This document shows positions 1 to 64,000 of a stretch of 64,000 nt of DNA, piece after piece. The notes under the pieces are model-generated. The model made no database searches, was not told the DNA's origin, and worked only from the letters and a program-made list of their open reading frames with translations. Position 1 is the stretch's first letter. Each line of letters begins with the position of its first letter. The stretch spans positions 186,001 to 250,000 of the forward strand of contig NZ_CP028942.1 in the NCBI RefSeq assembly GCF_013307225.1. The letters run 5' to 3'. A program made the position numbers and the translations under genes. Source of the stretch: Polynucleobacter tropicus. Its GTDB lineage: Bacteria; Pseudomonadota; Gammaproteobacteria; Burkholderiales; Burkholderiaceae.

Positions 1-15
1 AGGCCTTTTTTATTC

Positions 16-1116
16 ATGAAATTTATAGACGAAGCGCGTATTGAAGTAATAGCCGGCCAAGGTGGCGCCGGAAGCGCCTCTATGCGCCGAGAAAAGTTTA
101 TCGAGTTTGGTGGCCCTGATGGTGGTGATGGCGGCAAGGGTGGAAGCGTTTGGGCTATTGCCGATCGCAATATCAACACCTTAATTGATTATCGCTATGC
201 CAAAACGCACACTGCAAAGAATGGTGAGCCTGGGCGTGGTGCGGATTGCTATGGTCGCGCAGGCGATGATATTGAATTGCGTATGCCAGTCGGCACCATC
301 ATTTCTGATTACGAAACTGGTGAACCAATTGCAGATTTAACAACGCATGGTGAGCGTCTTTGTCTGGCGCAAGGCGGTGTTGGTGGTTGGGGCAATATTC
401 ACTTTAAGAGTAGTACCAACCGTGCGCCACGTCAAAAAACTAATGGCAAACCTGGCGAGCGTCGCAAGCTAAAGCTGGAGTTAAAGGTATTGGCTGACGT
501 TGGCCTTTTGGGAATGCCAAATGCAGGTAAATCAACCTTGATTACCGCCGTATCCAATGCGCGCCCCAAAATTGCTGATTATCCATTTACTACTTTGCAT
601 CCTAATTTAGGTGTGGTGCGTGTAGGTAGTGAGCGTAGTTTTGTGATTGCCGATATTCCAGGTTTGATCGAGGGTGCAGCAGAAGGCGCAGGTTTAGGCC
701 ATCGTTTCTTGCGTCATTTACAGCGTACTGGTGTGCTTTTGCATTTAGTTGACCTTGCTCCATTTGATGAGAATGTCGACCCAGTAGCAGATGCAAACGC
801 TATTGTGAATGAGCTACGTAAATATGATGAGTCCCTGGTTGAGAAACCACGCTGGCTTGTATTAAACAAGGTTGACATGATTCCTGAAGAGGATCGTAAA
901 AAGGTGGTTGCCGACTTTGTGAAAAAGTTTAAATGGAGCGGCCCTGTTTTTGAGATTTCTGCTTTAACAGGTATGGGCTGCGAGAAGCTTTGTTATGCGC
1001 TTCAGGATTATTTGGATTCTGTGCGCCGTGATCGTGATGATGCGGAAGAGCGTGCAGCTGATCCTCGTTATCAAGAGCAAAGTGAAGATAAGAATCAAGA
1101 TAGAGCAACTGATTAA
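16..1116 (+). CDS. obgE: Obg-family GTPase ObgE/CgtA
   Basis: This is an essential ribosome-associated GTPase involved in 50S assembly and stress control. The glycine-rich Obg fold occupies about residues 1-158. The G domain follows, with G1 GMPNAGKST at 166-173, G3 DIPG at 213-216 and G4 NKVD at 284-287. The last 30 residues are charged and acidic, as is common in the family. At 366 residues it is slightly shorter than the 390-residue E. coli protein. Only 15 bases precede the start and they show no clear Shine-Dalgarno sequence. They end in a T-rich stretch that may be the tail of an upstream terminator. Its proB neighbour is 33 bases downstream on the same strand, a common Burkholderiales arrangement. 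Confidence 0.97.
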
Positions 1117-1149
1117 ATAGATTAAGTACATTAAGCATTTTTATTTGTT

Positions 1150-1932
1150 ATGAACCTCAAGCAAACAAAACGCATTGTTGTCAAAGTGGGATCTAGCCTT
1201 GTTACAAATAATGGCGAAGGTCTTGATCATGCCGCGATTGCGAATTGGGCTGGTCAGATTGCTGAGCTGCTAAAGGCTGGTCATGAAGTATTGATGGTGA
1301 GCTCGGGCGCTATTGCTGAGGGCATGCAACGCCTAGGCTGGACTAAGCGTCCACAAGAGATTCATCAGTTGCAAGCAGCCGCAGCCGTTGGTCAAATGGG
1401 CTTAATACAAGTGTATGAAAGCTGTTTTGCACGCTTCAATTTGCGTAGTGCTCAGATCCTATTAACAAATGCAGACTTGGCGCATGCTGAACGTAATGCA
1501 AATGCTAAAGGCACCTTAGACACATTGTTGAAGCTAGGCGTTGTTCCCATCATTAATGAAAACGATACAGTTGTTACTGACGAAATTAAGTTTGGTGACA
1601 ACGATAGTTTGGCCGCTTTAGTAAGTAATTTGGTTCATGCAGATTTATTGGTTATCTTGACTGACCAAGGTGGTTTATTTACTGCGGATCCACGTCAGAA
1701 TCCCGATGCCACTTTGTTAAGTGATGCTATTGCTGGTGATTCTGCTTTAGAGAAAATGGCTGGTGGCGCTGGTAGCGAACTCAGTAAAGGCGGCATGCTT
1801 ACGAAAGTGTTGGCTGCAAAAATGGCAGCGCAAACAGGAACATCAACCGTGATTGCTTCAGGGCGCGAGCCAAATGTGCTTACTCGCCTTATGGCTGGAG
1901 AGAAGATCGGTACTCGTTTAAGTGCTAAATAG
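1150..1932 (+). CDS. proB: Glutamate 5-kinase, short form without PUA domain
   Basis: It phosphorylates glutamate in the first step of proline synthesis. The partner enzyme ProA is encoded at 43628-44905, far away. The amino acid kinase fold is complete: KVGSSLV near the N terminus, VSSGAIAEG around residues 50-58, NENDTV around 137-142 and FGDNDSLAA around 149-157. The protein ends at 260 residues, where the kinase domain ends. The roughly 100-residue PUA domain of E. coli-type ProB is absent, and the next gene begins on the other strand 32 bases later, so no remnant is hidden downstream. PUA-less kinases are known in other bacteria, so this is probably a functional short form. Confidence 0.95.
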
Positions 1933-1966
1933 TCTATCTAGACCATTTAGCTTTAAGCACCTTTTT
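1924..1966 (+). terminator. Hairpin at the end of proB, probable terminator
   Basis: An 11-bp arm at 1924-1934 pairs with 1941-1951 with one A-C mismatch around the loop TATCTA. A T-rich stretch (CTTTTTATT) follows after about eight bases. The hairpin overlaps the proB stop codon and lies between convergent genes, so it may serve both. The T tract is not immediately adjacent, which lowers confidence. Confidence 0.5.
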
Positions 1967-2543
1967 ATTCGACACCAAACGAGTTGGTTGGTTTGGTTCC
2001 ACCAGTAAATCTGTTTGGCCCATATCCGTTTGGATTGAGTGCCTGAACAATCGTCTTGATGTTTTTTTCTTGTGTATTGAAGTTGCAGAAAGCGCCTTGT
2101 GCTAAGGATGCTTGGTAGCGATTGGGTACATTATTTTGGATGGGTCTCCAGCTTGATAGAGGATTCTCTCTCCAAGATCCATTTTCAAGGGTGCCATAGA
2201 GGCGCCACTGGAAAGAATCGCAGCGGATACCTTCATACTGAGCTTGTTGACCGCCGCTGGGGTTGGTCATCACGACGATATAGCGCGTTACTCCATCGGC
2301 TCCAATTGAAATGGAGTCGGTATCGACGGCGAACTTAAAAATTGTTTGTTGAGAGACGTAAAAAGGTAGAAGTGTTGATGCGTTAGGCGGGTTTGCAGGC
2401 ATCTTGGTGATGCCTTCCTTGAATACCATGGGCGCAAATGGATCCAGACCGCTTTCTATGGGATCGCCAGCACAAGCCAGTAGAAGTGATGCAAAACAAA
2501 TACAAACTAGTAATTGGCTAATTCTTTGCATGAATGAACTCAT
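1965..2543 (-). CDS. CNP1-like family lipoprotein
   Basis: This is a small secreted lipoprotein of the CNP1-like family, of unknown function. The N terminus has a lipoprotein signal: a hydrophobic stretch ending LLLACAG, with the acylated Cys near residue 24. The first Met overlaps the rppH stop by one base (TAATG), so translation is probably coupled. A second Met at residue 5 (MQRISQ) is also a plausible start. The mature part is about 170 residues with no catalytic motif I recognise. The RppH-CNP1 pairing recurs in Burkholderiales, as I recall, but does not reveal the function. Confidence 0.82.
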   Translation of the reverse strand: MSSFMQRISQLLVCICFASLLLACAGDPIESGLDPFAPMVFKEGITKMPANPPNASTLLPFYVSQQTIFKFAVDTDSISIGADGVTRYIVVMTNPSGGQQAQYEGIRCDSFQWRLYGTLENGSWRENPLSSWRPIQNNVPNRYQASLAQGAFCNFNTQEKNIKTIVQALNPNGYGPNRFTGGTKPTNSFGVE

Positions 2544-3142
2544 TATTTTTGCTTATCTGTTTTGGTGGATTCTTTTGAGCTGTCGTCTCCTTTGGAGTAG
2601 AAAGACTGAAAGAAATCTAGCGGTGTTCCCCAGGCAAGTTGTTGCATACGCACACCCTTAGCGAGGTAGCGTGCTAGCTCAGATAAAGCGAGCTGATAGA
2701 CTTCACGCTTAAAGCCAATCACAGCATCAAGTTGAATCCAAAATGGCACCCACCGCCAAGCATCGAATTCAGGATGTTCGGTAGCACGTAACTGAATGTC
2801 ACTATCTAAACCAACAAAGCGCAACAGAAACCAGATTTGTTTTTGACCTCGATAGGCTGCACGGTGAACGCGAGTAGCATGTTGGCGGCGTAAGTATTCC
2901 TCAGGGACATCATAGCGGAGCCAGTCCCTTGTTCGTCCAATGATTTGGACATGTTCCGGTAGCAAGCCAACCTCTTCATGCAATTCGCGGTACATCGCCT
3001 GCTCAGGGCTTTCACCATGAGCTATCCCACCCTGTGGGAACTGCCACGAATGCTGCCCAACGCGTTTTCCCCAGAAAACCTCGTTACGGCTGTTAAGGAG
3101 GACAATGCCGACATTGGGTCTATACCCTTCACGGTCAAGCAT
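2543..3142 (-). CDS. rppH: RNA pyrophosphohydrolase, Nudix family
   Basis: RppH removes pyrophosphate from the 5' triphosphate end of RNA, which opens transcripts to RNase E decay. The Nudix box spans residues 38-60 with the consensus G-x5-E-x7-RE-x2-EE-x-G pattern (GG at 38-39, RELHEE at 52-57, G59). The N terminus [13 protein letters not shown] is typical of RppH/NudH. At 199 residues it is longer than the 176-residue E. coli enzyme because of a lysine/serine-rich tail. It is divergent from proS with 48 bases between start codons. Confidence 0.95.
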
Positions 3143-3190
3143 GATCGTGCCCCAAATCCTTTAAAATCAATGATTTGATTATATCCATAC

Positions 3191-4933
3191 ATGAAAGCAT
3201 CACAATCATTTCTCGCGACGCTAAAAGAAGCCCCCTCTGACGCTGAGGTGGTTTCGCATAAGCTCATGGTGCGTGCGGGTTTAATCCGCAAATTGAGCGC
3301 TGGTGTTTATAACTACCTCCCTTTGGGACTGAAGGTAATCCGCAAGGTTGAAAATATCATTCGAGAAGAAATGAATCGTGCGGGTGCGATTGAATTGTTG
3401 ATGCCAATGATTCAACCAGCAGAGTTGTGGCAAGAGACAGGTCGCTGGGAAAAAATGGGGCCTGAGTTATTGCGTATCAAAGATCGCCATGACCGCGACT
3501 TTTTGATTCAGCCAACCTCAGAAGAAGTCATTACCGATTTAGCTCGCAACGAGATTAAGAGCTACAAGCAACTACCAGTTAATTTTTATCAAATTCAGAC
3601 GAAGTTCCGTGACGAGCGTCGCCCTCGTTTTGGCATTATGCGCGGCCGCGAGTTCAGTATGAAAGATGCATATTCATTTGATCGCGATAACGAGGGTTTG
3701 AAGAAGTCATACCAGATCATGTTTGATGCATACACCCGCATCTTTAAGCGAATGGGCTTGAAGTTTCGTGCAGTGACTGCTGACAACGGCGCTATTGGTG
3801 GCTCTGGTAGTCAAGAGTTTCATGTGATTGCGGACACTGGAGAAGATGCGATTGTCTATTGTCCGAATTCGGATTACGCAGCCAATTTAGAGGCCGCCGA
3901 ATCGTTAGCATTAATTGCTGCTCGTGCTGCTGCAACACAATCAATGACAAAGGTGGCAACGCCTGATAAAACCAATTGCGCAGATGTGGCGAAGTTTCTC
4001 AATATTCCGCTTGAGAAAACCGTAAAGTCTTTGTTGTTCGCGGCTGATCAAGAAAATGGTCCAGCAAAGCTTTTTATGTTGTTGGTACGTGGCGATCATG
4101 AACTTAATGAAGTCAAAGCAAGCAAAGTGCCAGGTATGGCTGAGTCACGTTTTGCTACCGAAGCAGAAATCAAACACGCATGTCATGCCCCTGCGGGCTA
4201 TTTAGGTCCTGTTGGCGTGAGTGCAGACGTCACTGTTGTTGCTGACCGAACCGTAGCCAATATGTCTGATTTTGTATGTGGCGCTAATGATGCCGGTCAC
4301 CATTTGACGGGCGTGAACTGGGGCCGTGATTTACCAGAGCCTGTACTGTTGGATATTCGTAATGCGGTAGTTGGCGATCCTTCACCTGACGGCAAAGGTG
4401 TTGTTGATATATGCCGTGGCATTGAGGTGGGTCACGTTTTCCAATTAGGTACGCGCTACTCTGAAGCAATGGGTTGCACCTATTTAGATCAACAAGGCAA
4501 AGCCCAACCAATGGTCATGGGTTGTTATGGAATTGGTGTAACCCGTTTGCTTGGTGCAGCTATTGAGCAAGGACATGATGACAAGGGAATTATTTGGCCT
4601 ATCTCGATGGCGCCATTTGAGGTAGTTATTTGCCCAATGGGTTACGAAAAGTCAGAACAAGTGAAAGCGGCATGTGATCAGCTTCATGATGAATTGCTTG
4701 CTGCTGGCATCGATGTGATTTTGGATGATCGCAATGAACGTCCGGGTGCAATGTTTGCTGACTGGGAACTCATTGGTGCACCTTTCCGCGTAGTGATCGG
4801 CGATCGTGGTTTAGCAGATTCTCAAGTGGAATTTAAGGGCCGTACTGACGCGGAGTCACAGAATGTGCCCTTGGCGCAAATTAAAGAAAAAGTGATCGCA
4901 GCTGTTCAAGCAGCCAAAAATACAGTCGCTTAA
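3191..4933 (+). CDS. proS: Prolyl-tRNA synthetase, bacterial type with editing insert
   Basis: This class II synthetase charges tRNA-Pro. Class II motif 2 is FRDERRPR at residues 139-146, followed by the conserved [12 protein letters not shown]. Motif 3 ([13 protein letters not shown]) lies near residue 443. Between them, about residues 225-395, is the YbaK-like insertion domain that hydrolyses mischarged Ala-tRNA-Pro. The C-terminal anticodon-binding domain includes [20 protein letters not shown]. The length of 580 residues matches the bacterial ProRS type (E. coli 572). It reads away from rppH and converges on ffh, whose stop is only 2 bases away. Confidence 0.97.
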
Positions 4934-4935
4934 TT

Positions 4936-6318
4936 TTATTTTTTAAAGAGACCGCCAATGCCCTTGGCGGCTCCTTTAGCTGCCATAGTGGCCATGGTGC
5001 GCGCCATCTTGCCACCCTTAAATTGTTTCATCATCGTTTGCATTTGTTCAAACTGAGCCAGTAGGCGATTCACTTCTTGCACTTCTACTCCTGAGCCTGC
5101 TGCAATACGACGTTTACGACTGGCTTTGAGTAACTCAGGCTTTCTGCGCTCTTGAGGAGTCATGCTGTCGATGATTCCGCGCATGCGCGTGGTTTGTTTG
5201 TCCGCGTTACTTAAATTCGCTTTGGAGGCAGCTTGCGCTACTTGGCTAGGAAGCTTATCCATCAAGCTAGCCATGCCACCCATCTTTTGCATTTGCATCA
5301 GTTGATCGCGAAAATCCTCAAGATCAAATCCACCTTTGGAGATCTTGCTCGCTAACTTTTCTGCTTTAGCAACATCGACGTGTTGCTGGGCTTGCTCAAC
5401 TAAAGCAAGAATATCGCCCATGCCTAAAATGCGGTTCGCCATGCGTTCCGCATCAAAGGCTTCTAGGCCTTCCATCTTCTCCGCTACACCAATAAATTTA
5501 AGCGGTACACCAGTGACTTGGCGAACAGAGAGTGCGGCACCTCCACGAGAGTCGCCGTCTAGCTTGGTGAGGATGACCCCAGTAAGTGGTAGTGCCTCAT
5601 GGAATGCTTTAGCAGTGTTGACGGCATCCTGACCTAGCATTGCATCCACTACAAATAAGGTCTCAATCGGATTGAGATTGGCATGCAAAGTTTTGATCTC
5701 TTGCATGAGCGCTTCATCAATACCAAGACGGCCGGCGGTATCGACAATCACGACATCAAAGTAATGACGGCGCGCCCAGTCTAGAGCGGCAGTCGCAATA
5801 TCGTTTGGCTTTTGATTAACGTTGCTAGAGAAAAATTCTGCGCCAACTTGTTTCGTGACCGTCTCAAGCTGTTCAATCGCAGCGGGACGATATACGTCAC
5901 AAGAAACTGTGAGCACCTTCTTTTTCTTTTTCTCTTGCAGCCACTTGGCGAGTTTGCCAACCGATGTAGTTTTACCTGCACCCTGTAAACCAGCCATCAA
6001 GATGACTGCAGGCGGCTGTGTAGCCAGGTTAAGTTCACCACTTTGATTGCTATCGCCTGCCATGACTTGGGCAAGCTCGCGTTGAACGACCCCAACCAAG
6101 GCTTGTCCAGGGCTGAGGCTGCCTATAACCTCTTCACCAAGCGCCTTAAATTTAATTTGCTCCAGTAAAGACTTCACTACAGGTAGGGCTACGTCTGCCT
6201 CTAATAAGGCAAGACGGATTTCCCGTAGCATTTCTGCGGTATTGGCTTCAGTAAGGCGGGCTTGGCCTCGCATTGTTTTCACAACACGGGATAGGCGATC
6301 GGTGAGGTTTTCTAGCAT
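4936..6318 (-). CDS. ffh: Signal recognition particle GTPase Ffh
   Basis: Ffh binds signal sequences on nascent membrane proteins together with 4.5S RNA and delivers them to FtsY. It has an N-terminal four-helix bundle, then the G domain with GLQGAGKTT at residues 110-118, DTAGRLGID and TKLDGDSRGG. The M domain has many methionines (MQKMGGMASLM, FEQMQTMMKQF) and the RNA-binding stretch SRKRRIAAGSG. The 460-residue length fits the family. No 4.5S RNA gene was found in the window. The start lies 20 bases from the divergent membrane gene. Confidence 0.97.
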   Translation of the reverse strand: MLENLTDRLSRVVKTMRGQARLTEANTAEMLREIRLALLEADVALPVVKSLLEQIKFKALGEEVIGSLSPGQALVGVVQRELAQVMAGDSNQSGELNLATQPPAVILMAGLQGAGKTTSVGKLAKWLQEKKKKKVLTVSCDVYRPAAIEQLETVTKQVGAEFFSSNVNQKPNDIATAALDWARRHYFDVVIVDTAGRLGIDEALMQEIKTLHANLNPIETLFVVDAMLGQDAVNTAKAFHEALPLTGVILTKLDGDSRGGAALSVRQVTGVPLKFIGVAEKMEGLEAFDAERMANRILGMGDILALVEQAQQHVDVAKAEKLASKISKGGFDLEDFRDQLMQMQKMGGMASLMDKLPSQVAQAASKANLSNADKQTTRMRGIIDSMTPQERRKPELLKASRKRRIAAGSGVEVQEVNRLLAQFEQMQTMMKQFKGGKMARTMATMAAKGAAKGIGGLFKK

Positions 6319-6338
6319 TTATCGATTAGACTTTGTAG

Positions 6339-7187
6339 ATGGATATTTTAGGTCACCCAGCGTACGAGTTGCTTCCATCTGCACTCTATCTACTTCTTTT
6401 GCTTTTTTTGAGCTTTAGCCCAAAGGAGAAGGGTAATCCTTCAGAATCATCAACGCTGATCCAGGCTTTTATTCTTCTGGCCTTGCTGGCACATGGGTTG
6501 CAATTGCATGACTCGGTATTTACGCCTCAGGGTTTCGTTTTCGGGTTTGCTCAGGATTTGTCTCTAATTGCCTGGGTTGGTTTGGCTTTCTACTGGTTTC
6601 AATCTTGGTTTTTGCCCATTTCCAGCTTGCGTTGGTTAGCTGTTCTTTTTGCTTTCGCGTGCTCTCTTTTGCCAAGTGTATTTCCAGGAACATTAATTTC
6701 GCCGAGAGCAGTTTCTGACCCTTGGTTTAAGGGTCACTTCATTGTTGCCACGATTTCAGTAGGTTTGCTTAGTTTGGCTGCAATGCATGCGATGTTGATG
6801 AGTATTCAAGACCGAGCATTACACCGTCAATTAGCGATTGTTCCCAATAGTCGAGTCGCACATTGGCTTGAAGATTTGCCGCCATTGATGACGATGGAAA
6901 GCCTTTTATTCAACTTGCTCTATGTTGGATTTGCGCTATTAAGCTTGACCGTGTTTTCTGGTTTGCTGTTTTCGCAAACACTATTTGGCAGACCGCTGGT
7001 GTTTGACCATAAAACTATTTTCGCTTTGGTCTCTTGGTTTCTATTCGCTGGTTTATTGTTAGCGCGTCGGCGTGTAGGCTTGCGTGGTCGAGCTGCGATT
7101 CGTTGGGTGTTGAGTGCATACTTTGCTTTGCTTCTCGCTTACGTGGGTAGCCGTTTCGTTTTAGAAGTCATTTTGCAGAGAGCGTAA
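6339..7187 (+). CDS. CcsA/YpjD-like cytochrome c assembly membrane protein
   Basis: This is a polytopic inner-membrane protein of 282 residues, with about eight hydrophobic segments by eye. It resembles the YpjD/CcsA family placed next to ffh in many Betaproteobacteria and Gammaproteobacteria. A central segment with GHFIVATISVGLLSLAAMHA carries conserved histidines of the heme-handling family. True CcsA delivers heme for cytochrome c maturation, but the YpjD branch has no firmly settled role. The start ATG is close to the divergent ffh start. The next gene begins 3 bases after its stop, so the two are probably co-transcribed. Confidence 0.8.
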   Translation: MDILGHPAYELLPSALYLLLLLFLSFSPKEKGNPSESSTLIQAFILLALLAHGLQLHDSVFTPQGFVFGFAQDLSLIAWVGLAFYWFQSWFLPISSLRWLAVLFAFACSLLPSVFPGTLISPRAVSDPWFKGHFIVATISVGLLSLAAMHAMLMSIQDRALHRQLAIVPNSRVAHWLEDLPPLMTMESLLFNLLYVGFALLSLTVFSGLLFSQTLFGRPLVFDHKTIFALVSWFLFAGLLLARRRVGLRGRAAIRWVLSAYFALLLAYVGSRFVLEVILQRA

Positions 7188-7190
7188 TTC

Positions 7191-8009
7191 TTGTTCAAAT
7201 GGCTTTTATTACTTGCTGGCGCTTACCTTTTTTATCGTTGGTTAAAGGGTAAAAAGCATATTCAGGCCGGGGAAGGTAAATCACATAACCCCAATTCAAA
7301 TAAGGCTCCAAAGGCTACCGGCCCCGAGGAGATGGTGCAATGTCAGCATTGCAAAGTACATCTTCCAAAATCAGAGGCTAAGACTTTTGAAGAACGTTTT
7401 TATTGTTCTCAAGATCACTTAAATGAACTTGATCAAGAAGGTTGGATTGGTTCTGCAAAATGGCGCCTTTCTCCAAATCAAGATGTGCGCCCAGAAAATA
7501 TTTCACCAGATTTGGTGGTGATTCATCACATCAGTTTGCCTCCTGGTGGATTCAGATCAAAAAATTCTAGTCAATACATCATTGATTTTTTTCAAAATAA
7601 ATTGGATGCAAAAGAGCATCCGTATTTCGAAGAGATCACAGGACAAAAAGTATCTAGTCATTTTTTGATCACTCGCTCTGGTGAGTTGGTGCAGTTTGTT
7701 TCAACTCAAAATAAAGCATGGCATGCCGGCGTTTCTTCATTTATGGGTAGAGAAAAATGTAATGATTTTTCAATTGGTATTGAATTAGAGGGTGATGGAG
7801 ATACGCAATTTGAAGATGCGCAATACCAAGCCCTAAAAAAACTCATTCAGCTTTTGGCAGCTCGTTACCCAAACCTGCAATTCGCAGGGCATAGTGATAT
7901 TGCCCCCGAACGAAAGACTGATCCCGGAACTCATTTTGACTGGAAGAAGTTCCAAAAAGAGACAGGCATTTCCTTAAAAAATCTACCGTACGGATTGACT
8001 CCTCGTTAG
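7191..8009 (+). CDS. ampD: Fusion of PP0621-type membrane zinc-finger domain with AmpD amidase
   Basis: The C-terminal part, about residues 95-272, is AmpD, the amidase that cleaves L-Ala from 1,6-anhydro-MurNAc peptides in peptidoglycan recycling. The zinc ligands map to His112 or His113, His234 and Asp244 (HSDIAPERKTDPG), with Lys242 and Glu198 also in family positions. Residues 4-18 are a membrane helix followed by KGKK, predicting the rest inside the cell. Residues 51-76 carry a CxxC...YC...H zinc-ribbon-like pattern typical of PP0621 proteins. In relatives these are, as I recall, two genes. Here one continuous frame joins them. The start is TTG, preceded by GAGAG about 10 bases upstream. 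The fusion would tether AmpD to the inner membrane. Confidence 0.88.
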   Translation: MFKWLLLLAGAYLFYRWLKGKKHIQAGEGKSHNPNSNKAPKATGPEEMVQCQHCKVHLPKSEAKTFEERFYCSQDHLNELDQEGWIGSAKWRLSPNQDVRPENISPDLVVIHHISLPPGGFRSKNSSQYIIDFFQNKLDAKEHPYFEEITGQKVSSHFLITRSGELVQFVSTQNKAWHAGVSSFMGREKCNDFSIGIELEGDGDTQFEDAQYQALKKLIQLLAARYPNLQFAGHSDIAPERKTDPGTHFDWKKFQKETGISLKNLPYGLTPR

Positions 8010-8146
8010 CCCCCACATTTGTATGTGAGCATACGCTTACTTTTTTAGCCTTAATTTAAAAAGGGCGAAAAATTACGCACCAAAATGACCCCAAAAATAG
8101 GGCAATCCCTTAGTAAAAATACTAATAAATATTTGTAGGAAAAGAC

Positions 8147-8175
8147 TTATCAAGGACTCAATATTTCCCTATACT
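8147..8175 (+). promoter_or_regulatory. Probable nrdAB promoter
   Basis: A -35-like TTATCA at 8147-8152 and a -10-like TATACT at 8170-8175 are separated by 17 bases. Transcription from here would leave a leader of roughly 100 bases before the nrdA start. The -10 lies within the first NrdR-box-like site. Only the sequence match supports this call. Confidence 0.5.
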
Positions 8176-8181
8176 TAGTAG
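8166..8181. promoter_or_regulatory. NrdR-box-like site A (weak)
   Basis: This site has the core CTATACTTAG, aligned to the NrdR consensus ACACTATATATAGTGT. It overlaps the putative -10 element. Its conserved C lies 31 bases upstream of the equivalent base in site B, which is the usual spacing of paired NrdR boxes. It is the weakest of the three alone. Confidence 0.45.
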
Positions 8182-8196
8182 CCAATTCGATTTATA

Positions 8197-8212
8197 GCAC
8201 TAGATATAGTGT
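8197..8212. promoter_or_regulatory. NrdR-box-like site B (strong)
   Basis: GCACTAGATATAGTGT matches the NrdR consensus at about 14 of 16 positions and is nearly palindromic. NrdR is the ATP/dATP-sensing zinc-finger repressor of ribonucleotide reductase genes. The nrdR gene is not in this window. Confidence 0.7.
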
Positions 8213-8259
8213 TTAAATCCAGCAATACCTTATTGTTTTTTAACGATATTTTGTCCAAA

Positions 8260-8275
8260 TAACTATATATAGACG
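8260..8275. promoter_or_regulatory. NrdR-box-like site C
   Basis: The core CTATATATAG is a perfect match to the central ten bases of the NrdR consensus. It lies 63 bases, or six helical turns, downstream of site B. It ends two bases before the nrdA Shine-Dalgarno AGGAG at 8277-8281, so binding here would lie within the transcribed leader if the 8170 promoter is used. Confidence 0.55.
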
Positions 8276-8285
8276 CAGGAGTAAC

Positions 8286-11249
8286 ATGACATACGCAAAT
8301 CCACAGACGGCAGGCCAAACACCTGGCGCAAATAACCCAGGAATTAACCCTGCAGGGGCAATCAATCAGACCCCTTCTGCCAGCTTTGTGGCCGGCGGAG
8401 TTGGTGGTGCTCAGGCAACCCAATTGTCCGATTACAAAATTATTCGCCGTAATGGTTCTGTTGTTGCATTCGAGCCATCCAAAATTGCGATTGCAGTAAC
8501 CAAGGCATTTTTGGCAGTTAATGGTGGCCAGGGCGCCGCATCTGCCCGCGTGCGTGAGCAGGTTGAGCAACTAACTCATTCCGTTGTGCGTGCTTTATTG
8601 CGTAGTCGTCCCAATGGCGGCACTTTCCATATCGAAGATATTCAAGACCAAGTTGAATTGGCTTTGATGCGCAGTGGTGAGCACAACGTTGCTCGTGCTT
8701 ATGTTTTGTACCGCGAAAAGCGTAACCAAGAGCGTGCTGCGCAACAAGAGGTTGCTCAGGAAGCTCAGACCGCAAACCAGACTGCAGAGTCTGGGATTAA
8801 GGTAACTGACAACGGCGTAGAAAAGTGGCTTGATATGGCCGCATTGCGCACAGTGATTGAAGCCGCTTGTGAAGGTTTGGGTAATCATATTGATGCAAGT
8901 CCGATCATCACTGAGACCATCAAGAATTTGTATGATGGTGTTCCAATGGCGCAGGTTTATGACTCCGCTATTTTGGCTTCCCGTACTTTGATTGAAAAAG
9001 ATCCAGCGTACAGCCAAGTAACAGCACGCATCTTGATGCACGTGATTCGCAAAGAGATCTTGGGTAAGGAAGTGTTGCAAGGTGATATGCAAGCTGAATA
9101 CAGCACTTACTTTGCCAAGTATATCCACGAGGGTATTTCAGCGGAATTACTGGACCCACGTATGAGTGAGTTTGATCTGCCGCGTCTAGCCGCGGCTTTG
9201 AATGCCAGCCGTGATTTGCAATTCAACTATCTCGGATTGCAAACCTTATATGACCGTTATTTCTTGCACATTGAAGATCGCCGCATTGAGATGCCACAAG
9301 CATTCTTCATGCGGGTAGCAATGGGCTTGGCTTTGAATGAGTTGGATCGTGAGCGTCGTGCCATTGAGTTCTATGAAATCCTCTCTACATTCGATTTCAT
9401 GTCCAGCACGCCAACCTTGTTTAACTCAGCAACAACACGCCCACAACTATCAAGCTGCTACTTGACGACTGTTGAAGATGATCTTGATGGCATCTATGAG
9501 GCATTGAAAGAAAATGCATTGCTATCTAAGTTTGCTGGTGGCTTGGGTAATGACTGGACCAATGTTCGCGCATTAGGTAGTCATATCAAAGGTACAAACG
9601 GTAAGTCACAAGGCGTTGTGCCATTCCTCAAAGTAGTAAATGACACAGCTGTTGCTGTAAACCAAGGTGGTAAGCGTAAGGGCGCGGTTTGCGCCTACTT
9701 GGAAACATGGCACTTGGATATTGAAGAGTTCTTGGAATTGCGTAAGAACACTGGTGATGATCGTCGCCGTACGCATGACATGAATACTTCTAACTGGATT
9801 CCCGACTTGTTTATGAAGCGTGTAATGGAAAACGGTGAGTGGACATTGTTCTCTCCATCCAATACGCCTGATTTGCATGATAAGTTTGGCAAGGCATTTG
9901 AAGAGGCTTATGTAGCTTATGAGCAAAAAGCTGATCGAGGTGAGTTAAAACCATTCCGCAGAATTCCAGCGCAACAGTTATGGCGCAAGATGCTTGGCAT
10001 GTTGTTCGAAACTGGCCATCCATGGATTACTTTCAAGGATCCTTGCAATATTCGTAGCCCACAGCAGCATATTGGCGTAGTTCACTCTTCTAACCTCTGT
10101 ACTGAGATCACTCTCAATACAAATGAGGACGAGATTGCAGTTTGTAACCTTGGTTCTGTGAACTTAACCGCGCATATGACTACTGATGCGAACGGTAAAT
10201 TGGTTCTTGATCACGAAAAGCTTCAAAAAACCGTACGTACTGCAATGCGTATGCTCGATAACGTAATCGATATCAACTACTACGCAGTAGCTAAGGCACG
10301 TAATTCCAACTTGAAGCATCGTCCAGTAGGTATGGGCATTATGGGCTTCCAAGATTGCTTGCACATGCAACGTATCCCTTACGCCAGTGAAGAGGCTGTG
10401 AAGTTTGCGGATTCTTCAATGGAAGCAATTTGCTACTACGCATACCAAGCTTCTAATGAATTGGCTGAAGAGCGTGGTGTGTACAGCACTTATAAAGGTT
10501 CATTGTGGGATCGCGGCATTCTTCCGCAAGATACCGTAGCAATGTTGGCCGCCGAGCGTGGTGGCTATGTTGAAGTGGACAGCTCTTCTACGATGGATTG
10601 GGCCGGTTTGCGCGCTCGCATCAAGCAACATGGTATGCGTAACTCCAATTGCGTAGCGATTGCGCCGACAGCAACGATTTCTAACATTATTGGTGTTTCG
10701 GCTTGTATCGAGCCAACATTCCAGAACTTGTTTGTTAAATCCAACCTTTCTGGTGAGTTCACAGTGGTAAATGAGTACTTGGTACGTGATTTGAAAGATC
10801 GTGGACTCTGGGATGAGGTCATGATTGCTGACTTGAAGTACTTTGATGGCACTTTGTCTAAGATCGACCGTATCCCTCAAGATCTCCGCGATTTGTATGC
10901 AACCGCCTTTGAAGTTGAGCCAAGCTGGTTGGTTGAGGCTGCTTCCCGTCGTCAAAAATGGATTGATCAGGCCCAGTCTTTGAATATCTACATGGCTGGC
11001 GCATCAGGCAAGAAATTGGATGACACCTACAAGTTAGCTTGGTTGCGTGGTCTGAAAACCACTTACTACCTCCGCACGATGGCGGCAACCCATGTTGAGA
11101 AATCTACTGTGGCTAGCGGTCAATTGAACTCTGTTTCCAGTGGCGCTGAAGGTGGTGGTGTAGCTGCAGCTCCTGTTGAAGCGGATGGCCCAGTTTGCAC
11201 AATGCGTCCAGGTGATGCTGGATTTGAAGAATGTGAAGCATGCCAATAA
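8286..11249 (+). CDS. nrdA: Ribonucleoside-diphosphate reductase class Ia, alpha subunit
   Basis: The catalytic large subunit reduces ribonucleotides to deoxyribonucleotides using the radical from NrdB. The first 45 residues are a Gly/Ala/Pro/Asn/Gln-rich low-complexity extension. One ATP-cone domain follows (about 49-145, KIIRRNGSVVAFEPSKI) and a second divergent cone-like region lies at about 175-260. The catalytic barrel contains LSSCYLTT, the NLCTEI cysteine-glutamate pair and the VCNLGSVNL motif. The C terminus ends CEACQ, the redox-active CxxC pair recharged by thioredoxin or glutaredoxin. At 987 residues it belongs to the long form with extra cones. Shine-Dalgarno AGGAG lies five bases before the ATG. 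NrdR sites precede it. Confidence 0.97.
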   Translation: MTYANPQTAGQTPGANNPGINPAGAINQTPSASFVAGGVGGAQATQLSDYKIIRRNGSVVAFEPSKIAIAVTKAFLAVNGGQGAASARVREQVEQLTHSVVRALLRSRPNGGTFHIEDIQDQVELALMRSGEHNVARAYVLYREKRNQERAAQQEVAQEAQTANQTAESGIKVTDNGVEKWLDMAALRTVIEAACEGLGNHIDASPIITETIKNLYDGVPMAQVYDSAILASRTLIEKDPAYSQVTARILMHVIRKEILGKEVLQGDMQAEYSTYFAKYIHEGISAELLDPRMSEFDLPRLAAALNASRDLQFNYLGLQTLYDRYFLHIEDRRIEMPQAFFMRVAMGLALNELDRERRAIEFYEILSTFDFMSSTPTLFNSATTRPQLSSCYLTTVEDDLDGIYEALKENALLSKFAGGLGNDWTNVRALGSHIKGTNGKSQGVVPFLKVVNDTAVAVNQGGKRKGAVCAYLETWHLDIEEFLELRKNTGDDRRRTHDMNTSNWIPDLFMKRVMENGEWTLFSPSNTPDLHDKFGKAFEEAYVAYEQKADRGELKPFRRIPAQQLWRKMLGMLFETGHPWITFKDPCNIRSPQQHIGVVHSSNLCTEITLNTNEDEIAVCNLGSVNLTAHMTTDANGKLVLDHEKLQKTVRTAMRMLDNVIDINYYAVAKARNSNLKHRPVGMGIMGFQDCLHMQRIPYASEEAVKFADSSMEAICYYAYQASNELAEERGVYSTYKGSLWDRGILPQDTVAMLAAERGGYVEVDSSSTMDWAGLRARIKQHGMRNSNCVAIAPTATISNIIGVSACIEPTFQNLFVKSNLSGEFTVVNEYLVRDLKDRGLWDEVMIADLKYFDGTLSKIDRIPQDLRDLYATAFEVEPSWLVEAASRRQKWIDQAQSLNIYMAGASGKKLDDTYKLAWLRGLKTTYYLRTMAATHVEKSTVASGQLNSVSSGAEGGGVAAAPVEADGPVCTMRPGDAGFEECEACQ

Positions 11250-11293
11250 ACATTGGTTTATTGGTCAGAAATAAAAGAATTTAGGAGAAAGTT

Positions 11294-12487
11294 ATGTTGA
11301 ATTGGGAAGAGGAAGTAGCTCCAGCACTAGCGAAAGCTGGTCTTGCGCCACAACCGGTTGCGGCTGAACCGCAACGCCCGCAGCCAGACCAAGAGGCGAT
11401 GGCGGCACCTCAAGCTGCTGTGCCTGCAGCAGCGCAAACACAAAGTGCGCCAGCAAATGGCATGGAAACTCGTCGCGTTAACGTGGCTGATAAGCGCGTT
11501 ATCAATGCAAAAACCGACGTTAATCAGCTCGTTCCATTTAAATATAAGTGGGCTTGGGAGAAATATTTGGCGGGTTGCGCTAACCACTGGATGCCACAAG
11601 AGATCAATATGAACCGCGATATCGCGCTTTGGAAAGATCCAAATGGTCTTACAGAAGATGAGCGTCGAATCATTAAGCGCAATCTTGGCTTCTTTACTAC
11701 AGCGGATTCTTTGGCTGCAAACAATATTGTTTTGGGTACATATCGCCAAATTACCGCTCCAGAGTGCCGTCAATACCTATTGCGTCAGGCTTTCGAGGAG
11801 GCAATTCATACCCACGCCTATCAATATATTGTGGAATCTTTGGGCTTAGACCAAGGCGAAATCTTCAATGCGTATCACGAAATTGAGTCGATTCGCGCTA
11901 AAGATGAGTTCCTCATTCCGTTTATTGATGTGCTGACTGACCCAACATTTAAGACTGGCACACTAGAAAACGATCAAAAATTACTTCGATCTCTGATTGT
12001 TTTTGCCTGCGTAATGGAAGGTTTGTTCTTTTATGTTGGTTTTACGCAAATACTTGCGATGGGTCGTCAAAACAAAATGACGGGTGCCGCGGAGCAGTAT
12101 CAATACATCCTTCGCGATGAGTCAATGCACTGCAATTTTGGTATCGATTTGATTAACCAAATCAAGCTGGAGAACCCGCAGTTATGGACTTCTGCGTTCA
12201 AAGACGAGATTAAATCGATCTTCGAAAAAGCGGTCGAGTTGGAGTACCGTTATGCCGAAGATACGATGCCTCGAGGAGTGCTCGGATTGAACGCTCCGAT
12301 GTTCAAAGGTTACCTAAGATACATTTGTAATCGCAGATGTTTGCAAATAGGACTTGACGCGATGTTCCCAAATGAAGAGAATCCATTTCCATGGATGTCA
12401 GAAATGATTGATCTTAAGAAAGAAAGAAACTTTTTTGAGACACGCGTTATTGAGTATCAAACCGGTGGTGCGCTAAGTTGGGAGTAA
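11294..12487 (+). CDS. nrdB: Ribonucleoside-diphosphate reductase class Ia, beta subunit
   Basis: NrdB holds the diiron-tyrosyl radical needed by NrdA. The ligand pattern is intact: [12 protein letters not shown] carries the first acidic ligand, [10 protein letters not shown] supplies Glu, His and the radical Tyr in the E-x2-H-x3-Y arrangement, [11 protein letters not shown] gives another Glu, and RDESMHCNF gives the E-x2-H pair. The presence of the Tyr argues for a class Ia rather than a Tyr-less Ic enzyme. Residues about 15-60 form an Ala/Gln/Pro-rich extension absent from E. coli NrdB. AGGAG lies ten bases upstream of the start, and nrdA ends 44 bases before. Confidence 0.97.
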
Positions 12488-12798
12488 TAAACTAGTTTTA
12501 AAGCGCACAACTGGCTAAATAGGAGATTAGACGGTTGGTTAGTTTAGGAAGTCAGCAAAAACAGACTCAAATCCGAAAACCCTTGCTCAAGGGTGCCTGG
12601 GCTATTCTCCCCGTTTTTTCCAGCACATTTAAGAAGCCGTTGTCCTTCGGGGCCACGGCTTTTTTTCCAAGGATTCATTAGCGTGCAGCACTTAGCTTCA
12701 AGCCGCGCGCCGATGAATGGCTCGCTCGTTCATTCCGAATGGTCGGGTTTTCTTAAAAATGTAGTTTGTACTAATCCTCACGTGAAGGAGTAACACAC
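12488..12798 (+). other. 311-base spacer with structured RNA candidate and H1 leader
   Basis: No convincing protein gene lies here. From 12581 there are three successive hairpins: ACCCTTG/CAAGGGT, then TGCCTGG/CCAGCA with a bulge, then the terminator at 12635-12667. After the terminator, a second stretch with an imperfect GAATG...CATTC hairpin leads to the histone gene, whose Shine-Dalgarno is GAAGGAG at 12784-12790. The first half could be the nrdB 3' end or a small RNA. The second half is probably the histone promoter and leader. Confidence 0.45.
12635..12667 (+). terminator. Strong intrinsic terminator with UUCG tetraloop
   Basis: An 11-bp stem AGCCGTTGTCC/GGGCCACGGCT with one mismatch and one G-U pair is capped by TTCG and followed by seven T residues. 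It separates nrdAB, or a small RNA, from the histone gene. This is the clearest intrinsic terminator in the window. Confidence 0.88.
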
Positions 12799-13068
12799 AT
12801 GGCAACAAAGAAAAAACCTGCTGCAAAGAAACCAGCTGCTAAGAAAAAAGTAGCTGCAAAGAAACCAGCTGCTAAAAAAGTAGCTAAGAAAAAGCCAGCT
12901 GCTAAGAAAGCTGCCGCTAAGAAGCGTCCAGCTGCTAAAAAAGCTGCCGCTAAGAAGCCTGCTGCTAAAAAAGTAGCTAAGAAAAAGCCAGCTGCTAAGA
13001 AAAAAGCTGCTGCTAAGAAGCCTGCTGCTAAAAAAGCTGCTAAAAAGCGCGTAGCAAAAAAAAAGTAA
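12799..13068 (+). CDS. Histone H1-like lysine/alanine-rich nucleoid protein, zero-frame product
   Basis: The 89-residue product is almost entirely Lys, Ala and Pro in AAKKPAAKK-type repeats, like the H1-like DNA-binding proteins of Bordetella and Burkholderia (BpH1, AlgP-like). Such proteins bind DNA by charge and help organise the nucleoid. The frame stops at TAA 13066-13068. However, the coding character continues in the -1 frame to a stop at 13194-13196 (see the next entry). The stop is directly preceded by A AAA AAG within a run of nine A. The short product, a 132-residue frameshift product, or both may exist. The gene follows nrdB and has its own good ribosome site. Confidence 0.85.
   Translation: MATKKKPAAKKPAAKKKVAAKKPAAKKVAKKKPAAKKAAAKKRPAAKKAAAKKPAAKKVAKKKPAAKKKAAAKKPAAKKAAKKRVAKKK
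12868..13002 (+). repeat. 42-bp direct repeat inside the histone gene
   Basis: Identical 42-base copies lie at 12868-12909 and 12961-13002, 93 bases apart, so recombination between them would delete or add 31 codons in frame. Each encodes AAKKVAKKKPAAKK. They are part of the wider AAKK codon repetition, not a mobile element or CRISPR. Confidence 0.85.
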
Positions 13069-13196
13069 GTAAGCCTGCTGCGAAGAAATCGGGCTCGGTT
13101 GTAAAAAAGCCCGCGGCTAAGAAAGCTGCACCAGCGACTAGTGCGTTGAATCCTGCTGCTGCTTGGCCCTTCCCAACTGGCACACGTCCTTTATAG
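13065..13196 (+). other. Out-of-frame C-terminal tail of the histone H1-like protein
   Basis: Reading from 13065 in the -1 frame relative to the histone gene gives 43 codons to TAG at 13194-13196. They begin VSKPAAKKSGSVVKKPAAKK, continuing the same repeat, and end ALNPAAAWPFPTGTRPL. The last stretch is, from memory of the family, the typical conserved C terminus of Burkholderiales H1-like proteins. The tail has no own start codon with a ribosome site. It could be reached by a -1 ribosomal slip on A AAA AAG at 13059-13065, by RNA polymerase slippage adding one A, or be an artefact of one missing A in the nine-A run 13056-13064. Confidence 0.75.
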
Positions 13197-13210
13197 ACGG
13201 GTGTTATTAG

Positions 13211-13240
13211 AAGGGGTCTCTCACGAGTACCCCTTTTTTT
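13211..13240 (+). terminator. Intrinsic terminator after the histone gene
   Basis: AAGGGGT at 13211-13217 pairs with ACCCCTT at 13229-13235 around an 11-base loop, followed by further T residues. It lies 14 bases after the out-of-frame tail's stop and 142 bases after the zero-frame stop. That position fits a gene that really extends to 13196. Confidence 0.8.
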
Positions 13241-13262
13241 ATTTCCGAAACGGCTTAAATCT

Positions 13263-14222
13263 TTAGAAGTTAAACCCAAAAGCGGATTTAAATTGATCGG
13301 CGATCTGGGTTTTGCTCGGCTGGTGGTTTTGAGGCCCTTGGTGGGTAATCTTGATTGAGCCCATGAGACTAGCTAGACGTCCAGTAGTTTCCCAGTCCAT
13401 ACCGCTTTCAAGGCCAAAGAGTAATCCACCGCGAAATGCGTCGCCACATCCAGTTGGATCAATGACTTGTGCAGCTGGAACAGGCGGAATCGAAATGCAT
13501 TTGCCATCCGTATAAATCTCAGCGCCCTGAGCACCTTTTGTGACGATCAGTGCTTTGACGCGTTCGGCAATTTTCGATAACTCCAAACCTGTTTTTTTGG
13601 AAAGCATTTCGCCTTCATAGTCGTTTACAGCCAAATAGCTGGCAATCTCAACCAATTCGAGGAGCTCCGATCCGTCAAACATGGGCAATCCTTGGCCTGG
13701 ATCAAAAATGAATGGAATGTTTGCATCTGCAAGCTGGTGGCAATGCTCCCACATTCCTTGTCTGCCATCTGGGGCAACAATTCCAAATTTCGCAGCGCCT
13801 TTTGCGTTTTTGCTGCGTTCAGTTACCACTGTTGCAACTTCATTGAGGTGTGATTCACTCATGGCTCCGGGGTGAAACGCAGTGATTTGATTGTTTGTTT
13901 GATCGGTGGTGATCATAGCTTGCGCTGTAAAAGCGTTTTCGAGTTGACGAATGTGGCTTGCGTCGATCCTGAGTTTCTTTAGGTGATCCATGTAGGGTTT
14001 TGCATCACCACCAACAGTTGCCATGATGATGGGGTCGCCGCCCAAAAGGTGTAGGTTATAGGCAATATTGCCAGCACAACCACCAAATTCGCGGCGCATG
14101 GTTGGAACCAAAAACGCCACATTCAGGATATGAATCTGCTCTGGAAGAATTTGATCGGCAAATTTGCCTTCAAAGTTCATGATGGTGTCGTATGCGATAG
14201 AACCGCAGATCAGGCTAGCCAT
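13263..14222 (-). CDS. PfkB/ribokinase-family sugar or nucleoside kinase
   Basis: This is a 319-residue member of the PfkB carbohydrate kinase family. The N terminus has FGGCAGNIAYNL, the GG-x-N substrate-side signature, near residue 47. The C-terminal anion hole DPTGCGDAFRGG with the catalytic Asp lies near residue 253. In Betaproteobacteria this gene next to prmA is usually annotated as an adenosine kinase-like carbohydrate kinase. The substrate cannot be told from the sequence. It lies 71 bases downstream of prmA on the same strand and could be the last gene of the aroQ-accBC-prmA run. Confidence 0.85.
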   Translation of the reverse strand: MASLICGSIAYDTIMNFEGKFADQILPEQIHILNVAFLVPTMRREFGGCAGNIAYNLHLLGGDPIIMATVGGDAKPYMDHLKKLRIDASHIRQLENAFTAQAMITTDQTNNQITAFHPGAMSESHLNEVATVVTERSKNAKGAAKFGIVAPDGRQGMWEHCHQLADANIPFIFDPGQGLPMFDGSELLELVEIASYLAVNDYEGEMLSKKTGLELSKIAERVKALIVTKGAQGAEIYTDGKCISIPPVPAAQVIDPTGCGDAFRGGLLFGLESGMDWETTGRLASLMGSIKITHQGPQNHQPSKTQIADQFKSAFGFNF

Positions 14223-14293
14223 AAATTGCTTTCTGTGTGGTTGAAGATAGGATTAATTGGAAAATGATGTGTAAAAAGGTGTCGATAATCAGA

Positions 14294-15847
14294 TTAGTGC
14301 GGATAAATTACATGCACTCGATAGCCGGCTGCATTTGCTGGTAGTAGGATTGGCAACTCAGCTAGGATAATTTCACCAGCGGGCGCGCCATTTTTTAAAA
14401 AATCAGGATGTGATTCTTGCCAAGAGGGAGAGAGCCATTCTTTTGGAGTTAGATGAATCGTTTTCAGTTCAGATTCTTCTGCATCAGTGAGGGAAATTTC
14501 TAAATTTGGGAACAAAATAGGAATTGCAAGACGATTTTGTATTTCAATTTGCAAGATCGATTGATTTGCAGGGCTTTTAAGGCCATCACGCGCGCTTTCG
14601 GACGAAAGTGTTGCTGAAGTTATTTTCCATGCGGAAAAATCGCTCACAGGGCGATTAAAGCACCCTAATGCACTACATAATTTTTGATCAACGAATTGCA
14701 GAAGCGAAAATGTGCGCACTGCAACTGCATTCGATGTGCCATCGATGCGTGGAGCTAATGCTGGAATGAGTGTGTTTCTAAAAAGATGCTCACCAAAAAT
14801 CAGTGAGACAAGAAAAAGAAGGCTTAGTAAAGTCGGTTTTAGGTATTTAGAACGCTTAAATCTTTTTTTTTGAGCAGAATCAGCGTCAGCAGTAGAGTTT
14901 GAGCCGTTTTTTTGTTCGACACCCATGGTGCCGTGCAAGCAAACCCAACCTTCGCTCTCACGCCAGACAGAAAGTTTAAGCCACTGACTGTAAGTGGTGA
15001 TCACTTCATCAGCTTGACGGGCAAGAACGCCAGATAAAACAATTTGACCGCCTGGTCGCATCTTATTGACCAATGCAGGCGCCAATACTTGAAGTGGGTT
15101 GGCCAAAATATTGGCCATCACAATGTCATATTTTCTTTCTGCAGCCAATTCTGGGGCGCCTTCTGTTGGCAATACAAAACGAATTTCGGTATTGTTGATT
15201 TCCGCATTGCTTCGGGCGGCAACCATTGCTTGAGGGTCAATGTCGGTGCCAACTACGGGATTGCAACCCAGTTTTGCGGCAGCAATTGCCAAAATGCCTG
15301 ACCCACAACCGTAATCCAACAAACTTTGGTTCAAGAGATTTTGATGTTCTTCTAACCAAAGTAGGCATAAATGAGTGGTTGGATGACTACCAGTACCAAA
15401 AGCAAGTCCTGGATCAACCGCTAGACAAATCGCATTTGAATCGTTAGGCGCCTCATGCCAAGAAGGAACAACCCAGATGCGTTTGCCAATCTGAATCGGC
15501 GCAAATTGACTTTGGGTTAATCGAACCCAGTCTTGTTCTTCTACCGTTTTTTCTTGCGGTGAAGATAGCTTGAAACCAGCTTCTTTGAGAGAGGCAAGTA
15601 GTTCTGGAATAAATTCCGCAGAGCCGGATGCATCAATTTCTGGATTAAAGAGGGCGGTAACGGATGATCTATCCCACGCTTGCACTTCAGGCGATAAACC
15701 CGGCTCGCCATAGAGTGGGTTTTCATCATAGCCACCAGCTGCATCATCCTCAACGGTCACCGACAAGGCGCCTAGCTCGAGTAAAGCGTCTCCTAAAGGT
15801 TCCGCAGTTTCGGCTGCTACCGTGAATACCAACTCACGATAAGACAT
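14294..15847 (-). CDS. prmA: Ribosomal protein L11 methyltransferase fused to a DUF3426 membrane domain
   Basis: Residues 1 to about 305 are PrmA, which trimethylates ribosomal protein L11 using SAM. Motif I is DYGCGSGILAIAAAK near 178-192 and the catalytic-side NILANPL is at 247-253. The protein does not stop there. A polar linker leads to KKRFKRSKYLK, a membrane helix at about 337-353, and a roughly 160-residue C-terminal domain resembling DUF3426. Burkholderiales usually have the latter as a separate downstream gene with an N-terminal MJ0042 zinc ribbon, which is missing here. The basic residues before the helix predict methyltransferase inside, DUF3426 outside. An internal ATG at 14926 (residue 308) has no good ribosome site. 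The gene starts 25 bases after accC. Confidence 0.9.
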   Translation of the reverse strand: MSYRELVFTVAAETAEPLGDALLELGALSVTVEDDAAGGYDENPLYGEPGLSPEVQAWDRSSVTALFNPEIDASGSAEFIPELLASLKEAGFKLSSPQEKTVEEQDWVRLTQSQFAPIQIGKRIWVVPSWHEAPNDSNAICLAVDPGLAFGTGSHPTTHLCLLWLEEHQNLLNQSLLDYGCGSGILAIAAAKLGCNPVVGTDIDPQAMVAARSNAEINNTEIRFVLPTEGAPELAAERKYDIVMANILANPLQVLAPALVNKMRPGGQIVLSGVLARQADEVITTYSQWLKLSVWRESEGWVCLHGTMGVEQKNGSNSTADADSAQKKRFKRSKYLKPTLLSLLFLVSLIFGEHLFRNTLIPALAPRIDGTSNAVAVRTFSLLQFVDQKLCSALGCFNRPVSDFSAWKITSATLSSESARDGLKSPANQSILQIEIQNRLAIPILFPNLEISLTDAEESELKTIHLTPKEWLSPSWQESHPDFLKNGAPAGEIILAELPILLPANAAGYRVHVIYPH

Positions 15848-15872
15848 GTAACGCTCTTATGGCTTGCATGAA

Positions 15873-17237
15873 TTAGGATTTACCGCGACTAGCAGCTTGT
15901 TCTTCCAAACGATGCTCTAGGTAGTGAATGCTTGTGCCACCTTCCATGAAGTTTGGATCGAGCATGAGTTCACGATGAAGAGGAACGTTGGTAGTAATGC
16001 CGTCAATCACCATTTCTGAAAGAGCAATTTGCATGCGACGAATCGCTTGTTCGCGAGTATTGCCGTAAGAAATGAGTTTGCCGATCATGGAGTCGTAGTT
16101 GGATGGAACCATGTAGCCGCTGTAAGCATGTGAGTCCACGCGAATGCCAGGACCTCCAGGCATATGGAACGAGCCAATGCGCCCAGGACTTGGGGTGAAC
16201 TTGAATGGATCTTCTGCATTGAGACGACACTCAATGGCATGTCCGCGGAAAACAATATCTTTCTGGCGATAGCTGAGCTTTAGGCCGGCAGCAATGCGTA
16301 TTTGCTCCTGCACGATATCTACACCGGTAATCATTTCTGTAACTGGGTGCTCAACTTGAACACGGGTATTCATCTCGATGAAGAAGAATTCACCGTTTTC
16401 GTATAAGAATTCAAATGTGCCTGCACCGCGGTAGCCAATCTTTCGGCAAGCATCCGCACAGCGCTCACCAATTTTGGCGATCAAGCGGCGATCAATTCCT
16501 GGGGCTGGAGCTTCCTCAATCACTTTTTGGTGACGACGTTGCATTGAGCAGTCACGCTCGCCTAGCCAAATAGCGTTTCCATGAGTGTCAGCTAGAACTT
16601 GGATTTCTACATGGCGAGGTTTTTCTAAAAACTTCTCCATATAGACTTCTGGGTTGCCGAATGCACGACCCGCTTCTTCACGAGTCATGTTTACAGCATT
16701 AATTAAATGCGCTTCTGTATGAACTACGCGCATACCGCGACCGCCACCGCCACCAGCGGCTTTAATGATGACGGGATAACCTACTTTTTTTGCGGCAGCA
16801 ATAATTTCTTTTGGATTATCTGGCAATGCGCCTTCGGATCCAGGAACGCAAGGTACACCAGCTTTAATCATGGCGCGCTTTGCTGAAACCTTATCACCCA
16901 TAAGGCGAATCGAAGCCGCTGTTGGACCAATAAAAGCAAAGCCTGATTTCTCAACACGCTCAGCAAAGTCAGCATTCTCAGAGAGGAATCCATAACCTGG
17001 GTGAATCGCTTCAGCATCAGTCACTTCCGCTGCGGAAATAATTGCAGGCATATTGAGATAGCTTTGAGGGGAAGGTGCTGGCCCGATACATACGGCTTCA
17101 TCAGCTAGTTTGACGTATTTCGCTTCTTTATCAGCCGTGGAGTACACCACAACAGTTTTAATTCCCAACTCGCGACATGCGCGTTGGATGCGAAGAGCGA
17201 TTTCTCCGCGATTGGCAATCAGAATCTTATCGAACAT
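15873..17237 (-). CDS. accC: Acetyl-CoA carboxylase, biotin carboxylase subunit
   Basis: AccC carboxylates the biotin on AccB using ATP and bicarbonate, the first half-reaction of malonyl-CoA synthesis. The N-terminal domain starts [16 protein letters not shown]. The ATP-grasp glycine loop GGGGRGMR lies near residues 163-170, and [14 protein letters not shown] carries the catalytic Glu/Arg residues. The C-terminal [13 protein letters not shown] is typical. The 454-residue length fits (E. coli 449). The gene is 61 bases after accB in a clear aroQ-accB-accC-prmA run. Confidence 0.98.
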
Positions 17238-17298
17238 GTCGGCTCTGAGTTAGGTGAGGGGTTTCGAAAGGCAAAAGAGAGGTCGCAGGCTTAAGTGC

Positions 17299-17763
17299 TT
17301 AAGCGATCACAAATAGGGGTTGATCAAACTCAACGCCTTGACCGTTCTCACAAAGAATTTCTTTGATTACGCCAGCTTTTTCAGATTCAATTTCATTGAG
17401 AAGTTTCATTGCTTCAATAATGCAAAGTGTTTGACCAACTTTTACGGTGTCACCCACATTCACAAAGTTTGGAGACTCTGGATTTGGTGCGCGATAGAAG
17501 GTGCCCACCATTGGTGAGCGAGCAACAAAGCCTTCTTCAGCAACTGGGGCTTCCGCAGCTGGCGCATGAGGCGCAGCGGCTGCCACAGGGGCTGCTGCAA
17601 TAGCCTGTAAAGGGGCGGGGTTGGCATAAACAACTTGGCCTGCAGCAACTGGAGAACCAGAATTGACGATACGAACACGATCTTCACCTTCGTTTACTTC
17701 TAATTCAGAAATGCCTGATTCGGAAACTAGGTCGATCAAGGTTTTAAGTTTTCTAAGATCCAT
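17299..17763 (-). CDS. accB: Acetyl-CoA carboxylase, biotin carboxyl carrier protein
   Basis: AccB carries biotin between the biotin carboxylase and the carboxyltransferase. The biotinylated lysine is Lys120 in [11 protein letters not shown]. An N-terminal helical region (1-35) is followed by an Ala/Pro-rich flexible linker (40-78) and the C-terminal biotinyl domain with its protruding-thumb region ([12 protein letters not shown]). At 154 residues it matches E. coli (156). The start is supported by AGAGGA about nine bases upstream. It is 36 bases after aroQ. Confidence 0.97.
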
Positions 17764-17799
17764 ATGAGTGTGTCCTCTCTTGAAATTCTGTAAATAAGC

Positions 17800-18249
17800 T
17801 TATTTTTGTAAACGAGCGATCGCAGCTTGTAATGCGAGTTCATAGCCAATGGCACCAAGTCCGCAAATCACCCCTGTCGCGATATCGGATAGGTAGGAAT
17901 GTTTCCGAAACTCTTCGCGCTGGTGAATGTTGGATAAATGGACTTCAGTAAATGGAATGGCAACACCAGCCAAGACATCACGCAGAGCTACGCTGGTATG
18001 GGTAAAGGCGCCTGGATTAATGATGATGAAATCAACCCCATCCTGTTTTGCTTTCTGGATGCGGTCGATGAGCTCGCCTTCGTGGTTGCTTTGATAGGTG
18101 CTTAATTCAACGGACTGGGCTTTTGCAAGCTCCCCCAGTTTTTGATGGATATCTTCAAGGGTAGTTTTGCCGTAAACCTCTGGTTCACGAGTGCCCAATA
18201 AATTGAGGTTTGGACCTTGTATGACGAGAATTGAAGCTTTTTTAGACAT
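17800..18249 (-). CDS. aroQ: Type II 3-dehydroquinate dehydratase
   Basis: This enzyme converts 3-dehydroquinate to 3-dehydroshikimate in the shikimate pathway, upstream of AroE encoded at 24174-25079. Family motifs are [16 protein letters not shown], including the catalytic Tyr, then [19 protein letters not shown] and the late REEFRKHS. The length of 149 residues is normal for the type II dodecameric enzyme. It appears to head the aroQ-accB-accC-prmA operon, an arrangement also seen in other Proteobacteria. Confidence 0.97.
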
Positions 18250-18509
18250 AGATCCCTGTTTTTAGAGGCAGTTAGGTGTCAATTGTTTAATTTGGCTTTT
18301 AGCTGGCCACACTACTATTGCTTCATTTATTGCTTCACTTGCTACGGTTGAAAGTATACCTTCAGAAATCTCTGAAAAGTTCAAAACTGGGGGCTAAAAA
18401 TGAAATTTTCACTAGTTTTAGGTACAAATAATGAAAATTATTGAGAAAATTGCCTATTAATTAAGCAATTGGCAGAGAGTTAATTCCGGATAAAAAGATT
18501 CAAATGTAT

Positions 18510-19037
18510 TTAAAGAGCATTGTTAATCGCTTTTTTGAGCTCATCTTCGCTTATTTTTCCTAATTTTGTGAAAGTAGATTTTCCGCTTGGGTTGATGATG
18601 ACGGTATAGGGTAGAGCCCCCTGAGAATTGCCCATTTGCTTTGCTAAATTGCTGCCCTCTAATCCACCGATGACGATTGGATAGGAAACCGGGGTTTTTT
18701 CCAGAAATTCACGTACGTTAGATGGTGAATCAATGCCAATGCCAACAAATAAGACATTTTTAGCAGCATATTCTTTTGAAATTTGATCCAAAGTGGGCAT
18801 TTCTTCTACACATGGGGGGCACCAAGAGGCCCAAAAGTTAACAACCAAGACTTTTCCTCGCCAATTTTCGATATCAGCAGCTTTTCCGTCTGGTGTTTGC
18901 CAAGGGTTGGCAAAAAAAGCCTTGATTGATGGTTCGCTGGCCAAGCCAGATTGAGAGACCCATTGAGAAGTAAAGATGCCGGTTAGTAGTGCCAATATGC
19001 TGACACCAGCAATCACAATCCATTGTCTTAGGTTCAT
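18510..19037 (-). CDS. TlpA-like thioredoxin-fold protein
   Basis: This is a membrane-anchored thiol-disulfide oxidoreductase of the TlpA/ResA type, facing the periplasm. An N-terminal hydrophobic anchor (WIVIAGVSILALLTGIF) precedes a thioredoxin fold with the active site WCPPC inside NFWASWCPPCVEEMP, and a cis-Pro region LPYTVIINP. I chose the ATG at 19037 because GAAGGA lies about eight bases upstream. An ATG eight codons earlier, at 19061, has no ribosome site and sits within 3 bases of the divergent mpl start. Likely roles are cytochrome c thiol reduction or disulfide isomerisation. The exact partner is unknown. Confidence 0.88.
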   Translation of the reverse strand: MNLRQWIVIAGVSILALLTGIFTSQWVSQSGLASEPSIKAFFANPWQTPDGKAADIENWRGKVLVVNFWASWCPPCVEEMPTLDQISKEYAAKNVLFVGIGIDSPSNVREFLEKTPVSYPIVIGGLEGSNLAKQMGNSQGALPYTVIINPSGKSTFTKLGKISEDELKKAINNAL

Positions 19038-19063
19038 CTCATGTCCTTCGCTAAAATTCATTA

Positions 19064-20461
19064 ATGCATATACATATTTTGGGCATTTGCGGTACTTTCA
19101 TGGGCGGCATTGCCGCAATTGCCAGACAGGCTGGACATCGCGTAACGGGTTGCGACGCCAACGTGTATCCCCCAATGAGTACGCAACTTGAATCCCAAGG
19201 TATCGAGCTAATTGAGGGTTTCTCACCGGATCAATTATTGCAGTTTGAGGCGATGCCGGATCTATTTGTGATCGGCAATGTGGTTTCTCGTGGCAATCCA
19301 CTGATGGAAGCGATTTTGAATCAAGGGCTTCCTTATATCTCTGGCCCCCAATGGCTCGGGGAACAAGTTCTATATGGCAGACATGTTTTGGCGGTTGCGG
19401 GCACACATGGCAAAACTACTACTTCAGCAATGCTTACATGGATTTTGGAATTCAATGGCTATAAACCAGGTTATCTGATTGGTGGTGTGCCACTGAATTT
19501 CACAGTCTCCGCTCGTTTAGGTGAGAGTAAATATTTTGTGATTGAGGCTGATGAATATGACACTGCGTTTTTTGATAAGCGCAGTAAGTTTGTTCACTAT
19601 AGACCCCGTACTGCTTTATTAAATAATTTGGAATTTGATCACGCCGATATTTTTGCGGATCTTACTGCAATCGAAACTCAGTTTCATCATTTAGTGCGTA
19701 CCGTTCCGAGTGATGGATTATTGGTAGTCAATGGTGAAGAGCCTGCCTTGGAGCGTGTGATTGCAAGGGGTGCATGGGCACCAGTAGAGCGCTTTGGACA
19801 AGACGCTGTTAACGAGTGGTCTTTGATTTCGCAAGAAGCAGATAGTTTCATTGTTCGCAAAGCAGGTAAGGATGTTGCGACAGTGAACTGGGCGCTAGAC
19901 TCAGGCGTGATGGGTAGGCATAATCAATTGAATGCATTGGCTGCAATTGCGGCCGCGAATCATATTGGGATCTCACCAGCAGATTCTGCACGTGCTTTGG
20001 CAGAATTTAAAAACGTCAAACGTCGACTCGAAACAATTGGTGTTGCTAATGACATCACTGTTTATGACGATTTTGCGCATCATCCCACTGCCATTACAAC
20101 GACAGTTGATGGTCTGCGTAGACGCGTAGGTAAATCTCGCATCTTGGCTGTTCTCGAGCCTCGCTCCAACACCATGAAGCTTGGTACTATGAAAGCCCAG
20201 TTGCCCGATAGCTTGCAGCAAGCAGACAAAGTATTTGCATATGGCGCTAGTAGCGGCAAAGAGTCACTGGGTTGGGATTTGGCAGAGGTTCTGGCACCAC
20301 TCAATAGCCAAGGGGAAGTTAAAGCTCAAGCTTTTGATGATCTGGATTCTCTCGTGCTCGCGGTTGCAAAAGAGTCTAAGCCAGGTGATCACATTTTGGT
20401 CATGAGCAACGGCGGTTTTGGTGGCGTACATCAAAAATTATTAAAGAAAATCGCAATCTAA
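19064..20461 (+). CDS. mpl: UDP-N-acetylmuramate:L-Ala-gamma-D-Glu-meso-DAP ligase
   Basis: Mpl re-attaches the recycled tripeptide to UDP-MurNAc, returning cell-wall fragments to synthesis. It works downstream of AmpD, encoded at 7191-8009. The N-terminal Mur ligase domain begins [15 protein letters not shown], which distinguishes Mpl from MurC. The ATP loop AGTHGKTTT is at about residues 112-120. The central [14 protein letters not shown] and the C-terminal domain with HHPTAI are in place. The length of 465 residues is close to E. coli Mpl (457). Confidence 0.95.
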
Positions 20462-20510
20462 ATTCGCTTGCAGCAATTTCACATATAAAACACATACTGA
20501 AAGTAAATTC

Positions 20511-21245
20511 ATGGGTGATCGATTAAAAGGTAAGGTAGCAATTGTTACTGGAGCAGCCAAGGGCATTGGTTTTGCAACGGCCCAGCGTTTTGCGCAAGAA
20601 GGCGCAATTGTGATCGTTGCTGACGTCAATCCAGAAGCGGTCAAAAGCGCTGTTGCTCAAATACCCAATAGCGAAGCGCATGTAATGAATGTGACCGATC
20701 GCGCGAGTATTCAGGCGGTAGTTGATCAAGTAATGCAACAGCATGGCCGTATTGATATTTTGATTAATAACGCGGGCATTACTCAGGATGCACGTTTGAT
20801 CAAAATGACTGAAGCTCAATTTGATTCAGTCATTGACGTGAATCTCAAAGGCGTTTTCAATTGCACGCAGTTGATTGTTCCTCATATGTTGGAGGCTGGT
20901 TCTGGTGCAATCGTGAATGCCTCGAGTGTTGTTGGTTTGTATGGCAACTTTGGCCAAACAAATTACTCAGCTACAAAATTTGGCGTGATCGGCTTTACCA
21001 AGACCTGGGCTCGTGAGCTCGGGCCCAAAGGTATTCGAGTGAATGCGGTATGCCCTGGATTTATTGCCACCGAAATGGTGAAGGCAATGCCGGAAAACAT
21101 TCTGAAGGATATTGAGAAGCGTAGTTGGCTTGGGCGTTTGGGTACCCCTGAAGAAATGGCTAATGTATACCTATTCTTGGCTAGTGATGAGGCTAGCTAT
21201 GTGAATGGCGTGGCATTAGAAGCTAGCGGCGGAATTTCGCTATAA
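20511..21245 (+). CDS. Short-chain dehydrogenase, FabG-like 3-oxoacyl-ACP reductase
   Basis: This is a 244-residue classical SDR, the same length as E. coli FabG. The NAD(P) loop is [12 protein letters not shown] near residues 13-24. NNAG lies near residue 87. The catalytic Ser near 138, Tyr near 152 (NYSATKFG) and Lys four residues later are present. The sequence resembles the FabG family strongly, but it is not in a fab cluster, so its substrate may be another acyl or keto compound. The next gene begins two bases after its stop. Confidence 0.85.
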
Positions 21246-21247
21246 GC

Positions 21248-23281
21248 ATGAATCTCTTATACGAAGAGGGTGGCGACATCAAAATCGCCACGGTGCAGTC
21301 TGCAACCGGAACAGGTGATGCAGAGTCTTGGCAGGCAACCAGTTTGTCTGGCAAAAAAATCAAGCTCAAGGCTAAAGAGGTTTGGTTGCGCTTTGAAAAG
21401 CCTGAAGCTCAGGCCGTGATGGATGAGGCGCTCACGCTCTCTAAAGAAATCGATTTACAGTTGTTATGGGATTGCGCGCCAGATGAAGAATTTGGATTGG
21501 TGGATGTTTCCCATGAATACTTTGGAGATCAAGCATCCATTCCGCAACAAGCTTCATTGGCAATTGCATTGCAAGGTGCGCCAGTATTCTTTCGTCGCAA
21601 GGGACGAGGACGCTTCCAAAGAGCGCCTTTAGAGCAACTTCAGGCAGGCTTGGCGGCACTCGAGCGCAAGCAAAAAGAATTAGAGCAACAGTCCCTGTGG
21701 CAACAAGACTTAGTGGTGGGGATATTCCCAGAGGCTTTAAAAGCTTCTGCCAAGCATTTATTGTTTTCTCCTGATAAGAATAGCTCTGCATATAAAGCCT
21801 TAAGCGCCGCTTGCACAGAGACTGGCGAGTCGCCTGCGCAGTTGATGATTCGTTGTGGCGCGATTGACTCTCCACTGGCCTATCACCAGGGAATGTTTTT
21901 AAAGGCCCATTTCCCAAATGGTTCTGCTCATAATCCCAATGTGGGGGTTGATCAGGATTCCTATGATGCGGCGATCGCAGAACTGCCTCGTGCAGAAGTG
22001 CAGGCTTTTTCTATTGATGACGCTGGAACTACAGAGATTGATGACGCGCTATCTGTAACGGATTTGCCAGATGGTGGTCATCGCATTGGAATTCATATTG
22101 CAGCCCCAGGATTAGTTCTGACTAGGGATGATGCGCTAGACGAAGTAGCACGTAGTCGTATGTCTACGGTTTATTTCCCGGGCGACAAAATCACGATGCT
22201 GCCCGACGCGGTCATTCAGAAGTTTTCATTGGATGAGGGCGACTCTAGAGCCGCTTTGTCGGTCTATGTGGATATTGATGCTGATGGGGTCGTAAATCGA
22301 GAGACTATTCAAATGCGCGCTGAAATGGTCCCAATTGCAGCTAATTTGCGCCTTGAAAATATTGAGCATTTAGTTAGTGATGAGACTTTATCGGGCGCAA
22401 GCGTTGAATATCCGTATAAAAAAGAGTTAGGAATTTTGTGGCGAGCTGCAAAACACTTACACTCTGGCCGCCAGGAAAAAAGAGTGGCTAACGGATTACG
22501 TGCGGAGCAATTAGGTTTAATTGACCCAAATGCTTTGGCAAGAGATTTTCATTTTCAAATTAAAAATAACGACGGAGTTGAGCGTGTGGAGATTACTCCA
22601 CGTCAGCGCGGCTCTATTTTGGATACGATTGTTGCGGAGTGGATGATCTTCTGTAATAGCGCTTCAGGTCAATTGCTGGCTGATCATGGATTGCCCGGCT
22701 TATTTAGAACGCAAAAGGGCTGGGGCCCAATGCGTACCCGTATGCAAACTACTCCCGGACCTCATGAAGGTTTAGGTTTGGACTATTACGCTTGGTCTAC
22801 CTCTCCGTTGCGCCGTTACTCCGATTTGGTAAATCAATGGCAGTTACTGGCGCTGGCAAAGCATGGTGTTACTGCCAAGATGGTTGCACCATTTCCTCCG
22901 CGAGATGCAGTGTTAATGGGAATTGCAGCGGATTTTGAATCTTCCTATCAAGCGTATGGTGAATACCAAGATCGTTTGGAGAAGTACTGGTGTCTACGCT
23001 GGATTGCGCAAGATGAGACCTCAAAAGGTGTTTATGTAAGACATTTAAAAGAGGGGATGTCGAGAGTTGAGCCTATACCTTTGCATTTGCCTATTCCAGA
23101 GATGGCCAGTCATCCACGCATGACCAGGGCGCATGTAAAGGTATCTGATGTAGATCTATTGCAATTGAGTGCCGCTGTGAGGGTGTTAGAAATAGAGTCG
23201 GTGCAGTCAAACGGTCAGGCCTCAGATAGCCAGGAGGAGCCTTCGTCTGGGGAATCTGAAGAAGATGCGAGCCTGGATTAG
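21248..23281 (+). CDS. RNB-domain ribonuclease, RNase II/R family
   Basis: This is a 3'-5' exoribonuclease-like protein of 677 residues. The RNB catalytic signature is AFSIDDAGTTEIDDALSV near residues 252-270, giving the cluster of metal-binding Asp residues, followed by GIHIAAPG. Later PGLFRTQKG and SPLRRYSDLVNQ match the family. Unlike RNase R it lacks a clear long C-terminal S1-basic tail, and the N-terminal region is divergent. It is probably the RNase II-like branch common in Betaproteobacteria. The C-terminal 30 residues are Ser/Glu-rich. The downstream TonB-like gene may overlap its end by 17 bases. Confidence 0.9.
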   Translation: MNLLYEEGGDIKIATVQSATGTGDAESWQATSLSGKKIKLKAKEVWLRFEKPEAQAVMDEALTLSKEIDLQLLWDCAPDEEFGLVDVSHEYFGDQASIPQQASLAIALQGAPVFFRRKGRGRFQRAPLEQLQAGLAALERKQKELEQQSLWQQDLVVGIFPEALKASAKHLLFSPDKNSSAYKALSAACTETGESPAQLMIRCGAIDSPLAYHQGMFLKAHFPNGSAHNPNVGVDQDSYDAAIAELPRAEVQAFSIDDAGTTEIDDALSVTDLPDGGHRIGIHIAAPGLVLTRDDALDEVARSRMSTVYFPGDKITMLPDAVIQKFSLDEGDSRAALSVYVDIDADGVVNRETIQMRAEMVPIAANLRLENIEHLVSDETLSGASVEYPYKKELGILWRAAKHLHSGRQEKRVANGLRAEQLGLIDPNALARDFHFQIKNNDGVERVEITPRQRGSILDTIVAEWMIFCNSASGQLLADHGLPGLFRTQKGWGPMRTRMQTTPGPHEGLGLDYYAWSTSPLRRYSDLVNQWQLLALAKHGVTAKMVAPFPPRDAVLMGIAADFESSYQAYGEYQDRLEKYWCLRWIAQDETSKGVYVRHLKEGMSRVEPIPLHLPIPEMASHPRMTRAHVKVSDVDLLQLSAAVRVLEIESVQSNGQASDSQEEPSSGESEEDASLD

Positions 23282-24152
23282 ACCGATGCATTTTCCGCAT
23301 TTTGAAAAAATAGAAAGACTGATTTCTTATTTTCAAGATGCTTGGCGTAAACACCCCTTTCGCTTGGCGCTCTGTGTATCGCTGCTGATACACATCATCT
23401 TTCTGTCCTTTCGTTGGGGCATGGGCGAGATTCAGAATCGTCGCCTGAATACACCGCTCAGCGTAGTTCTTGTAAATGCTGGCAATAAGTCGCCCCCCAA
23501 GCAGGCAAATAAATTAGCTCAAGCTGATTTGCAAGGGGGCGGAAAGTCTGAGACCCAAGATGCTACTGCCTTGCATCGTGCTAGGTTGGGGGCTGAGGCT
23601 CGCATTGAGGTTTTGGAGAAACAACAAAAGCAAATGTTGGCCAAACTCGACGAGCAGCGCGCCCGCTCTGGTGGTCGAAGGAGTGGTGAAGAACAAAAAA
23701 TGGCTCAGCAACTTAATTCGCTGGAAGCGGAGTTAGCTAAGCGCTTGCAACAAGATGGTCGCGAGCCAAGACGCAAGGTTCTAACCAGTGCTAATACAAA
23801 AGCTGTGACCTTTGCGCATTATTTTGATGCTATGCGCCAAAAGATTGAGGCTTACGGCAGCACCTTTTTTCCGCGTGCCAATGGACGACCTTTATATGGG
23901 AGTTTGGTAATTGTGGTGAGTGTGGATGCGCAAGGTCGGATAACCAATAACGCCCAAGGAAAAGAAGGGCTTTCTATTGGGCGCAGTTCTGGCAACCCGG
24001 AATTAGATCGTCAAGCGCTTGCCATCGTCAGGGCTTCAGCGCCATTTGGTCCTTTTCCAGTAGAAATGCGCAATCAAATCGATGTGCTCGATTGGATCTC
24101 GACTTTTGACTTCACTCGAGAAGGTAGCAATCATTTGGAATTGCGGAACTAA
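23265..24152 (+). CDS. TonB-like energy-transduction protein
   Basis: This 295-residue protein has TonB-like architecture. An N-terminal membrane helix at about residues 33-50 (LALCVSLLIHIIFLSFRW) is followed by a charged, coiled-coil-prone segment at about 95-155 rich in Glu, Gln, Lys and Arg, and a TonB-type C-terminal domain at about 180-285 with GSLVIVVSVDAQGRI and LDRQALAIVRASAPFGPFP. The middle is not the Pro-rich rod of classical TonB, so it may serve a TolA-like or other role. No ExbB/ExbD or receptor gene is nearby. The start is uncertain: the ATG at 23265 overlaps the upstream gene, and ATG 23286 lies just after its stop. Confidence 0.8.
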   Translation: MRAWIRPMHFPHFEKIERLISYFQDAWRKHPFRLALCVSLLIHIIFLSFRWGMGEIQNRRLNTPLSVVLVNAGNKSPPKQANKLAQADLQGGGKSETQDATALHRARLGAEARIEVLEKQQKQMLAKLDEQRARSGGRRSGEEQKMAQQLNSLEAELAKRLQQDGREPRRKVLTSANTKAVTFAHYFDAMRQKIEAYGSTFFPRANGRPLYGSLVIVVSVDAQGRITNNAQGKEGLSIGRSSGNPELDRQALAIVRASAPFGPFPVEMRNQIDVLDWISTFDFTREGSNHLELRN

Positions 24153-24173
24153 TTCGCTTATTCTGTAATCCTT

Positions 24174-25079
24174 ATGACTTCAAACGCTAACCTAGAGCTT
24201 CATACAGACCCAAGTCTTTTCTCGGGAAAAGATGTGTATGCGGTTGCTGGTAATCCTATTGCTCACAGTAAGTCACCCATGATCCATCAACAGTTCGCGG
24301 AGCAGGCGGGGCAGGAAATTCACTATGGCCGTTTGCAACCAGAATTAGATGGTTTTGCAAAGGCAGCAAAGTCTTTCTTTGCGGCTGGAGGTAAGGGGAT
24401 GAATGTCACTGTTCCCTTTAAGTTAGATGCACAGGCGTTTGCAGATCAATTAACAGATCGCGCGCAGCTAGCTGGTGCGGTAAATACGCTGTGTATTCAG
24501 AATGGTAAGATTTATGGTGACAACACCGATGGTGCAGGTTTAGTGCGTGATCTATTGGCACAAGGGATTGATATTCATGCCTCACATATTTTGTTGTTAG
24601 GCGCGGGCGGCGCATCACGTGGCGTCATTGGGCCTTTATTGCAGCGCTCACCTAAATGCTTAGTGATTGCCAATCGCTCTGCCGCCAAGGCGGATGAGCT
24701 GGTGAAAATATTTGCTGATCTAGCCGTAAGAAATGAAGTTTCGCTAGAGTCTCGCACTTTAGCTGATCTGGAGAGTGCTCAAAATACACTGCACGCTTTT
24801 GATCTGGTGATTAATGCCACAGCCGCTGGATTAACAGATGAGTCGCCACTTAGTGAGGTGGCGGTAATGCAGGTTTTTAAACCTGGATCGTTTGCTTATG
24901 ACATGGTTTACGGCAAGACCACTGCCTTTATGAAGCAAGCCCTACAGCGTGGTGCTCGTATCAGCGATGGTTTGGGAATGTTGGTAGAGCAAGCGGCTGA
25001 TGCGTTCTTAATCTGGCGTGGCGCTGAGCTTGCTGCAAAGATCGATCCGCGCGCTGTTCTTGCAAAGTTGCGTAGTTAA
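24174..25079 (+). CDS. aroE: Shikimate dehydrogenase (NADP)
   Basis: AroE reduces 3-dehydroshikimate to shikimate. The shikimate-binding SKSPMIH, the MNVTVPFK catalytic-lysine motif and NTDGAG are followed by the nucleotide-binding GAGGASRGV. The C-terminal region has the usual [14 protein letters not shown]. The 301 residues include about 20 extra at the N terminus relative to E. coli (272). It works with AroQ from 17800-18249. Its short spacing to the TonB-like gene and to mtgA suggests co-transcription, which does not imply a shared function. Confidence 0.96.
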
Positions 25080-25110
25080 CCGAGTTTTCACGCTAACCTA
25101 GATTATTCCA

Positions 25111-25869
25111 ATGCGCTGGATTTTGTATCCACTCAAATGTTTGCTAGTGGGCTTTGTCGCCATGCAGCTATATTTTGCGATTCAGATTGGATTGTGGGTC
25201 AACTTAAATCCTGGTAGTACGGCGTTCCAGCGAGCGGAACGTTGGCGTTTATGTTCATGGCATTTCACATGCGACATTCAATCTCATTGGGCGCCCTATG
25301 ACAAGATTTCCAATAATCTTAAGCGCGCAGTCTTGGTTAGTGAGGACGATATTTTTTTTCAGCACAAAGGGGTACGTGTTGAGGATATGCAAAAGGCTTG
25401 GGAGAAGAACCAACAGCAGACTCAGGAAAGAATTCGCTCTGGCGCAAAGACAAAGACTGCGTTGCGGGGTGGGTCAACCATTACCCAACAGTTAGCGAAA
25501 AACCTATTTTTGTCTTCAGAGCAAAATTATTTCCGTAAAGCGCAGGAGCTCGTAATTACTGGGTTGTTGGAACTCATGCTTTCTAAGCAGAGAGTATTTG
25601 AGATTTATTTGAATTCAGTGGAGTGGGGCGAAGGCATTTTTGGCATAGGCGCAGCTACTCAACATTACTACGCTATCAGCCCGGCAAATTTAGATATTGA
25701 ACAAGCGGCCGCACTAGCTTCAGCCTTACCGGCGCCAAAGTGTTTTGATAAAGAACAATATTGCCGTAAGGCAAATATTAATTTTCCGACTCGGCAAGAA
25801 TTCATTCTGGAAAATATGGGGCGCGTTGCGCTAGCCCCAATCCCTACCCCTAAAAATACTAAGCGTTAA
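25111..25869 (+). CDS. mtgA: Monofunctional peptidoglycan glycosyltransferase
   Basis: MtgA polymerises lipid II into glycan strands without a transpeptidase domain. After an N-terminal membrane anchor (LKCLLVGFVAMQLYFAIQIGLWV) comes the GT51 domain. SEDDIFFQHKGV contains the catalytic Glu near residue 78, and GGSTITQQLAKNLF is the second GT51 signature. KAQELVITGLLELMLSKQRVFEIYLNSVEWG completes the pattern in conserved pieces. The 252-residue length fits (E. coli 242). It lies 31 bases after aroE. Confidence 0.96.
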   Translation: MRWILYPLKCLLVGFVAMQLYFAIQIGLWVNLNPGSTAFQRAERWRLCSWHFTCDIQSHWAPYDKISNNLKRAVLVSEDDIFFQHKGVRVEDMQKAWEKNQQQTQERIRSGAKTKTALRGGSTITQQLAKNLFLSSEQNYFRKAQELVITGLLELMLSKQRVFEIYLNSVEWGEGIFGIGAATQHYYAISPANLDIEQAAALASALPAPKCFDKEQYCRKANINFPTRQEFILENMGRVALAPIPTPKNTKR

Positions 25870-25898
25870 GCAATATCGCTAAGTAATATTTAAAGTCT

Positions 25899-26738
25899 TT
25901 AGCTTGCCGCCCTTAGTGCGTCACGAGTGTTAAGAGCGACCGCTCTTGCTGCTTGAGCAAAATCGACTCCAGAGCTGGCATACAAAATGGCTCTAGAAGA
26001 ATTAATGATCATGCCTGTCCCGGGTTTGCCCGCGACAGCACCTGCTTTAACGGTTGCTTCAATATCACCGCCCTGAGCACCAATGCCTGGAATAAGCAGA
26101 GGCATATCACCCACAATAGCGCGTACTTTTGCGATCTCTTCAGGAAAGGTTGCGCCAACAACCAATCCAATTTGTCCACTGTTATTCCATTGGGTAGCAG
26201 CCAGCTTGGCAACATGCAGATACAGGGGTTCACCACTTGGGGAGACATTTAAAAACTGTAGATCGGATCCGCCAGGGTTGGATGTGCGACATAGGACGAT
26301 GACGCCTTTGCCAGTATGTTTGAGATAGGGCTCGATTGTGTCAAAGCCCATATAGGGATTAACGGTAATCGCATCGGCGCCATAGCGTTCAAATGCCTCT
26401 AGAGCGTAATGGTCGGCTGTACTGCCAATGTCACCACGCTTGGAATCCAAAATTACCGGGATGTGGGGGTATTTATCTTTGAGGTGACGAATGAGCTTTT
26501 CAAGCTGAGCTTCAGCCCTTTGAGATGCAAAGTAGGCAAATTGGGGCTTAAAGGAGCAAACAAGGTCTGCAGAGGCATCCGCGATTTCGCGACAGAACTC
26601 AAAGATACCCTCAGGTTTGTCTTGTAGTGAAGGGGGCAGGCGCTTGGGATCTGGGTCAAAACCTACGCACAGCATGCTACCTTGGGAAGCCCATGCAGAC
26701 TGGAGTTGCTGGTAGAAGGTATTTGAGCGAGAGTTCAT
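25899..26738 (-). CDS. pyrF: Orotidine 5'-phosphate decarboxylase
   Basis: PyrF performs the last step of UMP synthesis. [13 protein letters not shown] at residues 98-110 contains the catalytic Lys and Asp. The longer 279-residue form, beginning with a CVGFDPD motif, is the type 2 PyrF of many Betaproteobacteria and Mycobacteria, not the 245-residue E. coli type. The C-terminal phosphate loop [17 protein letters not shown] is present. It is divergent from corA with 73 bases between starts. Another pyrimidine gene, pyrB, is at 53413. Confidence 0.95.
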
Positions 26739-26811
26739 TCGATTTGGCTTATTTTAATGAAACGGTCATGGTCTATAGGATAAACTAGCGCACATTCCTT
26801 AGGAGTTCACC

Positions 26812-27777
26812 ATGATCAACTTGTTCGTCCTGCAAAATGGCCGCCTCTCACAAGAGCAAGTAGAAGATCGCAATGAATTATTGCAGTATGCCAATCCTAT
26901 CTGGATTGACGTGGTCGACCCTGAAGAAGAAGAGCTAATTTGGATTAAAGAGGCTTTTGGCGTACTTTTGCCAGAGCTAGATGATTTGGGTGACTTGGAA
27001 GCTTCTGCTCGTTACTTTGAAGCGGATGATGGTCATCTCCATATCCGCACAGATTTCTTATTGGATGAAGAGGAAACATCTCGCAACGTACGAGTTGCGT
27101 TTGTGATGACCAAGCAAGTCTTGTTCTCCATTCATGATGAAGATTTACCAGTGTTCCGCTTGGTACGTTTGCGTGCTCGCTTACGTCCTGGGTCTGTTAG
27201 TAATGCTAAAGACGTGTTGTTGGATTTGTACTCAACTGACGCTGAGTATTCTGCGGACGCCTTAGAAGAGGTTTATGAAAATTTAGAGCAAGCTGGAAAA
27301 CGTGTTTTGCAAGACGACATCAATGATGCGGATGCCGAGCAAGTTCTCGAGACGATTGCTAAGGAAGAGGATACCAACGGCCGTATTCGCCGCAACGTCA
27401 TGGATACCCGCAGAGCCTTATCTTTCCTAATGCGTAGCAAGTTGCTATCTGATGAGCAGCAAGAAGAAGCGCGTCAGATTTTGCGTGATATCGACTCACT
27501 AGAAAACCATACGGCCTTCCTGTTCGACAAGATTAACTTCTTAATGGATGCGACGGTGGGTTTCATTAATTTGAATCAATCAAAGATCATCAAGATCTTC
27601 TCTGTGGTATCCGTAGCATTAATGCCGCCAACATTGTTAGCTAGCATTTGGGGTATGAACTACAAACACATGCCTGAGTTAGATGCAACTTGGGGATACC
27701 CAATGGCTATTATTGCGATGGTCGTATCCGCAATTATTCCGCTGTGGTACTTCTATCACAAAGGGTGGATGAAGTAA
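26812..27777 (+). CDS. corA: Magnesium/cobalt transporter CorA
   Basis: CorA is a pentameric divalent-cation channel. The cytoplasmic domain is acidic with long helices. Two membrane helices lie at the C terminus, with the signature GMN at about residues 281-283 between them (SIWGMNYKHMPE). The protein ends with a basic KGWMK inside the cell, matching the family. The length of 321 residues is normal. An AGGAG lies nine bases before the start. Confidence 0.96.
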   Translation: MINLFVLQNGRLSQEQVEDRNELLQYANPIWIDVVDPEEEELIWIKEAFGVLLPELDDLGDLEASARYFEADDGHLHIRTDFLLDEEETSRNVRVAFVMTKQVLFSIHDEDLPVFRLVRLRARLRPGSVSNAKDVLLDLYSTDAEYSADALEEVYENLEQAGKRVLQDDINDADAEQVLETIAKEEDTNGRIRRNVMDTRRALSFLMRSKLLSDEQQEEARQILRDIDSLENHTAFLFDKINFLMDATVGFINLNQSKIIKIFSVVSVALMPPTLLASIWGMNYKHMPELDATWGYPMAIIAMVVSAIIPLWYFYHKGWMK

Positions 27778-27798
27778 CTCCACCAAGCTTTTGCAGTA

Positions 27799-28305
27799 CT
27801 AATTCTCGAGAAGTTTTGCTAATTCACTAAGTGCGTAATCGCAGGCTTGTTGTCGAACGCGTTGTCGATCCCCATCAAAGTGCATCGTTTTAGTGACCAC
27901 CCTGTTATCACCAGCATCACTTCGTATGGTCCAAGCAAAGCAAACCATGCCAACTGGTTTTTCCTTGGAGCCACCGCTTGGGCCGGCAATACCAGTAATG
28001 GAGAGGGCAGCATTGACCCCAGCGTGAACTTGAGCCCCTTCAGCCATGGCTTTGGCCACCTCTTCACTAACTGCCCCAAAAGCCTTCAGTAGCTTGTCTG
28101 GAACTCCCAGACACTCCATTTTGGCTTCGTTGCTGTAGGTAATGTAGCCACGCTCAAACCATTCACTAGAGCCAGCTATTTCTGTCAAATTCGCGCAAAC
28201 CAATCCACCAGTACAAGACTCAGCTGCAGCCATTTTCCAGTTTTTTGACTGAAGGATTTCTGCGAGAGTAATAACGATGTCTGAGGTATTCATGATGAGA
28301 TTCAA
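27799..28305 (-). CDS. pncC: Nicotinamide-nucleotide amidohydrolase, CinA C-terminal family
   Basis: This is a stand-alone CinA C-terminal domain of 168 residues. PncC deamidates NMN in pyridine nucleotide recycling. AAAESCTGGL near residues 26-35 contains the catalytic Ser, and SITGIAGPSGGSKEKPVG is the second conserved loop. The first codon shown is TTG at 28305, overlapping the pgpA stop (TTGA). An ATG at 28293 four codons in is an alternative. Neither has a strong ribosome site, so coupling to pgpA is likely. Confidence 0.92.
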   Translation of the reverse strand: MNLIMNTSDIVITLAEILQSKNWKMAAAESCTGGLVCANLTEIAGSSEWFERGYITYSNEAKMECLGVPDKLLKAFGAVSEEVAKAMAEGAQVHAGVNAALSITGIAGPSGGSKEKPVGMVCFAWTIRSDAGDNRVVTKTMHFDGDRQRVRQQACDYALSELAKLLEN

Positions 28306-28892
28306 GCCATGTAAATTGCAATTATCTGAATTAGTGCAATCACCAAAAGAGTAGACAAGGCTGCAGCAAGATCATCAATCATGATGCCAAAGCCTCGCCA
28401 CCATATTTGCAATTGAGTTGATGGCTCGTCCAATTTTTCTTTATTTTTAAAATGTCGATCAATCCAGCCTATTGGACCTGGTTTGACTGCATCAAAAAAT
28501 CGGAACAATGCAAAAGCCAAAATCTGTATCCAAAGATTGCTTGGCATGATCAATGCCAGAATGACCCAAAACGCAATCATCTCGTCCCAAACAATGCCAC
28601 CAAAATCACGCTTACCTAGTTCTTCGCTGGCGAATCCACAAATCCGGCAACCCCAGATAAATCCAGCCGCTAGAGCCCATAAGAGCGCAGGCGTACCGGA
28701 CAAAGGAAAAATATAATCAGCAATTAAGTAGATAGCCCAAGCCCATAGGGTGCCCGCAGTACCTGGGGCCATGGCGCTAAGACCGCTACCAAATCCAAAA
28801 GCAAGAACCCTATTCATGTCTCCCAACATCCACTTGAAATTTGGCTTTATGGCCAGCTCTTGTGTAGTAGTGTTATTCACAGTGTTGTTCAT
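28302..28892 (-). CDS. pgpA: Phosphatidylglycerophosphatase A
   Basis: PgpA dephosphorylates phosphatidylglycerophosphate in the inner membrane to give phosphatidylglycerol. Conserved motifs are GSGLSAMAPGTAGTL, KRDFGGIVWDEMIAFW and FRFFDAVKPGPI, and the late GIMIDDLAAA carries acidic residues. Several hydrophobic segments are visible. The 196-residue length is slightly above E. coli PgpA (172) because of an Asn/Thr-rich N terminus. It overlaps thiL by 4 bases (ATGA) and continues into pncC, forming a thiL-pgpA-pncC operon found widely in Proteobacteria. Confidence 0.95.
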   Translation of the reverse strand: MNNTVNNTTTQELAIKPNFKWMLGDMNRVLAFGFGSGLSAMAPGTAGTLWAWAIYLIADYIFPLSGTPALLWALAAGFIWGCRICGFASEELGKRDFGGIVWDEMIAFWVILALIMPSNLWIQILAFALFRFFDAVKPGPIGWIDRHFKNKEKLDEPSTQLQIWWRGFGIMIDDLAAALSTLLVIALIQIIAIYMA

Positions 28893-29908
28893 GCTGCAAA
28901 GTGATCGAATGATTTGAGAAATTGTGCCGCTTCAGTATCGGAAAGAATTTTTCCATCTGAATTCAGGATGTGAACTTGTGGCGAATCATTTTTTTTGTGA
29001 ATGATTCGGCCAATACAGGTCAGCGGTAAATTGAGTGCCTTTCCTATTTCTAAAATAGTCTGATGTTGATTTTTGGGTGCAGTGAAGCAAAGCTCATAAT
29101 CATCTCCCCCGCAAGCTGCAAATTGATTTTGAGTTTGAATACTTTGTTTTTTTAAGACATCCGATTTTGGTAGACGCTCTAGGAATATTTCTGCATCCAC
29201 TTGTGATTGGCGCAAGATATGTTGCAAGTCTCCAAGTAGTCCATCGGATACATCTAGCGCAGCACTGGCGATTTCGCGGAGTCTAAGTCCTAGCTCAATC
29301 CTTGGGGTTGGTTGATGCATGCGATGTTCAATTTTCTGAAGATCATTTATCGGAAGATCAATTTCATGACGCAGTGCAGCAAGAGTGAGTCTTGCATCCC
29401 CCATTGTTCCTGAGACCCAAACCTCGTCATCGACCTTTGACCCTGACCTGCGAATGGCTTTTCCAGGAGGCGTGCTGCCTAGAGTGGCGATGGAAATAGT
29501 GAGTGGTCCGGCTGTGGTATCACCGCCTATTAGTGGACAAGCAAACTGATTGGCTATTGAAAATAGGCCCTTGGAAAAAGCCTCTAACCATTGCTCATTC
29601 ATGCTTGGTAATGCGATCGAAAGGTTAAAGCCAAGGGGTTTAGCGCCCATTGCCGCAAGGTCTGAAAGGTTGACGGCTAGGGCTTTGCGGCCCAGTTGTT
29701 CTGGGTCGGCGCCCTTTAAAAAGTGTCGGCCTTCAACGAGCATGTCGCTGGTGATGGCAATTTCTTCACCTGATGGAGGGTTAATTAGTGCGCAATCATC
29801 CCCAATGCCTAAATTGATCGCAGAATTGGATGCTTGCGAAGCAGCTGGCGTTTTAAAGAAACGCTCAATCAGGTCGAATTCACCTAAGGGTTTGGGGGAA
29901 GAGTGCAT
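28889..29908 (-). CDS. thiL: Thiamine-monophosphate kinase
   Basis: ThiL phosphorylates thiamine monophosphate to the diphosphate cofactor. Family motifs in order: FDLIERF at the N terminus, GIGDDCALI, ITSDMLVEGRHF, NLSDLAAMGAKP, IGGDTTAG, SGTMGDA, DVSDGLLGDL and CGGDDYELCF. The 339-residue length is typical (E. coli 325). Its product supplies TPP for the transketolase at 33917. It is the first gene of the leftward thiL-pgpA-pncC operon and is divergent from maeB with about 100 bases between. Confidence 0.96.
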   Translation of the reverse strand: MHSSPKPLGEFDLIERFFKTPAASQASNSAINLGIGDDCALINPPSGEEIAITSDMLVEGRHFLKGADPEQLGRKALAVNLSDLAAMGAKPLGFNLSIALPSMNEQWLEAFSKGLFSIANQFACPLIGGDTTAGPLTISIATLGSTPPGKAIRRSGSKVDDEVWVSGTMGDARLTLAALRHEIDLPINDLQKIEHRMHQPTPRIELGLRLREIASAALDVSDGLLGDLQHILRQSQVDAEIFLERLPKSDVLKKQSIQTQNQFAACGGDDYELCFTAPKNQHQTILEIGKALNLPLTCIGRIIHKKNDSPQVHILNSDGKILSDTEAAQFLKSFDHFAA

Positions 29909-30011
29909 GTCCCATTTTATGGCTCTTAAGACTCAAATGCTCGAGAGGAATAGAATTAATGACCTATTTAGCATTTAAAGATAAAAGTAAAACAAACTAG
30001 CGAGTTCGTTG

Positions 30012-32333
30012 ATGAGTAAAGATAACAGTAAAGAACAACAAATTGCAGCTTTGAGACAGGCTGCCCTTCAGTATCACGAATTCCCAGTTCCTGGAAAGAT
30101 TGAGATTGCTCCCACAAAGCAACTCACAAATCAACGCGATTTAGCGTTGGCTTACACGCCTGGTGTTGCTGCTCCTTGCGAAGAGATCGTTAAAGATCCT
30201 GCAAACGCATTTAAGTACACGGCCAAAGGCAATCTCGTTGGTGTGATTACAAATGGCACCGCGGTTCTTGGATTGGGAAATATCGGCCCACTGGCAAGTA
30301 AGCCAGTCATGGAAGGTAAAGCGGTTCTATTTAAGAAATTTGCTGGCATTGATGTTTTCGATATCGAAGTAAACGAAAACGATCCCGATAAATTAGTCGA
30401 AATTATTGCTGCACTCGAGCCAACATTCGGTGGCATTAATTTGGAAGACATCAAAGCGCCAGATTGTTTTGTGGTTGAGCGTAAGTTACAAGCGCGCATG
30501 AAAATTCCCGTCTTCCATGATGATCAACATGGAACCGCGATCGTTGTAGCTGCCGCAATTCTTAATGGCTTGAAAGTGGTTGGCAAAGATGTTGGCAACG
30601 TGAAGTTAGTTACTTCTGGCGCCGGCGCTGCAGCCTTGGCTTGCTTGGATTTATTGGTTGATTTGGGTATTCCACGTAAAAATATTTGGGTAACCGATCT
30701 TGCCGGCGTTGCTTACAAAGGTCGCAAGGAATTAATGGATCCAGAGAAAGAGCCGTTCTGCCAAGAAACAGATTTGCGCACTCTGGATGATGTAATTGCA
30801 GGCGCAGATATTTTCTTAGGTCTATCTGCTGGTGGTGTCCTAAAACAAGAGATGGTGAAGAAGATGGCTGATAAGCCACTTATCTACGCCCTTGCTAACC
30901 CAACCCCAGAAATTCTTCCTGAAGAAGTGCGAGCAGTTCGTCCCGATGCGGTGATGGCGACAGGTCGAACGGATTACCCGAACCAAGTTAATAACGTTTT
31001 GTGCTTCCCATTTATTTTCCGCGGCGCATTAGATGTTGGTGCAACAACGATTACTCGTGGCATGGAAGTAGCTGCGGTAAAAGCTGTAGCGGAATTGGCT
31101 CAAGCAGAGCAAAGCGAAGTCGTTGCATCTGTATACGGTATTGAGAATTTATCTTTTGGCCCTGAGTACCTAATTCCAAAACCATTTGATCCCCGTTTGA
31201 TTACAGTGATTGCGCCTGCGGTTGCTAAGGCGGCAATGGATGATGGAGTAGCTTCTCGCCCAATTAAAGACTTTGATGCGTACCGCAATCAGTTGCAGCA
31301 ATTTGTGTACCACTCTGGTACTTTGATGAAACCGCTCTTTAGCATTGCTAAGCGTGTGCCTGCGAACCAGAAGCGCATCGTATTTGCCGAGGGCGAAGAT
31401 GAGCGTGTATTGCGCGCTGTACAAATCATCATCGATGAGCATTTGGCTACCCCAATCTTGATTGGTCGCCCTGCAGTAATCGATCATCGTATTGAGAAGT
31501 TTGGCCTGCGCATGAAGTCAGGAGAAGACTTTGAAATCGTGAATCCCGAGAAAGATGATCGTTTCCGTGATTTCTGGCAAACCTATCTTGGGCTCACTGA
31601 GCGCAAGGGTGTAACCCAATCGTTTGCTAAGTTGGAAGTGCGTCGTCGCAACAGCTTGATCGGAAGCCTCTTGATTAAAAAGGGTATGGCTGACGGCATG
31701 ATTTCTGGAACTGTTGGCAACATCGCCACGCATCTGAAATATGTTGATGAAGTGATTGGTCGTGAACCTGGTGCAAATGTATACGGCGCTATGTCAGGAT
31801 TAATCCTGCCAGGTCGCCAAGTGTTCTTGGTTGATACTCATATCAATATTGACCCAACTGCAGAGCAGTTAGCAGATTTAACTCTGATGGCTGCTAGCGA
31901 AATGCGTAAGTTGGGGTTGGTGCCAAAGGTTGCACTCTTGTCCCATTCAAACTTCGGCTCAAGCAATGCTCCTTCTGCAGTGAAGATGCGCGAAGTCTTG
32001 GCTTTGCTCCAAAACGCGGATCCAACCCTAGAAGTGGATGGTGAAATGCATGGAGATAGTGCTCTTGATGAGACTATTCGCGCTGGCACTGTCACTTCAT
32101 CACCATTGAAAGGCGATGCAAACTTGCTGGTATTACCAAATATTGATGCGGCGAACATTTCATACAACTTGTTAAAAACCGCAGCTGGTAATGGCATCGC
32201 GATTGGACCGTTGCTATTAGGTGTTGCTAAGCCAATTCATATTTTGACTCCCGCAGCTACCGTTCGCCGTATCGTGAATGTGACTACTTTGGCAGTTGTT
32301 GAGGCCGCTAGTAACGCTAGAGGTATCTCCTAA
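30012..32333 (+). CDS. maeB: NADP-dependent malic enzyme with phosphotransacetylase-like domain
   Basis: MaeB decarboxylates malate to pyruvate with NADPH production. Residues 1 to about 430 are the malic enzyme: [14 protein letters not shown], the [15 protein letters not shown] loop with its catalytic Lys, [10 protein letters not shown] for metal binding and GAGAAALA for NADP. Residues about 440-773 are a phosphotransacetylase-like domain, thought to be regulatory (acetyl-CoA sensing) rather than catalytic. An in-frame TTG precedes the ATG at 30012 by one codon. I prefer the ATG. A large hairpin follows the stop. Confidence 0.96.
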
Positions 32334-32340
32334 GTCCTTA

Positions 32341-32386
32341 TAATTTATGTAAGTTAGTGATAACTTACATAAATTAATTTTATATA
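32341..32386 (+). terminator. Perfect 16-bp inverted repeat after maeB, probable terminator
   Basis: TAATTTATGTAAGTTA at 32341-32356 and its exact reverse complement at 32361-32376 flank the GTGA loop, a GNRA tetraloop. ATTTTATATAAA follows. The stem is AT-rich and the U tract weak, so it could also be an operator or an RNA-stabilising hairpin. Its location right after maeB favours a transcript end. Confidence 0.6.
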
Positions 32387-32461
32387 AATCAAAGACTTAT
32401 AAATAAATCAGCGTATTTGGGCTTGATTTGATGGCGTGTTAAGGGTAACCTAGCACCCATC

Positions 32462-33082
32462 ATGAATAATCGCTCTGAAAACACCGTTACAGCCAGCTTC
32501 GAAGAACATAGCCGCGCTGAAAGTTGGGATAGCAACGATCGACTTGAAACGGAATCGTCGGCTGCCAATGTTTATGCTCAGGGTGGTTTATCTCGTTTAC
32601 AAACCTATGCAGCAAATCAAGTTTCGGGGAAAAAAGTGACAGCTTCTTGGCGTGCTGCTTTGGCCGTTCGTGATGCCGGACCGCCGGCTATGTTGCGCAG
32701 CGTACGCACTAACATCGTGCAATCGATTCGCGCATTTCGCACACCTGATTTGCAAGAAGCTGCTACTGAGCTTGGTCAGCATTTTATTTACGCAAATTGC
32801 GCAAATGCGATGACTAAGGGCGAAGTTCTTGAAGCGATTGCAATTGCTTACACCTTTACAAAACAGCAGGCTAAGAATTTTGATCCGCTGTTAGATGCGC
32901 TTACTACAACTACTGATAAAGCAGGTCAACAGCCTGGATTTGTAGTGGTGCTTGAAGGCTTGCCTTGCACACAGAAGTTTGACAAAGAAGCTCGTGAAAC
33001 TTTGTTAGATGTATTCCGTGATGCTGTTGATTATTGGGCTGAGCGCCGTACACCGTATCGCGTGTTTTACTCTTTCGCGTAA
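32462..33082 (+). CDS. Barstar-family protein
   Basis: Barstar proteins inhibit barnase-type ribonucleases. Residues about 85-206 match the barstar fold, ending with the family-typical LLDVFRDAVDYWAERR and YRVFYSF. GQHFIYANCANAMTKGEVLEAIA corresponds to the first helix region. The first 80 residues are not barstar and look disordered and charged. No barnase-like ribonuclease gene is present on either side. Chromosomal barstar homologues without a partner are common in Burkholderiales, next to rsmE, so an antitoxin role is unproven. Confidence 0.82.
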   Translation: MNNRSENTVTASFEEHSRAESWDSNDRLETESSAANVYAQGGLSRLQTYAANQVSGKKVTASWRAALAVRDAGPPAMLRSVRTNIVQSIRAFRTPDLQEAATELGQHFIYANCANAMTKGEVLEAIAIAYTFTKQQAKNFDPLLDALTTTTDKAGQQPGFVVVLEGLPCTQKFDKEARETLLDVFRDAVDYWAERRTPYRVFYSFA

Positions 33083-33108
33083 TCGATAGATTCCTTGAAG
33101 CCCTGAAT

Positions 33109-33130
33109 GCGCCTCATTTGAGGCGCTTTT
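33109..33130 (+). terminator. Terminator between the barstar gene and rsmE
   Basis: GCGCCTC at 33109-33115 pairs with GAGGCGC at 33120-33126 around a 4-base loop, followed by TTTT. It overlaps the last codon of the convergent rsmE, so the hairpin also forms in that transcript, but only the rightward one has a T run. Confidence 0.72.
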
Positions 33131-33872
33131 GCATTTCTGGGTTCCACACACTGTGTACAACTGAAATCGCTACAACGCCAGCTGTTTCAGTACGGAGTAC
33201 TCGTTCACCCAAAGAAACGATTTGATAGCCCGCAGCTTGAGCTCGCGCCTCTTCCTCGGGTGAGTGACCTCCCTCTGGGCCGATCATCAAAATGACATCT
33301 TGAGGTTCGTTTTCCAAAAGGACTGAGTACAAACTTTGAGTTGCATCAGGACTCAAAAGAATTTTGAGGGCGGGTTTGGATTCTTTCAGATACTCATCAA
33401 AAGTTTGAATAGGCTCAAGTGTTGCAAGGACTGTTCTATCGCACTGCTCGCACGCTGCCTGAATAATGCCTTTCCAGTGGGCAAGGCGCTTTTGGGCGCG
33501 ATCTTGATCATTCGATCGAGTTAGTTTCAGAATGGATCGTTCGCATTGCAAAGGGGTGATTGCCTGGGCGCCCGTTTCAATAGCCTTTTCGACAATCCAG
33601 TCCATTTTGTCGCCACCTGCCAGTCCTTGGGCTAGGGTGATGGCATAGGGGGTCTCTCGATGGATGTCTGTACGGATTTCGCTTAATTGGGCAGATCCGC
33701 TTTTTCCGCTTAGGGAAAGGAGCTTGGCTTTAGCAACTTGGCCTTTTCCGTCAAATATAGGGAAGGTCTCTCCAAGCTCAATTCGCCTGACGCGCAAATG
33801 GTGGGCAACCTCAGGGGTTAGGGCGGTTGGCTTTTCGGAATCCCATGGTCCGGGAAGATAAAATTGAGGCAT
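33114..33872 (-). CDS. rsmE: 16S rRNA (uracil-1498-N3)-methyltransferase
   Basis: RsmE methylates U1498 of 16S rRNA in the decoding centre. It is a SPOUT (knotted) methyltransferase. [18 protein letters not shown] with ITPLQCERS, the SAM-binding knot [13 protein letters not shown] and the final [13 protein letters not shown] are all diagnostic. The length of 252 residues is near E. coli (243). It is divergent from tkt with 44 bases between start codons. Confidence 0.95.
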
Positions 33873-33916
33873 TACTGAAATATAGCCAATTTATTTTCCT
33901 CGAGACCATTTTTACG

Positions 33917-35911
33917 ATGTCAAATCTTCAAATTCGCATGGCTAACGCCATTCGCGCACTATCCATGGATGCAGTTCAACAAGCAAATTCAGGTCACCCT
34001 GGTATGCCAATGGGTATGGCAGATATTGCTGTTGGACTGTGGAATGAGCATTTAAAACACAACCCAACAGACCCTCATTGGATTGACCGCGATCGTTTTG
34101 TATTGTCAAACGGTCATGGCTCGATGTTGTTGTATTCCTTATTGCATCTTTCTGGCTACGATTTGCCAATTGAAGAATTAAAAAATTTCCGTCAGTTACA
34201 CAGCAAAACCCCAGGTCATCCTGAGTATGGAATTACTCCAGGAGTAGAAACCACTACAGGTCCATTGGGTCAGGGAATTTCTAATGCGGTAGGTATGGCA
34301 TTGGCAGAGAAATTACTTGCTGAAGAATTTAATCGTCCTGGTCACAACATTATTGATCACTACACCTACGTCTTCTTGGGTGATGGTTGTTTGATGGAAG
34401 GTATTAGCCATGAGGTTTGCTCATTGGCAGGTACATTAAAGTTAAACAAGTTGATTGCACTCTGGGATGACAACGGCATTTCCATCGATGGAAAAGTGGT
34501 CTCTTGGTTCAATGAAGATACGCCGAAGCGTTTTGAGGCTTACGGTTGGAATGTGATTCGTGATGTTGACGGTCATAATGCAGAAGCCGTCTCCAAGGCG
34601 ATTGCAAAGGCCAAAATGAGCGATAAACCTACCCTCATTTGCTGTAAGACTGCGATCGGTCAAGGTTCGCCCAATATGGCTGGCACCGATAAGGTTCATG
34701 GCTCTCCACTGGGCGCTGCTGAAATTGCGGCAACACGTGTTGCCTTGAATTGGCCGTATGCCCCATTTGAAGTGCCTAAGGATATTTATAGCGCTTGGGA
34801 TTTCAAAAAACGTGGTCAAGCACTTGAGCATGAGTGGAATAAAGATTTCCAGAAATACAGAAATAAATTCCCAGAACTTGCAGCTGAATTACAGCGTCGC
34901 ATGCAGGGGGATTTATCAAAAGATTTTGCGCCAACACTCAATCAATATTTAAAGGCGTGTCAATCTAAAGCAGAAACAGTTGCAACTCGTAAGGCAAGTC
35001 AAAATGCGATTGAAGCATTGGCTCCTGCATTGCCTGAATTTATGGGCGGCTCTGCAGATTTAACCGGTTCTAACCTTACTAATTGGTCAGCATGCAAAGC
35101 AGTGCGTGGCGATCAATGGGGTAACCATATCAATTATGGTGTTCGTGAGTTTGGTATGAGCGCCATCATGAATGGTATTGCTCTACACGGTGGATATATT
35201 CCATTTGGTGGTACCTTCCTGACGTTCTCGGATTACAGCCGCAATGCAATTCGCATGGCTGCCCTGATGAAGTTGCGTAGCATTTTTGTCTTCACGCATG
35301 ACTCCATTGGTTTGGGTGAAGATGGCCCAACCCACCAGTCTGTCGAGCATGTCGCCAGCCTGCGTTTGATCCCAAATCTCATGGTTTGGCGTCCTTGTGA
35401 CACCACGGAGAGTGCCGTAGCTTGGGGCGCGGCAATCGAGCGTCAGAATGGCCCAAGTGCGCTGATCTTTAGTCGCCAAAATTGCCCATTTGTATCTCGC
35501 TCGGCAGCGCAAATTAAGGATATTGCCCGCGGAGGTTATGTGCTGCGTGATCCGCAATCTGGAAAGATTGATGCAGTGATTATTGCAACTGGTTCCGAGA
35601 TTGCATTGGCTTTACAAACTGCTGAGCGCCTAGAAAAAGATGGTGTTGGTGTTCGTATCGTCTCAATGCCATCAACCAGTGTGTTTGATCAACAGAACGT
35701 TACTTACAAATCATCAGTTTTGCCGCCGAATATTCCACGTATTGCGATTGAGGCTGGCGTGAGTGATTTCTGGTGGAAGTATGGTTGTGCTGCCGTGCAT
35801 GGAGTGGACACTTTTGGTGAGTCTGCTCCTGCTGGTCAGTTATATGAATATTTTGGTTTAACAGTGGATCAAATTTCGAAGACTGTGAAACAGTGCATCT
35901 CGAAAAAGTAA
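33917..35911 (+). CDS. tkt: Transketolase
   Basis: Transketolase moves two-carbon units between sugars in the pentose phosphate pathway and uses TPP and Mg. The thiamine-binding motif is [13 protein letters not shown] near residues 155-167. [10 protein letters not shown] and the pyrimidine-domain [14 protein letters not shown] follow. I start the gene at ATG 33917 ([15 protein letters not shown]), giving 664 residues, as in E. coli. An earlier in-frame ATG would run back into rsmE. The gap gene follows 48 bases later, pairing two steps of central carbon metabolism. Confidence 0.97.
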
Positions 35912-35959
35912 TCTGGAATGCACAGTACAAATGAATTCAATATTAGCTAGGGGAAATCA

Positions 35960-36988
35960 ATGACAATTCGTGTCGCAATTAACGGTTATGGGCGTATCGG
36001 TCGCATGGTATTGCGTGCCTTGTATGAAGATCAAGTCAATGGAAAACCACGTCGCGATATCAAAGTGGTTGCAATCAATGCGATGGGCGATCTTGCCATT
36101 AATGCTCATTTGACTCAGTATGACTCAGCGCACGGCCGCTTCCCAGCTGAGGTTTCAGTAGATGGCGATCATATGGTGGTGAATGGTGATCGCATCAAAA
36201 TGTTTTGCACTCGCAATCCCGCAGAAACTCCATGGGGCGAATTAGGTGTTGATTTAGTTTTGGAGTGCACTGGTAAGTTCACTTCAAAAGAAAAAGCCAT
36301 GATTCATATTCAACAGGGTGCAAAGAAAGTATTAATTTCCGCTCCTGGTGAAAAAGATGTGGACGCAACGATTGTGTATGGCGTAAATCAAAATGTGTTG
36401 AAGCCAAGCGATGTCGTTGTATCAAACGCGAGCTGCACAACAAACTGTTTGGCTCCGTTGGTAAAACCATTGCTAGAAAAGATTGGCATCGAATCAGGTT
36501 TGATGACCACCATTCATGCCTTTACAAACGACCAGGTATTAACCGATGTGTATCACAAGGATATGCGTCGCGCACGTTCTGCTGTAAGCAGCATGATCCC
36601 AACTAAAACGGGTGCCGCTAAAGCCGTTGGTTTGGTATTGCCAGCATTGGCAGGACGTTTTGATGGATTCGCAATGCGTGTTCCAGTAATTAACGTCTCA
36701 GTTGTGGATCTCACATTTGCCGCAACCCGCGCTACTAGCGTCGATGAAGTTAATACGATTTTGAAGGCAGCTAGTGAGGGTGAGCTCAAAGGAATTTTGG
36801 GCTTCAACACTTTGCCTTTGGTTTCAATCGACTTTAACCATGATCCACGTCCAAGTATTTATGACGCTTCTCAGACTCGCGTTTCTGCCGACGGCAAATT
36901 GGTCAAGGTATTGGCCTGGTATGACAACGAATGGGGTTACTCAGTGCAAATGCTCAATGCAGCAGAAGCATTAATGGCAGTTAAGTAA
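35960..36988 (+). CDS. gap: Glyceraldehyde-3-phosphate dehydrogenase, type I
   Basis: This enzyme oxidises glyceraldehyde 3-phosphate with NAD in glycolysis, or works in reverse in gluconeogenesis. The Rossmann motif [15 protein letters not shown] is at residues 7-21. The active-site cysteine is Cys159 in [12 protein letters not shown]. The C-terminal [10 protein letters not shown] is typical. The 342-residue length is normal. A ribosome site, TAGGGG, lies about ten bases upstream. The gene is followed by a strong terminator. Confidence 0.97.
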
Positions 36989-37037
36989 TTAAAAGCATCT
37001 AATTAACGCTTACTGTAGTTAAAAGTAGTTAAAAAAC

Positions 37038-37065
37038 AAAAAGACCTCATTTTGAGGTCTTTTTT
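37038..37065. terminator. Bidirectional terminator between gap and fur
   Basis: AAGACCTCA/TGAGGTCTT forms a 9-bp stem with a TTT loop, flanked by A residues on the left and T residues on the right. The symmetry lets it serve both the rightward gap transcript and the leftward fur transcript. Confidence 0.88.
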
Positions 37066-37110
37066 GACATCTAGGGATATCTAAATGAGCCTAATTGCCC
37101 TTAAAAGCAC

Positions 37111-37566
37111 CTATTTTTGCTTATTTCGGCAGTTTTTCTTCTGGCAATGACCGTACATGGCTAAAGCATGCTCTTGGAGCTTAAATCCAAGGTTTTTGGC
37201 TATATCCCGCTGCCTTTTCTCAATTGCTTCATCTACAAACTCCTCAACGTGCCCACAATCTAGACAAATTAAATGGTCGTGATGTTGACCTTCATTGAGT
37301 TCATAGATTGCCCTGCTATCGCCCTTACTAGACTCAAAATGGCTACGAAGCAGTAAGCCAGCCTGCTCAAACTGTGTGAGCACTCTGTAAACCGTGGCCA
37401 GACCAATTTCTTGATCCTCTTTGGCCAAGGCCATAAATACGTCTTCGGCGCTGAAGTGCGTACCACTGTTCTGATGAAAGAAGTCCAGAATTTTCATCCG
37501 CGGACCTGTGGCCTTGAGGCCGATATCACGCAAATTTTCAGGAGTAGGGTTTTGGTTCGTATTCAT
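37111..37566 (-). CDS. fur: Ferric uptake regulator Fur
   Basis: Fur is an iron-responsive repressor. I start it at ATG 37566 ([12 protein letters not shown]), giving 151 residues, the usual length. A longer frame exists but would run through the bamE gene. The winged helix includes [15 protein letters not shown] and [19 protein letters not shown]. Metal sites include [16 protein letters not shown] with CxxC, and a C-terminal CQKKNC pair. It is divergent from bamE with 43 bases between, an arrangement conserved in many Proteobacteria (fur-omlA/bamE). Confidence 0.96.
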
Positions 37567-37609
37567 GGCTTTGGGGGCTAAAATCAATGTCTTAATGATA
37601 CGACCAGCT

Positions 37610-38332
37610 ATGCAAAATTGCCTTGAACTTTTTAGCCGCTTTTTGAATGTACTTCTGAGAGGAGTTTTTGCTCCACCTAGGGGTGGCATTGTGGCGATTG
37701 CCGCATTTATAGCTCTTGGAGTGAGCGGTTGCTCTACTGCAGTGGATGAGACCCAGCGCGCTTGGATGAACAAAATCTTTCGTCCCTATGTGCCAGATGT
37801 AGTGCAGGGTAATTTTATTTCCAGCGAGCAATACGCGAAATTACAACTGGGCATGAGTCGCGAACAAGTGCGTCAAATTTTAGGCACGCCTTTGTTGGCA
37901 AGTTACTTTCATGCAAACCGTTGGGATTATGTTTTTGAATTCAAGCGTGCTGGTCAGCGTGTAGGTGCTGAGCGTCATGTCACCGTGTATTTTGATGGCG
38001 ATAAATTGGTGAAGTTTGAAGGTGATGCATTGCCAACAGAAGTTGAGTTAGTGGCGGAGATTGATAACTACGCTAAATCAAAGCGTTCTTTCTGGGATGT
38101 TATTACTGGATCAAACAAACCTCCAGTAACCCCCCCATTGCAGCAGCCTGAAGTGATGGTCACCAGCAAGACAGACAACTTACCTGCTGGAGCCGCTATT
38201 CCTCCGGTGCCTGCAGAAAGTAAAAGTTCTTTCTGGGATTTCTTTAGTTTTTCAAATAAACCTGATGCGCAGCCAGAAGTGCTGGGCCCAGGTAGTTTGA
38301 ATACTCCGCCTGCAACCGAAGCGAAGCAGTAA
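37610..38332 (+). CDS. bamE: Outer-membrane assembly lipoprotein BamE with C-terminal extension
   Basis: BamE is part of the BAM complex that folds outer-membrane proteins. I start at ATG 37610 (MQNCLELF), just downstream of the fur start. The signal region ends with the lipobox LGVSGC. The SmpA/OmlA core runs to about residue 145, with [19 protein letters not shown] and WDYVFEF. About 95 further residues are Pro-rich with two related segments, [12 protein letters not shown] and [13 protein letters not shown]. coli BamE has only 113 residues, so the extension is notable, although longer forms occur in Betaproteobacteria. Confidence 0.92.
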
Positions 38333-38367
38333 AAGAATTCAAACTTTTATACCAAGACTAAAACCAT

Positions 38368-38410
38368 AGGTATTTCAAAAGCAGATATTCAATAGCTATT
38401 TGAAATACCT
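38368..38410 (+). repeat. Perfect 12-bp inverted repeat between bamE and dapB
   Basis: AGGTATTTCAAA at 38368-38379 and TTTGAAATACCT at 38399-38410 are exact inverted copies around a 19-base loop. No U tract follows, so it is a poor intrinsic terminator. The dapB ribosome site is about 10 bases downstream. It may be an RNA hairpin in the dapB leader or a protein-binding site. Confidence 0.55.
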
Positions 38411-38432
38411 CTAATTAGAAGCGAAGAAACAC

Positions 38433-39236
38433 ATGATGAAAATTGCAATTGCTGGAGCAACCGGACGCATGGGCAAAATGTTGATTGAGGCTGTTCTCAA
38501 TACTCCCGATGCTCAATTGGTTGGTGCCCTCGATCATTCTTCTTGCTCTCAGTTGGGTGATGATGCAGGCGCGTTTTTAGGTAAAAAGACTGGGGTGATG
38601 ATTTCATCTGATGTAGCTGCAGTTTTGGCTAATGCAGAGTTTTTGATTGACTTCACAAGACCTGAAGGAACTATGGCTCATCTTGCAGTAGCTGAAAAAA
38701 CAGCTACCAAGATGATTATTGGTACGACAGGACTTAGCGCTGATCAAATCGCCAATCTAAAAAAAGCATCCGCTAAATTGGCAATCGTATTTGCTCCTAA
38801 TATGAGTGTTGGCGTGAATGCCACTTTTAAGCTTTTAGAAATTGCAGCCAAGATGTTGAATCAAGGATATGACATCGAGATCATCGAGGCACATCATCGC
38901 CATAAGGTAGATGCGCCATCAGGCACGGCTTTAAAAATGGGTGAAGTCATTGCAGAAGCTTTGGGCGAGAAGCTTGACGATGTTGCTGTATATGCACGCG
39001 AAGGGCATACAGGCGAACGCAAAGAGGGTTCCATTGGCTTTGCCACCATTCGTGGCGGAGATATTGTGGGTGATCACACTGTGCTATTTGCTGGTGATGG
39101 CGAGCGCATTGAAATTAGCCACAAATCATCAAGTCGTCAGTCATATGCGCAGGGTTCATTGCGCGCAGCACGTTTCTTGCAAAGCCAAAATTCTGGGCTG
39201 TATGACATGCAGGATGTGTTGGGATTACGCAAGTAA
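38433..39236 (+). CDS. dapB: 4-hydroxy-tetrahydrodipicolinate reductase
   Basis: DapB makes tetrahydrodipicolinate for lysine and meso-diaminopimelate, the peptidoglycan amino acid that Mpl also recycles. The nucleotide loop GATGRMGKM is near residues 8-16. The substrate-binding [13 protein letters not shown] with its catalytic His and Lys is near residue 153. The length of 267 residues is normal (E. coli 273). It begins ATGATG, and either Met may be used. AGCGAAG precedes it. Confidence 0.97.
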
Positions 39237-39295
39237 ATCAAAAATACAGTTAAAAAACTGAAGAATAGAAAAATAAAAGAAAAGAGTTGTATTGA

Positions 39296-41968
<2,673 letters not shown>

Positions 41969-41987
41969 ATAGACGGAGAGCTAGATC

Positions 41988-42515
41988 ATGGTCATTAATC
42001 CACTTCGTCGCGCATTACTTGGACTGATTGCTAGTGTGCCTGTTACTGGCCTCTTGGCATGTGGCTATCGTTTGCGTGGCATGGTGGATTTGCCTTTTAA
42101 AGCAATTGCAATCACGGGAAATCCTTCGCCACCTTTGCGTGCTGATATCCAGACATCTATTTTGCAAGGAACCGATGCCAAGGTTGCAATTAACCCGAAG
42201 GACGCAGACCTTATTCTTGAAATCACGAATGATATTAATGGCCGTGAAATTTTGGCTTATAACGCCGCTGGTCAAGTGTCTGCATATCGCTTAAATATCC
42301 GCGTGGGCTTTCGAGCATTTGATAATTCTGGCGCTGACATTATTCCGGACAGCGAGATTTATATGACTCGTGACATGGACTTCTCAAATACTACCGTGTT
42401 GGCAACAGATGTTCAGCAACAACAATTCTTGTCTTTGATGCGCAAAGATTTGGCTGTGCAAATTTTGCGACGTATCTCTGCCGCTGCTAGAGCGCCAAGA
42501 ACTAAGTCGTTTTAA
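41988..42515 (+). CDS. lptE: LPS-assembly lipoprotein LptE
   Basis: LptE plugs the LptD barrel and helps insert lipopolysaccharide into the outer membrane. The N-terminal signal ends in the lipobox LLACGYRL, with the acylated Cys near residue 26. The mature part of about 150 residues shows the family pattern FRAFDNSG and SRLR-like segments but is weakly conserved, as usual. The location between leuS and holA is diagnostic. It starts 19 bases after leuS. Confidence 0.93.
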   Translation: MVINPLRRALLGLIASVPVTGLLACGYRLRGMVDLPFKAIAITGNPSPPLRADIQTSILQGTDAKVAINPKDADLILEITNDINGREILAYNAAGQVSAYRLNIRVGFRAFDNSGADIIPDSEIYMTRDMDFSNTTVLATDVQQQQFLSLMRKDLAVQILRRISAAARAPRTKSF

Positions 42516-42543
42516 AAAGAAAATTTAGAGAATCTAGACGCGC

Positions 42544-43605
42544 ATGGTTAAAGTCGACGCCCTGCAAGCACATCTCAAATCCCTGGGTTCTGGCGGGACA
42601 ATGTTGCCACTTTATATTTTTACTGGTGATGAGCCGCTATTGATGATGGAGGCCATGGATCAATTGCGCTTGACCGCTAAGAAACTAGGCTTTACCGAGC
42701 GCGAAGTGTTACTACAAGAGCGTGGATTTGATTGGAGCGCTTTATTGAGTGCAGGTCAAACCATGTCACTTTTTGGAGATAAGCGCTGGGTCGAGTTGCG
42801 CATCCCAACTGGGAAACCGGGTCGGGATGGCGCTGATGCTTTAAAGCAATTTGCTGCGCAGATAGGATCACAGCCTAATGGTTCAGAGGGGCCAGATACT
42901 GTTGTATGCATAGTGCTACCTAGGTTAGACGGTAAGACCAAAACTTCTGCCTGGTTTAGTGCATTGGATGATGCCGGTATGGCAATTCAGATTGATTCGA
43001 TTGATCGAGGCAATTTACCGAGATGGATTGCCGCTAGATTAAAAAAACAAAACCAAGAGGTGGAGAGTGGTTCAGAAGGCCAACGTGCTTTGGAATTTAT
43101 TGCTGATCAAGTTGAGGGTAATTTGATTGCCGCTCATCAAGAGATATTGAAGCTAGGGTTGCTCTATCCCGCTGGAGTGTTAACCGAGGAGCAAATTCGC
43201 TCTTCTATCTTAAAGGTGGCTCGCTATAACGTATTTGAGTTAACTGAGGCGATGTTGGCGGGAGATTTGCCTAGATTGAACCGCATGCTAGATGGTCTTA
43301 AGGGTGAGGGCGAGCCATTAGTCTTAATTTTATGGAGTGTCACTGAGGAGCTCAGACTGCTGTCAAAGATAAAAGCTGCTAGCGATGCTGGAGAGTCAGT
43401 TCAGCAGCTGATGCGTGCGAATCGGATTTGGGGTAATAAAGAGCGCTTGTATCCAACTGCCCTGAGAAGAATTCAGCCACTGAAGTTGCGTAGGGCCATG
43501 CAGGTAGCTGCAGGTCTAGATCGTCAAGTAAAGGGCTTATCCGCAGCAGAGTTGCCTGCAGACCCCTGGGATGGGCTGCGTTTAGTGGGAAATCTACTAC
43601 GCTAG
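42544..43605 (+). CDS. holA: DNA polymerase III delta subunit
   Basis: HolA is the clamp-opening subunit of the replicative clamp loader. The N-terminal domain has LYIFTGDEPLLMMEAMDQLR near residues 23-42, typical of HolA. The three-domain length of 353 residues agrees with E. coli (343). The C-terminal collar domain is less conserved. It lies 28 bases after lptE and 22 bases before proA. Confidence 0.95.
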   Translation: MVKVDALQAHLKSLGSGGTMLPLYIFTGDEPLLMMEAMDQLRLTAKKLGFTEREVLLQERGFDWSALLSAGQTMSLFGDKRWVELRIPTGKPGRDGADALKQFAAQIGSQPNGSEGPDTVVCIVLPRLDGKTKTSAWFSALDDAGMAIQIDSIDRGNLPRWIAARLKKQNQEVESGSEGQRALEFIADQVEGNLIAAHQEILKLGLLYPAGVLTEEQIRSSILKVARYNVFELTEAMLAGDLPRLNRMLDGLKGEGEPLVLILWSVTEELRLLSKIKAASDAGESVQQLMRANRIWGNKERLYPTALRRIQPLKLRRAMQVAAGLDRQVKGLSAAELPADPWDGLRLVGNLLR

Positions 43606-43627
43606 AAATTAGTAGAAAATAGCAAAG

Positions 43628-44905
43628 ATGAGTACTGAAATTCAAAAAATAATGCAGGACATTGGTCGCAGGGCACGTAGCGCTTCGCGCGCTATGGCTC
43701 GTGCATCTAGCGAACAAAAGAACCAAGCCTTATTGCATATCGCCAAGTTGGTTCGTCAAAAGGCGAGTGAGATTCAAAAAGTGAACTCAGTTGATGTTGA
43801 GCGTGCAAAAGCTAACGGTCAGGATGCGGCTTTTGTAGATCGCTTAACCATGACACCCAAAACTATTGAAACGATGGCTTTGGGTCTTGAGCAAATTGTT
43901 TCCTTAGAAGATCCTATTGGAAAAATTACTGCCTTAAAGAAGCAAGCATCAGGTATCGAGCTTGGTCAGATGCGAGTGCCATTAGGTGTCATTGGCATCA
44001 TTTATGAATCCCGTCCAAATGTGACCATTGATGCTGCCGCACTTTGTCTTAAATCTGGTAATGCGGTGATATTGCGCGGTGGCTCCGAAGCGATTGATTC
44101 CAATACATTGTTAGCTCAAATTATTCAAGAAGGTCTTACTGCTGCAAATCTCCCAAAAGATGCAGTTCAAGTGGTTACTACAACCGATCGTAGTGCTGTT
44201 GGCGAGATGATTACGATGACTCAATATATCGATGTCATTGTTCCGCGTGGCGGTAAGAGTTTGATTGCCCGTTTAATGGCTGAAGCGCGCGTTCCAATGA
44301 TTAAGCATTTGGATGGCATCTGCCACACCTATATTGATGCAGATGCTGATGTAGCCATGGCTATCAAGGTGTGCGACAACGCTAAGACGCAGCGTTATGC
44401 GCCTTGCAATGCTATGGAAACCCTGTTGGTAAATAAGAGCATTGCCTCGAAAGTACTGCCTGAGCTTTGCAAGATTTATCAAGATAAAGGGGTTGAGTTA
44501 CGCGTAGATCCCTCGACTCGCTCAACATTAGAGTCAAGCGGATTTAAAAACTTAGTCAATGCTACCGATGAAGATTGGCAAACAGAGTATTTGGCGCCAA
44601 TTTTGTCAATTAAAACTGTGGCTGATATGGATGAGGCCATGGATCACATTGAGCGTTATGGCAGCAAACATACTGATGCCATTATTACTAATAACCAAGC
44701 AAATGCGAATCGTTTCTTACGTGAGGTGGATAGTGCAAGTGTGATGGTAAACACCAGTACACGCTTTGCTGATGGATTTGAGTATGGTCTGGGTGCCGAG
44801 ATCGGTATTTCAAATGACAAGCTACATGCCCGTGGTCCAGTTGGCTTGGAAGGTCTAACTTCCCTTAAATATGTCGTCATGGGTCATGGTGAGATTCGTA
44901 CTTGA
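43628..44905 (+). CDS. proA: Gamma-glutamyl phosphate reductase
   Basis: ProA reduces the product of ProB to glutamate semialdehyde in proline synthesis. It is an aldehyde-dehydrogenase-fold enzyme of 425 residues. [20 protein letters not shown], the nucleotide-side VPRGGKSL and the catalytic Cys near residue 260 in [12 protein letters not shown] are present, and the C-terminal [17 protein letters not shown] is diagnostic. The separation from proB (1150) is usual in Burkholderiales, where proA travels with holA. Confidence 0.97.
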
Positions 44906-44950
44906 TCCACACTCAATTCACATTAAATACATACTTCGGCACTGATCAAT

Positions 44951-45376
44951 ATGGCTAATGCCTACCTTTGGGTTAAAACCTTACACATCGTTTTTATTAC
45001 GTCGTGGTTTGCTGGTTTGTTTTATCTGCCGCGGATTTATGTAAATCTAGCTGATGAAAAAAATATCGAAGCCTACTCTCGACTCTTGGGAATGGCTGAT
45101 CGCTTATTTAGGTTTATGACCATTTTAGCGGTGCCGGCTGTTCTGTTGGGGCTCACACTGTGGCTTGGCTTTGGTATTGGCGCTCGAGATGTGTGGATGC
45201 ATGCCAAATTATTCTTTGTAATTTTGGTAATCGGTTACCACCACGCTTGTTGGGGTTTATTGAAGAAGTTTCGCGCTAGTCTCAATACAAGATCTGGTAT
45301 TTGGTATCGCTGGTTTAATGAAGTCCCAGTGATATTGTTGTTGGTTATTGTGGCTTTGGTGATTTTTAAACCCTGA
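44951..45376 (+). CDS. hemJ: Protoporphyrinogen oxidase HemJ (UPF0093 family)
   Basis: This 141-residue membrane protein has four hydrophobic segments. The N-terminal WVKTLHIVFITSWFAGLFYLPR is the hallmark of the HemJ/UPF0093 family, with a conserved His in helix 1 and the adjacent basic residue. HemJ oxidises protoporphyrinogen IX in heme synthesis in bacteria that lack HemG or HemY. A second histidine cluster is GYHHACWGLLKKFR. HemL, an early heme enzyme, is encoded 1.9 kb downstream. An older annotation could be 'CopD family protein'. Confidence 0.85.
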   Translation: MANAYLWVKTLHIVFITSWFAGLFYLPRIYVNLADEKNIEAYSRLLGMADRLFRFMTILAVPAVLLGLTLWLGFGIGARDVWMHAKLFFVILVIGYHHACWGLLKKFRASLNTRSGIWYRWFNEVPVILLLVIVALVIFKP

Positions 45377-45461
45377 TTCTAGGTTCTCGAGCCCCAACCC
45401 TTAGCTCTTTCATTTCGTTTTTATTTATTTTTCTTTCTAACTTTCTAAAACTGCGAGCCCC

Positions 45462-46925
45462 ATGAGATTTTTTGTTGTCTGCCCTGGCGGTTTAGAGATC
45501 CCGCTTGCACAGGAGCTGGCAGAAATTGCTGCGCGTCCTGATTCCAAGGTCTTGGGTGCCTGGGTCATTGACCCTACTCCCACTAGCCCTACGGGTGGTA
45601 TTGGGTTGTCTGGGCCATTATCGGCAGGGATGGCGCTCAATTTGCATTCCAGAATCGCGAGTCGCGTTTTATTGCAAATGGCGCAGGCTCCCTATAGGCA
45701 GGAAGATGATCTTTATAAACTTGCTGGCGGCTTAGCTTGGGAAGAGTGGTTTAACTCTAAACAAACTTTAAGGGTTGATGTCACTGCACATCGCTCACCA
45801 TTAAAGAGTCTAAATTTTGCAACACTCAAAATTAAAGATGCGATTGTGGATCGTTTACGTGATGTCACTGGCGATCGTCCGAGTATTGATACAACCTTTC
45901 CAGATATTCGGGTGCAGGCGCATTTAACTGCAACCCAAGTCACAATTTATCTTGATACTTCTGGCGAAGCTTTATTCAAGCGTGGTTGGCGTGATGAAAA
46001 AGGTGATGCACCGCTGAAGGAAAATTTGGCTGCCGGCATTCTGTCGATTACTGGTTGGAAGCCAGGCCAAACTTTATTTGATCCGATGTGCGGTAGCGGC
46101 ACCTTTTTAATTGAGGCGGCCCAAAAGGCTTTAGCGATACCACCTGGAGCCATTCGTGCGGATATATATGGGAATGATGCCAAACCCAGTCGCCTAGCTT
46201 ATCGTCCATTAATAACATCGACTCAGGGGTTTGGTTTTCTGCGACTAAAGCCTTTTAATGAGATGGCTGAACAAAAGCGTTGGCTTGCATTAAAAGAAGC
46301 AGCTCAGACAGAAATTCTGGAAAAGCGTAAACAATATCCTGATGCGCAATCCCTAGGAATTAGTGGTGGCGATATCAATGAAAAACTGGTTGCGATGTTT
46401 AAGGGCAATTGGCAACGTGCGCAGTTGCCTGATCAGCCTGTTGTTCGTCAGATCGATGCAATGGCAAGCAAGCCACCTGTTAATGCAAAAGATGGCGTGA
46501 TGCTGTTGAACCCTCCTTATGGTGAGCGTTTAGTTATTAAGGGTGGTCGTGGTCAAGATCGGGATCGGGATTTAAGGGGCATTGAGGATGAATCTGGTGA
46601 GCCAGAAAATCGATTTGAGCTCAATTTAGAAACTGGCCGCCAAAGTGCAAAGCGTTCAAGCCGAGAGTCATTAAAAAAACTTCAGGCCCAACAAGAACAA
46701 GACCCCAAGTTTGTGGAATTTTTGCGCCAATTTGGACAGCATCTGAAGGATGCTTTTGGTGGATGGAGTGTCTTTGTGTTGACTGCTGATATGGCGCTGC
46801 CAGGACAGTTGCGAATTAAAGAATCTAAGCGTACGCCTTTATTTAATGGTCCGTTGGAATGTCGCCTATTCAAGTTTGAGATGCATCAAAAACGTCCTGC
46901 AATAAAGCAGCCTAGCGATGAATGA
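45462..46925 (+). CDS. THUMP-domain 23S rRNA methyltransferase, RlmL-like
   Basis: This is a SAM-dependent rRNA guanine-N2 methyltransferase like the N-terminal half of E. coli RlmKL. The N-terminal THUMP region binds RNA. DPMCGSGTFLIEAA near residue 209 is the SAM loop, and LLNPPYGERL near residue 347 is the catalytic N-P-P-Y motif. An unusual charged insertion of about 60 residues follows (GRGQDRDRDLRGIEDESGEP and beyond) before the last beta-strands. It lacks the RlmK domain. At 487 residues it is longer than typical stand-alone forms. Confidence 0.88.
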   Translation: MRFFVVCPGGLEIPLAQELAEIAARPDSKVLGAWVIDPTPTSPTGGIGLSGPLSAGMALNLHSRIASRVLLQMAQAPYRQEDDLYKLAGGLAWEEWFNSKQTLRVDVTAHRSPLKSLNFATLKIKDAIVDRLRDVTGDRPSIDTTFPDIRVQAHLTATQVTIYLDTSGEALFKRGWRDEKGDAPLKENLAAGILSITGWKPGQTLFDPMCGSGTFLIEAAQKALAIPPGAIRADIYGNDAKPSRLAYRPLITSTQGFGFLRLKPFNEMAEQKRWLALKEAAQTEILEKRKQYPDAQSLGISGGDINEKLVAMFKGNWQRAQLPDQPVVRQIDAMASKPPVNAKDGVMLLNPPYGERLVIKGGRGQDRDRDLRGIEDESGEPENRFELNLETGRQSAKRSSRESLKKLQAQQEQDPKFVEFLRQFGQHLKDAFGGWSVFVLTADMALPGQLRIKESKRTPLFNGPLECRLFKFEMHQKRPAIKQPSDE

Positions 46926-47018
46926 AATGATGAGTTGAATAATTAAGGCGCTTTAAAATAGGTTGGGTGAGTTTATTAGTTGCGGTGAAGCAACTGTAAT
47001 AAAACGGAGAATAAATCG

Positions 47019-47189
47019 ATGGAATTTAAAACATATATGTGCCTTATTTGTGGCTGGGTCTATGACGAGGCCGCAGGCTTACCTGATGAAGGCATTGCTC
47101 CAGGAACGCTTTGGAAAGATGTCCCTATGAATTGGACTTGCCCAGAATGTGGTGCGCGCAAAGAAGATTTTGAAATGATGGCGATTTAA
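47019..47189 (+). CDS. Rubredoxin
   Basis: This 56-residue electron-transfer protein is easy to miss. Two CxxC pairs bind the single iron: MCLICGW near residues 7-13 and CPECGA near residues 40-45. The intervening GWVYDEAAGLPDEGIAPGT and the typical DVPMNWTCP are standard rubredoxin features. CGGAG lies about ten bases upstream of the ATG. The electron partner is unknown. Rubredoxin next to hemL recurs in Betaproteobacteria, as I recall. Confidence 0.96.
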   Translation: MEFKTYMCLICGWVYDEAAGLPDEGIAPGTLWKDVPMNWTCPECGARKEDFEMMAI

Positions 47190-47246
47190 TTATTTGCCGT
47201 TCATTAACAAAGTAATCACAAAACAACCAAGCAGATTGAGGTCACA

Positions 47247-48542
47247 GTGAGTCAAAACGATGCCTTATTTGAACGCGCACAGAAAACCATTCCTGGGGGC
47301 GTGAACTCACCAGTACGGGCATTTCGTCAGGTGGGTGGTACCCCACGTTTTGTCACTAGAGCGCAAGGCCCTTATTTTTGGGATGCAGACAATAAGCAAT
47401 ATATTGATCTGATTATGTCCTGGGGCCCAATGATTGTGGGCCATGCTCATCCAGAGGTGGTTGAGGCGGTCAAAAAAGCTGCAGAGACTAGCTTTAGTTA
47501 TGGCGCTCCAACCGAAGGTGAAATCGAATTGGCAGAGCGTATTTGCCAATTGATGCCTAGTATTGAGCAAGTGCGTATGGTTTCTAGTGGCACCGAGGCA
47601 GCTATGAGCGCCTTGCGTTTAGCTCGCGGTTATACAGGTCGTGACTTGATTATCAAATTCGAGGGCTGCTATCACGGGCATGCTGATAGCTTATTGGTAA
47701 AGGCGGGTTCGGGGCTACTGACTTTTGCTGACTCAACTCAAAATGCGCCATCCTCTGGCGGAGTGCCACAAGATTTAGTGAAACACACCTTGGTGTTGCC
47801 ATATAACGATGTTGCAGCATTTGAAGAAGTATTTAAAAAGCAGGGTGATCAAATTGCGGCAGTCATATTGGAGCCAATTGCTGGCAATATGAATTTGATT
47901 CAGCCATCTGGAGAATTTTTATCAGTTATCCGTAATCTCACTAGCAAATATGGCAGCGTTTTAATCTATGACGAAGTCATGACTGGCTTTAGGGTGGCCC
48001 TTGGTGGTGCTCAGTCCTTGCAGGGTGTTATTCCTGATTTAACTTGCCTAGGTAAGGTCATGGGTGGTGGTATGCCAATGGCAGCATTTGGCGGTAAAAA
48101 AGAAATCATGTCGAAGTTAGCCCCCTTGGGAAATGTTTATCAGGCCGGTACTTTGTCCGGCAACCCAGTGGCAGTTGCAGCAGGTTTGAAGACCTTAGAG
48201 ATTGTGTCTCGCGAAGGGTTTTATGAATGTCTCGGCGAGCAAACTCAAAAACTCATGCAAGGCTTAAAGCAGGCTGCCAACAAGGTAAATCTTCCATTTG
48301 CTGTTGATAGCGTAGGTGGCATGTTTGGCTTTTATTTTGCCGATCAAGTACCAACCTCATATGAGGCTGTTACAAAGACCAATATTGAGGCATTTAAAAA
48401 GTTTTTCCACCTCATGCTTGATGAAGGGGTGTACTTAGCGCCATCAGCATATGAGGCGGGTTTTACTTCAATAGCTCATACCAACGAAGTAATTGATGCA
48501 ATTATTTCTGCTGCAGAGAAGTCATTTCAGAAACTAAAGTAA
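47247..48542 (+). CDS. hemL: Glutamate-1-semialdehyde 2,1-aminomutase
   Basis: HemL makes 5-aminolevulinate from glutamate-1-semialdehyde, the C5 route to heme. It is a class III PLP enzyme. The Schiff-base lysine is Lys270 in [17 protein letters not shown]. The N-terminal [20 protein letters not shown] and [10 protein letters not shown] are diagnostic. The 431-residue length is normal. The start is GTG at 47247. The stop is 13 bases from the convergent apaH stop. Confidence 0.97.
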
Positions 48543-48555
48543 AGAGACTGGCTCA

Positions 48556-49395
48556 TTACATCCTTAGTGGGTGGTCATAACCATCGACTTGGATGATTTC
48601 AGAGGATTTCATATCCTTGTTTGAATCTGAGATCTCCATGGCAGTAAGTTTTCCGCCCCATACGCAACCGGTATCTAGACCAACAACATTATGTTGGCGC
48701 ATCAATCCTAGAGTTGACCAGTGACCAAAGTAAATAACAGTGTCCTGAGTTTTTCGCTTTGGTACCTTAAACCAGGGAATAAAACCCTTTGGACCATCTT
48801 CTAAACCTTCTTTGCTTTCAAATTCCATCTTGCCGCTAGGTGTGCAAAAGCGCATTCTGGTTAAAGCATTGGTAATTACTCGAAGGCGATCATAGCCTTT
48901 TAAAGAATTACTCCATTGGTTGGGAGCATTGCCGTACATATTGGCTAGAAATTCTTTATATGATTTTTTACGCAATACTTTTTCCACCTCTTGGGCGCAT
49001 TCAATGGTTTGCTGTAAATCCCACTGAGGTAGCACACCGCCGTGCACTGTTAAGCAATTGCCGTTGCTTAATGCCATTGGTCGCTTACGTAGCCAGTTGA
49101 TTAACTCTGCTCTATCGGGTGCGTTAAGTATGGGTTCAACAGTATCTAGCCCTCGCGTCTTACGAATGCCTGCATCAATTGCAAGTAGATGTAAATCGTG
49201 ATTTCCTAGAATGCATTCGGCGCGTCCAGATTCTTGAAGGGATTTGAGTTTTCGTAGGGCGCCCAAGGAGTCTGGGCCCCGATTGACTAGATCCCCCAAA
49301 AAAATCATCTTGGATTCTTTTGGTAGTTTTTTAACGAGGGCATTCAGGGAAGGTGCGCATCCCTGTACATCACCTACAGCATAGATCTTGCTCAT
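48556..49395 (-). CDS. apaH: Bis(5'-nucleosyl)-tetraphosphatase, symmetrical
   Basis: ApaH splits diadenosine tetraphosphate into two ADP and also removes Np4 caps from RNA, complementing RppH at 2543-3142. The metallophosphatase motifs are GDVQGC near residue 7, GDLVNRGPDS near 35 and GNHDLH near 64, with later HGG and GLDTGCVWGG. The length of 279 residues matches E. coli (280). It lies 39 bases after the phrB stop on the same strand, without clear coupling. Confidence 0.97.
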   Translation of the reverse strand: MSKIYAVGDVQGCAPSLNALVKKLPKESKMIFLGDLVNRGPDSLGALRKLKSLQESGRAECILGNHDLHLLAIDAGIRKTRGLDTVEPILNAPDRAELINWLRKRPMALSNGNCLTVHGGVLPQWDLQQTIECAQEVEKVLRKKSYKEFLANMYGNAPNQWSNSLKGYDRLRVITNALTRMRFCTPSGKMEFESKEGLEDGPKGFIPWFKVPKRKTQDTVIYFGHWSTLGLMRQHNVVGLDTGCVWGGKLTAMEISDSNKDMKSSEIIQVDGYDHPLRM

Positions 49396-49434
49396 GCTGA
49401 TATCTTAAAGCGGAATATTAAAGCCTGACCAGTT

Positions 49435-50907
49435 CTAGGTAACTTTTTTGACTACGCTATAGCGCACCAAGGTTTTTTTTCGTGCCTCGTCATGATCTAC
49501 GATAGGGTGTGGGTAGTCTCTACCTAACACGATGCCTGCGGCTTCAAGCTCAATATGGCCAGCTTGCCAGGGGGCATGGATAGTTTTTTTAGAGAGTTTC
49601 TCGAGCTGCGGCAGGTACCGTCGGATGAACTTGCCTTCAGAGTCAAATTTCTCTGATTGGGTGATGGGGTTAAAGATGCGGAAATAGGGTTGGGCATCGC
49701 AGCCGGAAGAGGAAGCCCATTGCCAGCCACCGTTGTTTGAGGAGAGCTCAAAATCATTCAGATGTTCTGCGAAATAAGCCTCTCCCCAGCGCCAATCAAT
49801 TCCCAAATCTTTTGTCAAAAAGCTAGCTACAACCATACGTAAGCGATTGTGCATATAACCAGTTTGGTTTAGTTGATGCATTGCTGCATCAACTAATGGA
49901 TAGCCTGTTTTACCTTCACACCAAGCCTGAAATAATTTCTTGGCGTGAGCGCCACTTTCCCAAATGATATTGTCATAGTCTGGTTTAAATGAAACCCCAG
50001 TTGCTAAGCGAGGATGATTTGCCAGAATCATGAAATAAAAATCACGCCAAATCAGCTCACTAAGCCATATGGTGGCTCCCATGCTGCCAGTTAGCATTCT
50101 GCGATGCGCTTCACGTACCAGGCCTCGAATTGAGAGCATTCCAAAGCGCAAGTGTGTTGATAAATAACTGACACCCTTAATCGCAGGAAAATCTCTACCA
50201 ACTTGGTACTGATCAATACGCGAGAGAAAGTCGTCTAAAAATAGCTGACCACCTTCCGAGCCAGGCGGGAGATAGGATTCAATACCGGTAGGGCAGAATC
50301 CCATGGACTCAAGGGAGAGGAATGGCAGATCCAGTTTTTTTGGAATGGGTGCATATTGCCCTTGCTTTGGATTGCAATCGTGAGCAGCTAGATCTTTTTC
50401 TTGAAGTGTTTTCAGCCAATTATTTTTGTAAGGCGTAAAGACTGAAAAGACAGTATTGGAATTTGTGAGAATTTCTTTCTTCTCAAAAATTACTTGATCT
50501 TTGAAAGTCTCAAATTCAATACCTAATTTTGACAATAATGTTTTTACAGTTTCATCTCGATCATTCGCAGAGGGCTCGTAATCATGATTTGTGAAAACAG
50601 TTTGTACACCTAGCTCTTTGGCAATTTGGGGAATGCATTCAGTAGGCTTTCCAAAGCGCACGATGAGCCCCCCTCCGGATTGGCGAAGCTGGTCATCTAT
50701 TTGCTTTAAGCCTTGCCAGATGAAATCTACGCGCCGATCATGTTTAAGGCCCTTGGAATCCAGTTCACCCTTCAGAAGGGGTTGAAGAATATCGGTATCG
50801 AAAACAAAAGCTAACCAGACCTGCTTACTTTCTCTTAGGGCATGAGAAAGGGCTGCATTGTCATACAGGCGAAGGTCTCGACGAAGCCAAACAAGTGCTT
50901 TTTCCAT
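49435..50907 (-). CDS. phrB: Deoxyribodipyrimidine photolyase, class I CPD type
   Basis: This enzyme repairs cyclobutane pyrimidine dimers with light. I start at ATG 50907 (MEKALVWLRRDLRL), giving 490 residues. The longer frame adds about 99 residues of non-homologous sequence. The antenna-binding domain is N-terminal. The FAD domain has WLSELIWRDFYFMIL, then TGYPLVDAAMHQL and the tryptophan-rich GGWQWASSSGCDAQPYFRIF. The family length is about 470-490. It is divergent from the YdcF-like gene with 76 bases between. Confidence 0.95.
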   Translation of the reverse strand: MEKALVWLRRDLRLYDNAALSHALRESKQVWLAFVFDTDILQPLLKGELDSKGLKHDRRVDFIWQGLKQIDDQLRQSGGGLIVRFGKPTECIPQIAKELGVQTVFTNHDYEPSANDRDETVKTLLSKLGIEFETFKDQVIFEKKEILTNSNTVFSVFTPYKNNWLKTLQEKDLAAHDCNPKQGQYAPIPKKLDLPFLSLESMGFCPTGIESYLPPGSEGGQLFLDDFLSRIDQYQVGRDFPAIKGVSYLSTHLRFGMLSIRGLVREAHRRMLTGSMGATIWLSELIWRDFYFMILANHPRLATGVSFKPDYDNIIWESGAHAKKLFQAWCEGKTGYPLVDAAMHQLNQTGYMHNRLRMVVASFLTKDLGIDWRWGEAYFAEHLNDFELSSNNGGWQWASSSGCDAQPYFRIFNPITQSEKFDSEGKFIRRYLPQLEKLSKKTIHAPWQAGHIELEAAGIVLGRDYPHPIVDHDEARKKTLVRYSVVKKVT

Positions 50908-50983
50908 AACCCCTATATTAGGGTGAAATTCAATAATGCGTTGAAGGCGGGCCCAATTAAACAGGTTAAGATCAGGATTAACT

Positions 50984-51802
50984 ATGGATACGATCTTTTT
51001 TATTCTCTCGAAGGTAGTGCAGTGCTGCATAGAGCCGCTGAATTGGGTTCTTTTTTTTGTTGTGCTGGGGCTGATATTCCTGCTACTGAGAAAGCCCCAT
51101 CTATGCCGACGTTTTTTGCTTTTAGCGATTTTTGATTTATTGGTTGTGGGATGGCTTCCAGCTTCTGAAGTATTTTTGCAAGCGCTTGAAAATAGAGTTC
51201 CCAAAACATTCCTTACTCAAGTATCAGAAAAAGACATTGGGGGCATCATCATCTTGGGTGGCGCTGTAGAGGGGGGTCAAATTGCACTCGATCGAGGTGA
51301 GGTTTCAATTGGTTCTGCAGCAGAGCGAGTAACAAAAGCATTTGAGCTCATTCGAAAATATCCAGACTTACCATTTATTTTTAGTGGGTATTCAGGAAGG
51401 GTGAATCCCCAGGGGATGTCAGAGGCAGAAGCATTTAAGCAATTAATCGCAGAACAGGGTTTGGCAGAGGTTACTCAAAAAACAGCGCACTACGAGAATC
51501 AATCTCGTAATACCTATGAAAATGTGCTCTATATGAGACCGATGATTGCAGAGTATGGTCAGAAAAACGATTCAGGCGCCCTAAAGCCTTGGCTTCTAGT
51601 TACTTCCGCCAGTCATATGTTCCGCTCTGTCAAAATCTTTGAAAAACAGGGTGTTGACGTTATTCCATTGCCCGTTGACTATCAAACTGCTAACGCTCTA
51701 ACTTGGAATGCTTTTGATTTAACTGAGGGCGCTCGCAATTGGAATAATCTGCTTCATGAGGTAGTTGGTTTATTGGCCTATTCGATTACTGGAAAAATCT
51801 AG
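50984..51802 (+). CDS. YdcF/ElyC-like DUF218 membrane protein
   Basis: This is a 272-residue inner-membrane protein with two N-terminal membrane segments (about 15-35 and 40-60) and a periplasmic DUF218 domain. The conserved GGIIILGGAVEGGQ, FSGYSG, NTYENV and LVTSASHMFRSVKIF are present. E. coli ElyC, of the same family, preserves peptidoglycan assembly in the cold; another member, SanA, affects envelope permeability. The exact assignment is not certain. Confidence 0.86.
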   Translation: MDTIFFILSKVVQCCIEPLNWVLFFVVLGLIFLLLRKPHLCRRFLLLAIFDLLVVGWLPASEVFLQALENRVPKTFLTQVSEKDIGGIIILGGAVEGGQIALDRGEVSIGSAAERVTKAFELIRKYPDLPFIFSGYSGRVNPQGMSEAEAFKQLIAEQGLAEVTQKTAHYENQSRNTYENVLYMRPMIAEYGQKNDSGALKPWLLVTSASHMFRSVKIFEKQGVDVIPLPVDYQTANALTWNAFDLTEGARNWNNLLHEVVGLLAYSITGKI

Positions 51803-51824
51803 ATATTCTGTAAAATAGCCCTAT

Positions 51825-52457
51825 ATGACTTCGGCCAACAAAGACCCCCATGATTCAGACCCTGGGTCTTTGATTTCCTATTCTGCCGATCATCTAGCAA
51901 ATCAATTTTTGATTGCTATGCCAGGCATGGTCGATCCAAATTTCGCTAATTCAGTGGTATATCTGTTTGAGCATAATGAGCGCGGTGCCATGGGCTTGGT
52001 TGTTAATAAGCCCACTGAGGTCAATCTCGCTACTTTATTTGACAAGATTGAACTCAAGTTAGAGATCGCCCCCTTATTGGATCAGCCAGTCTATTTTGGT
52101 GGCCCTGTTCAAATTGAGAGAGGTTTTGTTCTGCATGAGTCCAACCCCCATCTTTCATATAGCTCCTCTCTGATCATTCCAGGCGGCCTCACCATGACAA
52201 CCTCTAAAGATGTTCTTGAGGCCGTAGCTCTGGGTAATGGACCGAGAAAATTTTTGATGACTCTGGGCTATGCAGGTTGGGGCGCAGGACAGCTTGAAGA
52301 AGAAATCACTCTCAATGGCTGGATGAATGTTCCTTTATCCCATGAGCAAATGACGGAGGTCATATTCAATACACCATCAAGCCAGCGTTATGAAAAGACA
52401 ATGCGTCATTTAGGCTTTGATTTGTCTCATCTCTCTGGGGAGGCTGGGCATGCCTAG
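51825..52457 (+). CDS. yqgE: YqgE/AlgH family protein
   Basis: This is a 210-residue conserved protein of unclear biochemical function in the UPF0301 family. FLIAMPGMVDPNFANSVVYL, with EHNERGAMGLVVNKP and YFGGPVQ and a late GYAGWGAGQLEEEI, are diagnostic. It is almost always encoded next to ruvX, as here. The first 20 residues are a variable Ser/Asp-rich extension. A good Shine-Dalgarno for the downstream ruvX lies inside its final codons. Confidence 0.94.
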   Translation: MTSANKDPHDSDPGSLISYSADHLANQFLIAMPGMVDPNFANSVVYLFEHNERGAMGLVVNKPTEVNLATLFDKIELKLEIAPLLDQPVYFGGPVQIERGFVLHESNPHLSYSSSLIIPGGLTMTTSKDVLEAVALGNGPRKFLMTLGYAGWGAGQLEEEITLNGWMNVPLSHEQMTEVIFNTPSSQRYEKTMRHLGFDLSHLSGEAGHA

Positions 52458-52878
52458 CAAGGCGGTTTCCGAAATGAGTCAGGCGGTGACGGTAATGGCA
52501 TTTGATTATGGTTTGCGGCGTGTTGGAGTGGCTGTGGGTAATGCATTTACAAAAGCGGGGCAGCCACTTAAGACGATCGCAGCCCCAAACGTAGATGCCT
52601 TGTTTCGGGAAATCCAAGGCCTTGTCAAAGACTGGCAGCCTCAACAGCTAGTTGTTGGTCGCCCTGTGTATCCGGATGGTGCAGAGCACGAAATGACTGC
52701 AAAGGCCACTCGCTTTGGCAATCAACTGCATGGAAGGCTGCATTTACCGGTTGCTTGGGTAGATGAGCGTTACACATCGGCAATTTTGGAGGGTGATCCT
52801 AAGATGCGGGACAATCTAGATGCCCACTCTGCAACTTTGATTTTGGAGCAATACTTTGCGGAAAAGTTTCAGTCTTGA
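52450..52878 (+). CDS. ruvX: Putative pre-16S rRNA nuclease RuvX/YqgF
   Basis: YqgF processes the 5' end of 16S rRNA and has an RNase H fold. AFDYGLRRVGVAVGN carries the first catalytic Asp and DERYTS carries another. I start at ATG 52450 (MPSKAVSEM), giving 142 residues, because GGGGAGG lies about six bases upstream. It overlaps yqgE by 8 bases. A more distal ATG at 52474 is an alternative. E. coli YqgF is 138 residues, so the length fits. Confidence 0.94.
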   Translation: MPSKAVSEMSQAVTVMAFDYGLRRVGVAVGNAFTKAGQPLKTIAAPNVDALFREIQGLVKDWQPQQLVVGRPVYPDGAEHEMTAKATRFGNQLHGRLHLPVAWVDERYTSAILEGDPKMRDNLDAHSATLILEQYFAEKFQS

Positions 52879-52912
52879 GTGAATCAAAAATTTGGAGCTA
52901 TTGAATTAAGCC

Positions 52913-53413
52913 ATGAATGCTGAATTGTTATACGGAAAGTTGTTAGATGCTCTGCGGAAAAGAATGCAGCAAGGTTCTTTTGAATTAGCAGGCTTAGCAA
53001 TGGGTGGTGCATGGATTGCGGAACGTTTAGCCAAAGATTTGGGTTTGCCTCACTATGGTGTGATTAATGTGGCTTTTCATCGTGATGATTATGCTGAGAA
53101 AGGTATGACTGCTTTGCGCACGGCAAGCACTATGACTACCAATCTGCCATTTGATGTCAACGGCGCGAATGTTATTTTGATTGATGATGTTTTGTTTACC
53201 GGAAGAACGGTACGGGCCGCTTTAAATGAGTTGTTTGATTTTGGTCGTCCTGCGCAAGTTGAGTTGATGGTTCTTGCAGATCGGGGAAATCGTGAGCTAC
53301 CGGTAAGCGCTAACTTTGAAGGCCAGCAAGTACAAGTGCCAGACAAGCAGATCTTAGTTCTAGAAAAAGATTCCGCTGGGAAATTCAGTTTTCAGCTAGA
53401 GGAGCGTGAATAA
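52913..53413 (+). CDS. pyrR: Bifunctional regulator/uracil phosphoribosyltransferase PyrR
   Basis: PyrR has a phosphoribosyltransferase fold and in Gram-positives controls pyrimidine operons by RNA attenuation. The PRPP loop [17 protein letters not shown] is intact at about residues 89-105. The length is 166 residues. I found no attenuator hairpin in the 34-base leader or in the pyrR-pyrB junction, so its regulatory role here is open. It overlaps pyrB by one base (TAATG). Confidence 0.93.
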
Positions 53414-54381
53414 TGGGTGCTGAAAACAGTCTTGTAAATCAATTTAATGCCGCTGGAGAGTTGACACATCTTTTAACCTTGGAAGGTTTGCCAAAAGAGC
53501 AGATACTTCACATTCTTGATACTGCAAAGCAGTTTGTGAGCGTGACTGATCCAGCAAGAGAAGTGAAGAAAGTCCCACTGCTCAGAGGGAGGAGTGTTTT
53601 TAATCTCTTTTTTGAGAACTCTACTCGCACTCGCACCACTTTTGAGATTGCTGCTAAGCGTCTTTCTGCTGACGTTATCAATTTAGATATTTCTACTTCA
53701 TCAACAGCAAAGGGCGAAAGCCTGCTGGATACCATCGACAATCTTGTAGCAATGCAAGCGGATATCTTTGTTGTACGCCATAGCGTTTCTCGGGCGCCTA
53801 TTGAGATTGCTAATCATGTTCCTGCTCATGTTCATGTGGTCAATGCAGGGGATGGCAGTCACCAGCATCCAACCCAAGGATTGCTGGACATGTATACGAT
53901 GCGTCACTTTAAGCACAATTTTAAAGGGCTAAAAGTGGCTATCGTTGGCGACATTGTTCATAGTCGGGTTGCAAAGTCGAACATTCACGCCCTCACCACT
54001 TTAGGGTGTGAAGATATTCGTGCGATCGGTCCTGAAAGCCTGCTGCCTAGCGATCTTGATATGTTGGGCGTTAAGGTCTTCCATAGCATGGAAGAGGGTC
54101 TAAAGGATGTTGATGTGGTGATGACCCTCCGAATTCAGAAAGAGCGCATGGAAGCCGGTCAGGTGCCTGAAGGAGATGCATTCTTTCAGCAGTATGGTCT
54201 GACCCCAACCCGTTTGGCGCTGGCTAAGTCAGATGCGATTGTGATGCATCCCGGTCCAATGAATCGCGGTGTAGAAATTGATTCAGCTGTAGCTGATGGG
54301 CCTCAGTCGGTGATTCTGAATCAAGTCACTTTTGGTATCGCGGTTCGTATGGCGGTAATGTCAATTGTTGCTGGCAACTAA
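53413..54381 (+). CDS. pyrB: Aspartate carbamoyltransferase, catalytic subunit
   Basis: PyrB makes carbamoyl aspartate, the first committed pyrimidine step. [19 protein letters not shown] carries the carbamoyl-phosphate-binding STRTRT, and HPTQGLLD the aspartate-side motif. The C terminus has [12 protein letters not shown]. The 322-residue length fits. In many Burkholderiales a dihydroorotase-like pyrC follows. Here the next gene, nine bases later, is a glycosyltransferase, so pyrC is elsewhere or beyond this window. Confidence 0.97.
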
Positions 54382-54390
54382 TCAAGTGAA

Positions 54391-55767
54391 TTGAGACAGT
54401 TGGTGGCTACCGAAATTCCTGTGCTTACCGCAAGAAAAAGTTGGTTAATTCTGTCGCATGGCTTCAATATGGATGGCCGCGCTTCTAGCTTAACTATTAC
54501 TGACAAAATTCCTTATTTTTTAGAAGCTGGTGTGAAGCCAGTGGTTTTTAGCGCAATTACTGGCATCAAGGATCAGCGTTTTCCACATCGCCAATTTCTG
54601 GCTTGGGGTCCAGCTGCATTTCGATTTGATTTTCGGCATTGGATTGCTAATCAATATGGTCGTGGTTTGATCTACAAAGTATTGACCAGAACGGTTTCAA
54701 TCTTATTGGCCCCATTGATTGGTTTAGAGAAGCTTATTTTGGGCTACTCCAGCCAGTGGTCTTGGGCAATGCCAGCTTTCATGCATGGTTTGGTATTGGC
54801 GCGCCAGGGAAAGATTGATCTTATTTACTCTACTGGAGGTGCATGGTCAGCACACTTGGCTGGATATTGGTTGAAGAAAGTAACGGGCTTGCCTTGGATT
54901 GTTGAAGTGCATGATCCATTGGTGATTCGTAAAAGTCCGGAAGATCAGGGGTTTGATAAACCGAGCAATAGAGATGCGCAATTTCGCCAAAGGCTAGAGA
55001 AAAAGATTTGCCAGTCTTCTGATCTGGTGTGGTGGTTTACGGAAGGCGCCGTACATTATGCAAAAGTGCGTAACCCCAATTTAAATACTCTTGGCAATGC
55101 CCATGGATTTATGTTGCTGCCGGGTGCAGAACCTCCTGGCGGGTTAGGTGCCGTCAAGCCTCATATTTATACAGAGCATTTAAATCTTTGTCACTTCGGC
55201 TCATTGGCGAATGATCGCTCCTTATCTACTATTCTGAAGGCGCTAAGTGCCTTGCTGAAAAAGCATCCAGAAGCGAGAGATTTCATTCGCATTCATGCTT
55301 ATGGCGCCCCATTAGATCCTTTGACTTCTGCATTTATTAAAGACTTCGGGTTTGAGGATGTTTTATTGGCACATGGTCGCTTAGAGCGAGATCCTGTGAG
55401 CGGTAAGTCGGGTCGTGAAAGAGTGATTGAGCGTATGCAGTCGGCTGACGTATTAATCCTATTGCACGGAAACGATGAATGGTGTGCTGAATACATACCA
55501 TCAAAGTTGTATGACTATCTCTGGACGGGTAGACCCATTTGGGGGATTACGCATCGCAATCCACAGTTGGATCAAATGTTGCTAGATAGGGGTGCTTATT
55601 TAAGTCCTCAGAGCAAGCCCCAAGATGTTGAGTTGGCTTTAGAGAGAATTTGGATTGATTGGAAAGAGCGAAAATTGATTGAGCCCAAATGGGATCCGCT
55701 CGGAGTAGATCAATCTGCGTATAGAATACTTTCTGAAATGCAAGAAAATATTCGGAAAAATCCTTGA
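54391..55767 (+). CDS. GT-B-type glycosyltransferase, GT4-like
   Basis: This is a 458-residue protein with a two-domain GT-B look. The N-terminal domain has SHGFNMDGRASS and a GGAWSAHLAGY segment. The C-terminal domain has HFGSLANDRSLSTIL, MQSADVLILLHG and YIPSKLYDYLWTGRPIWGI, as in GT4 enzymes. The acceptor is unknown, but a surface polysaccharide or LPS sugar is likely from the neighbours. The start is uncertain: TTG 54391, TTG 54400 and GTG 54403 are all close. Translation of the next gene is coupled (TTGA overlap). Confidence 0.75.
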   Translation: MRQLVATEIPVLTARKSWLILSHGFNMDGRASSLTITDKIPYFLEAGVKPVVFSAITGIKDQRFPHRQFLAWGPAAFRFDFRHWIANQYGRGLIYKVLTRTVSILLAPLIGLEKLILGYSSQWSWAMPAFMHGLVLARQGKIDLIYSTGGAWSAHLAGYWLKKVTGLPWIVEVHDPLVIRKSPEDQGFDKPSNRDAQFRQRLEKKICQSSDLVWWFTEGAVHYAKVRNPNLNTLGNAHGFMLLPGAEPPGGLGAVKPHIYTEHLNLCHFGSLANDRSLSTILKALSALLKKHPEARDFIRIHAYGAPLDPLTSAFIKDFGFEDVLLAHGRLERDPVSGKSGRERVIERMQSADVLILLHGNDEWCAEYIPSKLYDYLWTGRPIWGITHRNPQLDQMLLDRGAYLSPQSKPQDVELALERIWIDWKERKLIEPKWDPLGVDQSAYRILSEMQENIRKNP

Positions 55768-56666
55768 AAGATATCGTTCTCTATTGCAAGTCTTACCGTC
55801 GAGATTTTCTCCGGTTAAAACGCTTGCTTGATTCAATCAAGAAATTTAATCAAGATCAAATACCTTTTTATATTTCTACGCCTGAAGATCAGTATCCAGA
55901 ATTAATTACTATTTTGGGGGAAGGCAATGATTACCATTGGGTATCGGATGAGGCAATTGTGGCCAGCAATCCTAGGGCACCTCTGGGAATTGAAAAGACT
56001 CGATCTGGAGGTTTGGCCCAACAGGCGATAAAGTCGGAATTTTGGAGGCTGGGGCTTGCTGAAAATTATGTTTGCCTTGATTCTGATTGCGTATTTATTA
56101 AGCCATTTCATCGGTCTGATTTTTTGGCTGCTGATGGCAATCCTTACACTGTCATTTATCAAAATAAAGAGTTTTTTCAGCTTTCGATCAACCGGAATCA
56201 TGCAAAAGTAGTTCGCAACCTTGAGCTGGAGGGCGATACCGTAAAAGCTTTGTTCGGTAGAAATGGACCAAATTATTACTGCCCGTGCCCACCATTTATT
56301 TGGTCGGCAAAAGTGTGGCGTTCGCTAGATGAGCATTTACTTGCTCCGCAAAATATGACGTTTTGGGATATCTCAAGTGACGATCATCCAGAAACACTTT
56401 TGTATCTAGAAGCCCTATTGAAATACCAGGCAATACCCTTGCGCCCCATCGAGCAGTTATTCAGAATCTATTACTACGATTGGCAGTTTTATGTTCTGCG
56501 CAGGCTGGGGGAGGCACCAGCAAAATTAACGAAGAACTATTTAGGTGTAATTTATCAATCAAATTGGGATCCGGGCATGGATTTTGGGGCGACTCAAAAA
56601 TCAATGCTTTCTCGAGCCTTGAAGTCAGTCAAGCGATTTGGGCGCTATTTAGAAAGCTATTTTTAG
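55764..56666 (+). CDS. DUF6492-like putative glycosyltransferase
   Basis: This 300-residue protein looks like a GT-A glycosyltransferase. LDSDCVFIKPF near residue 110 provides a DxD metal motif. The N-terminal IVLYCKSYRRDFLRLKRLLD is a typical beginning. I associate it with the DUF6492 family, which is poorly characterised. Later WDISSDDHPE and FRIYYYDWQF are conserved-looking. It starts with TTG at 55764, overlapping the previous stop by four bases. No membrane helices are evident. Confidence 0.65.
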   Translation: MKDIVLYCKSYRRDFLRLKRLLDSIKKFNQDQIPFYISTPEDQYPELITILGEGNDYHWVSDEAIVASNPRAPLGIEKTRSGGLAQQAIKSEFWRLGLAENYVCLDSDCVFIKPFHRSDFLAADGNPYTVIYQNKEFFQLSINRNHAKVVRNLELEGDTVKALFGRNGPNYYCPCPPFIWSAKVWRSLDEHLLAPQNMTFWDISSDDHPETLLYLEALLKYQAIPLRPIEQLFRIYYYDWQFYVLRRLGEAPAKLTKNYLGVIYQSNWDPGMDFGATQKSMLSRALKSVKRFGRYLESYF

Positions 56667-56673
56667 GATTGAT

Positions 56674-57405
56674 ATGGGCATGCAGGCACCGATTCAAGTA
56701 TTTGTAATTTCGCTACAGCGCTCGATGGATAGAAGAGAGGCTGTTAAAAAACAATTAGAGCGTTTTTCTATTCCATGGAAATTTATTGATGCAGTTGATG
56801 GTCGCCTGCTTGCTCAGATGCCACCAAGTTATCAAGCAATCAAAGTCAAGTTATTACAAGGTTACGAATTGACGCCCGGTGAAATTGGGTGTTTTTTGTC
56901 CCACATTGAAGCATGGAAGCTGTGTGTCGAGAATGATTACACCACTCTCGTTTTTGAAGATGACTTTCAGGTAACGGAAAATATTGAACAGGTGATTCGA
57001 GATTTGATTGACATCTCAGATCAATGGAGTTTAGTAAGACTGTCCGGAATATATGAAACAAAGCATGAGGTTTTGAGGCATAGGCAAGGATATGACTTGG
57101 TGAGAAATCTTGCTGAGCCATGTGGAACTGCCGCTTATATGATTCAGCCAGATGCAGCCAAAATTTTATTAAAAAATGCTGCCTATATATACGAGCCTGT
57201 TGACCATTATTTGGAGCATTACTTTAAGCATGGTCTAAGAATTTTGGCAGCTAAGCCTTATCCAATTAGGCTGTCCCATAGTAAATCTACTATTACAGAT
57301 CGCTTTGACAGAAAGCCAGTAAAGGGTCTACGTAAAACGATGCGATCGGTTCTTCGATGGATGGATCGATCCTTCAGTCCTTCCCCATGGTTTCCTAAGC
57401 CTTAG
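56674..57405 (+). CDS. LPS glycosyltransferase family 25
   Basis: This 243-residue protein matches the GT25 family (LgtB/LpsA-like), which adds galactose or related sugars to lipooligosaccharide. VFVISLQRSMDRREAVKKQL starts the domain, FEDDF near residue 92 carries the acidic metal motif, and ELTPGEIGCFLSHIEAWK is a diagnostic segment. The ribosome site AGGAT precedes the ATG. The last ten codons converge with the next gene, whose stop overlaps by four bases. Confidence 0.85.
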   Translation: MGMQAPIQVFVISLQRSMDRREAVKKQLERFSIPWKFIDAVDGRLLAQMPPSYQAIKVKLLQGYELTPGEIGCFLSHIEAWKLCVENDYTTLVFEDDFQVTENIEQVIRDLIDISDQWSLVRLSGIYETKHEVLRHRQGYDLVRNLAEPCGTAAYMIQPDAAKILLKNAAYIYEPVDHYLEHYFKHGLRILAAKPYPIRLSHSKSTITDRFDRKPVKGLRKTMRSVLRWMDRSFSPSPWFPKP

Positions 57406-58358
57406 CTTAGAGCTTCTTGGATAATCCCCCGAATGAAATTCTTTAATGGCTCTATAGAGGGCTTATTAAGAATCAATGCTTGTTCGGCATAAGCGCTGAG
57501 AATTTTTTGAGAATGCAGTATCTCTTGCAGTTCAGAAAAATGGTTGTGAGACATTGGGGCTAAATTAATAAATGAATTAGGGTTGAAATCTGTTTTGACA
57601 TTTTCATCAACCCAGGTAATTGGCAGGCAGCCAGCCATAAAGGCCTCTGGAATTTTTTCTGTGTAGTACCCCGGATGCATGCCATTTTCAGGGCATAAAT
57701 TGAAAGCCACTTTTTGTAATTCATCATATTTGATGATCCCGCTCTCAAGGTGATTTTTAACAGTTTGATCAAATGATCTACCGTATTGAACCACTTCAAT
57801 TTGCTGTTTTACAGCCTCAAGCAATGTTCTTCTAGGTTCTCTGAGGTGAGAGGCAAATATTGCTGCCTTTTGAGGTCTTGAGAGAAAGTCTTTACCAAGG
57901 GGCTGCATCAGCCTCTCCAGACTTAACAACCGACCAAAACGTGGGTTTTGGTTTCCTGTGACGCCCTCGCTAGACCAATCAACCATTTCCATCCAATAGG
58001 GCATGCGGAAGTGGTGACTGCCGCTAAGTCCGAGATCAAACGAAATTGAATAATCTGCTGCTACATAGTCAGGGCGCGTATTTTCTCCGGTTTGAAAAAT
58101 TTTGATAGGTTGATATTGCCGTTGATGAAGCCAGGAGTCGATGGGGGCTATTGCTTTAGAGGCAAGGGGCCTTAATGGTTTGGGGCACCACTTTAGGCTT
58201 TTCTGGTTGTAATTGCCAAATGGGCCATAAATCAATATATCCGCGTGTTTTGGTCGCACCCATTGAACTTGATACCCCAAGGCTTTGCAGACTACTGGAA
58301 CTAGGCTCCCATAATAGTCTGAAGTGACCCCTATGGCAGAAAGTCGGATAATAGCCAT
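57402..58358 (-). CDS. GT10-like (alpha-1,3-fucosyltransferase family) glycosyltransferase
   Basis: This 318-residue protein, on the opposite strand to its neighbours, resembles GT10 fucosyltransferases. The C-terminal FNLCPENGMHPGYYTEKIPEA, followed by GCLPITWVDENVKTDF and FNPNSFINL, is the GT10 acceptor/GDP-sugar signature. The donor may be GDP-fucose, but no fucose-synthesis genes (gmd, fcl) are in the window. The 28 bases to the divergent next gene leave little room for separate promoters. Confidence 0.75.
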   Translation of the reverse strand: MAIIRLSAIGVTSDYYGSLVPVVCKALGYQVQWVRPKHADILIYGPFGNYNQKSLKWCPKPLRPLASKAIAPIDSWLHQRQYQPIKIFQTGENTRPDYVAADYSISFDLGLSGSHHFRMPYWMEMVDWSSEGVTGNQNPRFGRLLSLERLMQPLGKDFLSRPQKAAIFASHLREPRRTLLEAVKQQIEVVQYGRSFDQTVKNHLESGIIKYDELQKVAFNLCPENGMHPGYYTEKIPEAFMAGCLPITWVDENVKTDFNPNSFINLAPMSHNHFSELQEILHSQKILSAYAEQALILNKPSIEPLKNFIRGIIQEALS

Positions 58359-58386
58359 TACTACCTCGCTTATATTTGATATCTAT

Positions 58387-59139
58387 ATGAATTACTCGAT
58401 TGTAATTACTACCTTTGATAAACGCTTTGAAAGTGACTTGGTGCCTCTAATTAAAAGCATCAAGGAGTTTCGTCCGAGTATGGAGATCATATTGACCGTA
58501 AATGGGCCTGCTCGAGATGATTTTGATCAGAATTATCGCGCCAAATTATTTGAATTTTTGGCCCAATATGACTGCGTCTATCCGATGGTATTTCCAAAAT
58601 TTCAGTCTTTAGCCAAGCTCTGGAATAGGGGTATATTGGCTGCAACCAATAATAGCGTGTTGGTTCTAAATGATGATTTGAAAATCCAAACTGCGGATGG
58701 AAAGTCTTTTTTTGACGAGCTAGAGACTTTACTTTCTGACGCACCAGAAACATTTACGATTAATGGCAGCTTTTCTCATTTCATTGTGAGCAAGAGAGAA
58801 TTGCTTGAAGTGGGATTTTTTGATGAGCGATTGCTTGGTCTTGGGGAGGAGGATGGCGATTTTTATTGGCGATACCATGAAAAATATCATCGCGAGATAC
58901 CTACCTTCGAACTAGGAATGATTGATAACATCCATTCAGATGTGACAGATGGCGGATACATTAAGGGAATTAGAACGGCATCGAAATTTAATCGTGAATT
59001 TATGAAGAAGCAGAAATATAAAGATATTCTATTTGGTGGATACAAAGGAATGTTTGATAAGAGAGTCAAAAAGATGATGGAAGACAAAGAGCAGTATCCC
59101 TATGAATCTTTTTATCTAGAAAATAAACATTTATTGTAA
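58387..59139 (+). CDS. GT-A (GT2-like) glycosyltransferase
   Basis: This 250-residue protein starts at ATG 58387 (MNYSIVITTFDKRF). The longer frame would overlap the divergent GT10 gene. SIVITTFDKRF is a GT2-type beginning. LVLNDDLKI near residue 100 supplies the acidic metal-binding motif, and GEEDGDFYWRYHEKY is a later conserved element. The low GC and many Lys codons differ from the housekeeping genes. No clear substrate can be given. It may be an O-antigen or LPS outer-core enzyme. Confidence 0.65.
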   Translation: MNYSIVITTFDKRFESDLVPLIKSIKEFRPSMEIILTVNGPARDDFDQNYRAKLFEFLAQYDCVYPMVFPKFQSLAKLWNRGILAATNNSVLVLNDDLKIQTADGKSFFDELETLLSDAPETFTINGSFSHFIVSKRELLEVGFFDERLLGLGEEDGDFYWRYHEKYHREIPTFELGMIDNIHSDVTDGGYIKGIRTASKFNREFMKKQKYKDILFGGYKGMFDKRVKKMMEDKEQYPYESFYLENKHLL

Positions 59140-59171
59140 TTTTTTTAGACTTTTCTTAGGTAAGGTTAAAT

Positions 59172-60191
59172 TTGGATAGCATCTTGATTGCAGTAATTCT
59201 TTTTTTTAAGAATCTCCTATCCCGTAGAAAGCTAAATTTCATTCGAGTTAATCAAGCATTTTTTGTATTTAATCAGAGCTATGACAAGGTCTTATCCGAT
59301 TATTATTTTTACTTGGTTGGGTTGCTTGGTGAGCGGCTTCATTTATTAAGTGGAAAGTGCTTGCTATATTTTGGAGCGGGTAAATTTTCTCTATTTGGAT
59401 GGCAATTTCCAGTCTATAAAATAGGAATGCAAGTAGAGCACACGCTTGTTAAGTCTGGGGGTAGGGATTCTGATGGTGCGCTTCCTGGCGCAATTCCTAT
59501 TGAGGGGCAGCAGTCAAACTACCTCGTTCGGATTCCAAATGTCAAAGAACTTCTTGAGGCCGATATTATTTTTGATTACAGCAGAATTAATCAAGAGAAT
59601 ATTAAAAAATGTCCAGAGCTATCTCAGTATGAATCTAAATCATTTTGTATCAGCCCCGCTCTTTACCAGATGCAAGCAGACTCTTTTTCTCTTTCGCATC
59701 CGCGTGATCTTCATACAATTACACTTTTTGGCAACCCAAATGAAGGTCGAAGAAAAACTTTTCTGGAGGCATTGGCAGGGCTGAATGTAGAGTCAAGAAA
59801 TATTAATAATTGCTTTGACGGTATTGAAAACTTGTATCGTAACACCAAAATAATTGTCAATATTCGCCAAACCGATCACCATGACACCCTGGAGGAGCTA
59901 CGAATATTGCCAGCCTTAAGGTGTGGTGCGCTTGTAGTGAGCGAGAGAGCTCCGCTTGTTCATTTGACGCGGTATTCAAAATTTATCATTTGGGGTGATT
60001 TACACGAATTGCCATCTCTCATTCTGGATGTTCAGACAAATTATGAGCAGTGGCACAATAAAATATTTGGAGACCATGCTTTTTTTCGGCGAATGCAGAG
60101 AATTTCTAGAAGAAATGAATTAATGTCCATGAAAGCACTGAACCGCCTGGAAAAACACATAACAGATAGAGTTCGGCGGGAGAAATTGTGA
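59172..60191 (+). CDS. Uncharacterised protein, possible GT-B glycosyltransferase
   Basis: I do not recognise a named family. The 339-residue protein has a hydrophobic N terminus (about 2-13) and a C-terminal half with [23 protein letters not shown], reminiscent of glycosyltransferase or CgeB-like domains. [21 protein letters not shown] and [17 protein letters not shown] also look GT-B-like. The start is TTG at 59172, supported by AGGTAAGG about seven bases upstream. It overlaps rfbB by four bases (GTGA), suggesting co-translation. Base composition is AT-rich. Confidence 0.55.
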
Positions 60192-61246
60192 TTTTAGTTA
60201 CTGGCGGTGCAGGCTTTATTGGGGGTAATTTTGTATTGGATTGGTTTGCGGATCCTCATGCCGAAGGAATTGTGAACCTGGATAAACTCACCTATGCGGG
60301 GAATTTGGCTACTTTAGAGCCGCTACAAAAAGATGGGCGCCATGTTTTTGTCCATGGTGATATTGGCGATAAGGATTTGGTGAGTGGCTTACTCAAACAG
60401 CATCAGCCGCGTGCGATTGTGAACTTTGCCGCTGAAAGTCATGTGGATCGTTCAATTCATGGTCCAGGGGAATTTATTCAAACTAATATTTTTGGGACAT
60501 TCAATTTGCTGGAGTGCGCTCGCGAATATTGGGGCAATCTTCAGGGGTTAGATAAAGATCAATTTCGTTTTCATCATGTATCAACTGATGAGGTATACGG
60601 CTCACTCTCTGCTACGGACCCAGCATTTTCAGAAGAAAATTCTTATGAACCCAATAGCCCATACTCAGCATCTAAAGCATCTTCAGATCACTTAGTGCGT
60701 GCTTGGTTCCATACCTATGGTTTGCCAGTGGTCACCACTAATTGCTCTAATAATTATGGCCCTTATCACTTCCCTGAGAAGCTGATTCCTTTAGTGATCT
60801 TGAATGCCTTAAACAAAAAACCTTTGCCGATTTATGGTGATGGGCAGCAAATTCGTGATTGGCTTTATGTGGGTGATCACTGCGCTGCTATTCGAGAAGT
60901 ATTGGCTAAGGGAAAATTGGGTGAAACCTACAACATTGGGGGCTGGAATGAAAAAGCAAATATCGATGTTGTTAAAACCATTTGCCAAATTTTGGATATC
61001 TTGAAGCCGCGCGAGGATGGTAAATCTTATGCCGATCAAATTACTTTCGTAAAAGATCGCCCTGGACATGACCGCCGTTATGCAATTGATGCAAGCAAGA
61101 TCGAGCGTGACCTTGGTTGGCGTCCTGCTGAAACGTTTGATAGCGGTATTCGTAAAACAGTGCAGTGGTATCTAGATAATCCGGCTTGGATTCAGGGCGT
61201 GGTGAGTGGTTCTTATCGTGATTGGCTGCAAAAGCAATACAGTTAA
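60188..61246 (+). CDS. rfbB: dTDP-glucose 4,6-dehydratase
   Basis: RfbB (RmlB) makes the 4-keto-6-deoxy intermediate of dTDP-rhamnose. The NAD loop [13 protein letters not shown] is at residues 4-16. STDEVYGS near 134, and the catalytic [10 protein letters not shown] with Tyr and Lys near 156-163 are conserved. The C-terminal [21 protein letters not shown] is diagnostic. The 352 residues fit. The start is GTG at 60188, overlapping the upstream gene. It begins the rfbB-rfbD-rfbA-rfbC operon. Confidence 0.97.
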
Positions 61247-61259
61247 TTATTAAGCGCCA

Positions 61260-62213
61260 ATGAAAATTCTTGTTTTTGGAAAAGATGGCCAGTTAGGCAA
61301 AGCCTTTAAAAATCTTTTTGATGCTTTTCCACCATCTCAAAATATAGAGGTTCAATATGCCGGGCGAGATGACTGCGATTTATCCAATGAGAAGGCGTTA
61401 AATAGTTATCTTGAGCAGGTGGCACCTAACCTTATTATTAATGCTGCTGCTTATACAGCGGTAGATTTGGCACAGACCAATGAGGAGTTAGCTTTTGCGA
61501 TTAATACACATGCTCCAGAGCTGATGGCGGCGTATGCAACTTCTCATGGCGCAAGCTTGTTACATTATTCCACCGACTATGTTTTCGATGGTCAAAAGCA
61601 AGTTGCTTATATTGAGTCCGATCCACGCAATCCTTTGAGTGTCTACGGCAAAAGTAAGGCTGCCGGCGAAGAAGCGATTGAGAAGGTATTCGCAAAGCAG
61701 TCAGCAAGCCGCTATGCAATATTGAGAACTAGTTGGGTGTATGGTGAGGGCGCAAACTTTATTCGAACAATTTTGCGTTTAGCAAAAGAGCGCGATCAAT
61801 TAAGAGTGATTCATGATCAATTGGGTGTGCCAACCAATGCTCAGTGGCTGGCGCAAACCAGCCTAGATTTAGTATTTGATGATCAGTTCCAATTAAAGCC
61901 CTTCCCCTCGGGTATTTATCATGCCGTACCCAATGGCGAGACGAGTTGGCATGGCATGGCTAGTCTGGCAGTTAAGGTAGCGACTGATTGTGGTGTAGAT
62001 TTAACAGTGAAACCCGACTCCATTTTGCCTATTTTGGCTGCTGAATACCCTTTGCCTGCACCGCGACCCCAAAATTCACGTTTAGATAACTCGAAGCTCA
62101 GGCTTTTAATTGAGAGTGAGGGTGATATGACAAAATTACAGCATTTGAATACTTCTTGGGAAGAAAGCGTGCGGACATATATTGCCCAGCTTGCGCAAAA
62201 GAATCTCATATAA
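61260..62213 (+). CDS. rfbD: dTDP-4-dehydrorhamnose reductase
   Basis: RfbD (RmlD) makes the last dTDP-L-rhamnose step. GKDGQLGKAF near residues 8-17 is the nucleotide loop. YSTDYVFDGQKQVAYIE and YGKSKAAGEEA, carrying the Tyr-x3-Lys, are conserved, with RTSWVYGEGANF and RPQNSRLDNSKL later. The 317 residues are slightly over E. coli (299). It starts 14 bases after rfbB. Confidence 0.96.
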   Translation: MKILVFGKDGQLGKAFKNLFDAFPPSQNIEVQYAGRDDCDLSNEKALNSYLEQVAPNLIINAAAYTAVDLAQTNEELAFAINTHAPELMAAYATSHGASLLHYSTDYVFDGQKQVAYIESDPRNPLSVYGKSKAAGEEAIEKVFAKQSASRYAILRTSWVYGEGANFIRTILRLAKERDQLRVIHDQLGVPTNAQWLAQTSLDLVFDDQFQLKPFPSGIYHAVPNGETSWHGMASLAVKVATDCGVDLTVKPDSILPILAAEYPLPAPRPQNSRLDNSKLRLLIESEGDMTKLQHLNTSWEESVRTYIAQLAQKNLI

Positions 62214-62225
62214 AGGGTTAGTCGG

Positions 62226-63152
62226 ATGACGGTAAGTCGCAAAGGCATCATTTTGGCGGGGGGTTCTGGAACGCGCTTGTATCCAGTGACTCAGGCAGTC
62301 TCTAAACAGCTTATGCCTGTTTATGACAAGCCGATGGTGTACTACCCGCTTACTACCCTCATGTTGGCAGGTATTCGGGATATTTTGCTCATCTCCACGC
62401 CGCACGATACCCCACGCTTCACAGAATTACTTGGTGATGGATCGCAATGGGGTTTAAATATTCAATATTGCGTGCAACCTTCTCCAGATGGTTTAGCACA
62501 GGCGTTTACCTTGGGTAAGAATTTTGTGAACAATCATCCTAGTGCTTTAGTGCTGGGCGATAACATTTTTTATGGTCACGAGTTAGTCGAAAATTTACAG
62601 AGCGCCGATGAAAGACAGCAAGGTGCTACGGTATTTGCTTATCATGTAACCGATCCCGAGCGATACGGGGTGGTTGAGTTTGATAAAGCTTATAAGGCGG
62701 TTTCGATTGAAGAAAAGCCTGCTATGCCAAAAAGTAGTTATGCCGTTACTGGCCTCTACTTCTACGACAATCAGGTCTGTGATATTGCCAATTCCATTAA
62801 GCCAAGCGCCCGTGGCGAGCTAGAGATTACCGATGTTAACCGCATCTACCTAGATAAAAATCAACTCAGCGTTGAGATTATGGGACGTGGATTTGCATGG
62901 CTCGATACAGGAACACATGATTCTTTGTTGGACGCTGCCGGTTTTATTGCAACCCTGCAAAAACGTCAAGGTTTGATGGTTGCTTGCCCTGAAGAAATTG
63001 CTTTCCGGCAGGGTTGGATTGGCGCTGAAGATGTTTATAAAGTGGCAACCCAATTAAGCAAAAATAGTTATGGCCAATACTTAATGAAGATTTTGAATGA
63101 AATGAAGAGTGGTTTGGCGCCTATCGCACTATCATCCAAAAAGGTTGACTAA
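62226..63152 (+). CDS. rfbA: Glucose-1-phosphate thymidylyltransferase
   Basis: RfbA (RmlA) makes dTDP-glucose. The N-terminal [16 protein letters not shown] is the nucleotidyltransferase signature at residues 7-22. [19 protein letters not shown] and [20 protein letters not shown] follow. The 308 residues are near E. coli (293). It overlaps rfbC by a single base (TAATG). Confidence 0.97.
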
Positions 63153-63727
63153 TGCCAGACTATCAACATCCTAAAATTTCTGTGATGCCAACGGCAATCA
63201 ATGACGTCTTGATAGTTGAGCCTAAAGTTTTTGGTGATGATCGCGGTTGGTTTACAGAGTCATTCAATGCGCAAGATTTTTTGGCGGCTACGGGACTCAA
63301 TACCAATTTTGTTCAAGATAATCATTCCTTTTCTGGCAAAGGAATTTTGCGCGGTCTGCACTATCAGCTGGAAAAAACACAAGGTAAGTTGGTGCGTGTT
63401 GTATCTGGTGCGGTATTTGATGTTGCGGTCGATTTACGCAAGAGTTCGTTAACGTACGGAAAATGGGTTGGCGTAGAGCTAAGCGCTGAAAACCATAGGC
63501 AGCTGTGGGTTCCTGCGGGATTTGCACATGGATTTTTAGTGGTCTCAGAAGTGGCTGAGTTTTTATATAAGACTACTGATTACTATCACCCACAAAGCGA
63601 GGTTTGCTTGGCTTGGAACGATCCCTCGCTCTCTATCAAGTGGCCATTAGAGCCTGGAGCAAGCCCCAATCTGAATGCTAAAGATTTGGCGGGCTTATCT
63701 TGGGATCAGGCTCCAAAGTTCGAGTGA
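63152..63727 (+). CDS. rfbC: dTDP-4-dehydrorhamnose 3,5-epimerase
   Basis: RfbC (RmlC) performs the double epimerisation in rhamnose synthesis. It is a cupin-type enzyme of 191 residues. FGDDRGWFTESFN, the active-site VQDNHSFSGKGILRGLHYQ, GAVFDVAVDLRKSS and VPAGFAHGFLV are conserved. The stop overlaps the next start by one base (TGATG). With rfbB, rfbD and rfbA it supplies a complete dTDP-L-rhamnose pathway. Confidence 0.97.
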   Translation: MPDYQHPKISVMPTAINDVLIVEPKVFGDDRGWFTESFNAQDFLAATGLNTNFVQDNHSFSGKGILRGLHYQLEKTQGKLVRVVSGAVFDVAVDLRKSSLTYGKWVGVELSAENHRQLWVPAGFAHGFLVVSEVAEFLYKTTDYYHPQSEVCLAWNDPSLSIKWPLEPGASPNLNAKDLAGLSWDQAPKFE

Positions 63728-64000
63728 TGAAGTTGGGTGCATCTCCAAAAATCTTATTGGTAAAACTCTCCTCCTTGGGGGATGTACTACATAACTTACC
63801 AATTGTTTGGGATATTCGTGCACGTTTTCCAGATGCTCAAATTGATTGGGTTGTAGAAGAGGGGTATGTTCATCTTCTACAGCCCTTATTGAGTCGGGAC
63901 GGATTTCGAGGAATTGATCGCATTATCCCTTTTGGATTAAGACGTTGGAAAAAGTCCTTATTTAGTCTGGATTCATGGTGTGAGTTTTTTGCTTTCAAGA
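63727..64000 (+). CDS. waaC: Lipopolysaccharide heptosyltransferase I, truncated by the window edge
   Basis: The window holds the first 91 codons. The protein starts MKLGASPKILLVKLSSLGDV, then LHNLPIVWDIRARFPDAQIDWVVEE in family style, which is characteristic of WaaC/RfaC, the enzyme adding the first heptose to Kdo in the LPS inner core. The start ATG overlaps the rfbC stop. The rest lies outside the window, so the distinction from other GT9 heptosyltransferases rests on the N-terminal part only. Confidence 0.85.
   Translation, partial: MKLGASPKILLVKLSSLGDVLHNLPIVWDIRARFPDAQIDWVVEEGYVHLLQPLLSRDGFRGIDRIIPFGLRRWKKSLFSLDSWCEFFAFK

Follow-up and report, generated by a model that had tools for sequence, protein, structure and literature searches.

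AmpD is described as cytosolic in PMC2654508 and as located in the cytoplasm in PMC6403190, and the available excerpts of both papers place its activity after AmpG and beside NagZ. In the ampDE operon, as presented in the available part of PMC2654508, AmpD is linked with an inner-membrane protein, and in this respect the operon resembles the Polynucleobacter locus analysed here; AmpE is, however, a separate membrane protein, whereas the predicted Polynucleobacter tether belongs to the same chain as AmpD. With Citrobacter freundii AmpD (the NF008758 equivalog) the fused protein shares the whole amidase domain and all zinc and catalytic residues, while a helix and a zinc finger in the same chain are found only in the fused protein. 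The Amidase_2 fold is also common to AmiD and to AmpDh2/AmpDh3, which are envelope-located enzymes and give weaker matches (59-62 bits vs 181.8 for AmpD). As to the other component, the PP0621 family (NF041023) has the same helix followed by a CxxC...C...H domain, and in relatives its gene occupies the same position; the 19 relatives that were read encode it as a small protein of its own, whereas in Polynucleobacter it is joined to AmpD.

The literature searched contained nothing relevant on AmpD in Polynucleobacter, nor on a fused, membrane-anchored or transmembrane AmpD, and for PP0621 the search found a transposon-insertion table alone, in a source available in part. The PP0621-AmpD architecture is real, lineage-specific and undescribed in the literature searched. 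It is a modest finding: the enzyme is a known one, and its N-terminal arrangement, acquired by fusion with a neighbouring gene, is new.

One reading frame for PP0621 and AmpD

The window, a stretch of 64,000 nucleotides of Polynucleobacter tropicus DNA, carries on its forward strand the fused PP0621-AmpD gene at positions 7191..8009, encoding 272 amino acids from a TTG start to a TAG stop without internal stop. The initial annotation had placed PP0621 and AmpD in one continuous frame, and indeed both NCBIfam models score above their curated cut-offs along this uninterrupted frame. A 'gagag' sequence about 8 nt 5' of the TTG is compatible with the choice of start. A simple rule was used to pick starts in the genus, requiring a start codon at the hydrophobic stretch or shortly ahead of it; 144 of 146 loci yielded one, namely TTG in 102, ATG in 32 and GTG in 10. 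The upstream gene, at 6339..7187 on the same strand, encodes a Cytochrom_C_asm cytochrome c assembly membrane protein (PF01578, 94 bits); its stop ends 3 nt before the TTG, so that the two genes probably belong to the same operon.

The complete AmpD amidase domain spans codons 79-261 (7425..7973, forward strand; NF008758, 262.5 bits, cut-off 143), with a Pfam Amidase_2 match at residues 105-246. Specifically, H112, E198, H234, K242 and D244 align with H34, E116, H154, K162 and D164 of Citrobacter AmpD, whose numbering is derived from alignment to 1j3g/2y28, and are kept in 143-144 of the 144 genus proteins. From these equivalents we take H112, H234 and D244 to be the zinc ligands, and E198 and K242 to be catalytic-type residues. 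The ligands named beforehand are thus intact as regards these three, but His113, which had been listed with them, is no ligand; it aligns with Asn35 of Citrobacter AmpD, and 3 of 144 relatives have Tyr or Asn in its place. The fold is that of AmpD as well: Foldseek matches the model to 2y28_A with an E value of 6.2e-20, a TM-score on target of 0.93 and 49% identity over the domain, all seven of its top matches are AmpD, and the AlphaFold mean pLDDT is 88.8 for the full fused protein, with a 52-row alignment. The fused protein is most likely a working recycling amidase, an activity predicted here from sequence and fold.

The N-terminal part matches NF041023 (PP0621_fam) at residues 4-77 with 62.8 bits, against a cut-off of 45. 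In the genus this model scores over its cut-off in 135 of 151 genomes, and matches at an E value of 0.001 in 147 of 151. Within this part, codons 47-78 (7329..7424, forward strand) form a small domain resembling a zinc finger, C51-x2-C54 ... C72-x3-H76, which looks treble-clef-like in the model. C51, C54 and C72 are present in all unmasked rows of the 144 genus proteins, and H76 is kept in 142 of 144, the other two rows having one Asp and one masked residue; the CxxC...C...H motif pointed out in the initial annotation therefore holds across the genus, in 142-144 of 144 rows per column. AlphaFold renders the domain as small and strand-rich, with a short helix at its end. It matches Pfam LIM with a score below the cut-off, and when searched alone it gives weak matches of treble-clef type (TRASH, FCS and L24e-type ribosomal proteins; best Foldseek E value 0.24, best Z 4.7). 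These matches bear on the fold type and on nothing further. The PP0621 finger would be expected to bind zinc.

Conservation in the genus and origin of the fusion

The fusion was matched in 147 of the 151 Polynucleobacter genomes searched, and in 144 of these 147 it is one open frame. The four non-matching genomes are all incomplete (83-87%), and in two of the matching genomes (G021 and G130) the fusion is cut by contig ends. Adding two more fused genus genomes from a wider search to the 144 with an open frame, all 146 loci read are one open frame, in one case (L210) across masked N. The 144-row genus alignment leaves out two loci, L177 and L180, in which the start rule failed and whose AmpD residues are intact by eye. 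A frameshift or an assembly artefact at this locus is ruled out by the 146 loci in one frame, and conservation throughout the genus excludes chance and sequencing error. In other words, the joining is real and conserved genus-wide.

Two separate genes in a re-sequenced strain had been named beforehand as the observation that would speak against a fusion. A split is seen in 1 of the 147 genomes (G108), otherwise complete, where a run of A immediately behind the zinc-finger YCS motif has one base too many, which produces a single-base shift nested in the fused clade. This genome was considered as a possible remnant of the ancestral two-gene state and rejected as such, since its frames differ by one extra base and its AmpD lies deep inside the fused clade; that position indicates either a genuine break that arose later or a sequencing error.

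Selection acts on the parts of the fused protein to different extents. Across 14 close pairs picked by hand, of which 11-14 were usable for any one part, dN/dS is 0.067 in the transmembrane helix and 0.073 in the zinc finger, 0.112 in AmpD and 0.27 in the linker. Strong purifying selection acts on each of helix, finger and amidase; it keeps both modules and does not prove that the joining itself matters. This bears on a reading of the locus as a neutral event, in which overlapping neighbours merged in a small genome and kept their separate old jobs, with no effect on AmpD; we regard it as a serious contender, somewhat short of an even chance. The constraint on helix and finger argues against it inasmuch as it indicates that PP0621 matters, although the joining is not thereby proven, and so does the fact that no clean re-split occurs in the 147 matching genus genomes, barring the one single-base frameshift. 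The variability of the linker argues in its favour.

Further evidence on this reading comes from 29 genomes that belong to the same family (Burkholderiaceae) but to other genera, in 24 of which PP0621 was found, one of them (G178) with a weak partial match. It lies at most 240 nt upstream of ampD in 19 of the 29; 14 of these 19 near pairs have their PP0621 and AmpD domain matches no more than 59 nt apart, and among these 14 close pairs 12 show a 4-nt overlap between an ampD start codon and the PP0621 stop. Such an overlap makes joining easy, in keeping with a neutral merger. In addition, among the 29 family relatives searched PP0621 was not found in five (G158, G160, G167, G168 and G186), and the last four nonetheless keep AmpD over most of its length, which again suits a neutral merger and implies that AmpD does not need the PP0621 module. 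In three relatives (G152, G154 and G173) a distance of 3.6-3.8 kb, occupied by a histidine kinase and an NtrC-type regulator, separates the two genes, and this spacing weakens the functional link between PP0621 and AmpD. A further relative (G151) has no match to AmpD proper, and its PP0621 is on another contig than its weak amidase matches. As a separate observation, the genome G160 (locus L067), with AmpD present and PP0621 not detected, measures 1.2 Mb.

In a maximum-likelihood tree of 58 AmpD domains, whose deeper branches are poorly resolved and whose bootstrap was not settled, the fused AmpDs (25 fused representatives and the AmpD of G108) form one clade with support 99/95. Since many Burkholderiaceae already have PP0621 and ampD adjacent or overlapping, adjacency preceded fusion, and from such an arrangement a minor shift of reading frame in an ancestral genome would give the fused gene. 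The simplest account of these sequences would be that a single fusion took place in the Polynucleobacter ancestor. It was also considered whether the fusion resulted directly from the loss of pilS/pilR-like genes lying between PP0621 and ampD, an idea set aside as too simple. Several Burkholderiales have an NtrC regulator of PilR type, a kinase of PilS type or both directly 5' of ampD (L211, L212, L213; L237, L251), and in this order the kinase or regulator sometimes stands between PP0621 and ampD.

The fused architecture was sought in the genus and in its relatives, as the initial annotation had proposed, and in contrast with the 147 matching genomes of the genus no intact PP0621-AmpD fusion outside Polynucleobacter appears among the matches listed in the family, order and class searches, a result in which a weak fusion outside those listed could be missed. 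Matches were obtained in 190 of 200 genomes in the order search and in 161 of 184 in the class search; of the candidates outside the genus, G618 and G751 (both with stops inside) and G570 were left unread. Three candidates were rejected because one stop codon lies in between (TAA in G494, TGA in G505, TAG in G160), two (G554 and G500) because a gene for an NtrC/PilR-like regulator, identified by eye, is directly upstream of ampD, and four (G657, G635, G777 and G606) because their N-terminal extensions have no Cys motif. No phage record matched the fused protein over 80% of its length.

Predicted topology and integrity of the chain

The fused chain begins with a hydrophobic helix followed by basic residues, a predicted membrane anchor assigned to codons 2-22 (7194..7256, forward strand) from the AlphaFold helix at residues 2-25, hydropathy and charge. 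A variable and probably disordered linker follows at codons 23-46 (7257..7328, forward strand), with pLDDT below 50 at residues 25-38. The hydrophobic N-terminal segment with positive charge behind it, described at first in this one protein, is a general pattern: net charge is greater after the helix than before it in 141 of 144 fused proteins, with means of +3.7 and +0.9, respectively. According to the positive-inside rule, this charge distribution means that the amidase should face the cytoplasm, the helix being predicted to run N-out/C-in with the C-terminus inside. The helix of the P. tropicus protein is, however, short and of no more than moderate hydrophobicity, with a best 15-residue Kyte-Doolittle mean of 1.49 vs a genus median of 2.02, which counts against tethering; as the helix is short, membrane insertion is likely and not certain. 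Taken together, the amidase is most likely tethered to the inner membrane at its cytoplasmic face.

The opposite topology, with a periplasmic C-terminus and anhydro-muropeptides cut before import, appears highly improbable. A short N-terminal hydrophobic helix can serve as a signal anchor, which would allow it, but the charge bias in 141 of 144 proteins points the other way, a zinc site rich in Cys fits a reducing compartment such as the cytoplasm, the domain belongs to AmpD proper and not to the AmiD/AmpDh type, and AmpG is present in the genome.

A free cytosolic AmpD could be produced by proteolysis in the linker or by internal initiation at codon 48, an option that we judge quite improbable. 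The disorder predicted by AlphaFold at residues 25-38 of the linker would favour proteolysis, and the ATG at codon 48 of the P. tropicus gene, with GAGGAG immediately 5', would favour initiation. However, among the 144 genus proteins only 96 have Met at codon 48, while 45 have Ile and 3 have Val, and an EPMV-x-C-like stretch occurs in many stand-alone PP0621 proteins, so that Met48 fits a protein motif. Moreover, a start at codon 48 would retain the zinc finger, and since the P. tropicus gene has no in-frame start from codon 49 to codon 99, no intact free AmpD can be started past the finger.

Muropeptide recycling and candidate roles of the predicted attachment

The genome of P. tropicus contains AmpG (527.5 bits, cut-off 350), Mpl (689.9 bits, cut-off 388.7) and a GH3 enzyme of NagZ type (249.5 bits, cut-off 27); no second AmpD was matched in it, the fused gene being the sole one. 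We consider it probable that this gene encodes the sole AmpD of the cell, tethered through PP0621 at the cytoplasmic face of the inner membrane, performing the ordinary recycling step and having a single origin in the genus ancestor. In the mechanism proposed, adjacent PP0621 and ampD genes, overlapping by 4 nt in many relatives, would have been brought into one frame, and the PP0621 module, a short N-out/C-in helix with a treble-clef-like zinc finger, would hold AmpD at the inner membrane. AmpG would import anhydro-muropeptides, NagZ would then remove GlcNAc, and the fused AmpD, as a 1,6-anhydro-MurNAc-L-alanine amidase, would cut the peptide off anhydro-MurNAc, after which Mpl would re-use the freed peptide.

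Since AmpG is present in the genome, it is possible that the amidase is close to it, as the initial annotation had suggested. The tether would presumably bring some benefit; that it speeds or channels the processing of newly imported muropeptides is only a guess, and attachment may result in faster muropeptide capture, in regulation by the zinc finger or in no effect. As regards regulation, the finger might act as a zinc or redox sensor of the amidase, or as a dock for AmpG or another inner-membrane partner, an AmpE-like job of the kind proposed in Pseudomonas; we regard this as rather unlikely. The invariance of the zinc-site residues is in its favour, together with the statement, in the available part of PMC2654508, that AmpE, the inner-membrane protein of ampDE, modulates AmpD. 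The AmpE match in the P. tropicus genome is partial and below the cut-off (19.7 bits vs 21), which would be in keeping with this reading, but the AmpE model also gives partial matches elsewhere. These other matches may, we assume, be CobD-like, and AmpE itself may be either present or absent. A broader proposal seems to us unlikely, namely that throughout Burkholderiales PP0621 serves AmpD as an inner-membrane partner, so that the overlapping genes of relatives and their lasting fusion in Polynucleobacter would point to a membrane-tethered recycling station in which the finger docks the amidase at or near AmpG.

A functional tether would mean that AmpD, which in other bacteria is a key regulator of beta-lactamase induction, is membrane-associated in a widespread freshwater genus, and the fusion would give a lead on the role of the uncharacterised PP0621 family. 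This lead is limited, as PP0621 also occurs at a distance from ampD and some relatives have AmpD without it. If instead the fusion is neutral, the locus would illustrate cleanly how two overlapping genes merged and have remained merged throughout a genus.

Downstream of the fused gene, the gap before a ribonucleotide reductase-like gene at 8286 contains two short palindrome-like sites, CACTAGATATAGTG (8198-8211) and AACTATATATAGAC (8261-8274). The search pattern for NrdR boxes was built from these two sites, and its zero-mismatch matches are no independent test; from the consensus and the name of the ribonucleotide reductase-like gene, we take both sites to resemble NrdR boxes.
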